Assembly (NCBI RefSeq): GCF_016025255.1
Contig: NZ_CP065592.1
Location: forward strand, 2,126,122-2,190,121
Reading direction: 5' to 3'
Origin: Sphingosinicella flava
GTDB taxonomy: Bacteria; Pseudomonadota; Alphaproteobacteria; Sphingomonadales; Sphingomonadaceae
Length of the DNA stretch: 64,000 nt
A program made the position numbers and the translations under genes. Shown piece after piece: positions 1 to 64,000 of the stretch. The notes under the pieces are model-generated. The model saw only the letters and a list, made by a program, of their open reading frames with translations, searched no databases and was not told the DNA's origin. Position 1 is the first letter of the stretch; each line of letters opens with the position of its first letter.

Positions 1-1
1 A

Positions 2-673
2 GCCCACGCGCGCGGAGCTCGAATCATGTCCCTTTGCTCCGGGATTTTCGTCCTCGCCGCCGCCGGGCTGCTCGATGGACGCCGCGCCACGACCCATTGG
101 CGATACGGTGCGCAGGTTGCAGCCCGCTATCCTGCCATTCGCCTCGAACCGGACGTGCTTTACGTCGACGAAGGCGACGTGCTGACATCGGCGGGCAGCG
201 CCGCGGGAATCGACCTTTGCCTGCATGTCGTAAGACGCGATTTCGGAGCCGCAGCTGCCAATATGGTCGCACGCCGCCTGGTCGTGCCGCCGCATCGCGA
301 CGGCGGACAGGCACAATATGTGGAAAGCCCGGTGCCCAGCGCGCACGAAAGCTCGCGCTTGTCGCCCCTGATCGGCCGAATGCGCGCCCGGCTGATCGAA
401 CCGCAAACGATCGCCATGCTAGCCGCTGAAGCAGGTATGAGCGAACGCACGTTTCTGAGGCGCTTCAAGGCGGCGACGGGAAATACGCCCGGAGAGTGGC
501 TGCTCGCCGAGCGCCTCAATCGCGCGAAGGCGTTGCTGGAGGAGACACGCCAGCCGGTGGACGCGGTCGCCAACGCTTGCGGTTTTGGATCGGCAGCGGC
601 CTTGCGTCATCATTTCCGGGCCCGGATGGGGGTGAGTCCCGCATCTTACCGGGCACGGTTCAGGCGTGTTTGA
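2..673 (+). CDS. GlxA/FtrA-family AraC-type transcriptional regulator (3' part)
   Basis: The reading frame is open to the left edge, so the start lies outside the window; 223 residues are visible. The first stretch (motif SLCSGIFVLAAAGLLDGR, then ATTHW) is the nucleophile-elbow region of the DJ-1/PfpI-like domain that GlxA-family regulators carry. The last 100 residues are an AraC-type double helix-turn-helix (MSERTFLRRFKAATG, then ACGFGSAAALRHHFR). In this family the N-terminal domain normally senses a small molecule and the C-terminal domain binds DNA. An ATG at 26 is internal to the conserved domain and is not the true start. The target genes cannot be read from what is visible. Confidence 0.88.
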   Translation, partial: AHARGARIMSLCSGIFVLAAAGLLDGRRATTHWRYGAQVAARYPAIRLEPDVLYVDEGDVLTSAGSAAGIDLCLHVVRRDFGAAAANMVARRLVVPPHRDGGQAQYVESPVPSAHESSRLSPLIGRMRARLIEPQTIAMLAAEAGMSERTFLRRFKAATGNTPGEWLLAERLNRAKALLEETRQPVDAVANACGFGSAAALRHHFRARMGVSPASYRARFRRV

Positions 674-694
674 AGGACCGCAGGGCAGCCTGCC

Positions 695-1399
695 CTATTG
701 CGCCTTGCCCTTTTCCTGACCGGCGCGGCCAGCGACGGACGGCGCGCCCTCGCCGCCGACATTGCCTTCCGGCTGCTTGGCGGCATCGCCTTCATTAAGG
801 ACGGGCTCGTCGGGCGCCTTGCCGGGGATCGCGTCCGACTTCTCGGCTGCGGCGGCTTCCGGCGATGCGGCCGGCGCGGCCGGGAGCGGCAGCGGCGAAT
901 CGCTCTGCTGGTTGAGATAGGCGATGAGGTTGGCGCGGTCTTCCGGTTTGGAAAGACCGGCGAAGGTCATCTTGGTGCCCGGGGCATAGCTTTTAGGGGA
1001 CTTGAGCCAGGCGTTCATGCTGTCCCAATCCCACACGCCCGGCACGCTCTTCAGCGCATCGGAATAAGCGAAGCCCGGAACGTGGCCGTGCGGCTTGCCC
1101 ATCGTGCCCCACAAATTCGGGCCGAGCGCGTTCGGGCCGCCCTTTTCGGCATTGTGGCAGGCCGCGCATTTCTTGAAGACATTGGCGCCCGCCGCCGGAT
1201 CGGCGCTGGCGAGATAGAAAGCGATCGGCTGTTCGGCCTCGCCGCCGCCCGCGCCTTCCTCGACGACGCCCTCGATCGGATAGCCCATCTTTTCCGGACG
1301 CTCGGAATGGAAGACCTCGCCGGTCACGATCGACGCGCCGAGAGCGACGATGCCCGCGCCCAGCACCCAGCCCGCAATGGTGTTCGTCCGATCGTCCAC
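695..1399 (-). CDS. membrane-anchored class I c-type cytochrome
   Basis: Protein of 234 residues with an N-terminal transmembrane anchor (NTIAGWVLGAGIVALGASIV), a cytochrome c domain at about residues 60-160 and an Ala/Pro/Glu-rich tail. The haem-binding CAACH motif is present, and the Met in GTKMTF is the expected sixth ligand. This is the CycM/cytochrome c552 type that shuttles electrons in the periplasm between the bc1 complex and a terminal oxidase. I chose the GTG at 1399 because GGAGG lies just upstream and the translation begins at the anchor. An in-frame ATG at 1597 would add residues overlapping nudC. It lies 65 bases after nudC on the same strand. Confidence 0.88.
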   Translation of the reverse strand: MDDRTNTIAGWVLGAGIVALGASIVTGEVFHSERPEKMGYPIEGVVEEGAGGGEAEQPIAFYLASADPAAGANVFKKCAACHNAEKGGPNALGPNLWGTMGKPHGHVPGFAYSDALKSVPGVWDWDSMNAWLKSPKSYAPGTKMTFAGLSKPEDRANLIAYLNQQSDSPLPLPAAPAASPEAAAAEKSDAIPGKAPDEPVLNEGDAAKQPEGNVGGEGAPSVAGRAGQEKGKAQ

Positions 1400-1464
1400 G
1401 TGCCAACCTCCAAGGGACCGCGGGGCCAGACAGGCCGCGCGAAGAATATGATGTGCGCGCTCCT

Positions 1465-2337
1465 TTAAGCGGCGGCGGCGCTCCCCGCAAGCCAGCGTAG
1501 AAACAAGGTGTGAGCGATGGCGAAGTGCGGCGGGGCGAGGAAAGGCGCATCGGCTTGCCCGGAAAGGGCGGCTTCGACCCCTGCCCGATCCACCCATTTC
1601 GCATCCTCAAGTTCGGTCGTATCGATGGTAATCGCGTCATCTCGCGCCGCGGCGATGCAGGCGATCATCAACGATCCGGGAAAGGGCCAGGGTTGGCTGG
1701 CGACGTAGCGGACGCCCGAAACCTCGATCCCGGCTTCCTCCTTCAGCTCGCGCGCGACGGCCTCCTCGATGGATTCGCCCGGCTCGACGAAACCCGCCAA
1801 TGCCGAATAGCGGCCGAACGGATATTGGGGCTGGCGGCCGACCAGCACGCGCCCCTCACATTCGGCGAGCATGATGACGACCGGATCGACACGGGGATAA
1901 TGTTCGGCGCCGCACCCGCCACATTTGCGTGCCCAGCCCGCGCGAAAGGGCACCGTCGGCGAACCGCAATTCGCGCAAAAGCCGTGGCGGCCGTGCCAAT
2001 TGATGAGGCTGCGCGCGACGCCCCACAGCGCCGCATCTTCCGGCGCCATCTCGCCCAGCATCTGAAAGAGCGCGGGCGGACGGGCCGCCGCGTCCGCAAT
2101 CGCCACCAGCGGCGCGAACACAGGGGCATCGCCGTCGAGGCCCAGAAACAGCAAGTCCGCGTCATGGGATAAAGCGTCCCAGACGAGGCGTCCCGCTTCA
2201 TCGAGCACCGGATCGACCCCGCTCAGGCGCAACAGGCGCGCCGCGCTATGGAGGCGAAGCGCGGCGATACGGCCCGGATCGAGGCGGAAGCGGTCGGCGC
2301 GGTCGAGCGGGGCGCCGGTAAAGCCGGGACGGATCAT
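1465..2337 (-). CDS. nudC: NAD+ diphosphatase NudC (Nudix hydrolase)
   Basis: Protein of 290 residues, the usual length for NudC. A zinc ribbon (CANC then CGGC, about residues 120-142) precedes a Nudix box at about residues 178-200 (GFVEPGES, then RELKEEAGI, with the REXXEE catalytic core). The SQPWPFP motif after the box is the NADH-pyrophosphatase signature (SQPWPFPxS). Family members hydrolyse NAD(H) to NMN(H) and AMP and remove NAD caps from RNA. The gene starts 4 bases after the mutY stop on the same strand, so the two are probably cotranscribed. Confidence 0.93.
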   Translation of the reverse strand: MIRPGFTGAPLDRADRFRLDPGRIAALRLHSAARLLRLSGVDPVLDEAGRLVWDALSHDADLLFLGLDGDAPVFAPLVAIADAAARPPALFQMLGEMAPEDAALWGVARSLINWHGRHGFCANCGSPTVPFRAGWARKCGGCGAEHYPRVDPVVIMLAECEGRVLVGRQPQYPFGRYSALAGFVEPGESIEEAVARELKEEAGIEVSGVRYVASQPWPFPGSLMIACIAAARDDAITIDTTELEDAKWVDRAGVEAALSGQADAPFLAPPHFAIAHTLFLRWLAGSAAAA

Positions 2338-2341
2338 GGGA

Positions 2342-3391
2342 TCAGGCCTCTTGCCGCGACAGCAAGGGCGGCTTCTTCCACGCCCGCCCCCGGGCGATCA
2401 GTTTGGCGAAGACGGTCGGCAGACCCGCTTCCTCCAACTGGGCGATGGGCCACCAGATGCCCTCGCCCGCCTCTCCTTCCGCGCACCGAAGGTGCAGGGT
2501 GAGCGCGAAATGGGTGAAGGCATGGTCGATGCTGCCGCCGTCCTGCCATTCCGCTTGCGCCGGCGCGCCGCTGCCCGCCCCGACCTTCTCTTCCCAGGCG
2601 CTTGACGGAAAGGCGAGCATGCCGCCCAATAATCCCTTGGCCGGGCGCCGCACGAGGAGCACGGCACCGTCCCGCTCCAGCCAATAAGCATGGCCGACGC
2701 GCCGGGGCTTGGCGACCTTGGGCGTCTTCACCGGATACCGCGCCGGATCGCCTTCGGCGCGCGCGGCGCACAAGGTCGCGAGCGGACAGAAGCCGCAAGC
2801 GGGTTTGCGCGGCGTGCAGATCGTGGCGCCAAGATCCATCATCGCCTGTGCGAAATCGCCGTTACGGCGCGCCGGGGTGATCGAATCGGTAAGATCGTAA
2901 AGCTTGGCTTTGGCCCCCGGCAACGGTTCCTTCACCGCGAACAGGCGGGCAACGACCCGCTCGACATTGCCGTCGACCACCACCGCGCGGCGGCCGAAGG
3001 CGATGGCGGCGACCGCGGCGGCGGTATAGCGGCCGACTCCCGGCAATTGCAGCAATTCCGCCTCGCTGTCTGGAAAGCGTCCGCCGTGCCGCGCGACGAT
3101 CGTGCGGGCGCAGGCGATCAGGTTGCGCGCGCGGGCATAATAGCCGAGCCCTGCCCAAGCCTTCATCACGTCCGCCTCGTCGGCTTCCGCCAAGGCGCGC
3201 ATGGTCGGCCAATAAGTGATGAACTTGTGGAAATAAGGGCCGACGGCCGCGACCGTCGTCTGCTGGAGCATGATTTCCGACAGCCAGACCCGATAGGGAT
3301 CGCTCGATTCGCCGGGCATCGCCCGCCATGGCAGGTCGCGCCTATTGGCATCGTACCAGGCAAGAAGCGCATTTGAAGCATCGACGAGCAC
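2342..3391 (-). CDS. mutY: A/G-specific adenine DNA glycosylase MutY
   Basis: Protein of 349 residues. The N-terminal glycosylase domain carries SEIMLQQTTV (catalytic Glu), the helix-hairpin-helix LPGVGRYTA and the conserved Asp in VDGNVERVVARLF. The four cysteines of the [4Fe-4S] cluster follow (CTPRKPACGFCPLATLC, spacing C-x6-C-x2-C-x5-C). The C-terminal 110 residues are the Nudix-like domain that recognises 8-oxoguanine. The enzyme removes adenine mispaired with 8-oxoG. It is divergent from the DciA-like gene with only 26 bases between the start codons, so the two promoters must overlap. Confidence 0.95.
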   Translation of the reverse strand: MLVDASNALLAWYDANRRDLPWRAMPGESSDPYRVWLSEIMLQQTTVAAVGPYFHKFITYWPTMRALAEADEADVMKAWAGLGYYARARNLIACARTIVARHGGRFPDSEAELLQLPGVGRYTAAAVAAIAFGRRAVVVDGNVERVVARLFAVKEPLPGAKAKLYDLTDSITPARRNGDFAQAMMDLGATICTPRKPACGFCPLATLCAARAEGDPARYPVKTPKVAKPRRVGHAYWLERDGAVLLVRRPAKGLLGGMLAFPSSAWEEKVGAGSGAPAQAEWQDGGSIDHAFTHFALTLHLRCAEGEAGEGIWWPIAQLEEAGLPTVFAKLIARGRAWKKPPLLSRQEA

Positions 3392-3417
3392 GCCCCGCCT
3401 ATGCCATGCTTGGCGCC

Positions 3418-3984
3418 ATGACGAAATCGGGCGGGACGATTCACGGCCAGAAAAAGGATGCGCCGCGCACGGGAAGACCCCGCGCGGTGTCCGATCTCGT
3501 GCCCGACATCGGCCGCGCGGCGTTCCGCCGCTTCGGTTTCGTCCAATCGTCCATCGTGACGCGATGGCGGGAAATCGTCGGCGAACGCTATGCCGCCGTG
3601 TCCTCGCCCGAATCGATCCGCTTCCCGCCCGGCCGCAAGTCGGCCGGAACGTTGCACCTTGCCGTAGAGGGCGCGCATGCCCCGATGATGCAGCATATCG
3701 CGCCCGTCATCATCGAACGGGTCAACCGCTTCTTCGGCTATCCCGCCGTCGAACGGGTGCAGTTCAAGCAAGGCAGGGTTCAGGCGCGCGACGGCAAGGC
3801 GCGGGCCGCGCTGCCCTCGCTCCGCCCGCTGCCGCAGGCGATGAGCGATTCGGTGCGCGATATCGGCGATCCGGAGCTTCGCGCCGTCCTCGAAGCCCTT
3901 GCGCGCGGCGTCGCGGCAGGGGAAGGACCGGCGGTCGTGACATCCATCCCGGTCATCGGGACAATAGGAGACAGAAAGCAATGA
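3418..3984 (+). CDS. DciA/DUF721-domain protein
   Basis: Protein of 188 residues with an N-terminal DUF721 (DciA-like) domain at about residues 25-120 (VSDLVPDIGRAAFRRFGF, WREIVGERYAAVSSPESIRF). DciA proteins of DnaC-less bacteria help load the replicative helicase DnaB; the role here is inferred from the family. The C-terminal part is alphaproteobacterial and of unknown function. The ATG at 3418 sits just before the conserved region; an upstream in-frame extension would overlap the mutY promoter. The stop overlaps the start of the next gene by 4 bases (ATGA), so it begins a four-gene operon ending in smc. Confidence 0.8.
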   Translation: MTKSGGTIHGQKKDAPRTGRPRAVSDLVPDIGRAAFRRFGFVQSSIVTRWREIVGERYAAVSSPESIRFPPGRKSAGTLHLAVEGAHAPMMQHIAPVIIERVNRFFGYPAVERVQFKQGRVQARDGKARAALPSLRPLPQAMSDSVRDIGDPELRAVLEALARGVAAGEGPAVVTSIPVIGTIGDRKQ

Positions 3985-4739
3985 AGGCAGTCTATTTCGG
4001 CGGCGCGGCAGCTTTGATCCTCGCGCTCACCGCGTGCGGCGGTACAGGGGATAGCGGCAACGGAAGCGCTTCTTCCGCCGATCTCAATGCACCGCTCGAG
4101 CAGATTGCGGCCCCGAATGGCGGCGATTGGACCCAGGTTGTCGAGCAAACGCCGGAAGGCGGTTTCCGCATGGGCAATCCGAACGCGCCGGTAAAGCTGG
4201 TCGAGCTCGGATCGCTGACCTGCAGCCACTGTGCCGCTTTTTCCGAAGAAGGTGCGCCGCAGCTTGAAAACGAATATGTGAAATCGGGTCAGGTGAGCTT
4301 CGAATTCCGCAATTTCGTGCGCGATCCGCTCGACATCGCGGCGGCGCTCCTGACGCGCTGCGGCGGCGCCACGCCGTTCTTCAAGATCACCGATCAGATG
4401 TTCGCGGCGCAGGCGCAATATATGCAGCGCGCCGGTGCGCTCGACGCCGCCACGCAGCAGCGGCTGCAGGCGCTTCCGCAGCAGCAATTGCCCGCCGAAT
4501 ATGCGCGCGCCGCCGGCCTCGTCGATTTCGTCAAGATGCGCGGCGTTCCCGAATCGAAGGCCAATGCCTGCCTCGCCGACCAGGCGGAGATGCAGAAATT
4601 GGTATCGATCGTGAATACGGCGAATGCCCAATATCCGGGCATCCCGGGTACGCCGGCCTTCATCATCAATGGCAATCTGGTGCCCGACGCCGCGTCCTGG
4701 GAGCAGTTGGAGCCGGCGCTTCGCGAGGCGCTGAAATGA
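3981..4739 (+). CDS. DsbA-like thioredoxin-domain lipoprotein (paralogue 1)
   Basis: Protein of 252 residues with a lipoprotein signal peptide (lipobox LTAC, Cys about 16), a short Ser/Gly-rich linker and a DsbA/DSBA-like thioredoxin fold (family Thioredoxin_4). The active site is CSHC in LGSLTCSHCAAF, and the cis-proline loop is GTPAF near the C terminus. It should act in the periplasm as a disulphide oxidase or isomerase anchored to a membrane. Start and stop both overlap the neighbouring genes by 4 bases, so translation is coupled. About half its residues match the next gene, so the pair arose by tandem duplication. Confidence 0.88.
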   Translation: MKAVYFGGAAALILALTACGGTGDSGNGSASSADLNAPLEQIAAPNGGDWTQVVEQTPEGGFRMGNPNAPVKLVELGSLTCSHCAAFSEEGAPQLENEYVKSGQVSFEFRNFVRDPLDIAAALLTRCGGATPFFKITDQMFAAQAQYMQRAGALDAATQQRLQALPQQQLPAEYARAAGLVDFVKMRGVPESKANACLADQAEMQKLVSIVNTANAQYPGIPGTPAFIINGNLVPDAASWEQLEPALREALK

Positions 4740-5434
4740 AGCATGCGCGCATCGTCGCGGCGATCGGCCTTGCCGCCTTCGCCCACGCTTCGGCGCCCGC
4801 ACAGGCGCCGAAGGCCGCCGCGGCACGGGACTGGTCCCGCGCAGTGGCGGCAACGCCGGAGGGCGGCTTTCGCGTCGGCAATCCCAATGCGACGGTGAAA
4901 GTGGTCGAATATGGTTCGCTCACTTGCGGCCATTGCGCGCATTTCGCTGAAGAGGGCTACCCGAAGCTCCTTCAAGACTATGTGAAGACCGGGCGCGTCA
5001 GCTTCGAATTCCGCAACTATATTCGCGATCCGTTCGACGCTGTCGCCGCGCTCCTCAGCCGCTGCGCCGGGACCGGCGACTATTTCGCGGCGACCGACGC
5101 GATGTTCGCGGCGCAAAGCCAATGGATCGGCAAGCTGCAGGCCTTGCCCGCGGCGGAGCGCCAGCGCATGGTCCAGCTTTCGCCCGCCGAAGGGTTTCCG
5201 CAAATTGCCGCCGCGTCCGGCCTCGCGCCGATCGCCGCGAAACACGGCGTGACGGCGGCAAAGGCCAAAACCTGCCTCACCGATAGGGCGCGGCTGGAGA
5301 CGCTTCTGACCCTGCGCCAGAAGGCAATCGAAACCTACAATCTGGAATATACGCCGACCTTCCTGATCAACGGGAAGAAGGTGGATGCGGACGGCTGGGC
5401 TCGACTGGAGCCGCTCCTGAAGCCGGGCGGCTGA
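4736..5434 (+). CDS. DsbA-like periplasmic thioredoxin-domain protein (paralogue 2)
   Basis: Protein of 232 residues with a cleavable signal peptide (about 22 residues, AFAHASAPAQA) but no lipobox cysteine, unlike its upstream paralogue. The thioredoxin fold has a CGHC active site (YGSLTCGHCAHF) and a YTPTF cis-proline loop. Blocks such as EGGFR.GNPNA..K, VSFEFRN and AAALL.RC are shared with paralogue 1. It is therefore likely the soluble partner of a membrane-bound and free thiol oxidase pair. It is followed 19 bases later by smc. The link with smc is genomic order only; no functional connection can be read. Confidence 0.88.
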   Translation: MKHARIVAAIGLAAFAHASAPAQAPKAAAARDWSRAVAATPEGGFRVGNPNATVKVVEYGSLTCGHCAHFAEEGYPKLLQDYVKTGRVSFEFRNYIRDPFDAVAALLSRCAGTGDYFAATDAMFAAQSQWIGKLQALPAAERQRMVQLSPAEGFPQIAAASGLAPIAAKHGVTAAKAKTCLTDRARLETLLTLRQKAIETYNLEYTPTFLINGKKVDADGWARLEPLLKPGG

Positions 5435-5453
5435 TCCGGCGGCGGGGGCGGCT

Positions 5454-8400
5454 GTGCAGATCAAGCGGATCAAGCTGTCAGGCTTTAAAAGCTTCGTCGA
5501 ACCCGCCGAACTGCGCATCGAACCCGGCCTGACCGGCGTCGTCGGCCCCAACGGGTGCGGCAAATCCAACGTCCTTGAGGCCATCCGCTGGGTCATGGGG
5601 GAATCGAGCCCCAAATCCATGCGCGGATCCGGAATGGAGGACGTGATCTTTGCCGGCACCGCTTCGCGCCCGGCACGCGATTTCGCCGAAGTGACCTTGC
5701 TCGTCGACGGCGCGGCGCAGCATGGCGGCGAGGTCGAGGTCACGCGCCGGATCGAGCGCGGCGCGGGCTCCGCTTATCGCCTGAATGGCAAGGACGTCCG
5801 GGCCAAGGACGTCGGCCTGCTCTTCGCGGACGCCGCGACCGGCGCCCATTCCCCCGCGCTCGTCAGCCAGAACCGGATCGGCGCGATCATCGCCGCCAAG
5901 CCTGCCGAACGGCGCCAGATGCTGGAGGAGGCGGCGGGCATCGCCGGTCTCCACGTCCGCCGCAAGGATGCCGAACAAAAACTCCGCGCCGCCGAAGCCA
6001 ATCTTTCCCGGCTGGACGAATTGCTCGGCGACATGGAGCAGCGGGCGGCCAGCCTCAAGCGCCAGGCGCGCGCGGCGGAGCGCTATCGCAAGCTGTCCGA
6101 GGAGATTCGCACCGCCGAAGGGCGCCTGATCTTCGCCCGCTGGCGAGAAGCCGCGCGCGCGGCGGAAGCGGCGAAGGCGGAGGCCGATGCCGCCATCGCG
6201 GCCGTCGAGAAAACGGCGGAGGCGCAGCGCGGCGCGGCCGCTTATCAGGCGCAGGCCGCCGCCCTGCTCGCCCAGCGGCGCAAGGCGGCGCTTCACTTGC
6301 GGGATGAGGCGACGACGCTGGGCCATAAGCTCGTCGCGCTCCGCGCCGAGCGGGATCAGGTCGGCCGCCGCATCGCCGATCTCGCCAGCCGCCAGGCCAC
6401 TCTGGCCGCCGACCGGGCGCGCGAGGCGGCGCTTGGCGAGGATGCCCGCAATGCACTTGCCCGGCTGGCCGAAGAAATCGAAAGTCTCACCTCGCGCATC
6501 GCCGAAACGGAAGCAGCGCGATCGACGATCGACGAGCGCAGCATCGCCCTGGAAGATGCCGCGCGCGAGGCCGAGGCCATGCTTGGGCGGGCGCGGGCCG
6601 AGCAGGCGGGCGAACAAGCCGAGGCACGGGTGGCGGGCGCAGCGCTTCAAGCCGCCCGCGCCAGGCGCGCGCGTGCCGACGATGAGGTTGCCCGGCTGCA
6701 TGCACAAATGGTCGAGCTGGGTGATGAAGCGCCGCTCGTCGAGCAGCGCCGCGCCGCGCGCGAGAAGCGAGCGAAAGCGGAAGAGGCCTTGAAAGCCGCC
6801 GCAACGCGCATCGCCGAGGCTGAAGCCGCGCGCCAGAAGGCCGCCACGCGCCGCGACGAAGCGGAGAGCGACGCCGCCGCGGCGAGGGCCACGCTCGCGG
6901 CTCTGGAAGCGGAAGCCCGCGCGCTCGCAAAGGCTGTCGAGACATCGGCTGGAGACAAAATTCTCGATCGGATGAAAGCGGCTCCGGGCTATGAGCGGGC
7001 GCTGGCCGCCGCGCTCGGCGACGATTTGGAGGCCGGCCTCTCCCAGGGAGCGCGACGTTGGGCCGGCGCGGATCCGCAGCCGCATGATCCGGCACTCCCT
7101 GCAGGGTGCATGCTTTTGGCGCAGCAGGTGGAGGCGCCCGCCGCGCTCCGCCGCCGCCTCGCCCAGATCGGCGTCGTCGACCGCGACGATGGCAGCCTAC
7201 CCCTCGCCGTCGGCCAGAGGCTGGTGACGCGAGACGGCCGGATGCGCCGCTGGGACGGCTTCGTGACCGAAGGCGTCGGCGCCGCGGCGGCGGAGCGGCT
7301 GATCCGGGTCAATCGCCTCGCCGAGATCGAGGCGGCGCTTCCGGCCGCCCGGACCTGCGTCGCGGGCGCCCAGGAAAGAACCGCGGCGGCGCTGGCCGCG
7401 ATGGAGGCGGCGCATGAGGCGATGGGCGCGGCGCGCCGCGCGGAAACCGAGGCAGGCGCGACCATCCGCCAGGCGGGACAGGAAGAGGATGCCGCGAATG
7501 TCGCGATCGAGCGGCTGGCGGTGCGCCGCACCGGCTTGGTCGAGCGCTTGGCCTTGGCCGAAGCGGATCAGGCGGAAAGCCGGGCTGGTGTCGAAGCAGC
7601 CGAGATCGTGGTCGCCGCCCTTCCCGATTCCGATGCTACGGAAGCGCGCGTTGCGCAGCTGCGCAATGCGGCCGAAAAAGCGCAAGCCGCGCTCGCCGAT
7701 ATCCGTGCGGAAGCAGCGACCCATGCCCGCGCGATGAGCGCCGACCGCCAGCGCATCGATGCGGCGCGCAAGGAAAGCGCCGATTGGAGCGAGCGGGCTG
7801 CCCAGGCGGAAAGACGTCAAGCGGATATGGGCCGCCGGATCGTCGAGGCCGAAACCGAGGCCGCGCTGCTCGCCGATGCGCCGGACCGGTTGGAGGGCGA
7901 ACTTGAGAGGCTGGACAAACGCCATGAAGAAGCGCGCGCCGCCGCCGACGCCGCCATGGCCGGAGAGCGCGAGGCGGAGGCTGCGCTACGGGAGACCGAG
8001 CAACGGCTGACCGACGTCGGCGAGGCGTTGTCCATCGCCCGCGAAGCCCGCGCCGGGGCTGTCGCGCGGCATGAAAATCATGAGATGCGCCGGGTTGAAA
8101 TGGGCCGCATTTCCGGCGAGCGTTTCGAATGCCCTCCGCCCCTCCTCCCCGAAAAGGCCGGGTTCGATGAAGGCACCATCAAGGCGGTCGCGCACGAATC
8201 CGCCGATCTCGATCGCCTGACCTTGGATCGCGAACGGATCGGTCCGGTCAATCTCATCGCCGAGCAGGAATTGATGGAATTGGAGGAAGGCCGCACCTCA
8301 TCCGCCGCCGAACGAGAGGAATTGGGCCTTGCCATCAACCGCCTGCGCGGATCGATCGGCAGCCTCAATCGCGAGGGCCGCGTCCGCCTGATCGCCGCGT

Positions 8401-8864
8401 TCGAAGCGGTGAACGGCCATTTCCAAAGCCTGTTCACGACCTTGTTCGAAGGCGGCAGCGCGCATCTGGACCTTATCGATTCCGACGATCCGCTGGAGGC
8501 GGGACTGGAAATCATGGCCCAGCCGCCGGGCAAGAAATTGTCGGCGCTGACTCTCTTGTCGGGCGGCGAACAGGCGTTGACGGCGGTGGCCCTGATCTTT
8601 GCCCTGTTCCTCACCAATCCCGCGCCGATCTGCGTGCTGGACGAGGTCGACGCACCGCTGGACGACGCGAATATCGAACGCTTCTGCGACCTTCTCGACC
8701 GCATGACGCGGGAAACCGATACGCGTTATCTGATCGTCACCCACAATGCGGTGACGATGAGCCGCATGCACCGCCTGTTCGGAGTCACCATGATCGAACG
8801 GGGGGTGAGCCGCCTCGTCAGTGTCGATCTTGGGGGCGCGGAGAAATTACTGGCCGCGGAATGA
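5454..8864 (+). CDS. smc: chromosome segregation protein SMC
   Basis: Protein of 1136 residues, normal for bacterial Smc. The N-terminal ATPase half has Walker A GPNGCGKSN (residues 31-39). Long Ala/Glu/Arg-rich coiled coils flank a hinge at about residues 500-625. The C-terminal half has the ABC signature LLSGGEQAL (about 1035) and Walker B CVLDEVDAPLDD (about 1060). Smc condenses and resolves chromosomes with ScpA and ScpB, neither of which is in the window. The start is GTG at 5454, directly before the conserved QIKRIKLSGFKSF. It ends the DciA-Dsb-Dsb operon and runs convergently into aroC. Confidence 0.97.
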   Translation: MQIKRIKLSGFKSFVEPAELRIEPGLTGVVGPNGCGKSNVLEAIRWVMGESSPKSMRGSGMEDVIFAGTASRPARDFAEVTLLVDGAAQHGGEVEVTRRIERGAGSAYRLNGKDVRAKDVGLLFADAATGAHSPALVSQNRIGAIIAAKPAERRQMLEEAAGIAGLHVRRKDAEQKLRAAEANLSRLDELLGDMEQRAASLKRQARAAERYRKLSEEIRTAEGRLIFARWREAARAAEAAKAEADAAIAAVEKTAEAQRGAAAYQAQAAALLAQRRKAALHLRDEATTLGHKLVALRAERDQVGRRIADLASRQATLAADRAREAALGEDARNALARLAEEIESLTSRIAETEAARSTIDERSIALEDAAREAEAMLGRARAEQAGEQAEARVAGAALQAARARRARADDEVARLHAQMVELGDEAPLVEQRRAAREKRAKAEEALKAAATRIAEAEAARQKAATRRDEAESDAAAARATLAALEAEARALAKAVETSAGDKILDRMKAAPGYERALAAALGDDLEAGLSQGARRWAGADPQPHDPALPAGCMLLAQQVEAPAALRRRLAQIGVVDRDDGSLPLAVGQRLVTRDGRMRRWDGFVTEGVGAAAAERLIRVNRLAEIEAALPAARTCVAGAQERTAAALAAMEAAHEAMGAARRAETEAGATIRQAGQEEDAANVAIERLAVRRTGLVERLALAEADQAESRAGVEAAEIVVAALPDSDATEARVAQLRNAAEKAQAALADIRAEAATHARAMSADRQRIDAARKESADWSERAAQAERRQADMGRRIVEAETEAALLADAPDRLEGELERLDKRHEEARAAADAAMAGEREAEAALRETEQRLTDVGEALSIAREARAGAVARHENHEMRRVEMGRISGERFECPPPLLPEKAGFDEGTIKAVAHESADLDRLTLDRERIGPVNLIAEQELMELEEGRTSSAAEREELGLAINRLRGSIGSLNREGRVRLIAAFEAVNGHFQSLFTTLFEGGSAHLDLIDSDDPLEAGLEIMAQPPGKKLSALTLLSGGEQALTAVALIFALFLTNPAPICVLDEVDAPLDDANIERFCDLLDRMTRETDTRYLIVTHNAVTMSRMHRLFGVTMIERGVSRLVSVDLGGAEKLLAAE

Positions 8865-8878
8865 CCTCTCTAGGCGCT

Positions 8879-8993
8879 GGTTGGGTGGGGGTGATGTTTC
8901 CGGAAGGATTGTGCTCCACGTCGTAGATCACCCCCACCCGACCTCCCCCATCAAGGGGGAGGGAGGTAGGGAGATTCCAGCTTTCGCTGGAAT
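8879..8993. repeat. palindromic intergenic block between convergent smc and aroC
   Basis: Three hairpins in a row. A 17-bp inverted repeat with one mismatch has arms at 8879-8895 and 8927-8943 (arm core GGGTGGGGGTGAT). CCTCCCCC/GGGGGAGG lies at 8942-8962, and ATTCCAGC-TTTC-GCTGGAAT at 8974-8993. The block sits between two converging genes, where it could end transcription from both sides, although no T-run follows. Similar hairpin blocks lie between other converging pairs in the window. Confidence 0.6.
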
Positions 8994-9073
8994 GACGCGA
9001 AAGGCGAAGGATGTGCGGGCCGTCTCGACCGTTCAACCGCGCTAGAAGATGCCCTGCACCAATCTGCCCGCGA

Positions 9074-10141
9074 TCATCCGCACTGCCCCCGGTGCAGCAA
9101 GGCATGGTCGGCGAGGACCAGCGCCATCATCGCCTCCATCACCGGCGCGCCGCGTATGCCGACGCACGGATCGTGGCGGCCTTTGGTCTCGACGGTCGCG
9201 GCTTCGCCCGTCTGCGTCACCGTGTCCACCGGGATTCGGATCGAGGAGGTGGGCTTGAAGGCGGCGCGGACGACGATCGGCTGGCCGGTCGAAATGCCGC
9301 CGGCAATGCCGCCGCTGTGATTGGCAAGAAAGGCGGGCCCGTCCGGGCCCGGCCGCATCGCATCGGCATTTTCCTCACCGCGCAGGCGCGCGGCGGCAAA
9401 GCCTTTGCCGATCTCGACGCCTTTGACCGCGTTGATCCCCATCATCGCGGCAGCGAGATCGGCGTCCAGCTTGGCATAAAGGGGCGCGCCCCAGCCTGCG
9501 GGGATGCCGGTCGCGACGCATTCGACGATTGCGCCGAGGGACGAGCCGGATTCGCGCGCTTCGTCGACCAGTCCCTCCCAACGGCGCGCCGCGGCGGCGT
9601 CGGGGCAGAAGAAAGGATTGCGGGCGATCTCATCCGCATCGAACGCGGCCGGGTCGACCGGATCGCCGCCCAGTTCGATCACATAAGCGCTGATCGTGAC
9701 GTCCGGGATGACAAGCCGGGCGATCGCCCCCGCCGCGACGCGCATCGCCGTTTCCCGCGCCGAGCTTCGCCCGCCGCCGCGCGGATCGCGCAGGCCGTAT
9801 TTGGCGTCATAGGCATAATCGGCATGACCGGGGCGATAGGTTTGCGCGACGGCGTCGTAATCCTTGGACCGCGCGTCGACATTGTCGATGACAAGGCTGA
9901 TCGGCGTGCCGGTCGTCCGGCCTTCATAGACGCCGGACAGAATCCGGACCCGGTCCGGCTCCCGCCGCTGCGTCGTGAAGCGCGATTGGCCGGGGCGGCG
10001 CTTGTCGAGGAACGGCTGGATGTTCTCTTCGCTTAAGACAAGCCCGGGCGGGCAGCCGTCGACCACCGCTCCGATCGCCGCCCCATGGCTTTCGCCCCAG
10101 GTAGTGACGCGCAGCAGACGGCCGAAGGTGTTGAAGGACAT
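9074..10141 (-). CDS. aroC: chorismate synthase
   Basis: Protein of 355 residues, the standard length. It begins with the conserved [36 protein letters not shown] and the basic FMN/EPSP-binding segment [19 protein letters not shown] follow. The enzyme converts 5-enolpyruvylshikimate-3-phosphate to chorismate in the last common step of aromatic amino acid synthesis, using reduced FMN. It is the last gene of a leftward operon and starts 4 bases after the fabI stop. Confidence 0.97.
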
Positions 10142-10145
10142 GCCT

Positions 10146-10949
10146 TTAGGCGAGCGCGATGTCGGGCGCGTCCTCGGCCTTCATGCCGATAACGTTATAG
10201 CCCGCATCGACATGGTGGATTTCGCCGGTCACGCCCGATGCGAGATCGGACAGCAGATAGAGGCCCGCGCCGCCGACATCCTCGATGGTGACGTTGCGGC
10301 GCAGCGGCGAATTCAGCTCATTCCATTTCAGGATGTAGCGGAAGTCGCCAATGCCGCTCGCCGCCAGCGTCTTGATCGGACCCGCCGAAATCGCATTCAC
10401 GCGGATATTCTCAGGCCCAAGGTCCATGGCGAGATATTTGGTGCTGGTTTCCAGCGCGGCCTTGGCGACGCCCATGACATTATAATGGGGCACGACCTTT
10501 TCCGCGCCATAATAAGACAGCGTCAAAAGGCTGCCGCCGTTCGGCATCATCGCCCGCGCGCGCCTGGCGACCGCGACGAAGCTGTAGGCCGAGATGTTCA
10601 TCGTCATCAGAAAATTGTCGAGGCTGGTGTCGACATAGAGGCCGCGCAGCTCGTTCTTGTCGGAATAGCCGATGGCGTGGACGACGAAATCGATCGTTTC
10701 CCAGCGCTGCTTCAGAGTCTCAAAAGCGGCGTCGAGCGTCGCCATGTCGGACACGTCGCATTCGATCAGGAAGTCGGAGCCGAGCGATTCCGCCAGCGGT
10801 CCCACGCGCTTCAACAGGGCGTCGCCTTGATAGCTGAAGGCCAGTTCCGCCCCCTGCTCCGCGAGCGCCTTGGCGATGCCCCAAGCGAGAGACATGTTGT
10901 TGGCCAGGCCCATGATGAGCCCCCGTTTCCCGGCCATCAGTCCAGTCAT
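10146..10949 (-). CDS. fabI: enoyl-[acyl-carrier-protein] reductase [NADH] FabI
   Basis: Protein of 267 residues, an SDR-fold enoyl-ACP reductase. The cofactor loop is [13 protein letters not shown] instead of the ordinary GxxxGxG, as usual in FabI. The active site has [19 protein letters not shown], giving the Y-x6-K pair of the family. It catalyses the last reduction in each round of type II fatty-acid elongation and is the triclosan/isoniazid-type target. The start overlaps the upstream yihY-like stop by 4 bases (ATGA). Confidence 0.96.
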
Positions 10950-11911
10950 ATGCTTTTCCTGTTATAGAATGCCTGTTCGCCCTCCTTTAATTCCTCTTCG
11001 GGGGTTTCCGCTAGTGCCGCATTGAGCTCCGCGCCGATCACGACGCCAAGGCCGATGATGAAGAAGAAGAAAAGCGCGATGATGACGCCGGCGAGGCTGC
11101 CGTAAGTGAGGTCGTAGCCGCCGAGCAGCGACAAAACCTTTGGCAGAAGCGCGGTCGTGGCCAGCCACCAGATTGTGACGAAAAGCGGGCCCGGCCACTT
11201 CCTGCACCCCTTTCGCCGATAGCGTTTCGGTGTCAGCGACAGGAAAAGGAGATAGAGCGATCCGAACAGGATGAGCGCGGGGGCGAACTGGACCAGTTGG
11301 AAGATGATGGCGAAATCGTCGCCGCGCGGAAAATAGTGGACGACGAATTCCTGCAACGTGGTGAGCAGGATCGACAGGCTGAACGCGATCATCGCCAAGA
11401 CCACCGACCCGATGATGATGCCCACCGACCAGAGGCGATATTCCCAGAAGGGGCGGCTGAAATGCACCCCATAAGCACGGCGGATGATATCGCGGATCGT
11501 CTCGATGAAGCTGCCCGTGGTCCAGAGGCCGACCAGAGCGCCGAGCCACAGCAGGTTGCCGGACCGCGCTTGCAGCACGTCGGCGATGGGCTTCTTCAAA
11601 ACTTCCGCGACATTGGGCGGCATGGTTTGCAGCACGCCGATCACAGCGTTCAAGCCCTCTTCCGTTTGCCCGAACAGGCGCGCGACGGCGGCGGCGACGA
11701 TGACGAAGGGGAAGAGGGTGAGCAGCGCCAGATAAGCGAGATTCCCGGCATGGATGAAGCCGTCGGAATAGACGCCGACCGCTACGCGCTTCATGACCTC
11801 GAAAGGATAGGTGCCTGGCTTGACCCGGGCCAATTCGCGTCCGAAGCGCGCCCGCGCCTTGGCAAGGCGTTTCCGCCGCTCTTCCGGCGATTGGGGGGAG
11901 ACTTCCTGCAC
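10946..11911 (-). CDS. YihY/virulence factor BrkB family membrane protein
   Basis: Protein of 321 residues with about six transmembrane segments at roughly residues 55-300, including NLAYLALLTLFPFVIVAAAVA and VIIALFFFFIIGLGVVIGAELNAAL. The family was once annotated as RNase BN, which is now known to be wrong, and its transport or membrane role remains unresolved. The N terminus is charged and cytoplasmic. It lies between a J-domain gene (6-base gap) and fabI (overlap) in one operon. Confidence 0.88.
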   Translation of the reverse strand: MQEVSPQSPEERRKRLAKARARFGRELARVKPGTYPFEVMKRVAVGVYSDGFIHAGNLAYLALLTLFPFVIVAAAVARLFGQTEEGLNAVIGVLQTMPPNVAEVLKKPIADVLQARSGNLLWLGALVGLWTTGSFIETIRDIIRRAYGVHFSRPFWEYRLWSVGIIIGSVVLAMIAFSLSILLTTLQEFVVHYFPRGDDFAIIFQLVQFAPALILFGSLYLLFLSLTPKRYRRKGCRKWPGPLFVTIWWLATTALLPKVLSLLGGYDLTYGSLAGVIIALFFFFIIGLGVVIGAELNAALAETPEEELKEGEQAFYNRKSI

Positions 11912-11917
11912 GGCTGG

Positions 11918-12865
11918 CTAGACGCCCAAACCGCCCCGCGGGTTTCGTCCTTTGCCCTTCCAGCCTTCGACGAAGGCGGCGAGGTCGGCATCGTCCTTGG
12001 GCAGATCGACCATCAGGGTCACAAGCTGATCGCCGCGCGTTCCGTCCTTGCCGTGAAAGCCTTTGCCCTTGAGGCGCAGGACGTTGCCGGACGTCGCCCC
12101 TTTCTGGATGCTCATCATGACTGGCCCGTCGACGGTCGGTACCCGCACCTTGGCGCCGGCGACCGCCTCGTCCAAGGAAATGGGCAGATCGAGCCGGACG
12201 GTATCGCCGTCGCGGCGGAAGAAGCGGTGAGGCTGGATGGCGATGGTGACGATCGCGTCGCCAGGGCCGGCGGGTCCGGCCTGGCCCTGACCCGCGAGGC
12301 GGATCTTGGTCCCTTCTTCGACGCCCTTGGGCAGCTTGATCGCCACCGTCTTGCCGCCCGACAGGGTGACGCGCTGCTCTTTCAATGCGGCCGCATCCTC
12401 GAACGGGACCGCGAGGCGATAAGCGATGTCGGCGCCCTTCTGGGGCGGGGCCTGCCGCCCGAAACCGCCGCCGCCAAAGCCTCCGCGCCGCGCGGCGCCG
12501 CCGAACAGGCCCTCGAATAGGTCGGAAATATCCGCGCCCTCGCCGCCCATGTCGAAACCGCCGCGCTGGCCCCGGAAGCCGCCTCCAAAACCGCCCGGCC
12601 CGGCGCCCGTGCCTCCCTGGCCGAAGCCGAAGGGCATCTTGGGGTTCCCATCCTCGTCGATCTCGCCCCGGTCATATTGCGCGCGTTTGTCCTTGTCGGA
12701 CAGGATGTCATAAGCCCCCGTCACCCTGGTAAAGCGCTCGGCGGCCTTGGGATTGTCCCGGTTGCGGTCGGGGTGAAGCTCCTTGGCGAGTTTGCGATAA
12801 GCCTTCTTGATGTCCGCCTCGCTCGCGCCCCGCGCCACGCCAAGCTGTGAATAAAGATCGGCCAT
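11918..12865 (-). CDS. DnaJ/CbpA-type J-domain protein
   Basis: Protein of 315 residues. The J domain (residues 4-68) has the HPD motif in KELHPDRNRDNPKA. A Gly/Phe-rich stretch at about 75-125 follows, and then a DnaJ C-terminal substrate-binding region. There are no CxxCxGxG zinc-finger repeats, so this is a class B (CbpA-like) co-chaperone, not canonical DnaJ. It should stimulate DnaK. It is the first gene of the leftward operon ending in aroC and is divergent from pdxH. Confidence 0.9.
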   Translation of the reverse strand: MADLYSQLGVARGASEADIKKAYRKLAKELHPDRNRDNPKAAERFTRVTGAYDILSDKDKRAQYDRGEIDEDGNPKMPFGFGQGGTGAGPGGFGGGFRGQRGGFDMGGEGADISDLFEGLFGGAARRGGFGGGGFGRQAPPQKGADIAYRLAVPFEDAAALKEQRVTLSGGKTVAIKLPKGVEEGTKIRLAGQGQAGPAGPGDAIVTIAIQPHRFFRRDGDTVRLDLPISLDEAVAGAKVRVPTVDGPVMMSIQKGATSGNVLRLKGKGFHGKDGTRGDQLVTLMVDLPKDDADLAAFVEGWKGKGRNPRGGLGV

Positions 12866-13002
12866 CCGTCCTCAACACTCCACTCTCTGCCGGGCGAGCC
12901 CCGGTGTTGCCGTCACCTAACACAGCTGCAGATGGGCGTCAGCCCGCCCGCATGCAAGCGATTCCCTTGTGCTTGGCGGCGCGTCCGGGCAAGAGACGCC
13001 GC

Positions 13003-13581
13003 ATGGAAACCGACCCGCATTTGCTGTTCGATCAATGGCTGACGAACGCCGTGGCGGAAGAGCCCAATGATCCCAATGCGATGGCGCTCGCCACCGCCGG
13101 CGCGGATGGGCGTCCGTCCGTCCGCATGGTGCTGCTGAAAGGTCATGATCCGCGCGGCTTCGTTTTCTACACCAATCTCGACAGCCGCAAAGGCGGGGAA
13201 CTCGCCGCCAACCCGCATGCCGCCTTGCTTTTCCACTGGAAAAGCCTGCGCCGCCAAATCCGCATCGAAGGCGCGATCGAGCCGGTGAGCCCGGAGGAAG
13301 CCGACGCCTATTTCGCCAGCCGGGGCCGGGATTCGCAGCTCGGCGCCTGGGCCTCGGAACAGTCGCGCCCGCTCGATGCCCGCACCACATTCGAGGCGCG
13401 TTATGAAGAGATGCGCGCCCGCTTCGATGGCGCGGCCGTGCCGCGCCCGCCGCGCTGGTCCGGCTTCCGCGTCCTGCCGGAGCGGATCGAATTTTGGAAC
13501 GACCGCGCCCATCGCCTCCACGAGCGGCGCCTGTTCGTGAAGGACGGTGCCGGTTGGAGCGAAGGCCTGCTCTACCCGTGA
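13003..13581 (+). CDS. pdxH: pyridoxamine 5'-phosphate oxidase
   Basis: Protein of 192 residues with the PdxH landmarks: RMVLLKGHDPRGFVFYTN (FMN binding), ALLFHWKSLRRQIRIEG, SRGRDSQLGAWASEQS, PPRWSGFRVLPERIEFW and the C-terminal RLHERRLF. It oxidises pyridoxine or pyridoxamine phosphate to pyridoxal phosphate with FMN. I chose the ATG at 13003, the usual short N terminus; the frame extends upstream without conserved sequence. Its stop overlaps the next start (GTGA). Confidence 0.95.
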   Translation: METDPHLLFDQWLTNAVAEEPNDPNAMALATAGADGRPSVRMVLLKGHDPRGFVFYTNLDSRKGGELAANPHAALLFHWKSLRRQIRIEGAIEPVSPEEADAYFASRGRDSQLGAWASEQSRPLDARTTFEARYEEMRARFDGAAVPRPPRWSGFRVLPERIEFWNDRAHRLHERRLFVKDGAGWSEGLLYP

Positions 13582-14507
13582 GCCGCCATACCGCCACCCA
13601 TGCCGCGCTGGCGAGTGTCGGAACCGCGCTCTTTCTGCTCTTCCTCAAGGGCTACGCGGCTTGGGCGACTGGATCGGTGGCGATGCTGGGATCGCTCGCC
13701 GACACCGGGCTCGACCTCGTTGCCTCACTTGTAACGCTGTACGGTGTGCGCCTTGCGGCAGAGCCTGCCGATGCGGATCATCGCTTCGGCCACGGCAAGG
13801 CGGAAGCGCTGGCGGCCTTGTTTCAGGTCACACTTATCACCCTGTCGGCGATGGGGATTGGCTGGCGGGCGATCAACCAATGGCTAACCGGGGCTGTGAC
13901 CAACGCGGCTGACGAAGGTATCGCAATATCCGTCATCGCGATGGCCGCGACCCTGCTTCTCCTAGCCTATCAGAAAAAGGTGATGGCGCGGACCAATTCC
14001 ATCGCGATCCGGGCTGACAATGTCCATTATCAGTCGGATCTTTTGCTAAATGCCGCAGTGATTGTAGCGTTAGCGCTTGACCAATATTTTGGGCTTACCG
14101 GCGCTGATCCGGTTTTCGGCATTCTCATTGCCCTCTGGCTAGCCTGGGGGGCTTGGAAAGCTTCCAGCCATGCCGTTGATCAGCTGATGGACAAGGAATG
14201 GCCTGAGGAGAAGCGCCGGCACTTCCTTGCCGTCGCCGCGCGCCATCCGGAGCTCAAGGGCATTCACGACTTGCGCACCCGTTCGAGCGGCACGCAGGAT
14301 TTCGTGCAATTCCACGTCTGGGTCGATCCGAATATGACCGTCGCCGAAGCGCATGACGTGATGGACGAGGTCGAAGCCAAGCTCGCCCGGGAATTTCCCG
14401 GCGTTGAAATTCTCATCCACCTCGACCCGGAAGGGCATGTCGACCATCCCGGCAATGCGCTGAAGGAAACCGACGAGAGCCGCCTCGCCAAAGGAGCAAC
14501 CCCATGA
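13578..14507 (+). CDS. cation diffusion facilitator family transporter (FieF-like)
   Basis: Protein of 309 residues with about six transmembrane helices followed by a cytoplasmic metal-binding domain. Helix 2 (MLGSLADTGLDLVASLVTL) and helix 5 (NVHYQSDLLLNAAVI) carry the Asp residues that bind the transported divalent metal. HRFGHGKAEALAAL is the CDF signature loop. The D-x3-D plus H-x3-D pattern is typical of Zn/Fe exporters of the FieF type. The start is GTG at 13578 inside the pdxH stop; ATG codons further in would remove helix 1. Confidence 0.92.
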   Translation: MSRHTATHAALASVGTALFLLFLKGYAAWATGSVAMLGSLADTGLDLVASLVTLYGVRLAAEPADADHRFGHGKAEALAALFQVTLITLSAMGIGWRAINQWLTGAVTNAADEGIAISVIAMAATLLLLAYQKKVMARTNSIAIRADNVHYQSDLLLNAAVIVALALDQYFGLTGADPVFGILIALWLAWGAWKASSHAVDQLMDKEWPEEKRRHFLAVAARHPELKGIHDLRTRSSGTQDFVQFHVWVDPNMTVAEAHDVMDEVEAKLAREFPGVEILIHLDPEGHVDHPGNALKETDESRLAKGATP

Positions 14508-15283
14508 CCAGCCTTCCCTTCATCCAGGTGGACGCTTTCGCCGACCGGCCCTTTGCCGGCAATCCGGCCGCGGTCATGCCGCTGGAGGAATGGCTGCCGG
14601 ACGATGTGCTGCAAGCGATCGCGCTCGAGAACAATCTCAGCGAAACCGCCTTCACCGTGCCGACGGAAGGCGATGCGGACTATGAGCTGCGCTGGTTCAC
14701 GCCGGCCACCGAAGTCACCTTGTGCGGCCACGCGACGCTGGCCAGCGGCCATGCCTTGATCGCGGGCGACCGCGTTCGCTTTCGCACGCGCAAGGCGGGC
14801 ATCCTGACCGTCGAGCGGCAGGGCGACGGCTATGCCTTGAGTCTTCCCGCCTGGAAGCCGGAGCCGGCACCGCTGCCGATCATCGTCGACGCCTTGGGCT
14901 GCAAGGCGATCGAAACGTTCTGGCATCTGCATCGTTACGGGCTGGTGGTGGTCGAAACCGCTGACGAGGTGTTGAATTTAAAACCCGACTTCCAGGCCAT
15001 GGCGAAGCAGGGCGACGTCCTTACCATCGTCACGGCGCCGGGCCGGGAAACCGACATCATCAGCCGGGTGTTCGCGCCGGGAGCGGGTATCGACGAGGAT
15101 CCGGTCACCGGCTCCGCCCATGCCGTGATGGTGCCTTATTGGGCGGAGCGGCTCGGCCGGGACAGCTTCACCGCCTTTCAGGCGAGCAAGCGCGGCGGGC
15201 ATCTCACCTGCCGCCTTGACGGGGACCGGGTGATCCTTGGCGGGCGGTGCGTGACGGTGATCGAAGGGCAATTCCGCCTCTGA
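14504..15283 (+). CDS. PhzF family phenazine-biosynthesis-like isomerase/epimerase
   Basis: Protein of 259 residues with the PhzF fold: N-terminal VDAFADRPFAGNPAAVM, catalytic Glu in NNLSETAFT (about residue 46), TLCGHATLAS, and the second-lobe motif DEDPVTGSAHAV. Members are diaminopimelate-epimerase-like enzymes, mostly of unknown substrate. There is no phenazine cluster here, so phenazine synthesis should not be inferred. It overlaps the CDF gene by 4 bases (ATGA) and closes the pdxH operon. Confidence 0.9.
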   Translation: MTSLPFIQVDAFADRPFAGNPAAVMPLEEWLPDDVLQAIALENNLSETAFTVPTEGDADYELRWFTPATEVTLCGHATLASGHALIAGDRVRFRTRKAGILTVERQGDGYALSLPAWKPEPAPLPIIVDALGCKAIETFWHLHRYGLVVVETADEVLNLKPDFQAMAKQGDVLTIVTAPGRETDIISRVFAPGAGIDEDPVTGSAHAVMVPYWAERLGRDSFTAFQASKRGGHLTCRLDGDRVILGGRCVTVIEGQFRL

Positions 15284-15302
15284 GGCCGAAAGGAGCTTGT
15301 GT

Positions 15303-15349
15303 GGGTCGCGAAGCCCGCTAAAGGACGCCGCGACCCTGTTTCGCAGGGT
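15303..15349 (+). terminator. overlapping hairpins just after the PhzF-like gene
   Basis: GGGTCGCG (15303-15310) pairs with CGCGACCC (15329-15336). The last four bases of that right arm are also part of a second stem, ACCCTG-TTTCG-CAGGGT (15333-15349). The two stems cannot form together. There is no T-run, so a strong intrinsic terminator is not shown; it may be the 3' end of the pdxH operon or the leader of the RNA downstream. Confidence 0.4.
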
Positions 15350-15429
15350 TCAATCTATCCCCGATATCCACGTTATCCACAGGCGGATTCCGCTTGGCGC
15401 GACTCATTTTCCGTGACAGCTTCTCGATG

Positions 15430-15908
15430 TGGCCGGGAACGGATGATCCGGAAACGGAAAGAAATTCCCGCCATGACCTGACGGAAACCAGCCCTGATCC
15501 TGCGAGGGAGACGGCGCGAAGGGACGGCAGGTCGGCCGGCAAGAACGGCCAGCGTCGAAGGCGGAAAGGGTGAAAGCCCGGCACATCTTGGACGCCGGCG
15601 ACCCGAACCGGTCAGCAGGTGGTAGGCTCAAGCGGCCGAAGCCCTGCAATGCCGAAGCGGCGCTCGACTTTTCCCTGGAAAAGGCGAGACAGCGGAGGCG
15701 GGCGGACAAGCCGCGAGTGGACGGCGCTGGAAATTGGAACCTCGTTCCTTTGGATGCGCGCAGAAGCTCAAGGCAAACGCCCGGCAGAGCAGAGGATCTT
15801 GAACCGAAGCCCTGCACAACCGCTCGAGGCACGAAACCGGCCGCAAGGCCGTGCGGAGAGCCCGGGACAAGTGGGAGCTGGTGGCGACACCAGCTCCCAT
15901 TTTCGTTT
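15430..15908 (+). ncRNA. candidate long structured non-coding RNA, family not recognised
   Basis: The stretch 15284-15950 has no convincing protein gene on either strand, but the + strand is packed with paired elements. CGGGAA/TTCCCG closes at 15434-15470. GGGT-GAAA-GCCC lies at 15568-15579. CTCG-a-CTTTTC-CCTG-GAAAAG-g-CGAG lies at 15663-15688. GGAAC-CTC-GTTCC lies at 15736-15748. GCAC...GGCC-GCAA-GGCC-GTGC lies at 15829-15854. Three loops are GNRA tetraloops. A 13-base direct repeat (CCGAAGCCCTGCA at 15636 and 15804) forms the right arm of two similar hairpins. The locus ends in a perfect terminator. It does not match what I remember of RNase P, tmRNA, SRP or 6S RNA. The 5' end is unknown. 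Confidence 0.5.
15872..15908 (+). terminator. intrinsic terminator with 12-bp perfect stem and GCGA tetraloop
   Basis: TGGGAGCTGGTG pairs perfectly with CACCAGCTCCCA around a GCGA (GNRA) loop, followed by TTTTCGTTT. It lies over 580 bases after the previous stop codon on this strand and directly before the osmC-like gene. It must therefore end a transcript that starts within the gene-free region, which supports an RNA gene there. Confidence 0.8.
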
Positions 15909-15950
15909 CGGGATGTTTCGGCTAGGGCTCTTCGCAAAGAGGAGGGACCG

Positions 15951-16412
15951 GTGGGCAGGCATATCGCGGTGGTGGAATGGTCGCTGGGCGACGGCAATTT
16001 CGCGCATGGCCGCTACAGCCGCGCCCATGCCTGGCATTTTGACGGCGGAGCCGAAGTGCGCGGCTCCTCCTCTCCTTCGGTCGTGCCCCTGCCCTGGTCC
16101 GATCCTGCGGGCGTCGATCCGGAAGAGGCGCTGATCGCCTCGGCATCGGCCTGCCACATGCTGTGGTTCCTCCACATTGCCTGCGACGCCGGTTTCGTCG
16201 TCACGCGGTACCGCGACGAGGCGGAAGGCACGATGGCGAAGGGAGCGGACGGAAAGATCGCGATCACCCGCATCGCGCTCCGGCCCGATATCGCCTTCGA
16301 AGGCACAGCGCCCAGCGCGGATGACCTCCACGACATGCATCACCGGGCGCACGATGCTTGCTTCATCGCCAATTCGCTGAAGAGCGAGATCGTCGTGGAA
16401 AGCGCCGGCTGA
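15951..16412 (+). CDS. OsmC family protein
   Basis: Protein of 153 residues resembling OsmC/Ohr-type peroxidase-fold proteins: DPEEALIASASACHMLWFLHIACDAG is the helix carrying the single conserved Cys, and DDLHDMHHRAHDACFIANSL contains the second conserved Cys near the C terminus. Family members reduce organic hydroperoxides or act on unknown thiol substrates. The start is GTG at 15951, preceded by a strong GGAGGG Shine-Dalgarno 5 bases upstream. A longer open frame extending into the RNA region has no conserved sequence and was not used. Confidence 0.87.
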   Translation: MGRHIAVVEWSLGDGNFAHGRYSRAHAWHFDGGAEVRGSSSPSVVPLPWSDPAGVDPEEALIASASACHMLWFLHIACDAGFVVTRYRDEAEGTMAKGADGKIAITRIALRPDIAFEGTAPSADDLHDMHHRAHDACFIANSLKSEIVVESAG

Positions 16413-16477
16413 GCGGGACAAGGCTCAACTCTCCCCCGGTGTTTCATGGTAGAATGACCGGGGAAAGGAGACCGGAG

Positions 16478-16882
16478 ATGAGTCGTATCCCGCATGCCCT
16501 CGCCTTCGCCGCGATGGCCCTGCCCGCATCGGCGGCCGCCCCGCCCGCCGGCCCCGACTGGAGCCAGGCGCGCCAGATCGAAATCGTGCTCGCCAACTTC
16601 GAATACCGGCCAAAGACGCTGACGTTGAAGGCTGGCGAGCCCGTCATCCTGACGCTCAGGAACCGGGCGGACAACGGCCACGATTTCACCGCCCGCACCT
16701 TGTTTCGCAAGGCCGCCGTGCGGAGCGGCGACATGCGCTATATCCGCGACGGCAGCGTCGAGGTGCCGCCTGGCGGGCACCGCTCGATCGGCCTGATCCC
16801 CGCCGCCGGACGCTATGGCGTGAAATGCACCCACAGCTTCCATCACATGCTGGGCATGGGCGGCGAAATCGTGGTGCAGTGA
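16478..16882 (+). CDS. secreted cupredoxin-domain (plastocyanin-like) protein
   Basis: Protein of 134 residues: a signal peptide (about 20 residues, ending ASAAA) and a blue-copper fold. Candidate copper ligands are the His in NRADNGHDF and the Cys, His and Met of KCTHSFHHMLGMGGE, giving the C-x2-H-x4-M type spacing. The FEYRPKTLTLKAGEPVILTLRN block is the usual first strand pair of periplasmic cupredoxins. It may carry electrons or store copper. The ATG at 16478 follows GGAG; an in-frame ATG at 16454 would put charged residues before the signal peptide. Confidence 0.82.
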   Translation: MSRIPHALAFAAMALPASAAAPPAGPDWSQARQIEIVLANFEYRPKTLTLKAGEPVILTLRNRADNGHDFTARTLFRKAAVRSGDMRYIRDGSVEVPPGGHRSIGLIPAAGRYGVKCTHSFHHMLGMGGEIVVQ

Positions 16883-16903
16883 TCGCCGGAGGAGGCGGTT
16901 CCG

Positions 16904-17281
16904 TCACATCGAATTGATGTGGAGGATGTTGCCGTCCGAATCCTTCAGCCAGGCTAGTTTCATGCCGCCCGCGACGTGGACATTGCCCTGCAAGTCCCCG
17001 AGGCCGGGATAATGTTCGAAGTGTACGCCCTTCGTCTCCAGCGCGGCGACGATGGCGTCGAATTCGTCCCCGACGCCCCAGACCACGGCATTGGCCTTGT
17101 TCGTGCCCGCAAATTCGGAGCGGTAGACGACGAGGCGGGTGGCGCCCGTCCGGTAGGTCAGCACGCCTTCCTCCGCGCCCTTCGCGATCAGCCCCAGCTC
17201 CAGCGCGCCGCCGTAAAAATCGCGGGCGCGATCGAGATCGCGGACGGCGACGATGGCGGCTGAATCATGATCCTTGAGCAT
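16904..17281 (-). CDS. VOC family (glyoxalase/bleomycin resistance fold) protein
   Basis: Protein of 125 residues forming a single VOC unit with two beta-alpha-beta-beta-beta repeats (AAIVAVRDLDRARDFYGGALEL and LAWLKDSDGNILHI). Members bind a divalent metal and act as glyoxalases, dioxygenases or antibiotic-binding proteins. The substrate cannot be judged from the sequence. It is the last gene of a leftward group. Confidence 0.85.
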   Translation of the reverse strand: MLKDHDSAAIVAVRDLDRARDFYGGALELGLIAKGAEEGVLTYRTGATRLVVYRSEFAGTNKANAVVWGVGDEFDAIVAALETKGVHFEHYPGLGDLQGNVHVAGGMKLAWLKDSDGNILHINSM

Positions 17282-17346
17282 GGCGGTCTCCTTCCCGCCG
17301 GGGCGAGCGCGCGGCGCGACGGATGGTTCAACCCGGGCGGGCGCCC

Positions 17347-17769
17347 CTAGCCCGCAATCTGATAGTCCTCCGCCACCACGTGGATTTCGCGCAGCTCCAT
17401 GGTGAGCGGCGTGACGGTGTCGGGCTTCGTCTTGACGGTCACCTTGCCGGTCAAGGTGACCGTGGTGCCCGGCAAGGCGCGCAGGACGGGGAGGAGATCG
17501 GCGGGCGGCCGGATGTGGATGGCGTCGGTCCGCTTGGCCGGGTTCGCGCCCTTGACCCCGCGCACGCAGATCGACGCGGACATCTCCATCGTGAACGGCG
17601 CGCGGCCCTTCGCCGTTCCCTCGTCCGACAGCGCGCCCGACAGAGTGAGGGCGCCGTCATCCTTCGACAGATCGAAGCAGCCTTCGGCACCGTCATCGCG
17701 CGGAGCGGCGTGCGATGGCGCGGCGGACGCGACGGCGAGCGAGAGGAGAAGGGCCTTCACCGCCGTCAC
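17347..17769 (-). CDS. secreted DUF4431-like protein (paralogue B)
   Basis: Protein of 140 residues with a signal peptide (LLLSLAVASAAPSHA) and a mature domain starting EGCFDLSKDDGALTLSGALSDE and ending TLTGKVTV...LREIHVVAED. The pattern of a Gly-Cys-Phe start, a beta-barrel-like body, SASICV and a T-L-x-G near the end suggests the DUF4431 family, of unknown function. The GTG start at 17769 overlaps the stop of paralogue A by 4 bases (GTGA), so the two are translationally coupled. Confidence 0.7.
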   Translation of the reverse strand: MTAVKALLLSLAVASAAPSHAAPRDDGAEGCFDLSKDDGALTLSGALSDEGTAKGRAPFTMEMSASICVRGVKGANPAKRTDAIHIRPPADLLPVLRALPGTTVTLTGKVTVKTKPDTVTPLTMELREIHVVAEDYQIAG

Positions 17770-18200
17770 GCCGCGATCTGCGCTTCTTCCGCGACCACGC
17801 TGATTTCGACGATGTAGAAAAGCGGTGCGGCGGCGCCCGGCCTTGGCACGTAGACGCCGCTCAGGGTCACGGGACGATTTGCCGCGGCCTGCATCACGGG
17901 CTTCAAATCGTCCGGCACGCGAATGTCGAGCGTTTCGATCGTTCGAGACGGATCGGTTTCCATGCCGCCGGTGAGGCAGATCGAGGCGGACAGGTCGAGC
18001 CGCCATTCGGGCTGCGGCAAGCCGCCCGCGCTACCCTTCGCGGCTGCGGCGTTCGCGGCGAGGGTGCCGGTGAAGCTGAGCGGCGCTTCGGGATCGCTCA
18101 AGTCGAAACAGCCTTCGGCCCCAGCGGTTGGCGCCTGCGGTTCCTGCGCGGCAAGCGGCGCGGCGGCGAGCGCCAGGGCGAAAAATGAAAGTAAAGCCAT
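17766..18200 (-). CDS. secreted DUF4431-like protein (paralogue A)
   Basis: Protein of 144 residues: signal peptide (ALLSFFALALAAAPLAAQ) then EGCFDLSDPEAPLSFTGTLAAN, LDLSASICL and PVTLSGVY, the same order of motifs as paralogue B. The two are tandem duplicates that have diverged to roughly a third identity by eye. The ATG at 18200 begins the signal peptide; the longer open frame upstream is not conserved-looking. Both would be exported to the periplasm, each with one invariant Cys pair (GCF and SIC) that could form a disulphide. Confidence 0.7.
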   Translation of the reverse strand: MALLSFFALALAAAPLAAQEPQAPTAGAEGCFDLSDPEAPLSFTGTLAANAAAAKGSAGGLPQPEWRLDLSASICLTGGMETDPSRTIETLDIRVPDDLKPVMQAAANRPVTLSGVYVPRPGAAAPLFYIVEISVVAEEAQIAA

Positions 18201-18335
18201 GAAGATAATCCCCGAATCCAGATGCGATTGTCGCCCGGCCGGCGGCGCTTGGCAAGGACTCTCGACGTCTCTCGATCCTGTCGCCGGCATGATCGGCATC
18301 CTCACCGCGCTGACCCCCTCCATCAAAGATAAGTT

Positions 18336-19097
18336 TCAAGGAAGAGCGATGATCGATATCTGCCGTCCATAATTTGGTTCATTGCGATGGGTGGCGCGGC
18401 GGTAGCTGTAGAAGCGGTCGGGATCGGAATAGGTGTCGAGGCCCAAAGCTTCCACCTTCGTCACGCCCGCGGCGGCGAGGCGGGAGAGGACAAAGCCTTC
18501 GAGATCGAATTGATAATGGTCTTCCCGCCCACCGGAGAAAAAATGTTCGGAGGACGGATCGATATCGACGAAGCGGCGGAGGAAGCCTTCGTCCACCTCG
18601 TAGGATTTGCGTGCGATGGTCGGGCCGACGGCGGCGGCGATGGCCTCGCGCCGGGCGCCCAATTTCTCCATCTCGGCGATCGTCGCCTCGAGTACGCCGC
18701 CGACGGCCCCCTTCCATCCCGCATGCGCGGCGCCGATAACTCCGGCGTGCCTGTCGGCGAGCAAAACGGGCGTGCAGTCCGCCGTGACGATGCCGAGCGC
18801 GAGGCCGGGGCGATTGGTGACGAGGGCATCGGCTTCTGGCCGGGCATCGTCACCCCAGGGTTCGCTCACCGGAACGGCGATGGCGGAATGGATCTGATAG
18901 ACGGAAACCAGCCGTCGCCCCGGCGCCACCGCCTCCACCGCCCGCCGCCGGTTTTCCGCCACCGCCGCCGGATCGTCGCCGCTGCCGAAGCCGGCGTTGA
19001 GGCCCGCGCACGGCCCTTTCGACACGCCGCCGCGCCGGCCCAGAAAACCGTGCGGGATGCCGTCCAGCAGTTTCGAGCGGATCGCTTCCACGGTCAT
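18336..19097 (-). CDS. pgeF: peptidoglycan editing factor PgeF (laccase-domain, YfiH family)
   Basis: Protein of 253 residues. The metal/active-site triad of the family is visible: His in VYQIHSA, Cys in GIVTADCTPVLLAD, and His in IGAAHAGWKGAVGG. The C terminus has TYSDPDRFYSYRR. YfiH proteins cleave misincorporated L-Ser from muropeptide precursors and were formerly called multicopper polyphenol oxidases. The ATG at 19097 overlaps the GNAT stop by 4 bases. Confidence 0.92.
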   Translation of the reverse strand: MTVEAIRSKLLDGIPHGFLGRRGGVSKGPCAGLNAGFGSGDDPAAVAENRRRAVEAVAPGRRLVSVYQIHSAIAVPVSEPWGDDARPEADALVTNRPGLALGIVTADCTPVLLADRHAGVIGAAHAGWKGAVGGVLEATIAEMEKLGARREAIAAAVGPTIARKSYEVDEGFLRRFVDIDPSSEHFFSGGREDHYQFDLEGFVLSRLAAAGVTKVEALGLDTYSDPDRFYSYRRATHRNEPNYGRQISIIALP

Positions 19098-19618
19098 GGC
19101 CGCGCCTCCAATGCGAGGTGCATCACGATATCCTCGTCGACATGAGTGCCGACCTTGAATGCATAGGGGCCGATTTCGGTGAAACCATAGCGCGCATAGA
19201 AGCGCCGCGCGCGGTGATTGTCGGTGAAGACGGAGAGGTAAAGATGTTCCGCCCCGCGTCGCCGCGCCTCGCCGATCGCCCAGTCCATCAAGGCCGGTGC
19301 GATGCCCGCGCCCTGCCAAGGCTTCAGCACGTAGAACTGGCGCAGCTCGATCGACGGCCCCACGGGCGTGAAGGGCAGGGTCGGCGGGCCGATCTTGATG
19401 AAGGCGACCGCTTCCCCTTCGGAAAGCGCGATGCGGACCGCGAAGCCGGGGCTGGCCAGCTCTTCGGCCCAGCGCTCCGTGCTATGGCTTTCCAGGAAGG
19501 CGGCAAGGTCTTCGGGCTTGTAGAGATGGCCGAAAGTCTCGGTGAAAGTGCGCCGCGCGAGCGATGCGAGCATCGCGGCATCCGCCGTCCCGGCCATGCG
19601 ATAGGATATGCCGGTCAT
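19094..19618 (-). CDS. GNAT family N-acetyltransferase
   Basis: Protein of 174 residues with the GCN5-like fold: LRQFYVLKPWQGAGIAPALMDWA is motif A, the acetyl-CoA pyrophosphate loop (Q-x-x-G-x-G/A), and NHRARRFYARYGFTEIG is motif B. The acceptor substrate is unknown. The start at 19618 overlaps the methyltransferase stop (ATGA). An ATG 8 codons upstream is in frame but would lie inside the upstream gene. Confidence 0.9.
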   Translation of the reverse strand: MTGISYRMAGTADAAMLASLARRTFTETFGHLYKPEDLAAFLESHSTERWAEELASPGFAVRIALSEGEAVAFIKIGPPTLPFTPVGPSIELRQFYVLKPWQGAGIAPALMDWAIGEARRRGAEHLYLSVFTDNHRARRFYARYGFTEIGPYAFKVGTHVDEDIVMHLALEARP

Positions 19619-20655
19619 GCGAAGCCCTCCGGCTCGGGCCAACCGGGCGCGGTCACGGCCATGATCTTGAACAGGCTGCCCATCTCGTCCTCCGCGACAA
19701 GGCGGTGACGCGCGACTTCGACTTCTTCGGCGCGTTCTGGGGCGGCACGGCTGAGGGCCTTGACGCGCAAATCAATGCCCATTGCAGTCAGGAACGCGCC
19801 TTGCGTTTGCACAGCCGAAACCCGCGCCCCGCCAGCCCGGGCGGCATCGCCAAGCGCCTCGAAATCGACATGGGCGGTGAGATCGCGTCCGCCGGGTTCC
19901 GCGAAGGGATCGGCATAAGCATGACCGCGCACGGATTGCAGCGTATCGCCGATGCCGGTGCGTTGGTGTCCGTAATCGACGACGAGAGCCGCGCCGCCTT
20001 GCGCTGCGATCCGCTCCGCCAGCGCGCGCATGATAGCGACCGATGCAGGGGACGTTTCGAGGATCGATCCGACCGGCATGCTGCGCAGCATTTCGGGGAT
20101 CGCGCCATACGGAACGGGAGGCCCGACGGCGGGCAGAAAGGCATCATTCTCCACGCCGATCATCCGCTCGCGCCAGCCATCGGGCATGCGGACGAGCTGC
20201 CGCACTGGAAGCGCGTCGAAAAATTCGTTGGCGACGATCAGCAGCGGGTCGTTGCCGGGCAGAGAGTCGACATGATCGTGCCAAATCGCACCGGGAACCC
20301 GCCTCTTCTGCGCGGCGCGCAACATGGGGCTGGTCTCGACGAAGTGGACGGTCGGCTGGAGTCCCGCGCCTTTCATCGCGCGCAGGGCGTCGGCAGCCAG
20401 CGTGCCGCGCCCCGGACCAAGCTCGACATAATGCACGCGCTCCGGACGCCCGGCGCGAAGCCACAGGTCGGCGAGCCAGAGGCCGATCAGTTCGCCGAAC
20501 ATCTGGCTGATTTCCGGCGCGGTGGTGAAATCGCCCGCCGCGCCGAGGGGATCGCGGGTCGCATAATAATGCGCATTCGCCTCGGCCATATATTGCGCGA
20601 CCGAAATCGGTCCGTTGGCGGCGATCAGGCGCTTGAGCTTCTCTTCGACAGTCAT
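19615..20655 (-). CDS. class I SAM-dependent methyltransferase (MidA/NDUFAF7 family)
   Basis: Protein of 346 residues. Landmarks are PISVAQYMAEANAHYYATRD at the N terminus, DFTTAPEISQMFGELIGLW, and the SAM-binding loop VELGPGRGTLAADALRAM. The mitochondrial homologue NDUFAF7 methylates an arginine of a complex I subunit. A similar role for the bacterial protein is plausible but not shown here. It lies 24 bases after lgt, as in many alphaproteobacteria. Confidence 0.88.
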   Translation of the reverse strand: MTVEEKLKRLIAANGPISVAQYMAEANAHYYATRDPLGAAGDFTTAPEISQMFGELIGLWLADLWLRAGRPERVHYVELGPGRGTLAADALRAMKGAGLQPTVHFVETSPMLRAAQKRRVPGAIWHDHVDSLPGNDPLLIVANEFFDALPVRQLVRMPDGWRERMIGVENDAFLPAVGPPVPYGAIPEMLRSMPVGSILETSPASVAIMRALAERIAAQGGAALVVDYGHQRTGIGDTLQSVRGHAYADPFAEPGGRDLTAHVDFEALGDAARAGGARVSAVQTQGAFLTAMGIDLRVKALSRAAPERAEEVEVARHRLVAEDEMGSLFKIMAVTAPGWPEPEGFA

Positions 20656-20679
20656 CGTCCGGGAGAACGAAGACAGGGC

Positions 20680-21555
20680 TCAGGCGATGCTCTCGCCGCC
20701 TGCGATCGGCTCCACCCGTTCGCGACGGCCCTTGGCGGTGACGATGAGATAGAGGCCGCCGAGGATCATCGGCACGGTGAGGGTCTGGCCCATGGAAAGG
20801 CCCCAGGCGAGATGTTCGAGGCCCGCATCGGGCTGGCGCACCAGTTCGACGAGGAAGCGGCTGATGCCGTAACCCAGGAGAAAAGTGCCGACGAGCTTGC
20901 CCGGCTGATAGCGGGCGTCGGTCTTCCAGAACAGGAACCAGAGGATGAGGCCAAGGGCGATGCCTTCAAGGCCCGCTTCGTAAAGCTGACTGGGATGGCG
21001 CGGCAGATCGCCGCCGCCGGGAAAGACAACCGCCCACGGCACATGCGTCTCGCGCCCCCAAAGTTCCCCGTTCACGAAATTGGCGAGGCGGCCGAAGAAG
21101 AGGCCGAAGGGAATGCAGCAGGCGACATAATCGTGGACGCGCAGCCAGTTGAGGCCATGCTTGCGCGCGAGGTAAAGAAGGCCGAGCGACACGCCGATCA
21201 CGCCACCGTGGAAGGACATGCCGCCGTCCCAGAGCTGGGGAATTTCCGCCGGGTTCGCTATATAATATTCGGGCCGGTAGAAAAGCACATAGCCGAGGCG
21301 CCCGCCTAGGATAACGCCGATCGCAACGAAAAAGACGAGGTCGTCGACATGCCGCCGCGCCATCGGAGCGCCGGGCCGGTCGATCAGCTTCAGCATGTAC
21401 CACCAGCCGCACACGATGCCCGCGAGATAGGCGAGCGAATACCAGCGAAGCTGAAAGAAGCCGAGGTCGAGCGCAATCGGGTCGAGGCCCAGGCCGTCCC
21501 AGCGTATCCCGGACGAGGCGTCGATGACCGCTGCTGAAAGTGATGTCAGTATCAA
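20680..21555 (-). CDS. lgt: prolipoprotein diacylglyceryl transferase
   Basis: Protein of 291 residues with about seven transmembrane helices. Signature residues: [22 protein letters not shown] and the Lgt signature [16 protein letters not shown], followed by [13 protein letters not shown]. It transfers diacylglycerol from phosphatidylglycerol to the lipobox Cys of prelipoproteins and so acts on the lipobox proteins in this window. It is the first gene of the lgt-methyltransferase-GNAT-pgeF run and is divergent from the acyl-CoA ligase. Confidence 0.96.
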
Positions 21556-21626
21556 GGCTTCCCCCTTGGGCTTTCAGCCCTCATAGTGAGCGTGAATCAA
21601 AACGAAAAGAGCGAGGATTGGAAAGG

Positions 21627-23309
21627 ATGCCGAGCGCGCTCGACCTAAAGTTCGAAACCGTCCTCGACGCGGTGACCGGCCCCGGCGGCCCGATCCAGAT
21701 CGGCCGCGACGACAATGGGCGTGCCATCGTCCAGAATTTTCCGCAGACCTTGCCCGCTTTCTTCGACGCCTTTTGTGCGCTGAATGCCGACACGATCGGT
21801 GTAATTTCGAACGGCGAGCGGCTGACCTTCGCGGAGCTGAACGCCGTCGCGACGCGCGTGGCGAAGGCGCTGATCGGCGGTCATGGAGTCAAGAAGGGAG
21901 ACCGCGTCGCCATCGCGATGCGCAACTGCACCGCCTGGATCGTCTCCTACATCGCGGTCGTGAAGGCAGGCGGGATCGCGGTGCTGATCAATGGCTGGTG
22001 GCAGGCGGACGAGCTGGCGCATGGCCTTGCCCTCACCGAGCCCGTTCTTGTCCTCGCGGATGCGCCGCGTGCTGCCCGGATCGCGGCAACCGGGGTTGCG
22101 GGTGCGATCCTGACGCTGCACATCGACCAGCCGATCGAGGGAGCCATGGCGCCGGTGCTGGATCGAGACGGCGAGAATGCGGCGCTGCCCGACGTGTCGC
22201 CGGAGGATGACGCGACCATTCTCTTTACGTCCGGATCGACGGGTCTGTCGAAAGGCGCCGTGTCGACGCACCGCGCCGTCTGCAACGCGACTTACGCCTA
22301 TACGATCAGCCTCATCTGTCTGAAGGGGATATTGGAAAGCGAAGGGCGCCCGCCGGTCAATCCGCCGCGCACCCTAGTCTGCGTGCCTCTCTTCCACGTC
22401 ACGGGCGAGGTGCCGGTGATGCTGAACAGCTTCGTCATCGCGCGCGGGCTGGTCCTGATGCCCAAATGGGATGCGGGAGAGGCGCTGCGCCTGATCGAGC
22501 AGGAGACGGTCACCTATTTCGTCGGCGTGCCGACGATGAGCCTGGAACTGATGCAGCATCCGGACCGCGACAAATATGATCTTTCGTCCCTGACCGACAT
22601 CGCCGCGGGCGGCGCGGCGCGGCCGGTGGCGCATGTGAAACGGCTGCAGGAGAGTTTCGCAACCGCGCAGCCCGCCTTGGGCTATGGCCTCACCGAAACG
22701 AACGCCACGGGGTGCGGCAATTTCTGGTCCAATTATGCGGCGAAGCCCGCGTCCACGGGCCGCGCGCAAGCACCGTTGGTCGAAGTCGCCATCTTCGGAG
22801 CGGAGGATCGCCATATGCCCGTAGGGGAGCGCGGCGAGATCGGCATACGCGGGGCGGGCAACATCCATGCCTATTGGCGCAATCCGGAAGCGACGGCGAC
22901 CCTGTTCACGCCCGACGGCTATGTCCGCACCGGCGATATCGGCTATCTCGACGAGGACGGATATTTGTTCATCGTCGATCGCAAGAAGGACATCATCATC
23001 CGGGGCGGCGAGAATATCAGCTGCCAGGAAGTGGAGGCCGCCATCTACGCCCATCCGGCCGTGTCGGAAGCGGCGGTGTTCGGACTTTCCGATGAGCGGC
23101 TGGGCGAAGTGCCCGGCGCCGTCGTCTATTGCGAGCACCGGCAGGGGCTGGATGAGGAAGGGCTGCGCGTCTTTCTGGAACAGCGTCTCGCCAGGTTCAA
23201 AATTCCGGCTGTCCTCTGGTTCGTGGACGAACCTTTGCCCAAGCTCGGCACCGGCAAGATCGACAAGGTCGTTTTGAGGGACGCCTATCGCGCCAGGGCG
23301 GCGGCCTGA
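21627..23309 (+). CDS. class I adenylate-forming acyl-CoA synthetase
   Basis: Protein of 560 residues of the ANL superfamily. The P-loop motif is ILFTSGSTGLSKGA, the A5-type motif is LGYGLTETNATG, and the hinge is YVRTGDIGYLDEDGYLFIVDRKKDIIIRGG. The catalytic Lys is in the C-terminal LPKLGTGKIDK. It activates a carboxylic acid, probably a fatty or related acid, as acyl-AMP then acyl-CoA; the substrate cannot be predicted. I chose the ATG at 21627 after GAAAGG over upstream open sequence lacking similarity. Confidence 0.92.
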   Translation: MPSALDLKFETVLDAVTGPGGPIQIGRDDNGRAIVQNFPQTLPAFFDAFCALNADTIGVISNGERLTFAELNAVATRVAKALIGGHGVKKGDRVAIAMRNCTAWIVSYIAVVKAGGIAVLINGWWQADELAHGLALTEPVLVLADAPRAARIAATGVAGAILTLHIDQPIEGAMAPVLDRDGENAALPDVSPEDDATILFTSGSTGLSKGAVSTHRAVCNATYAYTISLICLKGILESEGRPPVNPPRTLVCVPLFHVTGEVPVMLNSFVIARGLVLMPKWDAGEALRLIEQETVTYFVGVPTMSLELMQHPDRDKYDLSSLTDIAAGGAARPVAHVKRLQESFATAQPALGYGLTETNATGCGNFWSNYAAKPASTGRAQAPLVEVAIFGAEDRHMPVGERGEIGIRGAGNIHAYWRNPEATATLFTPDGYVRTGDIGYLDEDGYLFIVDRKKDIIIRGGENISCQEVEAAIYAHPAVSEAAVFGLSDERLGEVPGAVVYCEHRQGLDEEGLRVFLEQRLARFKIPAVLWFVDEPLPKLGTGKIDKVVLRDAYRARAAA

Positions 23310-23352
23310 CATTGATGTGGCGCGCGGCGCGGCTTCTTTCTATCAGGCGCTG

Positions 23353-25545
23353 ATGGCGAAACAGAAGGCGGGAACCGGCGTCAGCAGGCGCACCTTGCTG
23401 GTTGGCGGCGGCGCGGGCGCCGGGCTGATCCTCGCCTGGCGGCTATGGCCCCGCGCGGCGGAAACCAGCCTGCGCGCAGCGCCCGGTGAGTCGATTTTCA
23501 ACGCTTATTTGAAGATCGGCTCGGATGGACGCGTGATCGTCGCCGTGCCGCAGATGGAATTGGGGCAGGGCGTCTATACCGCTTTGCCGCAGATCCTGGC
23601 CGACGAGCTGGGTGCCGACTGGCGGACGGTGGCCGTCGAACCCGCGCCGCTCAGTCCCCTCTATTCCAACCGGCTGTTGTCGGAGGATGAGGAAGGATCG
23701 TGGATCTCTGGGGACCGGAACGGCATCGTCATGACCGGCGGCTCGACCTCCGTTCGGGCTTTCGAAACACCGTTGCGCGAAGCGGGGGCCGCGGCGCGCG
23801 CATTGTTGTGCAAGGCAGCCGCCGAGCGGTGGAACGTGGATTGGCGGGAGGTGGAAACGGCAGACGGATTCGCGCTGCACAAGGGGACGCGCCTGTCCTT
23901 CGGCGAATTGGCGGAGGCTGCGAGCGGATATGACGTGCCGGGCGACTTGCCGATGCGGGAGGGACAGGAAAACCGCCTGACCGGCCGGCCGCTGCCGCGC
24001 ATCGACGTGCCCGCCAAGGTGGACGGCTCCGCGCGTTTCGCGGGCGACGTGCGTTTGCCCGGCATGCTGTTTGGCGCGGTCCGCGCCGGCCCTCCCGGCG
24101 GCAGCAGGCTGGAACGGGTCGACCGCGAAGCGGCGGAGCGCGTGCCCGGCGTCCGCGCCCTGTTCGAAAATCCGCGTTGGGCGGGCGCGGTCGCGACGAA
24201 CTGGTGGGCGGCCAATCGTGCGGTCGAGGCGATGAAGCCGGTTTTCGAAACCGCCGGGCTCGTGTCCAGCGCGGATGCCGATGCGGCATTGGCCGAAGCC
24301 ATGGAGGCGGGCGAGCCGAGCCGCTTTATCGAACAAGGCGATGCGGATCAGGCTTTCATCGGCGGCACCGGTTTTGCCGCTCATTACAGCGCCGGTCCCG
24401 CCGCGACCGTGCCAATGGAAACGCTTTGCGCCACCGCGCGCATGGAAGGCGGCCGGATCGAGGTATGGGCACCGGCACAGGCGCCGGGCCTTGCCCGTGC
24501 GGCGGCGGCGCGCGCCGCAGGAGTGCCGGAGAAGAAAGTAACCCTTTATCCGATGCCGATCGGCGGCGGTTATGGCCGCAAGCTCGAAACGCTGGCTGTC
24601 GAGCAAGCCGTGGTGATGGCGATGCAGGTTGGGAAACCGGTGCAGCTCAGCTGGTCGCGGCTCGAGGAGATGACGCAGGATCGCTATCGCCCGCCCGCTT
24701 TGGCCCGCCTGCAAACGCGCATGGGAGAAAGCGGGCGCATCGCCGCCTTTTCCGCCCGCATTGCGGCGCCCGCGACGGCGCTTCAGACGGCGGAGCGGTT
24801 GAAAACCGGGCAAGGCGGCGATGCCGCAGGGGCCGATGCATCGGCCGTCGCGGGCGCCGCGCCGCCCTATGGAATCCCCACCGTGCTGATCGATCATGTG
24901 CCGGTGGACGTGCGCATCCCGACCGGTTTGTGGCGCTCCGGCGCCCGCGGCGCCAACACCTTCTTCGTCGAATCCTTCATCGACGAGGTTGCGCGCCAGG
25001 TGGGCGTTGAACCCCTGTCCTTCCGCATGACCATGCTTGGCGACAATCCGCGCCTGGCACGCGTTCTCACGACCGCGGCGAGCCTGGGCGGCTGGGACGG
25101 TGGCGTCGCGGGCGGTTCGATGGGCATTGCGTGCCACAGCGCTTATGGGTCGCATGCCGCCTTGCTGGTCGAGGTTAAGGTCGCTGAGGGACGGCGCGTG
25201 AGCGTGGAGCGCGCCGTTTGCGCCGTCGATTGCGGCAGGATCGTCAATCCCGAATTGCTGCGCCAGCAAATCGAAGGCGGCATCATCTATGGCATCGCCG
25301 CCGCGCTCGCCCGGCCGATCGCCTTTGAGGACGGCTTGCCGACGGTGCGCACCCTTGTCGGACTGGATTTCCCCCGTCTCGACCGCGCGCCGGACATTAT
25401 GGTGGAAATCGTGGACAGCGGGGATGAGCCGGGCGGCGCGACCGAGCTTGCGGTGCCGCTCGCCGCGCCCGCGCTTGCCAATGCGATCTTCGCCGCGAGC
25501 GGCCAGCGGCTGCGCGCCCTTCCCCTCCAGCTTGGAGCCGGCTGA
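23353..25545 (+). CDS. xanthine dehydrogenase family protein, molybdopterin-binding subunit (IorB-like)
   Basis: Protein of 730 residues from the ATG at 23353; a GTG at 23317 would add 12 residues. It has a Tat signal (SRRTLLVGGGAGAGLIL) and the aldehyde oxidoreductase molybdenum-subunit fold: VAVPQMELGQGVYTALPQ, GGSTSVRAF, LTGRPLPRIDVPAKVDGSA, GGGYGRKLE and VDCGRIVNPELLRQQIEGG. The closest type is isoquinoline 1-oxidoreductase beta. Such subunits normally work with a small [2Fe-2S] subunit, but none is adjacent. The stop overlaps hemH (TGATG). Confidence 0.88.
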   Translation: MAKQKAGTGVSRRTLLVGGGAGAGLILAWRLWPRAAETSLRAAPGESIFNAYLKIGSDGRVIVAVPQMELGQGVYTALPQILADELGADWRTVAVEPAPLSPLYSNRLLSEDEEGSWISGDRNGIVMTGGSTSVRAFETPLREAGAAARALLCKAAAERWNVDWREVETADGFALHKGTRLSFGELAEAASGYDVPGDLPMREGQENRLTGRPLPRIDVPAKVDGSARFAGDVRLPGMLFGAVRAGPPGGSRLERVDREAAERVPGVRALFENPRWAGAVATNWWAANRAVEAMKPVFETAGLVSSADADAALAEAMEAGEPSRFIEQGDADQAFIGGTGFAAHYSAGPAATVPMETLCATARMEGGRIEVWAPAQAPGLARAAAARAAGVPEKKVTLYPMPIGGGYGRKLETLAVEQAVVMAMQVGKPVQLSWSRLEEMTQDRYRPPALARLQTRMGESGRIAAFSARIAAPATALQTAERLKTGQGGDAAGADASAVAGAAPPYGIPTVLIDHVPVDVRIPTGLWRSGARGANTFFVESFIDEVARQVGVEPLSFRMTMLGDNPRLARVLTTAASLGGWDGGVAGGSMGIACHSAYGSHAALLVEVKVAEGRRVSVERAVCAVDCGRIVNPELLRQQIEGGIIYGIAAALARPIAFEDGLPTVRTLVGLDFPRLDRAPDIMVEIVDSGDEPGGATELAVPLAAPALANAIFAASGQRLRALPLQLGAG

Positions 25546-26552
25546 TGGCCAAATTCCAGGATCATCCCGCAATTCCGTCGCCCAGGATCGGCGTCCTTAT
25601 CGTCAACCTCGGCACGCCGGACGCACCTGAAGCGGGAGCGGTACGCCGCTATCTGCGGCAATTCCTTTCCGATCGGCGCGTAGTCGAGATTCCGCCTTTT
25701 CTTTGGCAGCCGATCCTGCGCGGCATCATCCTCAACGTCCGGCCGAAGAAATCCGCCCATGCCTATGCCCAGGTGTGGAGCGAGGACGGCTCTCCGCTCG
25801 CCGCGATCACAAGGCGGCAGGCGGGGGCCCTGAAGGGAGCATTTGGAGAAAGCGTGATCGTCGATCATGCCATGCGCTACGGCCGCCCGGCGATCGGCGA
25901 ACGGATCGCGGCGCTGAAGGATCAGGGATGCGAACGCATCCTGATCGCGCCGCTCTATCCGCAATATTGCGCGGCGACGACGGCGACCGCCAACGACGCC
26001 GCCTTTGCAGCGCTCGCCGCGATGCGCTGGCAGCCCGCGATCCGTACGCTGCCGCCTTATCATGACGATCCGGCTTATATCGCGGCACTGAAGGCATCGC
26101 TGGAGAGTGCGCTGGAAAAACTCGATTTTGCACCCGATGCGATCCTCGCAAGCTTCCACGGCATGCCGGAACGGACCTTGCAGCTGGGCGACCCCTATCA
26201 TTGTCATTGCCGCAAGACGGCGCGGCTCCTTTCGGAAGCGACGGGGCGGGAGATCCAAGTCGCCTTTCAATCGCGTTTTGGTCGCGCGAAGTGGCTGGAG
26301 CCAGCGACCGACGCCACGCTGGCCGCCATGCCGGGGCGCGGCATTCGCAAGGTGGCGCTCGTCGCGCCGGGTTTTTCGGCCGATTGCCTCGAGACGCTGG
26401 AAGAGCTGGCGATACGCGGCAAAGAGGGGTTCCTGGCGGCCGGTGGCACGGATTTCGCCTATCTGCCCTGCCTCAACGACAGCAGCCCGGGTGTTGAAAT
26501 GCTGCGCAGCATTTTGGCGCGCGAACTTGCGGGATGGCTCCCCGCTTCATAA
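25545..26552 (+). CDS. hemH: ferrochelatase
   Basis: Protein of 335 residues. Motifs: GVLIVNLGTPDAPEAGAVRRYL at the N terminus, catalytic His in ASFHGMPERTLQLGDPYHCHC, FQSRFGRAKWLEPATD, and the second conserved region VALVAPGFSADCLETLEEL. It inserts Fe2+ into protoporphyrin IX to make haem. The ATG shares a base with the upstream stop, so the gene is coupled to the molybdoenzyme subunit. Confidence 0.95.
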   Translation: MAKFQDHPAIPSPRIGVLIVNLGTPDAPEAGAVRRYLRQFLSDRRVVEIPPFLWQPILRGIILNVRPKKSAHAYAQVWSEDGSPLAAITRRQAGALKGAFGESVIVDHAMRYGRPAIGERIAALKDQGCERILIAPLYPQYCAATTATANDAAFAALAAMRWQPAIRTLPPYHDDPAYIAALKASLESALEKLDFAPDAILASFHGMPERTLQLGDPYHCHCRKTARLLSEATGREIQVAFQSRFGRAKWLEPATDATLAAMPGRGIRKVALVAPGFSADCLETLEELAIRGKEGFLAAGGTDFAYLPCLNDSSPGVEMLRSILARELAGWLPAS

Positions 26553-26583
26553 GAATATCCCATGATCAAGAGGGAGAGGCTGG

Positions 26584-27306
26584 ATGACAAAGGTGGCAAT
26601 CGTCACGGGCGGAACGCGCGGCATTGGGGAGGCGATCAGCCTCGCGCTTCGGGACATGGGCCTGACCGTCGCCGCCAATTATGCGGGCAATGACGACAAG
26701 GCGCGGGACTTTACCGCGCGCACCGGCATTGCCGCTTATAAGTGGAATGTCGGCGATTACGACGCTTGCGTCGATGGCGTATCCCGCATCGAGGCGGCGC
26801 TCGGGCCGGTCGCGGTCCTCGTCAACAATGCCGGCATCACCCGCGACGGCACGATGAAGCGGATGAGCCGCGATATGTGGGACGATGTCATCGACGTGAA
26901 CCTTGGCGGCTGCTTCAACATGGCCAAGGCCGTGTGGGACGGCATGAACGCCCGCAAATATGGCCGCATCGTCAACATCGGATCGATCAACGGTCAGGCG
27001 GGCCAGTACGGCCAGGTGAACTATGCCGCCGCCAAGTCGGGCATTCACGGCTTCACCAAGGCGCTGGCCCAGGAAGGCGCCCGCGCCGGCATCACCGTCA
27101 ACGCCATCGCGCCCGGCTATATCGACACAGACATGGTCGCCGCCGTGCCGGAAGACGTGCTGGGCAAGATCGTGGCTCGCATCCCGGTGGGCCGCCTCGG
27201 CCGCGCCGAAGAGATTGCGCGCGGGGTCACTTTCCTTTGTGTCGAGGATGCGGGCTTCGTCACCGGTTCGACGCTGTCGATCAATGGCGGCCAGCATATG
27301 TATTGA
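26584..27306 (+). CDS. phbB: acetoacetyl-CoA reductase-like short-chain dehydrogenase
   Basis: Protein of 240 residues, an SDR with the NADP-binding VTGGTRGIGEAISLAL, NNAG in LVNNAGITRDGTMKRM, the active-site Ser in IGSINGQAGQYGQ and YAAAKSG (Tyr-x3-Lys). The segment GQAGQYGQVNYAAAKSGIHG and the C-terminal LSINGGQHMY are characteristic of PhbB. It would make (R)-3-hydroxybutyryl-CoA for polyhydroxybutyrate, but no synthase or thiolase is nearby, so FabG-like use is also possible. A strong GGGAGAGG precedes the start. Confidence 0.88.
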   Translation: MTKVAIVTGGTRGIGEAISLALRDMGLTVAANYAGNDDKARDFTARTGIAAYKWNVGDYDACVDGVSRIEAALGPVAVLVNNAGITRDGTMKRMSRDMWDDVIDVNLGGCFNMAKAVWDGMNARKYGRIVNIGSINGQAGQYGQVNYAAAKSGIHGFTKALAQEGARAGITVNAIAPGYIDTDMVAAVPEDVLGKIVARIPVGRLGRAEEIARGVTFLCVEDAGFVTGSTLSINGGQHMY

Positions 27307-27334
27307 TGGGTGGCCAAGTTCCTTCTTCGCCGTC

Positions 27335-27354
27335 ATTCCCGCGAAGGCGGGAAT
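27335..27354. repeat. hairpin repeat after phbB
   Basis: ATTCCCGC-GAAG-GCGGGAAT, a perfect 8-bp stem with a GAAG loop, within the 124-base gap between the SDR and the RHH gene. It resembles the other hairpin elements of this window and may act as a weak terminator, though no T-run follows. Confidence 0.55.
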
Positions 27355-27430
27355 CCAGGCCCGGACCAGCGATAAGGCTCGATCCTCATCTGGACTCTCG
27401 CTCTCGCGGGAGTGACGTTGGAAGCTGTAA

Positions 27431-27685
27431 ATGATCCCACCGCCCCTTTTCGCCGGTCCGGTCAAACGATCGATGATGATCGCGGGGCATGCGACGTCGA
27501 TCAGTCTCGAACCTTTGTTCTGGGCCGCGCTGCGGCGCGCTGCGGAAGCCGAAGGCCTGCCGCTCAATGCGCTGGTTGCCCGTATCGATGCGTTGCGCCT
27601 TGAAACGCCGCAACCGCCCAATCTGGGTAGCGCAATCCGCTCATGGTTGTTCTACCGCCTGCAAGATGAGAATGTCTCGCAATAG
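27431..27685 (+). CDS. ribbon-helix-helix domain protein
   Basis: Protein of 84 residues. The stretch KRSMMIAGHATSISLEPLFW then AEAEGLPLNALVARID is the RHH_4-type ribbon-helix-helix of small alphaproteobacterial DNA-binding proteins. The beta strand would contact DNA as a dimer. Targets are unknown. The last codons overlap the first of two Fur-like boxes ahead of the iron-siderophore receptor, 57 bases downstream. Confidence 0.8.
   Translation: MIPPPLFAGPVKRSMMIAGHATSISLEPLFWAALRRAAEAEGLPLNALVARIDALRLETPQPPNLGSAIRSWLFYRLQDENVSQ
27667..27681. promoter_or_regulatory. Fur-like box 1 upstream of the siderophore receptor
   Basis: TGAGAATGTCTCGCA: half-sites TGAGA and TCGCA separated by 5 bases. 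It matches box 2 at 13 of 15 positions and lies 29 bases from it, inside the 3' end of the RHH gene. Confidence 0.5.
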
Positions 27686-27688
27686 CGG

Positions 27689-27717
27689 TTGACGCTGCGA
27701 ATGACTCGCAATAGAGC
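27689..27717 (+). promoter_or_regulatory. putative sigma70-type promoter with Fur-like box 2 in the spacer
   Basis: A TTGACG -35 candidate (27689-27694) is followed 17 bases later by TAGAGC (27712-27717), a weak -10. The palindrome TGCGAATGACTCGCA (27696-27710) sits between them. Its TGCGA-N5-TCGCA symmetry fits a Fur-type 7-1-7 site. A repressor there would block RNA polymerase when iron is plentiful. Confidence 0.5.
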
Positions 27718-27741
27718 TCCCCGTAACAAAGGGAGTCCATC

Positions 27742-30195
27742 GTGTCGCATTCCACTGCCCGCACCGCCATGCCTGCATTTCTGGCCCTCACTTGCGTCAG
27801 CTTCACCGCGCCCGCGCTTGCGGAAGAGGGTGTCGTTCAGAGCAATGTCGCGCGGGATGCCGAGGGTCAGTCGATCATCGTCACTGGTGCTCTGGAGGCG
27901 AAGGAGCTTGAATCGCCCAAGGCCGTGCAGTCTCTGCTCGATACGCCGCAGACGGTGACGGTGATCAGCGACCAGACGATCCGCAAGCAGAACCTTCTCA
28001 CCCTGCGCGATGCGCTCTCGACCATCCCGGGCATCACCTTCGGCGCGGGTGAGGGCGGCGGGGGCTATGGCGACAGCATCAACCTGCGCGGCTTCGCGGC
28101 GAGCAACGACATCACGCAGGACGGCGTCCGCGACAGCGCGCAATATAGCCGCACCGATCCGTTCAACCTGCAGCAGATCGAGGTCTTCAACGGCGCGAAC
28201 AGCGTGTTCAACGGCTCCGGATCGGTGGGTGGCACGGTGAATATCGTGTCGAAGGTACCGCAAGCCGACGATCTCACCATCGTCCAGGCTGGCGTCGGCA
28301 CGGACAATTACTGGCGCGGCACGGTCGACAGCAACATGCGCGTCAACGACTTCGTCGCGTTTCGGCTCAACGCCATGGCGCACCGCAACGATATTCCGGG
28401 CCGCGATGTCGAAAAGAACAAGCGCTGGGGCCTGGCGCCTGCCGTCACCCTTGGCATCGGCACGCCGACCAGCCTGACGCTCGCCTACCTCCACCAGGAG
28501 GACGACAATATTCCCGTCTACGGCGTTCCTTATTTCAAGAACCAGCTGAATGACGGCCCGCTCGAAGAAGCCGACGACAGCGATTATTTCGGCTACCGCA
28601 ACCTCGACGATCAGAACATCGTCGTCGATCGCCTGACCGCGACCTTCGAGCATGATTTTTCGAAGAGCCTGTCGCTCCGCAATCTTACCCGCTGGCAGCG
28701 CGTCGGCCAGCGCAGCGTCACCAGCTCGCCGCAGGGGACATTCTGCCTTGAAGCAACCGGGCTGCAGCCGGTTTCGGCGGGACCGAATGATATGCAGGGC
28801 GCGGCATGCCGCGTCACACTGAGCAATGTGTCGGTGAACGATGCTCCGATCCGCAACGTGACAGTGACAGTGCCGCGCGGTTTCTTCCAGCCTGCCACCG
28901 GCCCTCGCGGAATGATGCGCGATCAGGAGAGCCAGCTGCTCCACAATCAGACCGACTTGACCTTTGTCACCGGCACGACCGGCGGGCTGCACAACACTCT
29001 GGTCGTGGGCATGTCATTTGCTTGGGAAGATTATCGCCTTACCCAAGCCTCGTTGCTGCGCAACGCAGCGGGTGCCGCGATCATTCCGCCGATGATTGAG
29101 ATCGCGAACCCCGATACGCTCTATACCGGCCCGATCAATTATACGGAAACGGCGCGCTCGCGCGGGGAGAACCGGAACAAAGCCATTTATCTGTTCGATA
29201 ATCTTGAGATCGGGCCGATGTTCGAACTGAACGCGGCTGTACGTTACGAGAATGTCGTGGGCGAATTTCGCTCTATTCCGCTCGCCTTTAATCCGCCCGG
29301 AAACACGATCCCCTCCTTCGCGGTGCAACGGAGCGATGACGATCTCCTTTCCTACCGCTTCGGCGCGGTGTTCAAGCCGGTGCGGAGCGTCAGCCTTTAT
29401 GCGGGCTATGGCAATTCCAAGACGCCGTCCTCCGCCACCGTCCGCCTCGGCTGCGGCACGATCGTCACCGGCGGTGGTGGGCCGCAGGATCCCTGCGCCG
29501 TCGATCCGGAAACCGCCCGCAATTACGAAGTCGGCGCCAAGGCCGATCTGTTCGGCCGCCGCCTGCAGCTGACCGCATCGGTCTTCCGCAACGAGCGCAC
29601 CAATTATCGCGTGCCGAGCAACGATCCGATCGTTGGCGCCCTTCCAGTCCTCGACGGCCGCAGCCGCGTCGACGGGATCGCGCTCGGGGCTTCGGGCAAT
29701 ATCGGGCGCAACTGGACCGTCTTCGCCAACTACACCTATCTCGATAGCGAAGTTCTGCAGGGCGTGTCGAATTATTGCCTCGACAATCCCAGCACCGCTT
29801 GCGCCAATACCGCCGATATCCGCGATCCCCAGAAAGGGAGCGAATTGGTGCAGGTGCCGAAGCATGCGGGCAGCCTGTTCACCAGCTATCGCCTGCCGTT
29901 CGGATTGGAGATCGGCTACGGCCTCACCTATCAGGGCAGCTTCGCACTCCATGCCCCGACGGCGAACAATCGGATGCAATATCGTTCGGACGATTACCTC
30001 ATCCACCGCGCCTTCCTGTCCTATGCCTTCGGCAACGGCCTTACCGCGCAGCTCAACGTGCAGAACCTGACGAACGAGCGTTATTTCACCAATATCCGCA
30101 ACAATATCAATGCGACGAGCGGCGCCATTACCGGTGGCTGGGCAGTGCCGGGCGAGGACCGGTCGGCGGTGCTGAGCCTATTCTATAGTTTTTGA
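27742..30195 (+). CDS. TonB-dependent catecholate-type siderophore receptor (Fiu-like)
   Basis: Protein of 817 residues: signal peptide to about residue 28, a plug domain (QTVTVISDQTIRKQNLLTLRD, then IPGITFGAGEGGGGYGDSIN and LRGFAASNDITQDGVRDSAQ), and a 22-strand barrel ending in a C-terminal Phe. The plug signature LQQIEVFNGANSVFNGSGSVGG is that of the Fiu/TonB siderophore family. GTG start at 27742 after GGGAG. PiuC and PepSY genes follow on the same strand, and Fur-like boxes precede it, so it is part of an iron-starvation uptake cluster. Confidence 0.92.
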   Translation: MSHSTARTAMPAFLALTCVSFTAPALAEEGVVQSNVARDAEGQSIIVTGALEAKELESPKAVQSLLDTPQTVTVISDQTIRKQNLLTLRDALSTIPGITFGAGEGGGGYGDSINLRGFAASNDITQDGVRDSAQYSRTDPFNLQQIEVFNGANSVFNGSGSVGGTVNIVSKVPQADDLTIVQAGVGTDNYWRGTVDSNMRVNDFVAFRLNAMAHRNDIPGRDVEKNKRWGLAPAVTLGIGTPTSLTLAYLHQEDDNIPVYGVPYFKNQLNDGPLEEADDSDYFGYRNLDDQNIVVDRLTATFEHDFSKSLSLRNLTRWQRVGQRSVTSSPQGTFCLEATGLQPVSAGPNDMQGAACRVTLSNVSVNDAPIRNVTVTVPRGFFQPATGPRGMMRDQESQLLHNQTDLTFVTGTTGGLHNTLVVGMSFAWEDYRLTQASLLRNAAGAAIIPPMIEIANPDTLYTGPINYTETARSRGENRNKAIYLFDNLEIGPMFELNAAVRYENVVGEFRSIPLAFNPPGNTIPSFAVQRSDDDLLSYRFGAVFKPVRSVSLYAGYGNSKTPSSATVRLGCGTIVTGGGGPQDPCAVDPETARNYEVGAKADLFGRRLQLTASVFRNERTNYRVPSNDPIVGALPVLDGRSRVDGIALGASGNIGRNWTVFANYTYLDSEVLQGVSNYCLDNPSTACANTADIRDPQKGSELVQVPKHAGSLFTSYRLPFGLEIGYGLTYQGSFALHAPTANNRMQYRSDDYLIHRAFLSYAFGNGLTAQLNVQNLTNERYFTNIRNNINATSGAITGGWAVPGEDRSAVLSLFYSF

Positions 30196-30203
30196 GGGGA
30201 ATT

Positions 30204-30263
30204 GTGCTCCGGCGAAGGCCGGAGCCCAGTGGCGCAGTATGCTGGACCCCGGTCTGCGCCAGG
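30204..30263. repeat. REP-like repeat, copy 1
   Basis: GTGCTCCGGCGAAGGCCGGA, a hairpin arm pair, followed by GCCCAGTGGCGCA and later GCTGGACCCCGG. The core matches copies at 48301 and 62180. It occupies the 108-base gap between the receptor and PiuC. Confidence 0.65.
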
Positions 30264-30303
30264 GAACTGGCCAGCATCATTGGGTTGATCTAGGACAGAT
30301 ATC

Positions 30304-30987
30304 ATGATGCTCGCGATCCCCGACCTGCTCGACTCCGGCCAGCTGGATGAGGTGCGGCACATTGTCGATGCGGGCGAATGGGTGGACGGGAACGAGACGT
30401 CCGGCCATCAGTCCGCGCTCGCCAAGAAGAACATGCAGCTTGCGGAAAATTCGGATGCTGCGCGTCGGGCAGGTGCGATCGTGCTCGACGCACTCGGCAA
30501 GTCGCCTTTGTTCATCGCTGCCGCGTTGCCGCTCAAGGTCTTCCCGCCGCTCTTCAACCGCTATCAGGGCGGCGAGCGGTTCGGCACGCATGTCGACAAT
30601 GCGGTGCGCTTGAAACGGGGCAGCGACCTTAAGGTGCGCAGCGACCTTTCCGCCACGCTCTTCCTCGCCGATCCGGACAGCTATGAAGGCGGCGAGCTGG
30701 TGGTGGAGGACAATCTCGGCGCCCACAAAGTGAAGCTGCCTGCCGGGCACATGATTCTTTATCCTGCCTCCAGCCTCCATCGTGTCGAGCCGGTGACGTC
30801 GGGCGCGCGGGTCGCGTCCTTCTTCTGGATTCAGTCGATGGTGCGCGACGATGGGGCGCGGACTTTGCTCTTCGATCTCGACCGATCGATCCAGGCCATC
30901 GCCGCCGATCGCGGCCAGGACGATCCTGCGATCATCCAGCTGACCGGCGTCTATCACAATCTCCTCCGCCGCTGGGCGGACTGCTGA
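30304..30987 (+). CDS. Fe2+-dependent PKHD-type dioxygenase (PiuC family)
   Basis: Protein of 227 residues of the Fe(II)/2-oxoglutarate prolyl 4-hydroxylase fold. The metal triad is H-x-D in GTHVDNAVR and the distal His in SSLHRVEPV. The 2-oxoglutarate-binding Arg is probably in GARVASFFW. PiuC genes stand next to catecholate siderophore receptors in many proteobacteria, and the protein is thought to help release or process iron complexes. The same arrangement is seen here. Confidence 0.92.
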
Positions 30988-31004
30988 TCTGAAGAGGTAA
31001 CCTC

Positions 31005-32138
31005 ATGGCGACATCGGCGAAGCTCCGGCTCCGCAATTTGTGGTTCTCCTTCCACAAATGGATCGGCATCCTGCTTGCCGTCCTGATCGTTCCGATCTCG
31101 ATCTCCGGCGCTGCCTTGGTCTGGCATGATTGGCTCGACGAAACGCTCAATCCCGGCCGCTATGCGGTCACCTCGTCCGAGGCGCGGCTGACTCCGTCTC
31201 AATATGCCGAGGCCGCCACGCCCGTGCTGAAGCCCGGCGAACGGGTCAGCGTGATCCGTTATCCCGAACAGGGTGAAGGGCCGGTGGTCGTCACCGCCAT
31301 GGCCCCGACCCGGGAAGGCGCCGCGCGCGGGGGCCCGCCGGTCCGCACCCAGGTTTGGCTCGATCCCGCGACGGGCAAGATTCTGGACAGCGCGCCGAGC
31401 AATGCGGGCGCTGTTCGCTTCCTCCACGTCCTCCATGGCAGCTTGATGGTGCCGGGCATGGGCCGTCAGATCGTCGGCTGGGTCGGTGTGTTCATGCTCA
31501 TCTCTTCGCTCACCGGCATCTGGCTGTGGTGGCCGGTGTCGGGCAGCGTGAAAAAGGGCTTCAAGTGGAATCGGCAGCCCAGGTTCAGCGCCAACCTGCA
31601 TCATCAAACCGGCTTTTGGATCGCCATTCCGCTCGCCATGTTGTCCTTCACCGGCATGTGGATTTCCTTTCCGGGCTTCTTCGGGCCGCTGTCGGGCGCG
31701 CCCGCGCAAAAGGGCGGGCGGCCCACACCCTCCGCGCCGCTCGCCGCGCCCGCAATGACTCCGGAAGCCGTCGTGCAAGCCGCGTCGGCGCACGCGACTG
31801 GCGCTATTCTCACTCTGACCTGGCCGACCGAAAAGACGCCGGACTGGAAAGTCGCCTATGAGCGCGAGGGCAGCCCCGCTGAGGTCGAAATCGCGGATGC
31901 GGGCGGGGAGGTGACGCCACCCAAGCCACCGCGCCCGGAAACCATCGCTCGCACGATGCGACGCTGGCATGACGGCACCGGCATGGGAGTGGTGTGGCAG
32001 GTCGTGATTTTCCTGGGCGGCATCATCCCGGCAATCCTCGGCGTCACCGGCATCATGATGTGGCTCAACACGCGCACATGGCGCGGCGATCTGGCGCGCC
32101 GCAAGAAAGCGAAACTGGCGGCCGCTCCGGCGGAGTGA
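31005..32138 (+). CDS. PepSY-domain membrane protein (iron-uptake-associated)
   Basis: Protein of 377 residues with about four transmembrane helices (residues 20-45, 150-170, 200-220 and 325-350) and PepSY-type periplasmic segments. It begins with the conserved LWFSFHKWIGILLAVLIVPI, includes the WWP motif LWWPVSG and ends in a Lys-rich cytoplasmic tail. Members with siderophore receptors (FoxB/PiuB-like) are proposed to reduce or import iron-siderophore complexes. It lies 17 bases after PiuC, in the same operon. AGAGG precedes the ATG. Confidence 0.85.
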   Translation: MATSAKLRLRNLWFSFHKWIGILLAVLIVPISISGAALVWHDWLDETLNPGRYAVTSSEARLTPSQYAEAATPVLKPGERVSVIRYPEQGEGPVVVTAMAPTREGAARGGPPVRTQVWLDPATGKILDSAPSNAGAVRFLHVLHGSLMVPGMGRQIVGWVGVFMLISSLTGIWLWWPVSGSVKKGFKWNRQPRFSANLHHQTGFWIAIPLAMLSFTGMWISFPGFFGPLSGAPAQKGGRPTPSAPLAAPAMTPEAVVQAASAHATGAILTLTWPTEKTPDWKVAYEREGSPAEVEIADAGGEVTPPKPPRPETIARTMRRWHDGTGMGVVWQVVIFLGGIIPAILGVTGIMMWLNTRTWRGDLARRKKAKLAAAPAE

Positions 32139-32152
32139 TCGGCTGAGAGGTG

Positions 32153-32212
32153 CTCCGGCGAAGCTGGAGTCCGGTCGTTCAATGGCGGCGCCGGACTCCG
32201 GATTTCGCCGGA
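32153..32212. repeat. nested inverted repeat between converging genes
   Basis: Outer arms CTCCGGCGAA (32153-32162) and TTCGCCGGAG (32203-32212) enclose inner arms GGAGTCCGG and CCGGACTCC. It lies between the converging PepSY and glutamate dehydrogenase genes and could stop transcription from both sides. Confidence 0.6.
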
Positions 32213-32222
32213 GGGACGGTCA

Positions 32223-35200
32223 TTATCTGGCCAGCAACACCCTTGCTTGCGTCGCGATCTGGGCGAGCATGGCCGATGTCGTGACCGACGCCGTGCGGGC
32301 GCGGTCGACGAGGTGGCGGAATTGCTCGATGCGGGCGGCGTGCGTGGAGACCCACTTGTCGACCGCCAGGTGCGGATCCTTGCCGCCGCGTTCCAGGAAA
32401 TCGAGGCGCAATTGCTCGAAATCGCGGGCGAGGCCGGCGGTGAGCAGCCGTTCCCATTGGTCGGTCGCGTGGAAGCGGTTGGCCGCGCTCTGCGCCCAGT
32501 CGAGGCCAAGCGCTTCGCCAAGCTTGGTATAGGCCTGGGTTAGCGCCACCTCGTCGACGCCCTGGCGTTGACCCAAGGCGGCGATGCCGACGCCGCCATT
32601 CATCTCGAACAGGCGGACGATGCGATCGACTATGTCAGCCGGGACGCCGGGCGCAGCGATGCGCTCGTGAAGGGCGCCGGCCTGACCGCGCGCCTCATCG
32701 CGGAGCAGGTCATTGACCGCCGCATCGAGCTTTTTGAGGCCCGGCTCCAGCATCGCGACCATTTCCCCGGGCAGCGCGTCGGGCGCAGTGCAGCGGATGA
32801 TGTCGGAGACGTGGAAGCGCAGCGCCTTAGCCGCTTCGTCGAACAAAGCGAGGCGCACCGCCTCGGGCACCGCCAGCGTGTCGATATCGGCCCACAAACG
32901 AGGCATGTCGAACAGCCGCTCGGCCGCGACGAAGGCCGCCGCCGCCTGTGCCCAAGACGCCCCTTCCTCCTCCGTCAGCGCGAATGGGGCGAGAATGCCC
33001 ATGCGGTTGACGAAGCGGTTGGCGACCTTAGTCGCAATGATCTCGCAGCGCAGGCGATGCTCGCGGATAGCCTGGGGGTGCTTCTCCTGCATCAGCGGCG
33101 GAAAGGCGGCCATCAGGTCGCCTTCCATCGTCGGATCCTCGGCCAGATTGCCACGCTCGATCGCGGCTTGAAGCGCCATCTTCGACGTGGAGAGCAAGAC
33201 GGCGAGCTCGGGCCGGGTGAGGCCGCGATTGTCTTGCGCGCGGCGAAGGAGATTTTCGTTGGTATCGAGCCCCTCGACCTTGCGATTGAGGCGGCCTGCT
33301 TCCTCCAATATTTCGATGGCCCTGACGAAGGCGGGTAGTGCGGCCGCGCCGCCGCGTTCGGCGATGGAGAGAGCGAGGGTCTGGAGGCGGTTGTCCTCCA
33401 GCACCAGATGCGCCACCGCGTCGGTCATCGCTGCGAGCAGGGCGTTGCGGTCCGCCTCGGCGAGGCGTCCTTCGGCCATTTCGCGGTTCAGCGGGATCTT
33501 GATGTTCACTTCATTGTCGGAGCAGTCGACACCCGCCGAATTGTCGATGAAGTCGGTGTTGATCCGGCCGCCGCGCGCGGAAAATTCGATGCGCGCGGCT
33601 TGAGTGACGCCAAGGTTGGCGCCTTCGCCGACCGCCTTGGCGCGCAACTCGCTCGCATTGACGCGCAGGCCGTCATTTCCAGGATCGCCGACCTCGGCAT
33701 TGTTCTGCGTCGACGCCTTGATGTAAGTGCCGATGCCGCCGAACCAGATGAGGTCGGCTGGGCTCTTCAGGATCGCGCTGATGAGATCGGCTGGAGTCAG
33801 TTCATCTGCCTCAATGCCGAGCGCTGCCTTCACTTCCGGTGTCAGCGGGATCGACTTCAGCGTGCGGGCGAAGACGCCGCCGCCCTTCGAAATCAGGGCC
33901 TTGTCATAATCCTCCCAGCTCGAGCGGGGAAGCTGGAACATGCGGGCGCGCTCGTCCCAGCTTTTCGCCGGATCGGGATCGGGATCGAGGAAGATGTGGC
34001 GGTGGTCGAAGGCGGCGACCAATTTGATCGCCTTCGACAGAAGCATGCCGTTGCCGAACACGTCGCCCGACATGTCGCCGCAGCCGACGACGTTGATGGA
34101 CTGAGTTTGCACGTCGACGCCCATTTCGGCGAAATGGCGCTGGACGGAAACCCAAGCGCCCTTGGCGGTAATGCCCATCGCCTTATGGTCGTAACCCTGG
34201 CTGCCGCCCGAGGCGAAGGCATCGCCCAGCCAGAAATGATGGGCGGCTGAGATCGCATTGGCGACATCGGAGAAAGTGGCCGTGCCCTTGTCGGCGGCGA
34301 CGACGAAATAGGGATCGTCATCGTCGCGGATGGTGACGCCTTCGGGGTGTACCACCTTGCCTTCGACAATGTTGTCGGTAACCGACAGCAAGGAGCGGAT
34401 GAAGATGCGGTAGGATTCCGTGCCCTCCGCGAACCACGCGTCGCGGTCGCTGACCGGGGGAAGCTGTTTCGGATAAAAACCGCCTTTGGCGCCGGTTGGC
34501 ACGATGACGGCGTTCTTCACCACTTGCGCCTTCATCAAGCCGAGGATTTCGGTGCGGAAATCGTCGCGCCGGTCGGACCAGCGCAGGCCCCCCCGCGCGA
34601 CTGGGCCGCCGCGCAAGTGGATGCCTTCGACGCGCGGCGAATAGACCCAGATTTCGCGCCACGGCACGGGCGCGGGAAGGCCGGGGATGAGGCTGGAATC
34701 GAGCTTGAAGGCCAAGGCTTCGCGGCTCGCGGCCGCGAAGGCGTTGGTGCGCAAAGTCGCCATGACGACGCTGCGGAACATGCGCAGGATGCGGTCGTCG
34801 TCGATCGCGGCGACGCTGGCAAGGCCCGCCGTGATCGCGGCTTCCGCCTCGCCAGCCGCCTGGACGCGGTCGCCAGAGACTCTGGGATCGTGGAGGGCGT
34901 CAAACAGGGCGATCATGCCCTTGGTGACGGCGGGTGCCTTGCGCAGCGCGTCGACCACGGTTTGCATCGAATAAGAGAGGCCGGTCTGGCGCAGATAGCG
35001 GAACCAGGCGCGGAACAACACCACGTCGCGGCGGTCCAAGGCGGCGGCGACGAGAAGCTGGTTGAACACGTCATTCTCGGCCTCGCCCTCCAGCACGGCG
35101 GCGATCGCCTTTTCGACCGACGCGGCGCGGGCCAGAACCTCGCCCGCATCGCCGCCGCCCTGCATTTCGAGCAGGAAGTCGTGGATGTAGCCGATCCGGC

Positions 35201-36884
35201 CCTCGTCGAGCGCGGAGGGCTGTTCCTCCAGCACGCGGAAGCCGAAATTTTCGAACACCGGCACTGCGTCCGACAGCGGAATGACGCTGCCCAACCGGTA
35301 TGTCTTGAGGCGCAGCTGGTGCGGCTGGTCGCATGCGCCGTTGTAAAGGCGGGCGTCGCGCGCGCCTTCGCGGGAAAGGCCAGCGAGGCGCAATATGTCT
35401 TCCGCCGCATCGTCCGCCAACGTGCGGGCGCGGTAGGTTTCGGGGAAGGCGTTAACGTAGCCCAGGGCGAGACGGGTGGCACGCGCGGGACCGACCTTCG
35501 CGCCCAGCGCTTCCTCGACCGAGGGTTCCCAGCCGCGCACCATCATGTTGAGGCGCGCGTCGAGCGCGGCGGCGTCCGGCATCGCCGATCCCATGTCGAC
35601 ATCGAGCGTATAGCGGATGAGGGCGAGATCGCCGTCGCCCAGTTCGACCGACCAGCTCGAAATCGTACCGCTCGCTGCCTGCTCGATCATGCGGCCGATG
35701 GCGTTGCGCCGCGCCGTCGACAATTCCTCGCGCGGGAGCCAGACGAAGGCGAAGAGATGGCCCTTGAGGATGCTTTGGAGGAGAAGCATGATCGGGCGCG
35801 GCCGGTCGGCGAGCGACATCGCGGTCGCAATCAATTCTTTTACCGCGTCGAAGCGCAGGCTGACCAGCAGATCCCGCGGCAGCGAAGCGACGGCATGGCG
35901 CAATGCCTTGCCGGCATGTCCCTTCGGATCGAAGCCGAATTCCTGCTCCAGCCTGTCGAGACGGCGGCGCAGCACTGGCACTTGTTCGGACGGCGCGCGC
36001 AGCGCCTGGCTGGTCCAAAGGCCCGCATGCACGCCGATCGCGGCGATCTGGCCACCCTCGCGGACTGGCAGGATGACGAGGTCCAGCGGCACGCGGCGGT
36101 GAACCGGTGAGATGCGGTCCGCCTTGGCGATCAGCGGCGCCGTTCCGCCATTTTCGAAATAGGCGATGGCGGCGGCGCAGCTCTGGCTGTCCCACAGGTC
36201 GGCGCCAGGCAATGCGGCAAGGCCGAGCTGGCCGGACGGCTCCCGGCCGCAATGCTCGACCTGATAGGCAAGGAGGGTGAAGGCGCCGTCCGCGAACCAG
36301 TGGAGAAGGGCGGCACCTTCCTCGTCGGACAGGGCTTCGGCATCGCCCCGCATCCGATCCTGCAGCTTCTGCCAGTCGCTCACCGCCGCCCGCACGTCGG
36401 CAAGCACGCGGTGCAGGTCGGCGACGAGATCGCGGCGTCCGCGCGCGTCGGTGCGGTCCGTTTCCAGATACATAACGGACTCGCGCCGGTGCTTGTCCTC
36501 GCAGAACGGCTCGACGCTGGTGAGCAGACCCTCTTCGTCGCGTTCGACGCAGACGACGGGATGGAGCAGGCGGTGGACGATCAGCCCGCGGGCTGCAATC
36601 GCCGCGGCCACGGAATCGACGAGGAACGGCATATCGTCGTTAACGATGACGATGCGCATCCGCCGCTGCCCCACTTCGCCGCCGAGCGATTCCAGGTTGA
36701 CGAGGGCGGCGCCGGGGGGGCGGCGCGACGCAGCGGCGGCGACGAAAGCGGCGGCGTCCTCGACGGCTTCCCCGTCCAGGCCGCTGACCTCACCGGGAAG
36801 CGCGCCATCCACCAGCGCGGCCTGGAAGGCATTGAGGATCGACGGGTCGACGGCTTTGTCCGCGCCCTTGCTGTTCGACGTCAT
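32223..36884 (-). CDS. gdh: NAD-specific glutamate dehydrogenase, large (1550-residue) class
   Basis: Protein of about 1553 residues, the size of the L180-type NAD-GDH of Streptomyces and Caulobacter. Regulatory ACT-like N-terminal regions precede the catalytic core, which includes GAKGGFYPKQLPP (about residue 800; substrate-binding Lys) and VVGCGDMSGDVFGNGML (dinucleotide binding). It oxidatively deaminates glutamate to 2-oxoglutarate and ammonia, supporting growth on amino acids. The ATG at 36884 (MTSNSKG) was chosen because a GGAG lies upstream; another ATG is 13 codons upstream. Confidence 0.95.
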   Translation of the reverse strand: MTSNSKGADKAVDPSILNAFQAALVDGALPGEVSGLDGEAVEDAAAFVAAAASRRPPGAALVNLESLGGEVGQRRMRIVIVNDDMPFLVDSVAAAIAARGLIVHRLLHPVVCVERDEEGLLTSVEPFCEDKHRRESVMYLETDRTDARGRRDLVADLHRVLADVRAAVSDWQKLQDRMRGDAEALSDEEGAALLHWFADGAFTLLAYQVEHCGREPSGQLGLAALPGADLWDSQSCAAAIAYFENGGTAPLIAKADRISPVHRRVPLDLVILPVREGGQIAAIGVHAGLWTSQALRAPSEQVPVLRRRLDRLEQEFGFDPKGHAGKALRHAVASLPRDLLVSLRFDAVKELIATAMSLADRPRPIMLLLQSILKGHLFAFVWLPREELSTARRNAIGRMIEQAASGTISSWSVELGDGDLALIRYTLDVDMGSAMPDAAALDARLNMMVRGWEPSVEEALGAKVGPARATRLALGYVNAFPETYRARTLADDAAEDILRLAGLSREGARDARLYNGACDQPHQLRLKTYRLGSVIPLSDAVPVFENFGFRVLEEQPSALDEGRIGYIHDFLLEMQGGGDAGEVLARAASVEKAIAAVLEGEAENDVFNQLLVAAALDRRDVVLFRAWFRYLRQTGLSYSMQTVVDALRKAPAVTKGMIALFDALHDPRVSGDRVQAAGEAEAAITAGLASVAAIDDDRILRMFRSVVMATLRTNAFAAASREALAFKLDSSLIPGLPAPVPWREIWVYSPRVEGIHLRGGPVARGGLRWSDRRDDFRTEILGLMKAQVVKNAVIVPTGAKGGFYPKQLPPVSDRDAWFAEGTESYRIFIRSLLSVTDNIVEGKVVHPEGVTIRDDDDPYFVVAADKGTATFSDVANAISAAHHFWLGDAFASGGSQGYDHKAMGITAKGAWVSVQRHFAEMGVDVQTQSINVVGCGDMSGDVFGNGMLLSKAIKLVAAFDHRHIFLDPDPDPAKSWDERARMFQLPRSSWEDYDKALISKGGGVFARTLKSIPLTPEVKAALGIEADELTPADLISAILKSPADLIWFGGIGTYIKASTQNNAEVGDPGNDGLRVNASELRAKAVGEGANLGVTQAARIEFSARGGRINTDFIDNSAGVDCSDNEVNIKIPLNREMAEGRLAEADRNALLAAMTDAVAHLVLEDNRLQTLALSIAERGGAAALPAFVRAIEILEEAGRLNRKVEGLDTNENLLRRAQDNRGLTRPELAVLLSTSKMALQAAIERGNLAEDPTMEGDLMAAFPPLMQEKHPQAIREHRLRCEIIATKVANRFVNRMGILAPFALTEEEGASWAQAAAAFVAAERLFDMPRLWADIDTLAVPEAVRLALFDEAAKALRFHVSDIIRCTAPDALPGEMVAMLEPGLKKLDAAVNDLLRDEARGQAGALHERIAAPGVPADIVDRIVRLFEMNGGVGIAALGQRQGVDEVALTQAYTKLGEALGLDWAQSAANRFHATDQWERLLTAGLARDFEQLRLDFLERGGKDPHLAVDKWVSTHAARIEQFRHLVDRARTASVTTSAMLAQIATQARVLLAR

Positions 36885-37019
36885 ACAGGTCCGCTCCAGG
36901 CGCGCACGGCATTTCGCCGCCATGCGCTTTGTCGCTCGCGCCTATAGCCCTGCGATGCTGGACGGGGCAAGGCGACGCGCCGGGAAAAGAAGCGAAATAT
37001 TCAGGCCGGGCGCAGGCCG

Positions 37020-37622
37020 TCAGGCATGCTGAAAGGGCTGGGCTGCCCACACTTCCTCGGCCGCGAACCGGCTGCCGCCGTTCATCGCCTGGTCGATTTC
37101 CAATGCCAAGGTGATGGTCGCCGCATTGTCCGCGACCTCCTTGGAATTGATGACTCCATAGAGTGCCGTCACCCGGCCTTCGCCGTCGGCGATCGGCATC
37201 AATATGCCGCGATAGAGGGTTGATCCGCCCTTGCCGTTGGCCAGTTCCGCCTCGAAGCCGACCGGCGTTTCGCTTTCGACGATCAGCGCATAATGAGCGG
37301 CAAGGCGCGCGAGCAGAGGCTCGCCCGTGATACCGAAGGCATGGCTCAGTTTTTTCCCAACATAACGCAGCACCGGCGCATCGGCGCCGTCGCAGAAATC
37401 GAGGATCAGGCTGTAAGGCGCGAATTCGTCGGAGCGCTCACCGAGCAAGCTGGCGAGCGTCGGGCAGCCTTGGCCGCCGCGCGCGGAAACCCAGCGCTCA
37501 TGCGCGCGCAGGTGCAACCGCCGTTCGTCCATGCCGCCGCCCAGCAGCGCGTCAATCCCGCCGCTTGCCTCCGCTTCATCGACGGGAAGCCATTCTTCCT
37601 CGAACGTCAATAATGCGTCCAT
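37020..37622 (-). CDS. PAS-like domain protein of unknown function
   Basis: Protein of 200 residues. The central part, about residues 60-185 (LILDFCDGADAPVLRYVGKKLSHAFG..., ILMPIADGEGRVTALYGVIN), resembles a PAS_5-type sensory fold: a short hydrophobic sheet with a flexible helix that could hold a ligand. The N-terminal acidic stretch is unlike known domains. No signalling output domain is fused. Homologues in sphingomonads are usually called PAS-containing hypothetical proteins, so the function is uncertain. Confidence 0.6.
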   Translation of the reverse strand: MDALLTFEEEWLPVDEAEASGGIDALLGGGMDERRLHLRAHERWVSARGGQGCPTLASLLGERSDEFAPYSLILDFCDGADAPVLRYVGKKLSHAFGITGEPLLARLAAHYALIVESETPVGFEAELANGKGGSTLYRGILMPIADGEGRVTALYGVINSKEVADNAATITLALEIDQAMNGGSRFAAEEVWAAQPFQHA

Positions 37623-37701
37623 TTGCCCACCCCACGACTGGTCTGCGGCGGCTTTACAGGCGGGGGGTTTAGAAAGGGTAACCGCAGCCTCTTGAGGATG
37701 C

Positions 37702-37730
37702 TTGTCTTTGCCCGCAGCCGCTGATAGAGC
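37702..37730 (+). promoter_or_regulatory. candidate promoter for tRNA-Thr
   Basis: TTGTCT (37702-37707) and TAGAGC (37725-37730) are separated by 17 bases, 22 bases before the tRNA. The same -10-like hexamer occurs in the siderophore-receptor promoter. The -35 match is moderate. Confidence 0.4.
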
Positions 37731-37752
37731 GCGCGCTTCCGAATATGGAAAT

Positions 37753-37828
37753 GCCGCTTTAGCTCAGCTGGTAGAGCACATCATTCGTAATGATGGGGTC
37801 AGGTGTTCGAGTCACCTAAGCGGCACCA
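37753..37828 (+). tRNA. tRNA-Thr (anticodon CGT)
   Basis: A complete 76-base cloverleaf with an encoded CCA. The acceptor arm is GCCGCTT/AAGCGGC, the D-arm is GCTCAGCTGGTAGAGC and the anticodon stem is CATCA/TGATG around TTCGTAA. The T-arm is AGGTG-TTCGAGT-CACCT. Anticodon CGT reads ACG threonine codons. No repeat of its 3' end is apparent nearby, so I see no sign of an integrated element. Confidence 0.97.
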
Positions 37829-38014
37829 CTTCCTGAAAATTGACGTCAGTTGAGCCGCGCCTTCAATAATGGCTGCATAGCTCATCACGCCTTGGCGGGC
37901 ATACCGGAGATGAGGAAGGCGAAGTCGCGGGCTTCTTTGAAAAGCTGATGCGGCTGTGCCCTTGGCAACCGGAGGTGGAGGTTCTAGGAAGGGCGCGCCG
38001 GCGGGACACGATCC

Positions 38015-38210
38015 TTGCCGGTTAGACGTGCCGGTACCGGGAACGCAGGAGGGCGCCAGCCGCCCGATCTGAGGCTATCCCTGTAACTGTGAGCGGCGAG
38101 CATCGTGCGCCTGCGGATTCCTGAAGAGGAAGGCTGCTGCCACTGGGGCGATGTCCCCGGGAAGGCGTGCGCGATGCGATGACCCGTGAGCCAGGAGACC
38201 GACCGGCGCG
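38015..38210 (+). promoter_or_regulatory. cobalamin (B12) riboswitch
   Basis: Conserved B12 aptamer pieces occur in order: CCGGGAACGCAGG near 38037, CCCTGTAACTGT (38079-38090), CGGCGAGC, GCCACTG (38139-38145), GGGAAGGCG (38159-38167) and GAGCCAGGAGACC (38188-38200). The last two are the hallmark 3' core (the B12 box). It lies 186 bases before btuB on the same strand, so adenosylcobalamin should reduce receptor expression. The sequence between it and the start codon (38211-38395) holds the expression platform; I see no other gene there. Confidence 0.93.
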
Positions 38211-38395
38211 TGTCGCTCTCGCTTTGGCTCAGGGATTGGCCGGGGCACGGGACTTCTCGTTCGAGCGACGAATGAGTGCGGCGGGGGCCGCACCGGACGA
38301 CCGGCGGGCCTTTCGTCCGTTCGCCGGGGCGACCGGCTGTGCATGATGCACGGATGCTCCCTGCCGATGTCGCACGGACGTTTGGGGATGTCTCG

Positions 38396-40306
38396 ATGAA
38401 GATTGTCTATGTTTCCACCGCCGCGATCGCGGCGTTTCTCGCTGCTGCGCCGGCCTTCGCGGACGATGGGGAGATCATCGTTACCGCCACGCGGAGCGGC
38501 GACGGGATTGAACGCAACACTTATGGCGGTTCCGTCACCGTCATCGACGCAGAGGCGCTGCAGGACCGCCAGGTGCGCCAGATTTCCGACGTGCTGCGCG
38601 ATGTGCCCGGCGTGTCGGTCAGCCGGTCGGGCGCGGTCGGCGGCCTCACGCAGATCCGCTTGCGCGGCGGCGAGGCGAACCATACGCTCATCCTGATCGA
38701 TGGCATCGAGGCCGCTGATCCCTATCGCGGCGGCGAACTCGATTTCGCGACCCTGATCGCCGATGAAGCCGCGCGCATCGAAATCCTGCGCGGGCAGCAG
38801 AGCGCGCTTTACGGATCGGACGCCATCGGCGGCGTCGTTCACTATATCACGGCGAGCGGCGCGGAGGCGCCGGGCGTGCGGGGCCGCCTGGAAGGCGGCA
38901 CGTTCGGCTCGGTCGGCGGGGCGGCGCGCGCCGGCGGCGTAGCTGGCGGGCTCGATTATGTCGTCCAGGGAGCATTCGACGTCACGGACGGCACGCCCTC
39001 GGCGCGGAACGGCACGCGCGATCTGGATGCGGCATCGACCGCGCTTTCCACCAAGCTCGCTTACACGGCCACGCCCGATCTGCGGCTGAAGGCGGTGCTC
39101 CGCTACGCTCGGACCGACGCGGAAGTGAATAGGGAAGATGGGGATTTCGCATCCCCGACCTATGGCCTCATCATCGACACGGACGACGAATATACCAACC
39201 GCGCCTGGTACGGCCTTGTCGGCGGCGAATTCGATATGCTGGACGGACGCTGGACCCACGGCCTGACCGCCCAGTTCAACGATACGCGTCGTGAAGATCG
39301 CGACGGCGATGGTCCCACCTTTTCGACCAAGGGCGGCCGCATCAAAGGATCGTATGACAGCCGGTTCCGCTTCGGCAGCGGCGACGTCCGTCATGTCCTG
39401 ACCGCCGCCGTCGACCTTGAAAGGGAGTCTTTCCAGAACGTCCCGGTGAGCGGTCCGGCGGGCCCGGGCAACCTGAACCGTCAGATCGGCAATATCGGTC
39501 TGGTCGGGCTCTATGACCTGAGCGACGGAGACCGGATCGGATTCGGCGCATCCCTGCGTCATGACGATAACGATCATTTCAGTGACGCGACCACCTGGCG
39601 CCTGCGGGGCAGCGTCCGCGCTGCGGAAGGCCTGTATCTGCGCGCAGCGGCTGGCACCGGAATTAAGAATCCGACCCTCTATGAATTGTTCGCTAGCAAT
39701 TTTGGCACCTTTATCGGCAATCCGGACCTGAAGCCGGAAAAATCGGAAGGATGGGAAATCGGGGCGGATTTCGTGCTCAGGTCCGGAGCGATCCGCCTTG
39801 GGGCGACCTATTTCGATGCGACGCTGAAGGACGAAATCTACGTCCTCTATTCGGCCACGTTCGAAGCGACTCCGGACAATCGCGATACGAAGTCGACCCA
39901 GAAGAGCGTGGAACTGTTCGCCAATGCCCGCCTCTCCCCGGCGTGGCGCGTGGACCTTGCCTACACCTATACGGATGCCAAGGAAAATGGCGCGCGCGAA
40001 ATCCGCCGTCCCAAGCATATCGCGAGCGCGAATGTGCGCTGGCAGGGGCTGGACGACCGGATGGGCATCACCGCGACGGCGCGCTATAACGGCGCCGCGG
40101 ACGAAAGCGATTTCCGGACCTTTCCCGCGACCCTGGTCAAGCTCGACGATTACGTCCTCGTCAATCTGGCGGCCGACTATCGCGTGAGCGATCGCTGGAG
40201 CCTGTTCGGCCGCATCGAGAATGTGTTCGACGCCGATTACGAGGACGTGTTCAGCTACCGCACGCCGGGCCGCGCGGCCTATCTCGGCGTTCGGGCCGGT
40301 TTCTGA
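38396..40306 (+). CDS. btuB: TonB-dependent vitamin B12 receptor (BtuB-like)
   Basis: Protein of 636 residues: signal peptide (AAIAAFLAAAPAFA), TonB box region (EIIVTATRSGDGI), plug with RQISDVLRDVPGVSVSRSGAVGG and IRLRGGEANHTLILIDGIEAADP, then the barrel ending in Phe. The plug and the controlling B12 riboswitch indicate cobalamin as ligand. ATG at 38396 begins the signal peptide. It is followed 12 bases later by a frameshifted membrane gene and a BtuF-like gene. No BtuC or BtuD transporter is in the window. Confidence 0.93.
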   Translation: MKIVYVSTAAIAAFLAAAPAFADDGEIIVTATRSGDGIERNTYGGSVTVIDAEALQDRQVRQISDVLRDVPGVSVSRSGAVGGLTQIRLRGGEANHTLILIDGIEAADPYRGGELDFATLIADEAARIEILRGQQSALYGSDAIGGVVHYITASGAEAPGVRGRLEGGTFGSVGGAARAGGVAGGLDYVVQGAFDVTDGTPSARNGTRDLDAASTALSTKLAYTATPDLRLKAVLRYARTDAEVNREDGDFASPTYGLIIDTDDEYTNRAWYGLVGGEFDMLDGRWTHGLTAQFNDTRREDRDGDGPTFSTKGGRIKGSYDSRFRFGSGDVRHVLTAAVDLERESFQNVPVSGPAGPGNLNRQIGNIGLVGLYDLSDGDRIGFGASLRHDDNDHFSDATTWRLRGSVRAAEGLYLRAAAGTGIKNPTLYELFASNFGTFIGNPDLKPEKSEGWEIGADFVLRSGAIRLGATYFDATLKDEIYVLYSATFEATPDNRDTKSTQKSVELFANARLSPAWRVDLAYTYTDAKENGAREIRRPKHIASANVRWQGLDDRMGITATARYNGAADESDFRTFPATLVKLDDYVLVNLAADYRVSDRWSLFGRIENVFDADYEDVFSYRTPGRAAYLGVRAGF

Positions 40307-40318
40307 GGGAGGCTAGCC

Positions 40319-40857
40319 ATGACCGATCGCGGCAAATCCGAAACCCTGTGGGCCTTCATTCTCGCCGCCACAGCAGTGGCTGGCAGCCTGGCTGCAGCCT
40401 GCATGATGCCATTTGTCGCCATCGCGGTGGTCGCGGCGCGACAATGCGGCGCGGTCCCGCCGTCATGGCGGTATTGGGCGTTTGGGCGACCAATCAGATA
40501 TTGGGCTTCGGCCTCCTCGGCTATCCCTGGACACCCTATGCGCTGGCGTTTGGGGTCGCATTGGGCGCGGGAAGCCTTGCCGCCTTGGTGGTGGCGCGGC
40601 GGGCTGGCCTGACCGGCGCCGGCATTTCTCCGGCACGGGTGGCGGCGGCATCCGGGCTTGGCTTCATCGTTTACGAAACCTCGCTCTTTGCGCTTGCCCT
40701 AACCATCGGTGGCACGGAGACGTTCGCGCCACGCATCGTCCTTCAGATCGCGGTCAATGAGGGGCTTTGGCTGGCGGGGCTATTAGCTTTCTACGCTCTC
40801 CTCCGCCGAACGGCGCCGGGGCGTTTCGGAAGCCTTCCGGCTTTCCGCCTCGCCTGA
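40319..40857 (+). pseudogene. frameshifted small membrane protein of the B12 locus
   Basis: Two overlapping frames read as one protein of about 179 residues if a single base is restored near 40436-40440. The first frame gives MTDRGKSETLWAFILAATAV...VAIAVVAA and the second continues ATMRRGPAVMAVLGVWATNQ to the stop. The joined protein has about four to five transmembrane helices. The break is in GTCGCGGCGCGACAATG, where one G seems missing from a GCG run. It lies between btuB and a BtuF-like gene, so a role in cobalamin uptake is inferred. It could be a sequence error or a real mutation; programmed slippage is less likely. Confidence 0.75.
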
Positions 40858-41750
40858 TGGCGAGACCGCGCATCGTCTCGCTTCTGCCGAGCGCCACCGA
40901 AATCGCGGTGGCGCTCGGCTTTGGCGGCAATCTGGTCGGCCGGTCGCACGAATGCGACTTTCCGGCCTTCGTACAAGACCTGCCGGTCTGCACGGCGACC
41001 AAACTGGAGAAAAGGCTGCGCTCCATCGAGATCGACCGCCGCGTCCAGTCGATCGTCGAGCAGGGCTTGTCCCTATACGAAGTCGACGCCGATCTTTTGA
41101 AGGCGCTGAAGCCCGACGTGATCCTGACCCAGACGCAGTGCGCGGTCTGCGCGGTGACTCCCGACGATCTTCAGGCCGCGCTCGACAGCTGGGTGGGGAC
41201 GAAGCCGATCCTCGTCTCGACCGCGCCCGACGATCTGGCCGATGTGTGGCAGGATTTCCGCAATGTCGCCGTCGCGCTGGGCACGGATGGCGAGGAGGTA
41301 ATCGACGGCCTGAAGGCGAGGCTAGCGTCGATTGCTCCCACGCCTTCGTGCCTTCGCGTCGCGGCGATCGAGTGGATTGAGCCGCTCATGGCGGCGGGAA
41401 ACTGGATTCCGGAACTGATCGGCATCGCGGGCGGCGAAAGCCTGTTCGCGGCGCCGGGCCAGCATTCGCCTTGGCTTGCGTGGGACGATCTCGCTGCCGC
41501 CGATCCGGACGCGATCATTCTCATGCCCTGCGGGTTTCAGATCTCGCAGACGTTGGGCGACATGGGCCCCCTTTTGTCGCACCCGTTTTGGCCGAAACTC
41601 AAGGCGGTGCGGGACAGGCGTATCTATGTCGCGGATGGTCATCATTTCTATAACCGGCCGGGGCCGCGCCTTGTTGAGTCCACGGAGATGCTGGCGGCGA
41701 TGCTGGCAGGTGAGGACAAACAAGGCCAAGGTTGGGTTCGGCTGGTTTAG
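40857..41750 (+). CDS. BtuF-like cobalamin-binding periplasmic-fold protein
   Basis: Protein of 297 residues of the class III substrate-binding fold (BtuF/FepB type). It opens directly with RIVSLLPSATEIAVALG and VGRSHECDFP and contains PDVILTQTQCAVCAV, EWIEPLMAAGNWIPELI and VADGHHFYNRPGPRLV. Unlike secreted BtuF it lacks a signal peptide, so it may act in the cytoplasm, possibly in cobalamin or corrinoid handling. The ATG shares bases with the frameshifted gene's stop (TGATG). Confidence 0.85.
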   Translation: MARPRIVSLLPSATEIAVALGFGGNLVGRSHECDFPAFVQDLPVCTATKLEKRLRSIEIDRRVQSIVEQGLSLYEVDADLLKALKPDVILTQTQCAVCAVTPDDLQAALDSWVGTKPILVSTAPDDLADVWQDFRNVAVALGTDGEEVIDGLKARLASIAPTPSCLRVAAIEWIEPLMAAGNWIPELIGIAGGESLFAAPGQHSPWLAWDDLAAADPDAIILMPCGFQISQTLGDMGPLLSHPFWPKLKAVRDRRIYVADGHHFYNRPGPRLVESTEMLAAMLAGEDKQGQGWVRLV

Positions 41751-43123
41751 CTCTCCCAGCCTCCGCCGAGCGCTAGGAACAGCGCGATCTGGTTGGTGGA
41801 AAGTTGCGCTTCCGACTGGGCCAGGAGGGCTTCGGTTTGGGCGAGTTGCCGTTCGGCGTAGAGCACGATCTGGAAGCTCTCGCGGCCCGCCTGGTAGCGC
41901 AGGCGCGCGATGCGGGCGGCTTCGGCGCCATTGTCGCGGGCGCGGCGGAGGGTCGCGGTGCGCTCCAGTTCATTGGCGTAGAGGGTGAGGGCGCTTTCGG
42001 TTTCGCGCAGGGCATTGAGCCAGGTGCCGTCGAATTCGGCGAGCGCGCCTTCCGCCGAGGCTTCGGCCTGGGCGACGCGGGCCCTCGCGGCGGCGAGGTT
42101 CGGGAAGCTCCAGGAGATGAGTGGGCCAATGCCGAAGCGGAAGGCGGAACCTGAGGCGAGGTCGCCGATCGCGGTCGCGGTGGAGCCGATCGATCCGCCG
42201 ATGCTGATGCTCGGATAGAGGTCGGCGGTGGCGACGCCGACGCGCGCGGTGGCGGCGGCGAGGCGGCGTTCGGCGGCGCGGATGTCGGGGCGGCGGGCGA
42301 GCAGGGAGGCGCCGTCGCCAACCGGGATCGGACTGGTCAGGACGGGAGGCGTTTCACAAGCGGCAACCTCCGCCGGAAATTCGGCGGGGGGTCGGCCGGT
42401 GAGGACGGCGAGGCGATAAAGGGCCGTGCGCCGGGCGGCTTCCAGCGTGGGCAAGGCGGCGCGGGTCTGCTCGAGGAGGGAGCCCGCCTGCGCGGTGTCG
42501 AGGCCGGTGGCGCGGCCGCCTTCGAACAGGCGGCGGGTAAGGTCGAAGGTTTCCTCCTGAAGGGTCAGGGTGCGGCGGGCGACGGCGAGCTGGCGCCCCG
42601 CGCTGCAGGCGTCGGCATAAGCGCGGGCCGTCTCGGCGGCGACGGTGATGCGGGTGAGGTCGTAGGCGGCCTGGACGGCGCCGACATCGGCGCGGCCCGC
42701 CTCGATGGCGCGGGCGATGCGGCCGAAGAGGTCGACCTGGTAGCCGACGTCGAGGCCGGCGTCGTAGAGCGCGCCCTCCTCGCCATCGGCGCGGCCGTAG
42801 CTGGCCGAGGCGGAGAGGTCGGTGGAGGGGAGACGGCCGCTGCGGGTCTCGCGGAGGACGGCACGCGCCTGCCGCAGGTTCGCCGCCGCGATGCGCAGGT
42901 CGGTGTTGGCGGTGAGGGCCTGTTCTACGAGGGAATCGAGGGTCGGATTGGCGTAGAGGGTCCACCATTTTCCGGCCGGTTCGGCGGGGGTGAAAGGTGG
43001 CAAAGTTGCCCCGGCGAAGGAGATTTGGGCCGGGGCGGCGGGGGCCGGGGAGCGGTGGTCGGGGCCGACGGCGCAGGCGGAAAGGGCCAGGAAAGCGAGG
43101 GCGGCGAGGAGGTTGCGGGTCAT
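41747..43123 (-). CDS. RND efflux outer-membrane factor (NodT/OprM family)
   Basis: Protein of 458 residues, a TolC-fold outer-membrane lipoprotein: lipobox LSAC (Cys about 17), followed by AGKWWTLYANPTLDSLVEQAL, and two repeats of the OEP domain (LRIAAANLRQARAVL and the second half near LLARRPDIRAAERRLAAATARVG). It forms the exit duct of the tripartite pump encoded upstream. The ATG at 43123 overlaps the pump stop by one base (TGATG). Confidence 0.93.
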   Translation of the reverse strand: MTRNLLAALAFLALSACAVGPDHRSPAPAAPAQISFAGATLPPFTPAEPAGKWWTLYANPTLDSLVEQALTANTDLRIAAANLRQARAVLRETRSGRLPSTDLSASASYGRADGEEGALYDAGLDVGYQVDLFGRIARAIEAGRADVGAVQAAYDLTRITVAAETARAYADACSAGRQLAVARRTLTLQEETFDLTRRLFEGGRATGLDTAQAGSLLEQTRAALPTLEAARRTALYRLAVLTGRPPAEFPAEVAACETPPVLTSPIPVGDGASLLARRPDIRAAERRLAAATARVGVATADLYPSISIGGSIGSTATAIGDLASGSAFRFGIGPLISWSFPNLAAARARVAQAEASAEGALAEFDGTWLNALRETESALTLYANELERTATLRRARDNGAEAARIARLRYQAGRESFQIVLYAERQLAQTEALLAQSEAQLSTNQIALFLALGGGWES

Positions 43124-46100
43124 CAGGCGGCTCCTCCCTGAGGCGCGGCGGAAGTTGGCGGATGTTGGCGCACGCGGGTGCGATAGTTGGCGAAGAGGAT
43201 GCCGAGCTTGCGCGCGAGGACGTAGAAGAGCGGCGTGAAGACGAGGCCGAAGAAGGTGACGCCGAGCATGCCGAAGGAGACGGCGGTGCCCAAGGCCTGC
43301 CGCATCTCCGCGCCCGGCCCGACCGCGATGGCGAGCGGGATCACGCCGAAGATGAAGGCGAAGCTGGTCATCAGGATCGGGCGGAGGCGCGATCCCGCCG
43401 CCTGCACCGCGGCTTCGAAGCGGTCCTTCCCCTCTTCCTCCTCCGCCTGCTTCGCAAATTCGACGATGAGGATCGCGTTCTTGGCGGCCAGCGCGACGAG
43501 CACGACGAGGCCGATCTGGGTCAGGATGTTGTTGTCCTGACCCCGGACGTTCACGCCGAGCAAAGCGGCGAGAATACACATGGGGACGATCAGGATAACC
43601 GCCAATGGCAGGGTCAAAGCCTCATATTGCGCGGCGAGGACGAGGAAGACGAACACGACCGCGAGCAGGAAAACGAGGACTGCGGTGTTGCCCGCCGCCT
43701 GCTCCTGATAGGCGAGGCCCGTCCATTCATAGGTCATGCCGGGCGGGAGGGTCTGCCGCGCGAGGCCCTCCATCGCCCGGATCGCGGCGCCCGACGACAC
43801 GCCCGGCGCGGCCTGGCCCTGAAGCTCGACCGCCGGGAACATGTTGTAGCGGACGACGCGCGAGGGGCCGCTGTCGTAGCGAAGCGTCGCGACGGCGGAG
43901 AGCGGGACCATCCCGCCCGAGGCCGAGCGCACCTGTAGGCGGCCGACGTCGGAAAGGTCGTCGCGGGCCGAGGGTTCGGCCTGCGCGGTGACGCGGAAGG
44001 TGCGGCCGAGCATGTTGAAATCGTTGACGTAGGTGGAGCCCAAATAGGTGCCGAGCGCCTCATAGACCTGCGCGGGCTGGACGCCCAATATCTGCGCCTT
44101 TTCCCGGTCCACGTCCGCCGCGATGCGGGGCGAGCCGGTGTTGAACAGGCTGAAGACTTGCGTCACTTCCTTCATCTGCGAGGCGCCGCCCATCATCGCG
44201 AAGGTCGCGCCTTCAAGCGCCTTGTAGCCCTGGCCGGAACGGTCCTGCAGCATCATCGTGAAGCCGCTGCCGTTGCCGAGGCCGGGAACGGCGGGCGGGG
44301 CGATGAAGAAGACGTTGGCGTTTTCGATCGCGCCGGCGATCTTGCCGGTGAGCATCTGCGATAGCGCGTTGGCGCTCATGCCCTCGCCCTTCCGCTCTTC
44401 GAAATCGGAGAGCTTGAGGAACATCGTGCCCGCGTTCGAGGCTTGCGAGAAGCTGGCGCCGTCAAGGCCCGCGAAGGACGCGGCGGTGACGATGCCCGGC
44501 GTGTCGAAGGCGATGGCCTGCGCCTTGTTCAGCACTTCGGTCGTGCGTTCGAGCGAGGAGCCGGGCGGCAGCTGGACGACGCCGATCAGGAAGCCCTGAT
44601 CCTGCTCCGGAATGAAGCCGGTGGGCGTATCGGCGAGGCGCCAGCCGGTGAGCGCCAGGAGGCCCGCATAGAGGACGAGCATGATCGTCGTCATGCGGAT
44701 CAATTTGGCGGTCCACTTGCCATAGCGGTCGGCGAGCCAGTCGAAGCCCTGATTGAACCTGGCGCCCGCGCGGCGGAGCGGACGGATCCAGCGCGGGCCT
44801 TCATCCTCATGGCCTTCGCGGTGCGGCTTCAGGAGCAAAGCGGCCATGGCGGGCGAGAGGGTCAGGGACACGAAGAGCGAGATGATCGAGGCGGCGGCGA
44901 TGGTCACCGCGAACTGGCGGTAGAAGATGCCGGGGATGCCGGACACGAAGGCGGTCGGCACGAAGACGGCGGTGAGGACGAGGCCGATGGCGATGAGGGC
45001 GCCGGAGACTTCCTTCATCGTGCGGTGCGCGGCTTCGCGGGGGCTAAGGCCCTGGCGGATGTGCTTTTCCACCGCCTCCACGACCACGATGGCGTCGTCG
45101 ACGACGATGCCGACGGCGAGGACGAGCGCGAAAAGCGAGAGCGAGTTGATCGAGAAGCCGAGCGCAAGCTGCGCGGCGAAGGTGCCGATCAGCGCGATCG
45201 GAATGGCGATGATCGGGATGACCGCCGCGCGCCAGGTCTGCAGGAAGACGATGACGACGAGCACGACGAGGAGGACGGCTTCGAACAAGGTTTCCTGCAC
45301 CGCCTCGACCGACGCCGCGACATATTCGGTCGGGTTGTAGGGGACGGAGACGGAGATGCCGGGCGGCAGATCCTTCGATGCGGCGTCAAGCTCGTTCAGC
45401 ACGAGGTCGGCGGCATCCAAGGCGTTTGATCCGGGCTGCTGGATGATCGCGAGCGCGACGCCGCGTTTGCCGCCGAACTGCGCCTCGATGCCGTAATCCT
45501 GCGAGCCGAGCTCGACCCGCGCCACATCGCGCAGGCGGGTGATGGCGCCGTTTTGCGGGTCGGTCTTCAGCACGACATCGGCGAATTCGGCGGGATCGGA
45601 CAGGCGGCCCTGCACCTGCAACGGCACTTCGAAGGCGGGATTGCCGGTGGCGTAGGGCGGCTGGCCGACCGACCCCGCCGCGACCTGCACATTCTGGGTG
45701 CGGAGCGCCGAGACGATTTCGCCCGCCGTCAGATTGCGCGCGGCGGCGCGGTCAGGATCGATCCAGACGCGCATCGAATAATTGCCGCCGCCGAACACCA
45801 GCACGCCGCCGACGCCTTCGAGGCGGAGCAGGCGATCGCGCAGGTTCGAATTGGCGTAATTGCCGATATAATCGATGTCGAGATTGGGATCTTCGGAGGT
45901 CAGAGCGGCGATCAGGAGGAAGCCGGTCGCTTCCTTGTTCACCGTGACGCCGACCTGGCGCACCTGATCGGGCAGGCGCGGCACGGCGAGGGCGACGCGG
46001 TTCTGCACCAGCACCTGCGCGGCGTCGAGATCGGTGCCGGGCTTGAAAGTGATGGTGATGCCGACCGCGCCCGAGGTCGAGGAGGAGCTCATGTAGAGCA

Positions 46101-46329
46101 TGTTCTCGACGCCGTTGATTTCCTGCTCCAGCGGCGCGGCGACGGTTTCGGCGAGCGTTTCGGACGACGCGCCGGGATAGGCGGCCTGGACGGTGATCGT
46201 CGGCGGCGCGATGTCCGGATATTGAGCGAGCGGCAGCTGCGGATAGGCGAAGGCGCCGATCAGGGTGATGAACACCGCGACGACCGACGCGAAGATCGGC
46301 CGTTCGATGAAGAAGCCTGAGATATTCAT
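43123..46329 (-). CDS. RND-family multidrug efflux pump (HAE-1/AcrB type)
   Basis: Protein of 1068 residues with 12 predicted transmembrane helices and two large periplasmic loops. Proton-relay Asp pair in LAVGIVVDDAIVVVEAVEKH (helix 4), FIERPIFASVVAVF at the N terminus, and PGSSLERTTEVLNKAQ in the second loop. It extrudes diverse amphiphilic drugs by proton exchange together with the adaptor and outer-membrane factor on either side. Confidence 0.96.
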   Translation of the reverse strand: MNISGFFIERPIFASVVAVFITLIGAFAYPQLPLAQYPDIAPPTITVQAAYPGASSETLAETVAAPLEQEINGVENMLYMSSSSTSGAVGITITFKPGTDLDAAQVLVQNRVALAVPRLPDQVRQVGVTVNKEATGFLLIAALTSEDPNLDIDYIGNYANSNLRDRLLRLEGVGGVLVFGGGNYSMRVWIDPDRAAARNLTAGEIVSALRTQNVQVAAGSVGQPPYATGNPAFEVPLQVQGRLSDPAEFADVVLKTDPQNGAITRLRDVARVELGSQDYGIEAQFGGKRGVALAIIQQPGSNALDAADLVLNELDAASKDLPPGISVSVPYNPTEYVAASVEAVQETLFEAVLLVVLVVIVFLQTWRAAVIPIIAIPIALIGTFAAQLALGFSINSLSLFALVLAVGIVVDDAIVVVEAVEKHIRQGLSPREAAHRTMKEVSGALIAIGLVLTAVFVPTAFVSGIPGIFYRQFAVTIAAASIISLFVSLTLSPAMAALLLKPHREGHEDEGPRWIRPLRRAGARFNQGFDWLADRYGKWTAKLIRMTTIMLVLYAGLLALTGWRLADTPTGFIPEQDQGFLIGVVQLPPGSSLERTTEVLNKAQAIAFDTPGIVTAASFAGLDGASFSQASNAGTMFLKLSDFEERKGEGMSANALSQMLTGKIAGAIENANVFFIAPPAVPGLGNGSGFTMMLQDRSGQGYKALEGATFAMMGGASQMKEVTQVFSLFNTGSPRIAADVDREKAQILGVQPAQVYEALGTYLGSTYVNDFNMLGRTFRVTAQAEPSARDDLSDVGRLQVRSASGGMVPLSAVATLRYDSGPSRVVRYNMFPAVELQGQAAPGVSSGAAIRAMEGLARQTLPPGMTYEWTGLAYQEQAAGNTAVLVFLLAVVFVFLVLAAQYEALTLPLAVILIVPMCILAALLGVNVRGQDNNILTQIGLVVLVALAAKNAILIVEFAKQAEEEEGKDRFEAAVQAAGSRLRPILMTSFAFIFGVIPLAIAVGPGAEMRQALGTAVSFGMLGVTFFGLVFTPLFYVLARKLGILFANYRTRVRQHPPTSAAPQGGAA

Positions 46330-46335
46330 AAGCGC

Positions 46336-47520
46336 TTACTTCGCTTTGCCGACCGGCGTGGCCGAGGAGGGAGGCGGGGCGAGGCCCTCGGACTGCGCGG
46401 GAGGGGTGTCGGAAAGCGGCGGCACCTTGCCGAGCTTGGGCTGGACCTTCTGGCCCGGCTGGGCGCGCTGGAGGCCGGAGATGATGACCCGGTCGGCGGG
46501 CGCGATCCCGCTGCGGATGACGCGGAGGTTGCCCATCAATGGGCCGAGCACGACCGGCTTGGCGGCGACGGTGCCGTCCTTCGCGGTCACGTAGACGACC
46601 TTGCGCGCGGCGTCGGTGACGATGGCCGTGTCGGGGACGAGCATGGCGCGATAGGGGGCGGAACCGGCGAGACGCATGTGGCCGAACATGCCAGGCTTCA
46701 GGAAGCCGTCCGGATTGGGAACGATGGCGCGCAGGCGAATGGTGCCCGAGCCGGTGCTCACCGCATTGTTGACGAAATCGAGACGGCCCGAGCGGCTGTA
46801 AGTCGCTTCGTCCGACAGGCGGAGGCGGACTTCGGTGCCCGCGCCGGTGCCCTGGTTCTGGCGCTGATACTTGAGCAGCAGGGCTTCGGAGCCTTCGAAA
46901 GCGAAGTGGATCGGCTGGGTCGAGACGATGGTGGTGAGGATCGTCTGATCGGCGGCGACGCTGTTGCCGGCATCGACCAGCCGCTCGCCGACGCGGCCCG
47001 AAATCGGCGCGACGACGCGGGTGAAGCCGACATTCAATTGGGCGGCGCGGACGGCGGCGCGCCCGGCGGCGACATCGGCCTGTCCCGCGCGCACGGCGGC
47101 GCGGCGGGCCTCGACCTCCTCCTGGCTCGCGGCGCGGGAGGCGGCGAGGGTTTCGGAGCGGGCGAGTTCGGTGCGGGCGTTGGCGAGCGTCGCTTCGGCG
47201 CGGGCGAGCTGGGCGCGGGCGCCCTCGAGCGCCGCCTGCGACGGGCGCGCGTCGATGGTGAAGAGGGTCTGGCCCTTTTGCACATATTGGCCGTCGCGGA
47301 AGTGGACAGCCTGGAGATAGCCGGTCGCGCGCGGGCGGACCTCGACGCTCTGGATCGCTTCGAAGCGGCCGACATAATCGTCCCAGTCGACGACTTCCTG
47401 CACGAGCGGAGTCGCGACCGTCACCGGCATGGCGGGCGGTGGCCCTCCCGCCGATTCGCCGGTGTTCGAGCAAGCGGCGAGCGCGAGCGACAGGGCAGCA
47501 GCGAAGATCTTGGTTTTCAT
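46336..47520 (-). CDS. RND efflux periplasmic adaptor (AcrA/MexA type)
   Basis: Protein of 394 residues: lipobox LAAC, a lipoyl half (GYLQAVHFRDGQYVQKGQTLFTIDARP), an alpha-hairpin (about residues 100-160) and beta-barrel/membrane-proximal domains (PISGRVGERLVDAG, then RLRAIVPNPDGFLKPGMFGHM). It bridges the pump to the outer-membrane duct. The start is divergent from the TetR gene, with the three-copy operator between. Confidence 0.94.
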   Translation of the reverse strand: MKTKIFAAALSLALAACSNTGESAGGPPPAMPVTVATPLVQEVVDWDDYVGRFEAIQSVEVRPRATGYLQAVHFRDGQYVQKGQTLFTIDARPSQAALEGARAQLARAEATLANARTELARSETLAASRAASQEEVEARRAAVRAGQADVAAGRAAVRAAQLNVGFTRVVAPISGRVGERLVDAGNSVAADQTILTTIVSTQPIHFAFEGSEALLLKYQRQNQGTGAGTEVRLRLSDEATYSRSGRLDFVNNAVSTGSGTIRLRAIVPNPDGFLKPGMFGHMRLAGSAPYRAMLVPDTAIVTDAARKVVYVTAKDGTVAAKPVVLGPLMGNLRVIRSGIAPADRVIISGLQRAQPGQKVQPKLGKVPPLSDTPPAQSEGLAPPPSSATPVGKAK

Positions 47521-47594
47521 ACGTCTTTTTCCGGTCTGTGCGCCCCGGACGAGGGAATACGACCCCTCGAAAAGCCCCGGATTTCGCGCTGCAA

Positions 47595-47612
47595 TGTCAA
47601 CAGGCGATGACC
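47595..47612. promoter_or_regulatory. TetR operator copy 1
   Basis: TGTCAACAGGCGATGAC, a TGTCA-N8-TGAC palindrome. It matches copy 2 (40 bases away) and an inverted third copy, and lies in the divergent region between the efflux adaptor and tetR. Confidence 0.65.
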
Positions 47613-47634
47613 CACTATGAACAGCCGTTCATTG

Positions 47635-47652
47635 TGTCAACGGCTGATGACA
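47635..47652. promoter_or_regulatory. TetR operator copy 2
   Basis: TGTCAACGGCTGATGACA, the longest copy, with full TGTCA-N8-TGACA symmetry. Copy 1 is centred 40 bases away, about four helical turns, so the two copies lie on the same DNA face. Confidence 0.65.
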
Positions 47653-47658
47653 CAGTAA

Positions 47659-47674
47659 GTCATCGATTGTTGAC
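47659..47674. promoter_or_regulatory. TetR operator copy 3 (inverted orientation)
   Basis: GTCATCGATTGTTGAC; on the other strand GTCAACAATCGATGAC, matching the GTCAAC...ATGAC consensus. It is centred 23 bases from copy 2 and ends 3 bases before a GTG that was considered as the tetR start. Confidence 0.55.
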
Positions 47675-47703
47675 CCGTGGGGATTCCATGCTACCGCAAA
47701 AAT

Positions 47704-48294
47704 GTGACATGTCCGATAGACGATCGTCCCCGCGCCCGAAACGCGGCCGCAACGCGCGAAATCATCCTCGCGGCGGCGTGGCGGCGCTTCCTCAACGAAA
47801 GCTATGACAATGTCGGCCTGCGCGACGTGGCGGGCGATGCGGGCGTCGATGTCGCGCTCGTCAGCCGCTATTTCGGCGGCAAGGAGGGGCTTTTCCGCGC
47901 CGTTCTCAGCCATGGCAAGGAGGGCAAGCTCGACGGCCTCGCCGATGCCGCCAGCCTTCCAGCCCGGCTCGCGGCGATGGCGACGGAGCAGGCGCCGGAC
48001 GAGGGGTGCGGCAATATGGAGCATCTCCTCATCATCCTGCGCTCGGCCTCTTCTCCCGCCGCCGCCTCCATCGTGCGCAGCGCGTTCAGCGCCGACGTGC
48101 TGGAGCCGCTCGCCGCCTTGATCGGCGGAGAGCGGGCCGAACAGCGCGCGGCGATGGCGATGGCGGTGATGATGGGCACCGCGATCATCCGGTCCGTCAT
48201 GGCCGTCGAGACTGTGTGCGAAGGCGCGTGCCGCCATGACGTCGCGCGGCGCATCGAGCGGCTGTTGGAAGTGGCGTTGGAGGAAGACGGCTAG
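47704..48294 (+). CDS. TetR/AcrR-family regulator of the RND pump
   Basis: Protein of 196 residues from GTG 47704; GTG 47677 would add 9 but would abut an operator. The N-terminal helix-turn-helix is visible: ARNAAATREIILAAAWRRFLNE, then VGLRDVAGDAGVDVALVSRYF. A ligand-binding helical bundle follows. Its divergence from the adaptor gene and the three operators between suggest it represses the pump and itself until a ligand binds. An ATG at 47709 lies in another frame (see findings). No good Shine-Dalgarno is visible. Confidence 0.85.
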   Translation: MTCPIDDRPRARNAAATREIILAAAWRRFLNESYDNVGLRDVAGDAGVDVALVSRYFGGKEGLFRAVLSHGKEGKLDGLADAASLPARLAAMATEQAPDEGCGNMEHLLIILRSASSPAAASIVRSAFSADVLEPLAALIGGERAEQRAAMAMAVMMGTAIIRSVMAVETVCEGACRHDVARRIERLLEVALEEDG

Positions 48295-48300
48295 TCATTC

Positions 48301-48367
48301 GTGCTCCGGCGCAGGCCGGAGCCCAGCGGCGCGGTTTGAGCGGCTGGACCCCGGCTTTCACCGGGGA
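48301..48367. repeat. REP-like repeat, copy 2
   Basis: GTGCTCCGGCGCAGGCCGGA then GCCCAGCGGCGCGG and CGGCTGGACCCCGG. Very close to copy 1 at 30204. It lies between the converging tetR and histidine kinase genes. Confidence 0.65.
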
Positions 48368-48381
48368 CCGAAAGAATATGC

Positions 48382-50049
48382 TCAGCCGTCGATCAGCGGC
48401 AGATCGACGTGGAAGGTCGCCCCGCTTTTCACCGTCTCGTCCAGGCTCACCTCGCCGCCCTGCCGTTCGATCAGCCCCTTGGTGATGGCAAGGCCAAGGC
48501 CGGTGCCGGGCTGGCCGCGCTGCGACGAGCTGTCGGCCTGGGCAAAGCGCTTGAACAGGCGCGGGCGGAAAGCGGCGGGAACGCCGGGCCCTTCGTCGAT
48601 GACGCTGATCCGCGCGGTATCGCCATGGCGGGCGAGGCGCAGGCGAACGGCGCCGCCGGGCGGCGAGAATTTGACGGCGTTGGACAGGAGGTTGGTGAGC
48701 GCCTGCATCAGCCGCGCGGCGTCGGCCGAAACGCGGTGGGGGCCTTCTTCCTTTTCCTGGACGAGCCGCACGTTGAAATGATCGGCATAAGGCGCATTCT
48801 GCTCGCAGACCTGGACCAGCAGGTCGCCGAGGTCGACGGTGGCGTAATCGAATTCCGTCCGGCCCGATTCCAGCTTTTCCATATCAAGCAGGTCGTTGAC
48901 GATGGCGATCAGCCGGTCGTTATTCTTCTTGGCGAGATCGATGAGATTGCGCGCCTTGTCCGGCAAGGCGCCGGCGGCGCCGCCCGCGAGGAGGCCGATC
49001 GCGCCGCCGATGGCGGTCAAGGGCGTGCGCAATTCATGGCTGACGGTCGCCACGAAATCGTCCTTCATCTGCGCCAATTGCCGCTCCTGCGTCACGTCCG
49101 ACGCGGTCATGATGAAGCGCCCGCCCGCGACGGTGTTGCGGCAGATGTCGAGGTGGCGGCCGTTAAGCCGGACGATTTCGAGACGGCGGCTCGACGAGCT
49201 CATGATCGATTGGACGAAGCCATGGACGATGGCGCCGGGATCGCCGGGGCCGAGATCGCCGCGTTCGGCGACATATTTCATGAGGTCGAAGGCATAATCG
49301 CCCGGCTGGACGAAACCGGGGGGGAAATCGAACATCTCGACGAAGGCGTCGTTGCAGAGATTGAGGCGGAGGTCCGGATCGAAGAGGGCGACGCCTTGCT
49401 GCACGTTTTCGACGGTTAGGTTCAGGAGCTCGGTCTTCTCCTCCAGCGCGGCCTGGCGCTCGCTCGCGGCCATCGAGCCGAGGCGCAATTCGATCTGGTC
49501 GGCGACGAGGCCGGCGAGATCGGTCAGGAGCTGCCGGTCCTTGGGCAAAAGGACGCGCGGTTCCCGGCCGATGATGCACAAGGTGCCGACGGCGTGCCCG
49601 CCGGCCACGATCAAGGGGGCCCCCGCATAGAAGCGGATGCCGGGCTCTCCCGTCACCAGCGGATTGCCCCGGAAGCGGGGATCCGCCCCCGCATCCTCGA
49701 CGACGAAAACGTCCTTGCCGTGAATGGCATAAGCGCAGAAGGCGATTTCGCGCGGGGTGGCGGGCACGTCGAGGCCGCAGGCGCCGCGGAAGCTCTGCTC
49801 GTCGGCGGTGACGATGGAGACGAGGCCGATCGGCACGTCGAACAGGCGCGCGGCGATCCGCGTCGCCCGGTCGAAGGCAGGCTCGCGCCCCGGCGCGGAC
49901 AGGCCGTAGCGCTCGACGGCGGCGAGCCGGGCGTCCTCGTCTTCGGGAAGGGGCGGCGCGATCACCGGAGGCTTACTTTCAGGCTGGCCGGCATCCGTTT
50001 CTCCACCCAATTGGCCGGCAGTTTTCCGCAAAGACCCGGGAAAGCGCAA
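48382..50049 (-). CDS. GAF/PAS sensor histidine kinase
   Basis: Protein of 555 residues, cytoplasmic by sequence, with no membrane helix. A GAF domain (about 55-195, with ITIG-like PLIVAGGHAVGTLCIIGR) is followed by PAS_7-like LFDPDLRLNLCND, a HisKA region with phospho-acceptor His in VSHELRTPLTAIGG (about residue 340), and a HATPase with NLLSNAVKFSPP, DEGPGVP and GTGLGLAI. It autophosphorylates and signals to an unlinked regulator. The start used is TTG at 50049 with AAGG just upstream; a GTG at 49965 is possible. Confidence 0.88.
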   Translation of the reverse strand: MRFPGSLRKTAGQLGGETDAGQPESKPPVIAPPLPEDEDARLAAVERYGLSAPGREPAFDRATRIAARLFDVPIGLVSIVTADEQSFRGACGLDVPATPREIAFCAYAIHGKDVFVVEDAGADPRFRGNPLVTGEPGIRFYAGAPLIVAGGHAVGTLCIIGREPRVLLPKDRQLLTDLAGLVADQIELRLGSMAASERQAALEEKTELLNLTVENVQQGVALFDPDLRLNLCNDAFVEMFDFPPGFVQPGDYAFDLMKYVAERGDLGPGDPGAIVHGFVQSIMSSSSRRLEIVRLNGRHLDICRNTVAGGRFIMTASDVTQERQLAQMKDDFVATVSHELRTPLTAIGGAIGLLAGGAAGALPDKARNLIDLAKKNNDRLIAIVNDLLDMEKLESGRTEFDYATVDLGDLLVQVCEQNAPYADHFNVRLVQEKEEGPHRVSADAARLMQALTNLLSNAVKFSPPGGAVRLRLARHGDTARISVIDEGPGVPAAFRPRLFKRFAQADSSSQRGQPGTGLGLAITKGLIERQGGEVSLDETVKSGATFHVDLPLIDG

Positions 50050-50124
50050 GCCTTTTGCATGTCCGGTAAAAAGGCCGCGTCATGTTTCGTTGCATTTGGA
50101 AGCGGAAGGGGTAGCCTTGGCGTC

Positions 50125-50760
50125 ATGACCAAGCCCATCCTTTTCGACTATTTCCGCTCTTCGGCCAGCTACCGGGTGCGGATCGCGCTCAACATGAAGG
50201 GCCTGGCTTATGAAGCACGGCCGGTGAACCTGCTCGAAAACGGACAGAAGGACGAGACTTATCGCGCCCGCAACCCGCAGGGTTTCGTGCCGATGCTGGA
50301 GATGGACGGGCACCGCTTCACCCAGAGTCTCGCGATCATCGACTATCTCGACGCGCGGGTGCCGGAGCCGCACCTGGTGCCGCAGGACGCGGCGGACCGC
50401 GCGCATGTCCTCTCCCTCGCGCTCACCGTCGCGTGCGACATCCATCCGGTGAACAACCTGCGCATCCTCAAATATCTCGCCGGGCCGCTGGCGCAGCCGC
50501 AAGAGGCGCGGGACGATTGGTACCGGCATTGGATCGTCGAGGGCTTCACCGCGCTGGAGACGATGGCGCGGCGCTGGTCGGGCGCGTTCCTCTATGGCGA
50601 CGCCCCGACGCTCGCCGACATCTGCCTCGTGCCGCAGATGTTCAACGCCCGCCGCTTCGACGTGCCGCTCGATGCCTTCCCGACATTGGTGCGCGCCGAC
50701 AAGGCCGCCGCCGCGCTCGACGCCTTCGCGGCCGCTCATCCGGACCGGGCGGCGGGCTGA
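50125..50760 (+). CDS. maiA: maleylacetoacetate isomerase (zeta-class GST)
   Basis: Protein of 211 residues: N-terminal thioredoxin-like fold with SSASYRVRIALNMKG, the active-site Ser-Ser-Ala region, NPQGFVPMLEMDGHRFTQS and the C-terminal helical DICLVPQMFNARRF. It isomerises maleylacetoacetate to fumarylacetoacetate in tyrosine breakdown. Its usual partners HmgA and FahA are not in the window, so assignment to this pathway rests on sequence type. The ATG at 50125 begins the conserved domain. Confidence 0.9.
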   Translation: MTKPILFDYFRSSASYRVRIALNMKGLAYEARPVNLLENGQKDETYRARNPQGFVPMLEMDGHRFTQSLAIIDYLDARVPEPHLVPQDAADRAHVLSLALTVACDIHPVNNLRILKYLAGPLAQPQEARDDWYRHWIVEGFTALETMARRWSGAFLYGDAPTLADICLVPQMFNARRFDVPLDAFPTLVRADKAAAALDAFAAAHPDRAAG

Positions 50761-50826
50761 AACGGCGAGCCCGCGCTGGCCGACCTTTAGGAGCGCGAAA
50801 TCATAGCCTCGCCTGCAAATCGCGTC

Positions 50827-50854
50827 CCTTATAAGGAGCTGGCCCCTTATAAGG
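50827..50854. repeat. twin 10-bp palindromes CCTTATAAGG
   Basis: CCTTATAAGG is self-complementary and occurs at 50827-50836 and 50845-50854, with 8 bases between. It lies in the 334-base gap before the class II aldolase gene. It is unusually AT-rich for this GC-rich DNA and could be a promoter or operator. Confidence 0.6.
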
Positions 50855-50885
50855 GGCGATGTTGGGGGGTGAGATCGTTTGGAGA

Positions 50886-50975
50886 GGCATGGCGGCAGAG
50901 TCCGGTGGCACGTGACACGGTGGCATGGCGGCAGGGGGCATGGCGGCAGGAGGCATGGCGGCAGGAGGCATGGCG
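50886..50975. repeat. tandem 15-bp repeat array
   Basis: GGCATGGCGGCAGGR units in tandem at 50922, 50937 and 50952, then a partial copy at 50967; a separate copy lies at 50886 (GGCATGGCGGCAGAG). The rest of the 50761-51094 gap holds the palindromes above and no gene I can support. The array is not a CRISPR: the units have no unique spacers. Confidence 0.75.
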
Positions 50976-51094
50976 CGGTATGAGAGCGAGCCGACGGGAG
51001 CGGGCGCGGCGCGGGTGTAAGAGTGGACGGCACGGTATAGGATCGGCGTGGGCGAGGACACGGCCCCCTGCGCCAGCCAAGTGGAGGAAAGGCG

Positions 51095-51910
51095 ATGGAA
51101 CGCGTGGATGCAATGAACCGGGGCATGGCGGACCTGCACCCCTTGTCGTCCGTCGAGATTCCGAGCCTTGAGGGCAAGGTGAGCGAAGAGGAGTGGAAGG
51201 TCCGCGTCGACCTTGCCGCCGCCTACCGGCTGGTCGCTTATTACGGCTGGGACGACCTCATCTTCACCCACCTGTCCGCCCGCGTGCCGGGGCCGGAGCA
51301 TCATTTCCTCTTAAACCCCTATAATCTGATGTTCGAGGAGGTGACGGCATCGTCGCTGGTGAAGGTCGACATGAACGGCCTGCCGGTCGAACCCTCGCCC
51401 TTCATCACCAATCCGGCGGGCTTCACCATTCACAGCGCCATCCATATGGCGCGGGAGGACGCCAAGGCGGTGATGCACCTCCACACGCCGCAAGGCCAGG
51501 CGGTGTCCGCCCATGCCGAGGGCCTCTTGCCGCTGACGCAGACCGCGATGCTGATCCGCGACGATATCGCCTTCCACGATTATGAAGGCGTCGCGGTGGA
51601 CCTCGACGAGCGCGAGAGGCTGGTAGCGGATCTCGGCACGAAAGGCGCGATGCTGCTGCGCAACCACGGCACGCTCGCGGTGGGCGAGACGGTGGGTGAA
51701 TGCTTCCTGAAGCTCTACTTCCTGGAACGCGCCTGCGCGGCGCAGATCATGGCCCTATCGGCGGGCGACCAGATCAGCAACCCGCCGCAAGGATCGCCGG
51801 AAGTGACCGCCGAGCAGGGCAAGATGGGTCTCAAGATCGCTGCTGGCATGCTTGCCTGGCCCGCCTTGCTGCGAAAGGCGTACCGGCTGGACCCGGAATT
51901 TGCGCGTTGA
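51095..51910 (+). CDS. class II aldolase/adducin domain protein
   Basis: Protein of 271 residues of the class II aldolase/fuculose-1-phosphate aldolase fold. Metal-binding His-x-His lies in VMHLHTPQGQA and a third His in LRNHGTLAVG. AAAYRLVAYYGWDDLIFTHLS begins the fold. Members are aldolases, epimerases or dehydratases on sugar phosphates, and several short adducin-like members remain uncharacterised. Starts at 51095, 51113 and 51125 are all possible. Confidence 0.85.
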   Translation: MERVDAMNRGMADLHPLSSVEIPSLEGKVSEEEWKVRVDLAAAYRLVAYYGWDDLIFTHLSARVPGPEHHFLLNPYNLMFEEVTASSLVKVDMNGLPVEPSPFITNPAGFTIHSAIHMAREDAKAVMHLHTPQGQAVSAHAEGLLPLTQTAMLIRDDIAFHDYEGVAVDLDERERLVADLGTKGAMLLRNHGTLAVGETVGECFLKLYFLERACAAQIMALSAGDQISNPPQGSPEVTAEQGKMGLKIAAGMLAWPALLRKAYRLDPEFAR

Positions 51911-51962
51911 GCGTGCGCCCCTGCTTAAAGGAAGCGGACATGACAATCCCTGCGCCTTTTCC

Positions 51963-52358
51963 ATGAGAGAGCCAGACTTTGATCTTGATGGGTGGTGCCT
52001 GGAGGATGGCGAGGCGCTTCATCGCGAAGCGCCTGAAACCTTCTGGCTTCCTGACCTAGAGCAGCGCGAAGCGCTTCAGCCGGGCGACTATGCCAAGCTG
52101 ATCTTTCGCATTGCCGTCGACAAGCCCGGGGAGCCTGTCGCGGTCGAGCGCATGTGGGTGCTCGTTCGCGGACGGGTTGGAGACCATTATTTTGGCATCC
52201 TCGACAACGATCCTTACGCCATCGAAGAAAATGACGAGTTTTGGAGCGGCATCGAGCTGCCGTTCGCGGCCCGCCATGTCATAAACATCGATCCCGGCGA
52301 TGAAGCGACGCGCGCCCAGGCCGCGGAAGCGCCCAGGCGGGCATGGCCGCGCAAGTGA
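51963..52358 (+). CDS. small conserved protein with a DUF2314-like segment
   Basis: Protein of 131 residues, cytoplasmic, acidic at the start. LQPGDYAKLIFRIAV...VERMWVLVRGRVGDHYFGILDNDPYAI, then ELPFAARHVI resembles the DUF2314 block (a predicted regulatory fold with WVxV...GxLDNDP). The function of the family is unknown. It follows the aldolase-like gene by 52 bases on the same strand, with no visible functional link. Confidence 0.6.
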   Translation: MREPDFDLDGWCLEDGEALHREAPETFWLPDLEQREALQPGDYAKLIFRIAVDKPGEPVAVERMWVLVRGRVGDHYFGILDNDPYAIEENDEFWSGIELPFAARHVINIDPGDEATRAQAAEAPRRAWPRK

Positions 52359-52475
52359 ACGCTGTCCGCTGTGGGTCGAGAGCAGTCATTGCGTCGATCC
52401 TGAAATTTCATACCCCGTTCACCCGGACAACGTCTTAGAGACAAGGGGCCGCATGACGCGGCGAGGAGTGTGGCA

Positions 52476-52862
52476 ATGATCCTGGCGATCGCATCGGTTC
52501 TCGCGGCTGGCCCTATGGAGGCCCCTGTCGCCACGGCCAGCGCGCGCGACTGCGCGGTGATCGCGGCGGTGGCGCGGGAGCATCTCGGCCTGGACAAGAA
52601 GAACGGGCCTCCGCTGCTGCCGTCCGGCGATTATCTGCCGTCCTGTGCTTGGGAACGGCTGGGCGTGAAGCCGTTCGCGGCCCTGGGGACGCGCAGAAAT
52701 TACTGGCTGAGGTTCGGGCGGCCTGTTTATGCGGGCACGGCCGCGCGGATCCAGGTCGGTGTCATGCATGCCACACGATCGGGGCATGGCGACATATGCA
52801 CGTTGCGCCTCAAAGGGCGGGCTTGGCAGCTGATCGACTGCCGCCGCCGTTGGGCTTCCTGA
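52476..52862 (+). CDS. secreted hypothetical protein with paired cysteines
   Basis: Protein of 128 residues with a short hydrophobic N terminus (MILAIASVLAAGPMEA) that could be a signal peptide. Cysteines lie at residues in ARDCAVI, LPSCAWE, DICTLRL and LIDCRRRW, which could form two disulphides in the periplasm. No family is recognised. The ATG at 52476 is preceded by GGAG. Confidence 0.55.
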   Translation: MILAIASVLAAGPMEAPVATASARDCAVIAAVAREHLGLDKKNGPPLLPSGDYLPSCAWERLGVKPFAALGTRRNYWLRFGRPVYAGTAARIQVGVMHATRSGHGDICTLRLKGRAWQLIDCRRRWAS

Positions 52863-52972
52863 ATTCCGCCATCATTGGAGCAAAAGCCTGCCCGCGACAT
52901 ATCTCAGTCCACCATAAGGGGAGCGAGCATTTCGTTCGCGTGAATACGGTGAGTTCGGCTACATCTTTTCAG

Positions 52973-53299
52973 ATGATGATCACGGCTGAACAAGCGTCCG
53001 ACGCGTTTCTCGCCAGGCTGTCGCAAGAGCTGGAGGCGGCGCCGGGGAATTCCGAACCGCTGACCCGCGCGCAAGCCATGGATATTCTGAGGTGGCTAAC
53101 CGCCTCGCATTACCATGCGGCCATGCAGCTCGTCAGGCTCCGCGAAGCGGGCTTCGATTTGTATCGCGACGATGGCAAGGCGATGGGCGGATGGATTGTC
53201 GAAGAGACGGAAAACGGCAACCGGATGGAGGTTGCCCGATTGCGGCTAGAGGAGGATGCCGCAGCGAAGGACGACCCCAAACGAGACGTCTCGCCATGA
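52973..53299 (+). CDS. small hypothetical protein
   Basis: Protein of 108 residues, helical and acidic, without recognised domains: QASDAFLARLSQELEAAP, then AMDILRWLTASHYHAAMQLV, and IVEETENGNRMEVARLRLEED at the end. A GTG at 52940 would add 11 residues. The stop overlaps the start of the decayed GST gene (ATGA), which implies it belonged to a small operon with it. Confidence 0.5.
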   Translation: MMITAEQASDAFLARLSQELEAAPGNSEPLTRAQAMDILRWLTASHYHAAMQLVRLREAGFDLYRDDGKAMGGWIVEETENGNRMEVARLRLEEDAAAKDDPKRDVSP

Positions 53300-53611
53300 C
53301 CCCCATCATCACCGCTTTTGAGCACTCCCCCGATCGCGGCAAGGCTGGCGCGCGACCTGCGGGTTCGCTGGGCGTTGGAGGAAGTGGGACAGCCTTATGA
53401 GGTGCGTCTCGTTTCGTTCGAGGAGATGAAGGCGCCCGCCTACCTCGCGCTGCATCCGTTCGGGCAGATTCCGGCCTATCATGAAGGCAATCTGACGGGA
53501 ATTCTGGATGATTATCCGGCCCTCACCTCCTATATCGCCCGCGGCGAAGCGCGCCCCGCTTATCAGAAGGCATTCGCCGATCAACTGGCGGTGTTCACCG
53601 GCCGGTCCTGA
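53296..53611 (+). pseudogene. degraded glutathione S-transferase
   Basis: The first codons read MTPIITAFEHSPDRGKA, a typical GST start. Frame then changes (apparently two bases lost near 53338-53348) into LARDLRVRWALEEVGQPYEV...FGQIPAYHEG, the N-terminal thioredoxin fold. Then, after NLTG, the sequence jumps to ILDDYPALTSYIARGEARPAYQKAF, which is normally near the C terminus. Roughly 100 or more residues of the middle are absent. It cannot make a functional GST. Confidence 0.75.
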
Positions 53612-53636
53612 CTTCCCGAAACGCGTGGCGAGGCGG

Positions 53637-53900
53637 TCAGCGCAACTGGCTGTCCTTGCTGCTCCGGCGATTGATGCCGCCGATCACCCTGTGGGCGTCG
53701 CGTTCGGCCTGGCAGGGAACGCAGGTGCGGGCGCCGGGGAGGGCGCGGCGGCGGCGTTCGGGGATTTCCTCGCCGCAATCCTCGCAATGCGTCGCGCCTT
53801 CGCCCGACGGCAGCCGGGCGCGGGCGCCGTTGACCGCGTCGAGGACGGTATCGTCGATCTGATCCTGCACCGCGCCGTCGCGCGTCCATCCGCCGGCCAT
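53637..53900 (-). CDS. DksA/TraR-type C4 zinc-finger protein (YbiI-like)
   Basis: Protein of 87 residues. The N-terminal helix is followed by CEDCGEEIPERRRRALPGA and CVPCQAERDAH, a four-cysteine zinc finger of the DksA/TraR type. It lacks the DksA coiled-coil length, so it is the short YbiI-like type of uncertain function. The ATG at 53900, after GGAG, was chosen over one at 53939. Confidence 0.78.
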   Translation of the reverse strand: MAGGWTRDGAVQDQIDDTVLDAVNGARARLPSGEGATHCEDCGEEIPERRRRALPGARTCVPCQAERDAHRVIGGINRRSSKDSQLR

Positions 53901-54008
53901 GGGCCTGCTCCCAAAGCAACTGCCGTGCAAATAACCCATGGGGCGGGAAGAGGGTTCTTCGCGGCTATCCTTACCTGAAGGCGTTTGGGCGGGCCTGGCG
54001 GAGGCTCG

Positions 54009-55295
54009 TCATGCCGCCTCGACCCGGTGCCAATCGCGGCCAATCCGCCGGGCGGCGAGGGCGTAGAGTGTGGCGCTCAACAGGTAGAAGCCGAGACCGT
54101 AGAACATCGAATATTTGAGCGCTTCGTCGCCATGGGTTGCGGTCATCCTGTCGGACATGAAGCCGAGGACGTAGATGCCGAAGCCGATGCCGAGCAGGTT
54201 GTTGATGAGCAGGAAGGAGGCCGATGCCGTCGCGCGCATGGCGGGCGGCACGATATGCTGGACCGCCGCGACCACCGGACCGAGCCAGGCAAGGCCGAGC
54301 GCCGTTCCGATGGCGAACATGACCCAGGCGACGGGCAGTGACGGGGCGAAGATGCCCGCCGCATAAACCGGCGCGGCGAGGAGGAAGCAGATGGCGGGAA
54401 TGAGCGGATAGCCGGACGGCTTGATGCTGCCCAATTTGTCGCCGAACCAGCCGCCGAGCCAAACGCCCGCCATGCCGCCGACAAGCGCGACCGAGCCGTA
54501 GAACCAGGAAATATCGACGAGCGCGAGGCCGAAGCTGCGGGTGAGAAAGGGCGGCAGCCAGAAGGCGAGGCCGTAGCCGACGATGGAGCCGCAGGCCGCG
54601 CCGAAGGACAGGAGCCAGAAGCTCGGCTTCCGCGCCACGGTGCGCGCGACGGTGGCGAAGGGCGGCGCTTCGCCACCGGCCTTGCCGCCGCTGTCGAAAC
54701 GGCCCCGGCCGGGATCGCGAATGCCCAAAAGGACGAGCGGCACGAGCGCGATGCCCGCCAAGCCGACGATCATGAAGGCCGAGCGCCAGTCGATGTTGCT
54801 CGCCAGCCAGCCGCCGAAGAAGACGCCGAGCGCCGATCCGATCGGGATGCCCAATGAGAAGATGGCGAGCGCGCGCGCCCGCTTTTCAGGCGGGAAATAA
54901 TCCGAAATGAGCGCGTAAGCGGGCGCGACGCCCCCCGCCTCGCCGACGCCGACGCCCATGCGGCAGAGGAAGAGCTGCCAGAAATTCTGCGCCGTGCCGC
55001 AAAGCGCGGTGAAGGCGCTCCACACGCCGAGGCTGACCGAGATGATCGTCACCCGGTCCTTGCGGTCGGCGAGCCAGGCGACGGGAATGCCGAGCCCGGA
55101 ATAGAGAAGGGCGAAGGCGAGGCCGCCCATCAGGCCGATCTGGCCGTCGGAAAGGCCAAGCTCGGCCTTGATCGGGATTTGCAGGATGCTGAGGATTTGC
55201 CGGTCGACGAAGTTGAAGATGTAGGCGAGGAGCAGGATGGCGAGCACCCGGTTGCCGCCCACTGTCCGTGCCGTTCCGCTCCCCGCCTGCATCAT
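54009..55295 (-). CDS. MFS transporter (spinster/glycerol-phosphate-like type)
   Basis: Protein of 428 residues with about 12 transmembrane helices. NFVDRQILSILQIPIKAELGLSD at helix 1, GLGIPVAWLADRKDR (the A-motif loop) and RMGVGVGEAGGVAPAYALISDYFPPEKRARA are typical of the alphaproteobacterial spinster-like MFS carriers. The substrate is unknown. It is divergent from the flavoprotein gene. Confidence 0.88.
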   Translation of the reverse strand: MMQAGSGTARTVGGNRVLAILLLAYIFNFVDRQILSILQIPIKAELGLSDGQIGLMGGLAFALLYSGLGIPVAWLADRKDRVTIISVSLGVWSAFTALCGTAQNFWQLFLCRMGVGVGEAGGVAPAYALISDYFPPEKRARALAIFSLGIPIGSALGVFFGGWLASNIDWRSAFMIVGLAGIALVPLVLLGIRDPGRGRFDSGGKAGGEAPPFATVARTVARKPSFWLLSFGAACGSIVGYGLAFWLPPFLTRSFGLALVDISWFYGSVALVGGMAGVWLGGWFGDKLGSIKPSGYPLIPAICFLLAAPVYAAGIFAPSLPVAWVMFAIGTALGLAWLGPVVAAVQHIVPPAMRATASASFLLINNLLGIGFGIYVLGFMSDRMTATHGDEALKYSMFYGLGFYLLSATLYALAARRIGRDWHRVEAA

Positions 55296-55407
55296 ATTCT
55301 CCCTGATAGCGGACGGCCGCCCGCGCCGGACAATATCGCCGTTCGGCCTGTAGACCCTGTCCGGCAGCTTCTGTCCATAGAGGCCGAGGCTGTCGATCGA
55401 AGGGCTG

Positions 55408-55427
55408 GCTCCTGCTTTCGCAGGAGC
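55408..55427. repeat. hairpin repeat upstream of the flavoprotein
   Basis: GCTCCTGC-TTTC-GCAGGAGC, a perfect 8-bp stem with a TTTC loop, 24 bases before the gene start. The same arm sequence recurs at 62228-62248. Confidence 0.6.
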
Positions 55428-55450
55428 ACGATGATGGCTAAGGCCCGCTA

Positions 55451-56635
55451 ATGGCCGAAGCGCTCCAAAATTATGACGCGATCGTGCTCGGCGCCGGGGG
55501 CGCGGGGCTGATGTGCGCCGCCGTCGCGGGGCAGCGGGGGCGCCGGGTGCTGGTCGTCGATCATTCGGACGAGCCGGGGCGCAAGATCCTTATTTCGGGC
55601 GGGGGACGGTGCAATTTCACCAATATCCACGCTGCGCCCGACCGTTACATTTCCGCCAACCCGCATTTCATGAAATCGGCGCTGGGCCGCTACACGCCGG
55701 ACGATTTCATCGCGCTGGTCGACGCATATGGCATCGCCTGGCACGAAAAGACTTTGGGCCAGCTTTTCTGCGACGGATCGGCGCGGCAGATCGTCGCCCT
55801 GTTGATGGACGAATGCGCGAAGGGCGGGGTCGCGTTCGCGTTCGGAGACGCGATTGCGGCGGTCGACCATGCGGATGGGCGTTTCCGCGTGACGCATGGC
55901 GGAAGGGTCAGCGAAGCGCCCGCGCTCGTCGTCGCGACCGGCGGGCCATCCATTCCGAAGATCGGCGCGACGGGTTTCGCCTATGATCTCGCGCGGCGCT
56001 TCGGCCTCAAGATCGTCGAGCCGCGGCCCGCGCTCGTGCCGTTGACATTGGGCGGCGATGAAGTGCTGTTCCGGTCGCTGTCCGGAGTCGCGACCGAGGT
56101 GGTGGCGCAGGCGGGCAAGGGGCGCTTTCGGGAGGCGGCCCTGTTCACGCACAAGGGCCTGTCGGGCCCGGCCATTCTCCAGGCGTCATCTTATTGGCGG
56201 CATGGCGAGCCGGTCGGCATCGACTTCCTGCCCGATGCGCCGACCGGATGGGCGCTCGCCGCCAAGCGGGAGCGGCCGCGCGCGACGTTGCGGTCGCTCC
56301 TGTCCGCCATGCTGCCCGACCGTTTGGCGGAGACGTTGGCCGAACGGGTGAACCTGCCCGGCGACCTCGCCAATCTTCCGGACAAAGGGCTGGCCGATGT
56401 CGAGCGGCGGCTCGGCGATTGGCGCTTTCATCCGAGCGGGACGGAGGGCTTCGCCAAGGCGGAGGTGACGATCGGCGGCATTTCGACCGACGGCCTGTCG
56501 TCACGGACGATGGAGGCGCGCGCGGTGCCCGGGCTTTACGCCATTGGGGAGGCGGTGGACGTGACCGGATGGCTCGGCGGCTATAATTTCCAATGGGCGT
56601 GGGCGAGCGGCTGGGCGGCCGGGCAGGCTTTATAG
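55451..56635 (+). CDS. BaiN/HI0933-like NAD(P)/FAD-dependent oxidoreductase
   Basis: Protein of 394 residues. FAD-binding Rossmann motif IVLGAGGAGLMCAAVAGQRG and the family signature GRKILISGGGRCNFTN are followed by the HI0933-type insertion and the C-terminal GLYAIGEAVDVTGWLGGYNFQ (second FAD motif). The family includes BaiN and flavoproteins of unknown substrate. The end overlaps the convergent rarD gene by 6 bases. Confidence 0.9.
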   Translation: MAEALQNYDAIVLGAGGAGLMCAAVAGQRGRRVLVVDHSDEPGRKILISGGGRCNFTNIHAAPDRYISANPHFMKSALGRYTPDDFIALVDAYGIAWHEKTLGQLFCDGSARQIVALLMDECAKGGVAFAFGDAIAAVDHADGRFRVTHGGRVSEAPALVVATGGPSIPKIGATGFAYDLARRFGLKIVEPRPALVPLTLGGDEVLFRSLSGVATEVVAQAGKGRFREAALFTHKGLSGPAILQASSYWRHGEPVGIDFLPDAPTGWALAAKRERPRATLRSLLSAMLPDRLAETLAERVNLPGDLANLPDKGLADVERRLGDWRFHPSGTEGFAKAEVTIGGISTDGLSSRTMEARAVPGLYAIGEAVDVTGWLGGYNFQWAWASGWAAGQAL

Positions 56636-57547
56636 TCCTGCGGCGGCCTCCGCGCGCGCCTTGGCGCGGCGGCCAAGCCGAATGCCGTCGGCGGCGAAGA
56701 TGGCGAGCGCGGTCCAGATGAGGCCGAAGCAGATCATATGCGCCGCGGTCAGGCGCTCGCCATAAGCGAACACGGCGAGCAGGAACTGGAGGGAGGGCGC
56801 GATATATTGGAGGAAGCCGAGCGTCGAATAAGGCAGCCTTTTCGCGGCGGCGGTGAAGAGGAGGAGCGGGATCGCCGTCACCGCGCCCGACAGGATGAGG
56901 AGGATGGTGGTCGTCATATCCATGCCGAGGCCGCTCGTTCCGCGCGTCTGGAGGATCATGACCCAGGCAAGGGCGATGGGCGTCAGGATCAGGGTCTCGA
57001 TGGATAGGCCCTCGACCGCCTCGACCGGCGCGATCTTGCGCAGGAGGCCATAGCTCGCGAAGCTGAAGGCGAGGGTGAGGCTGATCCACAGGCCCTCGCC
57101 CGCGCCCGCCGCGAGGATCGCGACGCCCGCTCCGGCCAGCGCCACGGCCGCCATCTGCGGGCGGGTGAGGCGCTCCTTCAGCACCGCGACGCCGAGAAGG
57201 ATGTTGACGAGCGGATTGAGATAATAGCCGAGGCTGCCCGCGAGGACATGGCCGTTCACCACCGCCCAGATATAGATGAGCCAGTTCACCCCGATGAGGA
57301 GGGCGGTGAGGGCCAGAATGGCGACCACTTTGGGCGTCCGCAGTGCCGCCGCGAGCTTCGGCCAGCGTTTCCAGGCGCTGAGCAAGGCGGCGAGGAAGAG
57401 GAGCGACCAGAGGATGCGGTGGGCGACGAGCTCGGCCGGATCGACATGCGCGAGCAGCTTGAAATAAGCCGGGAGGAAGCCCCAGATCGTGTAGGCCGCG
57501 ACGCCGAGCCAGAGGCCGGATCGCGCAATGTTCTGGTGGCTGGTCAT
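56630..57547 (-). CDS. rarD: RarD/EamA-family membrane transporter
   Basis: Protein of 305 residues with ten helices of the EamA drug/metabolite transporter fold. RarD features: WLGVAAYTIWGFLPAYFKLL at the N terminus, LVAHRILWSLLFL, and LGYYLNPLVNILLGVAVLKERLTRPQ. The C terminus has LGFLQYIAPSLQFLLAVFAYGE. The family is named for chloramphenicol sensitivity; the real substrate is not known. Confidence 0.9.
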   Translation of the reverse strand: MTSHQNIARSGLWLGVAAYTIWGFLPAYFKLLAHVDPAELVAHRILWSLLFLAALLSAWKRWPKLAAALRTPKVVAILALTALLIGVNWLIYIWAVVNGHVLAGSLGYYLNPLVNILLGVAVLKERLTRPQMAAVALAGAGVAILAAGAGEGLWISLTLAFSFASYGLLRKIAPVEAVEGLSIETLILTPIALAWVMILQTRGTSGLGMDMTTTILLILSGAVTAIPLLLFTAAAKRLPYSTLGFLQYIAPSLQFLLAVFAYGERLTAAHMICFGLIWTALAIFAADGIRLGRRAKARAEAAAGL

Positions 57548-57650
57548 GGCGCGCGTTTAGAATTGCCGGTTGCAAACCGCAACTTTTAATGGCGATTGGC
57601 GGGACGGCGCATCCCGCCTAGAAACGATGCGATTGTGGGGAGAATGAAAG

Positions 57651-58133
57651 ATGCGATTTTCGATCTTTTGCGGGCTGATTCCGGCCCTGGCGCTTGCCGC
57701 CTGTTCGTCGGCCGATGAGGATGACGCGGGCAATGCCGCGCGCGCGGCGGACGATGGCGTGGCGGAGGTTACGGCGCCAGGCTTCAACATGTCCATCGCG
57801 CTGCCCGCGGGCGCCGGCCGCGATATCGAGATCACCACCGATCAGGATGCCCTGTTTCCCGGCGCCAAGGCGGAAGGCCTCAGCCTCGCCACGGATCCCG
57901 CGACCGGAACGCAGCGCGTCAACCTGGGCTTCGCGAGCGAACGGTCAGTGGACGAAGTCGCGAAATGGTATGCCAATCCGCGAAGCAGCCGGGCGTTCAA
58001 GGTGAACGGCATCAACATCACCAACGGCGTGCAGACGATGAGCGTCCGCGACGAGAGCGGCGAATATTTCAACGTGATCCTGAAGCCGGGCGCGGACGGC
58101 GGCACGGAAGGCACGCTCCAGTTTCGCGACTGA
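57651..58133 (+). CDS. putative lipoprotein
   Basis: Protein of 160 residues: signal peptide with lipobox LAAC (Cys 18), an acidic linker (SSADEDDAGNAARAADDGVAE) and a mature domain with IALPAGAGRDIEITTDQDALFPGA and VNGINITNGVQTMSVRDESG. It should be lipidated by Lgt and anchored to a membrane. No family was recognised. The next gene follows 2 bases after the stop. Confidence 0.7.
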   Translation: MRFSIFCGLIPALALAACSSADEDDAGNAARAADDGVAEVTAPGFNMSIALPAGAGRDIEITTDQDALFPGAKAEGLSLATDPATGTQRVNLGFASERSVDEVAKWYANPRSSRAFKVNGINITNGVQTMSVRDESGEYFNVILKPGADGGTEGTLQFRD

Positions 58134-58135
58134 GT

Positions 58136-58495
58136 GTGGGTGAGCCGCTCGCAGACTGGCGGGAGGTGCGGGCCCACTTGATCGGCGCGGCGCGGGCGGA
58201 AACGGCGCTCACTTATGCCGAATTGCTGGAACGGCTGGGTTATGGCTTTTCCCGGCCGAAGATGCGGCAGCTGTGCGCGGTGCTCGGCACGGTCGACGAG
58301 GATGCGGAGAGCCGTGGCGAGCCGGAACTGGCGGTGCTGGTCGTCCGGCAGAGCGACGGGCTGCCGGGCCAGGGCTGGTGGGTCGCCGGCGGGGGACGAA
58401 GCCGGGGCTATAACGGGCCGTGGGAAGGCCCGGAGGCGGCGCGGTTCATCGCCAGCGTGCAGGCCAAAACCTTCGCTTATTGGCGGGCGCGTTAA
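58136..58495 (+). CDS. conserved hypothetical protein (GLPGQGWW family)
   Basis: Protein of 119 residues: RAHLIGAARAETALTYAELLERLG, RPKMRQLCAVLGTVDEDAESRGEPE, LAVLVVRQSDGLPGQGWW and the C-terminal ASVQAKTFAYWRAR. Similar short proteins in sphingomonads are sometimes labelled as ribose-phosphate pyrophosphokinase, but no phosphate-binding motif is visible, so I do not use that name. GTG start at 58136. It looks cytoplasmic. Confidence 0.65.
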   Translation: MGEPLADWREVRAHLIGAARAETALTYAELLERLGYGFSRPKMRQLCAVLGTVDEDAESRGEPELAVLVVRQSDGLPGQGWWVAGGGRSRGYNGPWEGPEAARFIASVQAKTFAYWRAR

Positions 58496-58541
58496 GGGCC
58501 ACTGGCAAAAGGGCCGCCGCCCCGCTACAGCGCGAGGCCTC

Positions 58542-58919
58542 ATGTTCAATCTTTTCCTCGTCATGACCGGCGGCGCGATCGGCGCGGGTTTCCGCTATCA
58601 TATCGGCACGGTCGCGCTTCATAATCTCGGCCCCGCCTTTCCGTGGGGGACGTGGATCGTGAACCTGCTCGGCGGCTTGCTGATGGGCGTGCTCGCGGGC
58701 GTCTTGCTGAAGGAAGGGGCGACCGGCGAGCCGTTGCGCCTGTTCCTCGGCACCGGCGTGCTGGGCGGCTTCACGACCTTTTCCGCCTTCAGCCTGGAAA
58801 GCGCGACCATGTTCCAGCGCGGCGATTATGCGCTGGCCGGGGCTTATGCAGTGTCGTCGGTCGCGGGATCGGTCATGATGCTGTTCCTCGGCCTCTGGCT
58901 GATGCGGGGGGCGGCATGA
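58542..58919 (+). CDS. crcB: fluoride channel CrcB
   Basis: Protein of 125 residues with four transmembrane helices. GGAIGAGFRYHI, FPWGTWIVNLLGGLLMG and GTGVLGGFTTFSAFSLE are the signature segments of CrcB/Fluc, which exports fluoride as a dual-topology dimer. The frame is open upstream but the ATG at 58542 matches family length. The stop overlaps the rluC-like start by 4 bases. Confidence 0.93.
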   Translation: MFNLFLVMTGGAIGAGFRYHIGTVALHNLGPAFPWGTWIVNLLGGLLMGVLAGVLLKEGATGEPLRLFLGTGVLGGFTTFSAFSLESATMFQRGDYALAGAYAVSSVAGSVMMLFLGLWLMRGAA

Positions 58920-60010
58920 GCGAGAGCGATCAGGTGCGTCAATTCACGGTTTCGGCCGACGATGACGGCATCCGCCTCGACCGCTGGTTCAAGCGCAACT
59001 TGGCCGATGCCAGCTTCAACATCGTGTCGCGCTGGTCGCGGACCGGGCAGCTGCGGGTCGACGGCAAGCGCGCTGCGCCGGGCGACCGGATCGAGGCGGG
59101 ACAGATCATCCGCGTGCCCCCGGCTGAGGCACCCGCGCCCGAGACCCGGCCGAAGCGGGTGCAGCAGCGGAGACTGAGCGAAGACGAGATCGCCTATGTG
59201 CGGGACATGGCGATCCATCGCGATCCCCAGGCCATCGTGATCAACAAGCCGCCGGGGCTCGCGACGCAGGGCGGCACCAAGACCAACGTCCATCTCGACG
59301 GCCTGCTGCATGGATTGGTCGAGGAGGACGAGGCGCGGCCCAAGCTCGTCCACCGGCTCGACAAGGATACGTCGGGCGTGCTGCTCGTCGCGCGGACGGC
59401 GCGTGCCGCCGCTTTCTTTTCCAAGGCCTTTTCGGGGCGAACGGCGCGGAAAATCTATTGGGCTTTGGTCGTCGGCGTGCCGGAAATCCGCGACGGCTTC
59501 ATCGACCTGCCCATCGCCAAGCAGCCCGGCACGGGCGGCGAGAAGATGCATGTCGACGAAGAGGAAGGGCTGCCGTCGCGGACGCGCTACCGCGTGATCG
59601 AACGGGCGGGCAACCGCGCGGCATGGGTGGAATTGCAGCCCTTGACCGGCCGCACCCATCAGCTCCGCGTCCACATGGCGGCGATCGGCCATCCGATCGT
59701 CGGCGACGGCAAATATGGCGGGCAGGACGCATTCCTGACCGGCGCGATCAGCCGCAAATTGCATCTTCACGCGCGGCGGCTGCGCATCGACCATCCGGAC
59801 GGCGGCAAGATCGACGTCACCGCCAGCCTGCCCGATCATTTCGACGAGAGCTTGCAGGCCCTGGGCTTCGATATTGCCGACGGCGACCTGCCGCTGGACG
59901 AAGTGCCGTTCGGGCAGACGGCGGAAGGGCGCGAAAAGAAGGCGCGGGCCGAGGCCAAGGCGCGCCGCAAGTCGCGCAAGGGGGAAAGGCGATCCCGGGG
60001 GAGGGGATAA
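58916..60010 (+). CDS. RluC/RluD-family pseudouridine synthase
   Basis: Protein of 364 residues. An S4 RNA-binding domain (IRLDRWFKRNLADASFNIV..., residues 15-70) precedes the catalytic domain with VHRLDKDTSGVLLVARTA (catalytic Asp), NKPPGLATQGG and GRTHQLRVHMAAIGHPIVGD. The basic C-terminal tail (ARRKSRKGERRSRG) could help bind rRNA. It isomerises uridines in 23S rRNA. The ATG at 58916 overlaps crcB. Confidence 0.93.
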   Translation: MSESDQVRQFTVSADDDGIRLDRWFKRNLADASFNIVSRWSRTGQLRVDGKRAAPGDRIEAGQIIRVPPAEAPAPETRPKRVQQRRLSEDEIAYVRDMAIHRDPQAIVINKPPGLATQGGTKTNVHLDGLLHGLVEEDEARPKLVHRLDKDTSGVLLVARTARAAAFFSKAFSGRTARKIYWALVVGVPEIRDGFIDLPIAKQPGTGGEKMHVDEEEGLPSRTRYRVIERAGNRAAWVELQPLTGRTHQLRVHMAAIGHPIVGDGKYGGQDAFLTGAISRKLHLHARRLRIDHPDGGKIDVTASLPDHFDESLQALGFDIADGDLPLDEVPFGQTAEGREKKARAEAKARRKSRKGERRSRGRG

Positions 60011-60609
60011 GTGCATCGCAATCCCAAATTTCACTGGACGGACCGGGGCGCCGTTCTCGATTTCATTCGCGTCACGGCTTTCGCGCATCTGTTCGTCCAA
60101 GGCAGGACGGGCCGCTGGTCGCCCACGCGCCGGTCGTCGTGACGCGGGACGGGCATTTGCGCTTTCACCTCGCCCGCGCCAATCCGGTCGCGAAGCAGAT
60201 GGAGGGGCGGGTGGCGCTCGCCAGCTTCGCCGGTGCGGACGCCTATATCAGCCCCGATTGGTATGGCAGCGACGACCAGGTGCCGACCTGGAATTATGTG
60301 ACCGCCCAGGCGCGGGGGCTGGTGACGCGGCTGTCGCAGGACGATCTTGCGGCGCAGCTGGACGATCTGTCGGCCGAGCATGAGGCGCGCCTGCTGCCCA
60401 AGCGGCCCTGGACTCGCGCCAAGATGTCGCCCGGCCTGTTCGACGGCATGCTGAAGGCGATCGCCGGGTTCGAGATGACGGTCGAAAGCCTGATCGCCAC
60501 GCGCAAGCTGGGGCAGAACAAGGGCGCGAGCGATCTCGACGGTGCGATTGCCGCCTTGCGCGAGAGCGGCCGTGCGGACATGGCGGACCTGATGGACGGA
60601 ACGCGTTGA
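60011..60609 (+). pseudogene. frameshifted PaiB-like FMN-binding protein
   Basis: The first frame begins with GTG at 60011, directly after the previous stop: VHRNPKFHWTDRGAVLDFIR...FAHLFVQG. The second frame continues QDGPLVAHAPVVVTRDGHLRFHLARANPVAK, then EDV-like WYGSDDQVPTWNYVTAQARG, the conserved PaiB FMN region. The switch is near 60099-60106 (GTCCAAGGCAGGACG), and restoring one base gives a protein of about 199 residues. The second frame's stop overlaps the next gene (TTGA). It may be an error or a true break. Confidence 0.75.
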
Positions 60610-61265
60610 ACCGTCTCGCCATCTTCGATTGCGATGGAACGTTGGTCGACAGCCAGGCCAATATCTGCCTGGCGATGGAAGAATGTTTCGCGCGGGCGAA
60701 GCTAGACCCTCCGGCACGGGAGCGGACGCGGCGGGTGGTCGGTCTGAGCCTCGTCGAGGCGATGCGGGCCATGCTTCCCGAAGCGGAGGCCGATTTTCAT
60801 CTTGCCCTCGCCGAAGATTATAAGATCGTCTTTCAGGGACTGCGTGGGCGGGGGCTGGTGCACGAGCCGCTCTATGACGGCATCACCGAACTGATCGCAG
60901 CGCTGGACGAAGCGGGCTGGCTGCTTGGCGTCGCGACCGGAAAGTCGGACCGGGGCCTGCGCCTTTGCCTCGAGCATCATGGCCTCCATGCCCGCTTCGT
61001 CACCTTGCAGACCGCCGACCGTCACCCGTCCAAGCCCCATCCCTCAATGATCGAAGCGGCGCTGGCCGAGGCGGGCGCGGCGCCGGAAAGCGCGATGATG
61101 ATCGGCGACACGAGCTTCGACATCATGATGGCGCGGGCGGCGTCGGTGCGCGGCGTCGGCGTGACATGGGGCTATCATGATCGCGAGACGTTGAAAGAGG
61201 CGGGCGCCGATCACATTGTCGGGGAACCGGCCGCCATCGCCGCCATCGCCAGGAGCTTTTCATGA
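60606..61265 (+). CDS. HAD-superfamily hydrolase (phosphoglycolate phosphatase-like)
   Basis: Protein of 219 residues. Nucleophile Asp and DxD in LAIFDCDGTLVDS, the Thr of motif II in LGVATGKSDRG, the Lys of motif III in HPSKPHP and the acidic motif IV in MMIGDTSFDIMMA. It is a class IA HAD phosphatase; the substrate is unknown. TTG start at 60606, overlapping the PaiB-like stop (TTGA). Confidence 0.9.
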   Translation: MNRLAIFDCDGTLVDSQANICLAMEECFARAKLDPPARERTRRVVGLSLVEAMRAMLPEAEADFHLALAEDYKIVFQGLRGRGLVHEPLYDGITELIAALDEAGWLLGVATGKSDRGLRLCLEHHGLHARFVTLQTADRHPSKPHPSMIEAALAEAGAAPESAMMIGDTSFDIMMARAASVRGVGVTWGYHDRETLKEAGADHIVGEPAAIAAIARSFS

Positions 61266-61492
61266 CCGACCCCCTGCCGTCCAACGACGCCACCTGGCGC
61301 AACCGCTTCATCGCGCTCAATCTGACGCGGATCGGCGGAACGGCGCTCACCATTTTCGGGATCGTCGTCTGGCAGGGCAATGTCTTGCGCCAGGGCGGCT
61401 GGACAGAAGTGGGCTTTCCGCTGGCGCTGATCGGGCTGGCGATCAGCTTTCTTGCGCCGCGCTGGCTGGCGCGCAGGTGGCGGGAACGGTGA
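61262..61492 (+). CDS. small membrane protein
   Basis: Protein of 76 residues with two transmembrane helices (LTRIGGTALTIFGIVVWQG and VGFPLALIGLAISFLAPRWL) and basic ends. It has no recognised family. It overlaps the HAD gene (ATGA) and its stop overlaps the next start (GTGA), so it is cotranslated with the ATP12 gene. The position next to an ATP synthase chaperone is suggestive only. Confidence 0.65.
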   Translation: MTDPLPSNDATWRNRFIALNLTRIGGTALTIFGIVVWQGNVLRQGGWTEVGFPLALIGLAISFLAPRWLARRWRER

Positions 61493-62178
61493 AGCGTTTC
61501 TACCAGGCGGTCGCGGTCCGCGCGGGGCCGGAAGGGCACGAGATTCTGCTCGACGGGCGGCCGGTGCGGACGCCCGCGCGCGAGCCCTTGCTGCTGCCGA
61601 CCGCGGCGCTGGCCGAAGCGGTCGCGGCGGAATGGGAAGGACAAGGCGACCGGGTCGATCCGCGCACGATGCCGCTGACCGGCCTTGCCAATGCGGCCAT
61701 CGACCGGGTGGCGAAGGAGCGGATGGCGTTTGCCGATGGGCTTGCCCGTTATGGCGAGAGCGACCTTCTTTGCTACCGCGCGGACGGGCCGGATAGCCTG
61801 GCGGCGCGGCAGGAGGGGGCCTGGGCGCCCCTGCTCGATTGGGCGCGACGGCGCTTCGACGTGGATTTCACGCTCGTCTGCGGCGTCATGCACAGCGCCC
61901 AGCCCGCAGGCACGGTCGAGCGGCTCGGCGCAGCGGTTGGCAGCCGGAGCGCGTTCGAGCTTGCGGGCCTGTCGCCGCTCGTCACGATCAGCGGGTCGCT
62001 GGTCATCGCGCTTGCCCTCGCCGAGGGCGCGGTCGATCTCGACACGGCTTGGACCGCCGCGAGCCTCGACGAAGCCTGGCAGGCCGAGCAATGGGGCGCG
62101 GATGCCGAGGCGCAAGCGGCGCTGGAGGCGCGGCGGCGGGATTTCGAGGCGGCGCACCGGTTTTTGAGCTTGCTTTGA
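61489..62178 (+). CDS. ATP12-family ATP synthase F1 assembly chaperone
   Basis: Protein of 229 residues: VKRFYQAVAVRAGPEGHEILLDGRPV, then KTPAREPLLLPTAALA-type repeat, LLCYRADGPDSLAARQEGAW and DFEAAHRFLSLL at the C terminus. ATP12 binds the F1 alpha subunit during assembly in alphaproteobacteria and mitochondria. GTG start at 61489, overlapping the small membrane gene. Confidence 0.9.
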   Translation: MKRFYQAVAVRAGPEGHEILLDGRPVRTPAREPLLLPTAALAEAVAAEWEGQGDRVDPRTMPLTGLANAAIDRVAKERMAFADGLARYGESDLLCYRADGPDSLAARQEGAWAPLLDWARRRFDVDFTLVCGVMHSAQPAGTVERLGAAVGSRSAFELAGLSPLVTISGSLVIALALAEGAVDLDTAWTAASLDEAWQAEQWGADAEAQAALEARRRDFEAAHRFLSLL

Positions 62179-62179
62179 T

Positions 62180-62248
62180 GGGTTCCTGCGAAAGCAGGAA
62201 CCCAGTGGCTCAACCGGTGCGGCTGGGCTCCTGCTTTCGCAGGAGCAC
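62180..62248. repeat. REP-like repeat, copy 3
   Basis: GGTTCCTGC-GAAA-GCAGGAACC is a 9-bp hairpin followed by CAGTGGCTC and later GGCTGGGCTCCTGC with its own hairpin. The order CCCAGTGGC ... GGCTGG matches copies 1 and 2. It lies between the ATP12 gene and a converging membrane-protein gene. Confidence 0.65.
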
Positions 62249-62255
62249 TCTTAGT

Positions 62256-62813
62256 TTAGGGTTTCACGCCACGCGGCAGGAACCAGCGGGCGATGACCAA
62301 GCCCGCCACCGCCAAGGTCGCGGCATCGGCGATGAAGGCGTAGATGGCGTGCGGCCAATCGTGATGGTAGAAGAGCGGGCCGCCCAGGTGCATTAGCGCG
62401 GATGCTGCCAACGAGAAAATGAGGACGAGCCGCGCGCGCGATGCGAAGTCCGGCACCCGGGCATCGATCCCGATCAGGGCCGATCCGATCAGCAGGGCGA
62501 CGATGAAGTTGAGCACGAGCCCGCCGACCAGCGCGCCCGTATCCATCGCCGCGAAGCCGCCGCGATTATAGTGAATGGTGGCGATGGGGCCCTGCCCATA
62601 CATCACCGTCTGCTCGGAACTCTCATCGGGATTGGGCACGAAATAGGTGCCGGTCTTGGGAAGATTGGCGGCGAGCGCCTGCTGAACAGTGGCGGCTTGA
62701 GTGTTGCCGAGCGTCGCATAGCTGAAGCGGACGAGCGGCGTGGCGTAGAAGATGAAGCCGACGATGAACATGGCGATCGCGGCGGCGAGCGATCCCAGGA
62801 TGATGCGTGGCAT
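62256..62813 (-). CDS. membrane protein of unknown function
   Basis: Protein of 185 residues with about four transmembrane segments (LGSLAAAIAMFIVGFIFYATPL, VGGLVLNFIVALLIGSAL, LVLIFSLAASALMHLG and FIADAATLAVAGLVIARWFL). A polar periplasmic loop contains NPDESSEQTVMYGQGPIATIHYN. No family is recognised. It is divergent in layout from nothing: both neighbours, gmk and the ATP12 gene, are separated from it. Confidence 0.65.
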   Translation of the reverse strand: MPRIILGSLAAAIAMFIVGFIFYATPLVRFSYATLGNTQAATVQQALAANLPKTGTYFVPNPDESSEQTVMYGQGPIATIHYNRGGFAAMDTGALVGGLVLNFIVALLIGSALIGIDARVPDFASRARLVLIFSLAASALMHLGGPLFYHHDWPHAIYAFIADAATLAVAGLVIARWFLPRGVKP

Positions 62814-62876
62814 GCGAGTCTCCCCTGTCTGTTATTGGTGGAGAGTGATGCAAACGCGCCAGCTTGGCAAATGGGA

Positions 62877-63509
62877 TCAGCCGATCAGACCGCGGACGAA
62901 ATCGTGGAGGCCGATGCGCCGCGTCGCCTTCAGCCGCTCGGCCTTCAGGATGTTGTGGACGAGCTCGCGGCATTTTTCGACATCGTTGTTGATCAGCACA
63001 TAATCATATTCGGCCCAGTGACTGATCTCGGCCGCGGCGCGGGTCATCCGGCTTTGGATCACATCCTCGCTGTCCGTGCCGCGCGAGCGCAGGCGCCGTT
63101 CCAGCTCGTCCATCGACGGCGGCAGGATGAAGACGCGGACGATGTCGGGATCGACCTGCTTCAATTGCTGCGTGCCCTGCCAGTCGATGTCGAGCAGGAC
63201 ATCCTGGCCACCCTCGATGGTGCGCATCACCTCCGAACGGAGCGTGCCGTAGCGTCGCCCGAACACATGCGCCCATTCCAGGAACTCGCCCGCTTCGACC
63301 ATGCGGTCGAATTCGGCGTCGGTGACGAAGAAATAATCCTTCCCATGTTCCTCGCCCGGCCGCATGGGACGCGTGGTGGCCGAGACGGAAAGGGCGATGC
63401 CGTCGTCGGAGCCGAGCAGCAGCCGCGCGATGGTGGACTTGCCCGCGCCGCTGGGGCTGGACAGGACAAACAGCAATCCCCGGCGCTTGAGCGGAAACGG
63501 AAGAGGCAT
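62877..63509 (-). CDS. gmk: guanylate kinase
   Basis: Protein of 210 residues. P-loop LSSPSGAGKSTIARLLLG, then VSATTRPMRPGEEHGKDYFFV (GMP site) and DIDWQGTQQLKQ. It phosphorylates GMP to GDP. The ATG at 63509 gives the normal start; there is a 63-base gap to the membrane-protein gene. Confidence 0.95.
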   Translation of the reverse strand: MPLPFPLKRRGLLFVLSSPSGAGKSTIARLLLGSDDGIALSVSATTRPMRPGEEHGKDYFFVTDAEFDRMVEAGEFLEWAHVFGRRYGTLRSEVMRTIEGGQDVLLDIDWQGTQQLKQVDPDIVRVFILPPSMDELERRLRSRGTDSEDVIQSRMTRAAAEISHWAEYDYVLINNDVEKCRELVHNILKAERLKATRRIGLHDFVRGLIG

Positions 63510-63704
63510 AGCCGCTAGTGGCGCGCGCGGGCGCGGGGGTCAAGATGCTGAACCGATCCTCCCCGATACGGGGGCGAGAAGCGGAGGATGTCCGGGGGAC
63601 ATCCGAGCATCGCAGGGCGGAGCTTGGGGGACCATGCGCAGTCTGGTGGAGGGATTGCGCTCCCCTTCGTGCCAGCTCCTCCGTCAGCCTTTGGCTGCCA
63701 CCTC

Positions 63705-63746
63705 CCCGTTCCGGGGAGGATTTAGCCCGTTCCGGGGAGGATTTAG
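63705..63746. repeat. tandem 21-bp duplication at the fumC stop
   Basis: CCCGTTCCGGGGAGGATTTAG occurs twice in tandem (63705-63725 and 63726-63746). The second copy contains the fumC stop codon. The 3' copy of the repeat with CCTCCCC upstream forms a hairpin with GGGGAGG, a possible terminator for fumC. The rest of 63510-63740 holds only GC-rich inverted repeats such as GGATGTCC-GG-GGACATCC. Confidence 0.7.
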
Positions 63747-64000
63747 CGCCCGATCATCCTTTCTGGCCGCACGACGCGGTCGAAGGTCGCTTCGTCGACG
63801 AGGCCGAGGGCCAAGCCGGCTTCCTTCAGCGTCAGGCCGTTTTCATGGGCATATTTGGCGATCCTTGCGGCATTGTCGTAGCCGATTTCGGGCGCGAGGG
63901 CGGTGACCAGCATGAGGGAGCGGTCGACCAATTCGGCGATCCGTTCCCGATCCGGCTCGAGGCCCTCGATGCAGCGGCGGCGGAAGCTGTCCATGCCGGT
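63743..64000 (-). CDS. fumC: class II fumarate hydratase (3' end only)
   Basis: The C-terminal 85 residues of a fumarase-type lyase, continuing past the right edge of the window. Typical fumC tail: [20 protein letters not shown], then [20 protein letters not shown] and [22 protein letters not shown]. It hydrates fumarate to malate in the TCA cycle. The start is outside the window. Confidence 0.92.

Follow-up and report, generated by a model that had tools for sequence, protein, structure and literature searches.

A stretch of 64,000 nucleotides of Sphingosinicella flava DNA (hereafter, the window) was analyzed, and between its PhzF gene (14504-15283) and an OsmC frame beginning at approximately 15951 (both identified by Pfam) there very probably lies a gene that encodes a large structured non-coding RNA, absent from Rfam 15 and distributed across the Sphingomonadaceae, as judged by comparing the locus with its relatives. 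Taking all the evidence together, we consider it probable that this RNA is activated by DnaA, tuned by GcrA/CcrM, coupled to replication and active in trans. Because its control region resembles those of genes that become active when DNA is replicated, the RNA may be part of how sphingomonads run their chromosome cycle; if this is true, a cell-cycle circuit that is mostly known from its proteins would gain an RNA layer. The RNA family appears to be new, with no relative in Rfam 15, while as a kind (large orphan RNA, cell-cycle RNA) it has precedents. The DnaA-box/GANTC promoter, the family-wide spread and the fast-evolving interior go beyond an earlier note on this DNA.

Locus Boundaries, Coding Capacity and Known RNA Families

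That earlier note had described 15284-15950 as a locus without a credible protein gene that resembles an undescribed structured RNA. The RNA was upheld, while the coordinates had to be trimmed: together with its promoter, the gene occupies 15355-15903 (Table 1), 15284-15354 precedes its promoter block, and the OsmC frame starts approximately 48 nt past the 3' hairpin. The lack of a protein gene was borne out as well, as the longest plus-strand ORF of the RNA encodes 48 aa, compared to a shuffle mean of 78. Across 73 units from relatives, ORFs averaged 72 aa against 82 in shuffled sequences, with p < 0.05 in 2 of the 73, so that no ORF excess was found either in the RNA of the window or across the units, and a protein gene was rejected.

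The Rfam search suggested by the same note was run with the covariance models of Rfam 15 (4227 families, membership being a score above the cut-off of the family). In window positions 14500-16800 no family rose above its cut-off (lowest E 0.67, sX12), and for 12 relative loci and 8 further ones all matches remained below cut-off; membership in any Rfam family was thus rejected. RNase P, tmRNA, SRP, 6S, OLE, GOLLD and ROOL are all Rfam 15 families. Moreover, no description of this RNA was present among the literature matches listed, in a search whose coverage mostly excluded subscription journals. Directly upstream of the promoter block, at 15303-15349, two hairpins, GGGTCGCG...CGCGACCC and CCCTG...CAGGG, could be observed, which are perhaps the terminator of the PhzF gene.

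Table 1. Features of the candidate RNA gene (positions in the window).
Feature	Position	Strand	Details	Basis
Structured RNA	15429-15903	+	Approximately 475 nt	GNRA excess, conserved ends, covariation in relatives
5' domain	15429-15474	+	Outer helix 15429-15439 with 15465-15474 (one bulge); inner hairpin with GAAA cap 15451-15454	
GNRA loop	15502-15505	+	GCGA, 4-pair stem	
Hairpin	15568-15579	+	GGGU-GAAA-GCCC	
Hairpin	15838-15851	+	CGGCC-GCAA-GGCCG	
3' hairpin	15869-15902	+	Loop GCGA 15884-15887, then TTTT to 15903	
Abutting 9-mers	15355-15381	+	CTATCCCCG 15355-15363, ATATCCACG 15364-15372, TTATCCACA 15373-15381	Conserved in promoter alignments
Upstream GANTC site	15386-15390	+	GATTC, less conserved	
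Proposed -35	15394-15399	+	TTGGCG	Conserved CTTGG; our own assignment
GANTC (CcrM-type) site	15401-15405	+	GACTC, in the -35/-10 spacer	Conserved in relatives
Proposed -10	15417-15422	+	CAGCTT, 17 bp from the proposed -35; start site at approximately 15429	Conserved TGACAGCTT; our own assignment

Hairpins of the RNA in the Window

The earlier note had counted at least three GNRA-capped hairpins on the plus strand, and five with stems of at least 4 pairs were found in 15430-15905, where 0.46 are expected and none of 500 dinucleotide shuffles reaches five; the minus strand of the same interval has none. Folding energy alone is a modest signal, with z values of -4.76 for the 667 nt of 15284-15950 (20 shuffles), -2.51 for the RNA proper and -1.53 for its reverse strand. 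A perfect 12-bp terminator had also been claimed. The hairpin stands, with 12 perfect base pairs (15872-15883 with 15888-15899) inside 15 pairs including wobbles, and its role as a terminator is plausible rather than demonstrated: the T-run behind it is no longer than four letters, the hairpin was not among the terminators reported by the scan, and in many relatives ATTAC stands in place of the T-run.

Relatives and Distribution

BLASTN searches with the 667 nt matched 25 of 60 relatives, namely 24 of 26 genomes of the genus (its own included), one of 10 other family members and none of 24 genomes from other families. The alignable parts were mainly two, a 5' block (query positions of approximately 73-175) and a 3' block (approximately 580-629). 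For the 5' block, a sequence-only model built from 28 sequences (R1) matches 20 of the 21 genus genomes that are at least 90% complete, with one to three matches each. At the level of the family it matches 61 of 249 genomes, from 22 of 91 genera, a count that comprises weak matches to the boxes alone. In addition, a pattern scan of named genomes returned 61 stretches, mostly from Sphingomonas and Sphingosinicella, but also from Sphingobium and Hephaestia.

The two conserved ends occur together. Among 64 R1 matches in named genomes, 59 are followed on the same strand, at 295-1354 nt, by a match to a model of the 3' hairpin (R2), and the remaining five start less than 560 nt from the end of the available sequence. 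In the set gathered by R1 alone, the hairpin follows on the same strand in all 28 matches, which lie in 26 loci. Across units, the interior between promoter and hairpin is approximately 300 to 1350 nt long. Some loci contain tandem units (L100, L103, L116), and in three genomes inverted units lie a few kb apart (G018, G024, G025). Six of 27 loci lacked the hairpin by a simple pattern and were excluded from alignment A2 and from the units; eight duplicates were also dropped, which left the 73 units. Among 40 loci with weak promoter-model matches, the hairpin lies downstream on the same strand in 23 (weakly in L212) and is absent in 17, one of which (L217) is RNA-like by eye.

The hairpin model alone reaches further, to 143 of 249 family genomes and 57 of 91 genera (E ≤ 1e-6). 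Twenty hairpin-only loci, from 15 genera with no R1 match, were inspected. Exact TTATCCAC occurs on either strand approximately 400-680 nt upstream of the hairpin in 18 of them, the exceptions being L258, which has no TTATCCAC, and L259, which has variants only. Many show TTATCCAC, GTCCAC and an inverted GTGGATAA, followed by CTTG-CGACTC, and 13 pass a strict box-plus-core pattern. Raw counts, obtained without shuffles, gave 32 GNRA and 29 UUCG hairpins on the plus strand compared to 6 and 7 on the minus strand. As the same box, in different arrangements, precedes the same core and hairpin, these loci suggest that DnaA binding would be what is kept. In one genome of the genus (G019, 99% complete), neither the DNA query, nor either promoter model, nor the hairpin model found a match, and loss or strong divergence of the RNA is possible there.

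The genes that neighbor the RNA differ among relatives. A position upstream of osmC-like genes, proposed in the earlier note, did not prove general, as an osmC-like gene (by eye) precedes the RNA in L005 and other neighbors are found elsewhere. On the upstream side of the RNA, 14 units (L090, L095, L099, L101, L104 and others) adjoin a family of divergently transcribed proteins with a signal-peptide-like start, and seven other units have a neighbor that by eye is a UvrD-like helicase.

Structural Conservation with a Fast-Changing Interior

Interiors diverge fast: the 73 units fall into many BLAST clusters, and the RNA of the window stands alone. Nevertheless, the interior is under structural selection on one strand only, with compensatory changes. 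RNAalifold energies were 5.4 to 16.5 standard deviations below those of column-shuffled alignments in seven clusters (10 shuffles each; one cluster is a subset of another). In a 9-sequence alignment, paired cells make up 92.5% and both sides have changed in 29 of 70 pairs, values that none of 500 shuffles reached; sliding the partners destroys this signal, which is favored by the structure having been derived from the same alignment. Compensatory pairs showed no excess in cluster C3 (5 against a control mean of 4 and maximum of 7) and a modest one in C4 (28 against 19 and 24). Overall, this analysis in other sphingomonads, which had been suggested together with the Rfam search, revealed strong covariation, and both results support the proposal of an undescribed structured RNA.

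For the window itself, direct covariation is limited to the 3' hairpin, and the evidence otherwise comes from the relatives. In 22 sequences, that of the window included, 5 of 14 pairs of this hairpin are changed on both sides (reached by 1 of 500 shuffles; the number of cells changed on both sides by none), the window having A-U in place of one G-C; the number of pair types does not exceed that of shuffled alignments, 233 of 500 of which attain it. Tetraloop hairpins in the 73 units show the same strand preference, with 258 GNRA hairpins on the plus strand where 39 are expected and 18 on the minus strand where 25 are expected, and with 151 UUCG hairpins against 5 expected and 12 against 7, respectively. 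K-mer enrichment likewise returned tetraloop hairpins and no clear protein-binding motif.

At the other end, the outer helix of the 5' domain starts no more than 3 nt from the same point, the predicted start site, in 17 of 19 folded units (exceptions, L019 and L016). In different units the domain is an outer helix around an inner hairpin, written in different letters; MAFFT misaligns the outer helix, and its pair count was thus left out. In alignment A5, columns 133-201 (L018, L123, L141, L010 and others) hold a stem, conserved in this one subgroup, whose internal loop, GAAGAAGCGYGAGGC / GCCG...CCCAC/ATTT, is strongly conserved and resembles a protein-binding internal loop.

A Likely Replication-Coupled Promoter

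The 5' block has a constant order: two 9-mers like TTATCCCCG, then TTATCCACA, CTTGG-CGACTC and TGACAGCTT, after which the RNA begins. In the window, the third 9-mer is a perfect DnaA box, found once in the 64 kb against 0.04 copies expected, and the two outer ones are weak-box-like. In the available excerpts of two reports, TTATCCACA is the classical DnaA box and a weak W-box consensus is given (PMC8203912, PMC4285127), the weak W-box of Caulobacter being TCCCCA (PMC4285127, excerpt); the outer 9-mers often include the closely similar TCCCCG. The boxes are the most conserved letters of the unit. In most Sphingomonas units they lie approximately 10 bp further upstream than in the type of the window's genus, a difference between subgroups that preserves the helical phase.

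Motif frequencies were taken from alignment A3, which comprises 28 promoters from BLAST matches to the window and was hence gathered by similarity, because the pattern-scan set of named genomes had been selected by TTATCCACAG and GCGACTC. In A3, 27 of 28 promoters have TTATCCACA at a conserved place upstream, and all 28 have GANTC in the -35/-10 zone, the free base always being C or A, as expected for what would be a conserved methylation site. Moreover, in a set collected with only the promoter model, 23 of 24 rows have CGACTC (exception, L076). The reverse complement of the GANTC site, TGAGTCG, fits the extended GcrA motif YGAKTCK, as given in the available part of PMC7987155, and GcrA is encoded in the same genome (E 2.9e-44). 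No TTAA occurs in 15341-15430, and hence no CtrA box (TTAA-N7-TTAA), and a plain consensus scan returned no sigma-70 promoter in this region. Altogether, these motifs make a replication-coupled promoter likely.

Other Occurrences of the Boxes

In the same genome, TATCCNCRTTATCCACAG is found with up to two mismatches in three places: at this locus (no mismatch), between URO-D (hemE) and PPSR/Maf (one mismatch, box TGATCCACA) and upstream of a ribonucleotide reductase gene (two mismatches), with genes assigned by Pfam. The neighborhood of hemE is the Caulobacter type of origin, according to the available part of PMC8959179, and gene order thus points to the hemE/PPSR/Maf locus as the putative replication origin. 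It lies at 1835.7 kb of the contig and the RNA at 2141.5 kb, approximately 306 kb apart, and an origin at the RNA locus was rejected on this basis.

A broader promoter model (R3, 64 sequences) matches 72 of 297 genomes of the order, all but one in the family of the window, and 12 of 337 genomes of the class, the present one included. Nine loci were taken from 9 of the 11 outside genomes; according to Pfam, three of them precede GapR and two precede DnaB, and a sixth is situated between hemE and PPSR. Judged by eye alone, L174 is DnaB-like, and L173 and L178 have the neighborhood of the GapR loci. The tandem DnaA-type boxes that precede gapR and dnaB in these other alphaproteobacteria (L170, L172, L176, L171, L175) suggest a wider class of DnaA promoters. 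Within the family, eight proteins downstream of the 17 weak matches that lack the hairpin were scanned with Pfam: DnaB (two), ribonucleotide reductase, PPSR, fumarase (two), a response regulator and one without a family. A tblastn search with two short protein pieces found nothing in the 40 weak-match loci, in two of which Pfam found DnaB. The box motif marks many replication genes, but not exclusively, since fumarase and a response regulator also lie downstream of boxes. The tandem boxes of family members L195 and L196 are approximately 300 nt upstream of fumarate hydratase, which has no obvious link to replication.

Proposed Mechanism, Known Systems and Alternative Explanations

Based on these results, DnaA bound at the upstream boxes would activate the promoter, and the CcrM (GANTC) site in the -35/-10 spacer would be read by GcrA, so that transcription would be tied to replication initiation and to fork passage. 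The RNA would then fold into a stable multi-hairpin body and act in trans, either as the scaffold or decoy of a bound protein or through base pairing with chromosome-cycle mRNAs. We infer this trans action, as well as the RNA being neither a leader nor an antisense RNA of its neighbors. Cultured species carry the RNA, for instance Sphingomonas trueperi (L101), S. mali (L120) and Sphingobium boeckii (L105), and the promoter predicts the timing of its synthesis. More broadly, this structured RNA, spread across much of a bacterial family, shares a promoter motif with replication genes, and it is a large RNA with a quick turnover of its interior while promoter, 5' domain and 3' hairpin persist.

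Several known systems resemble parts of this picture, here compared as far as the available excerpts of the cited works describe them. CcnA, a cell-cycle non-coding RNA of Caulobacter crescentus (PMC8959179), is likewise an alphaproteobacterial non-coding RNA tied to the DnaA/GcrA/CtrA cell cycle. However, CcnA is located at the origin, and CtrA is its presumed activator, whereas the present RNA is far from the origin-type locus, has a promoter without a TTAA half-site, and differs in size class, with no listed family. EcpR1, an sRNA of Sinorhizobium meliloti that works in trans by way of a pairing loop (PMC4414408), also acts on cell-cycle genes, dnaA and gcrA, but no resemblance between the two RNAs was noticed, and its promoter and fold differ from those found here, as judged from its description. 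OLE, GOLLD and ROOL are large, highly structured bacterial RNAs of unclear function (PMC12286853, in the excerpt available), from which the present RNA is set apart by the lack of an Rfam 15 match and by different hosts, promoter and architecture. Finally, DnaA activates the ftsZ, mipZ and gcrA promoters of Caulobacter, several of which have DnaA boxes (PMC8203912, available part); those promoters make proteins, while the present one would make a structured RNA.

A regulator of the antisense type, which like CcnA or EcpR1 would pair with cell-cycle mRNAs, instead of a protein-binding RNA, is a reading that we deem possible, if on the unlikely side. It has precedents in alphaproteobacteria (PMC8959179, PMC4414408, as excerpted) and is in agreement with the replication-type promoter, but the RNA is much longer, is packed with stable hairpins and has little single-stranded sequence conserved across subgroups. 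A body that changes fast and is rich in tetraloops suits a protein-binding scaffold or decoy no less well than an antisense RNA. We also put forward, tentatively and with some doubt, that sphingomonads use a family-wide large RNA, fired by DnaA and timed by GcrA/CcrM, to run their chromosome cycle: it would belong, as the RNA component, to a replication regulon whose other products are ribonucleotide reductase, DnaB and GapR, and would offer a replication or nucleoid protein a folded scaffold or decoy, its shape and amount outweighing its sequence, so that the body evolves fast.

It is very unlikely that the locus is a datA-like site for DnaA titration or timing with transcribed filler, in which the boxes matter and the RNA does not. 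Although the letters conserved best are those of the boxes, and an interior evolving fast over approximately 300 to 1350 nt could be taken as filler, compensatory changes, strand-specific tetraloop hairpins and a conserved 3' hairpin need selection on the RNA, and the locus has three boxes only. A cis-acting leader of the osmC-like gene, to which the frame close behind the hairpin might point, is highly improbable and was rejected on the differing neighbor genes of relatives and the reversed order in L005; moreover, the hairpin closes the unit before the OsmC frame. Chance structure in GC-rich intergenic DNA, with which a folding energy of the RNA only 2.5 standard deviations below shuffles would agree, has a negligible probability in view of conservation across genera, covariation, the strand bias of the tetraloops and the co-occurrence of promoter and hairpin.
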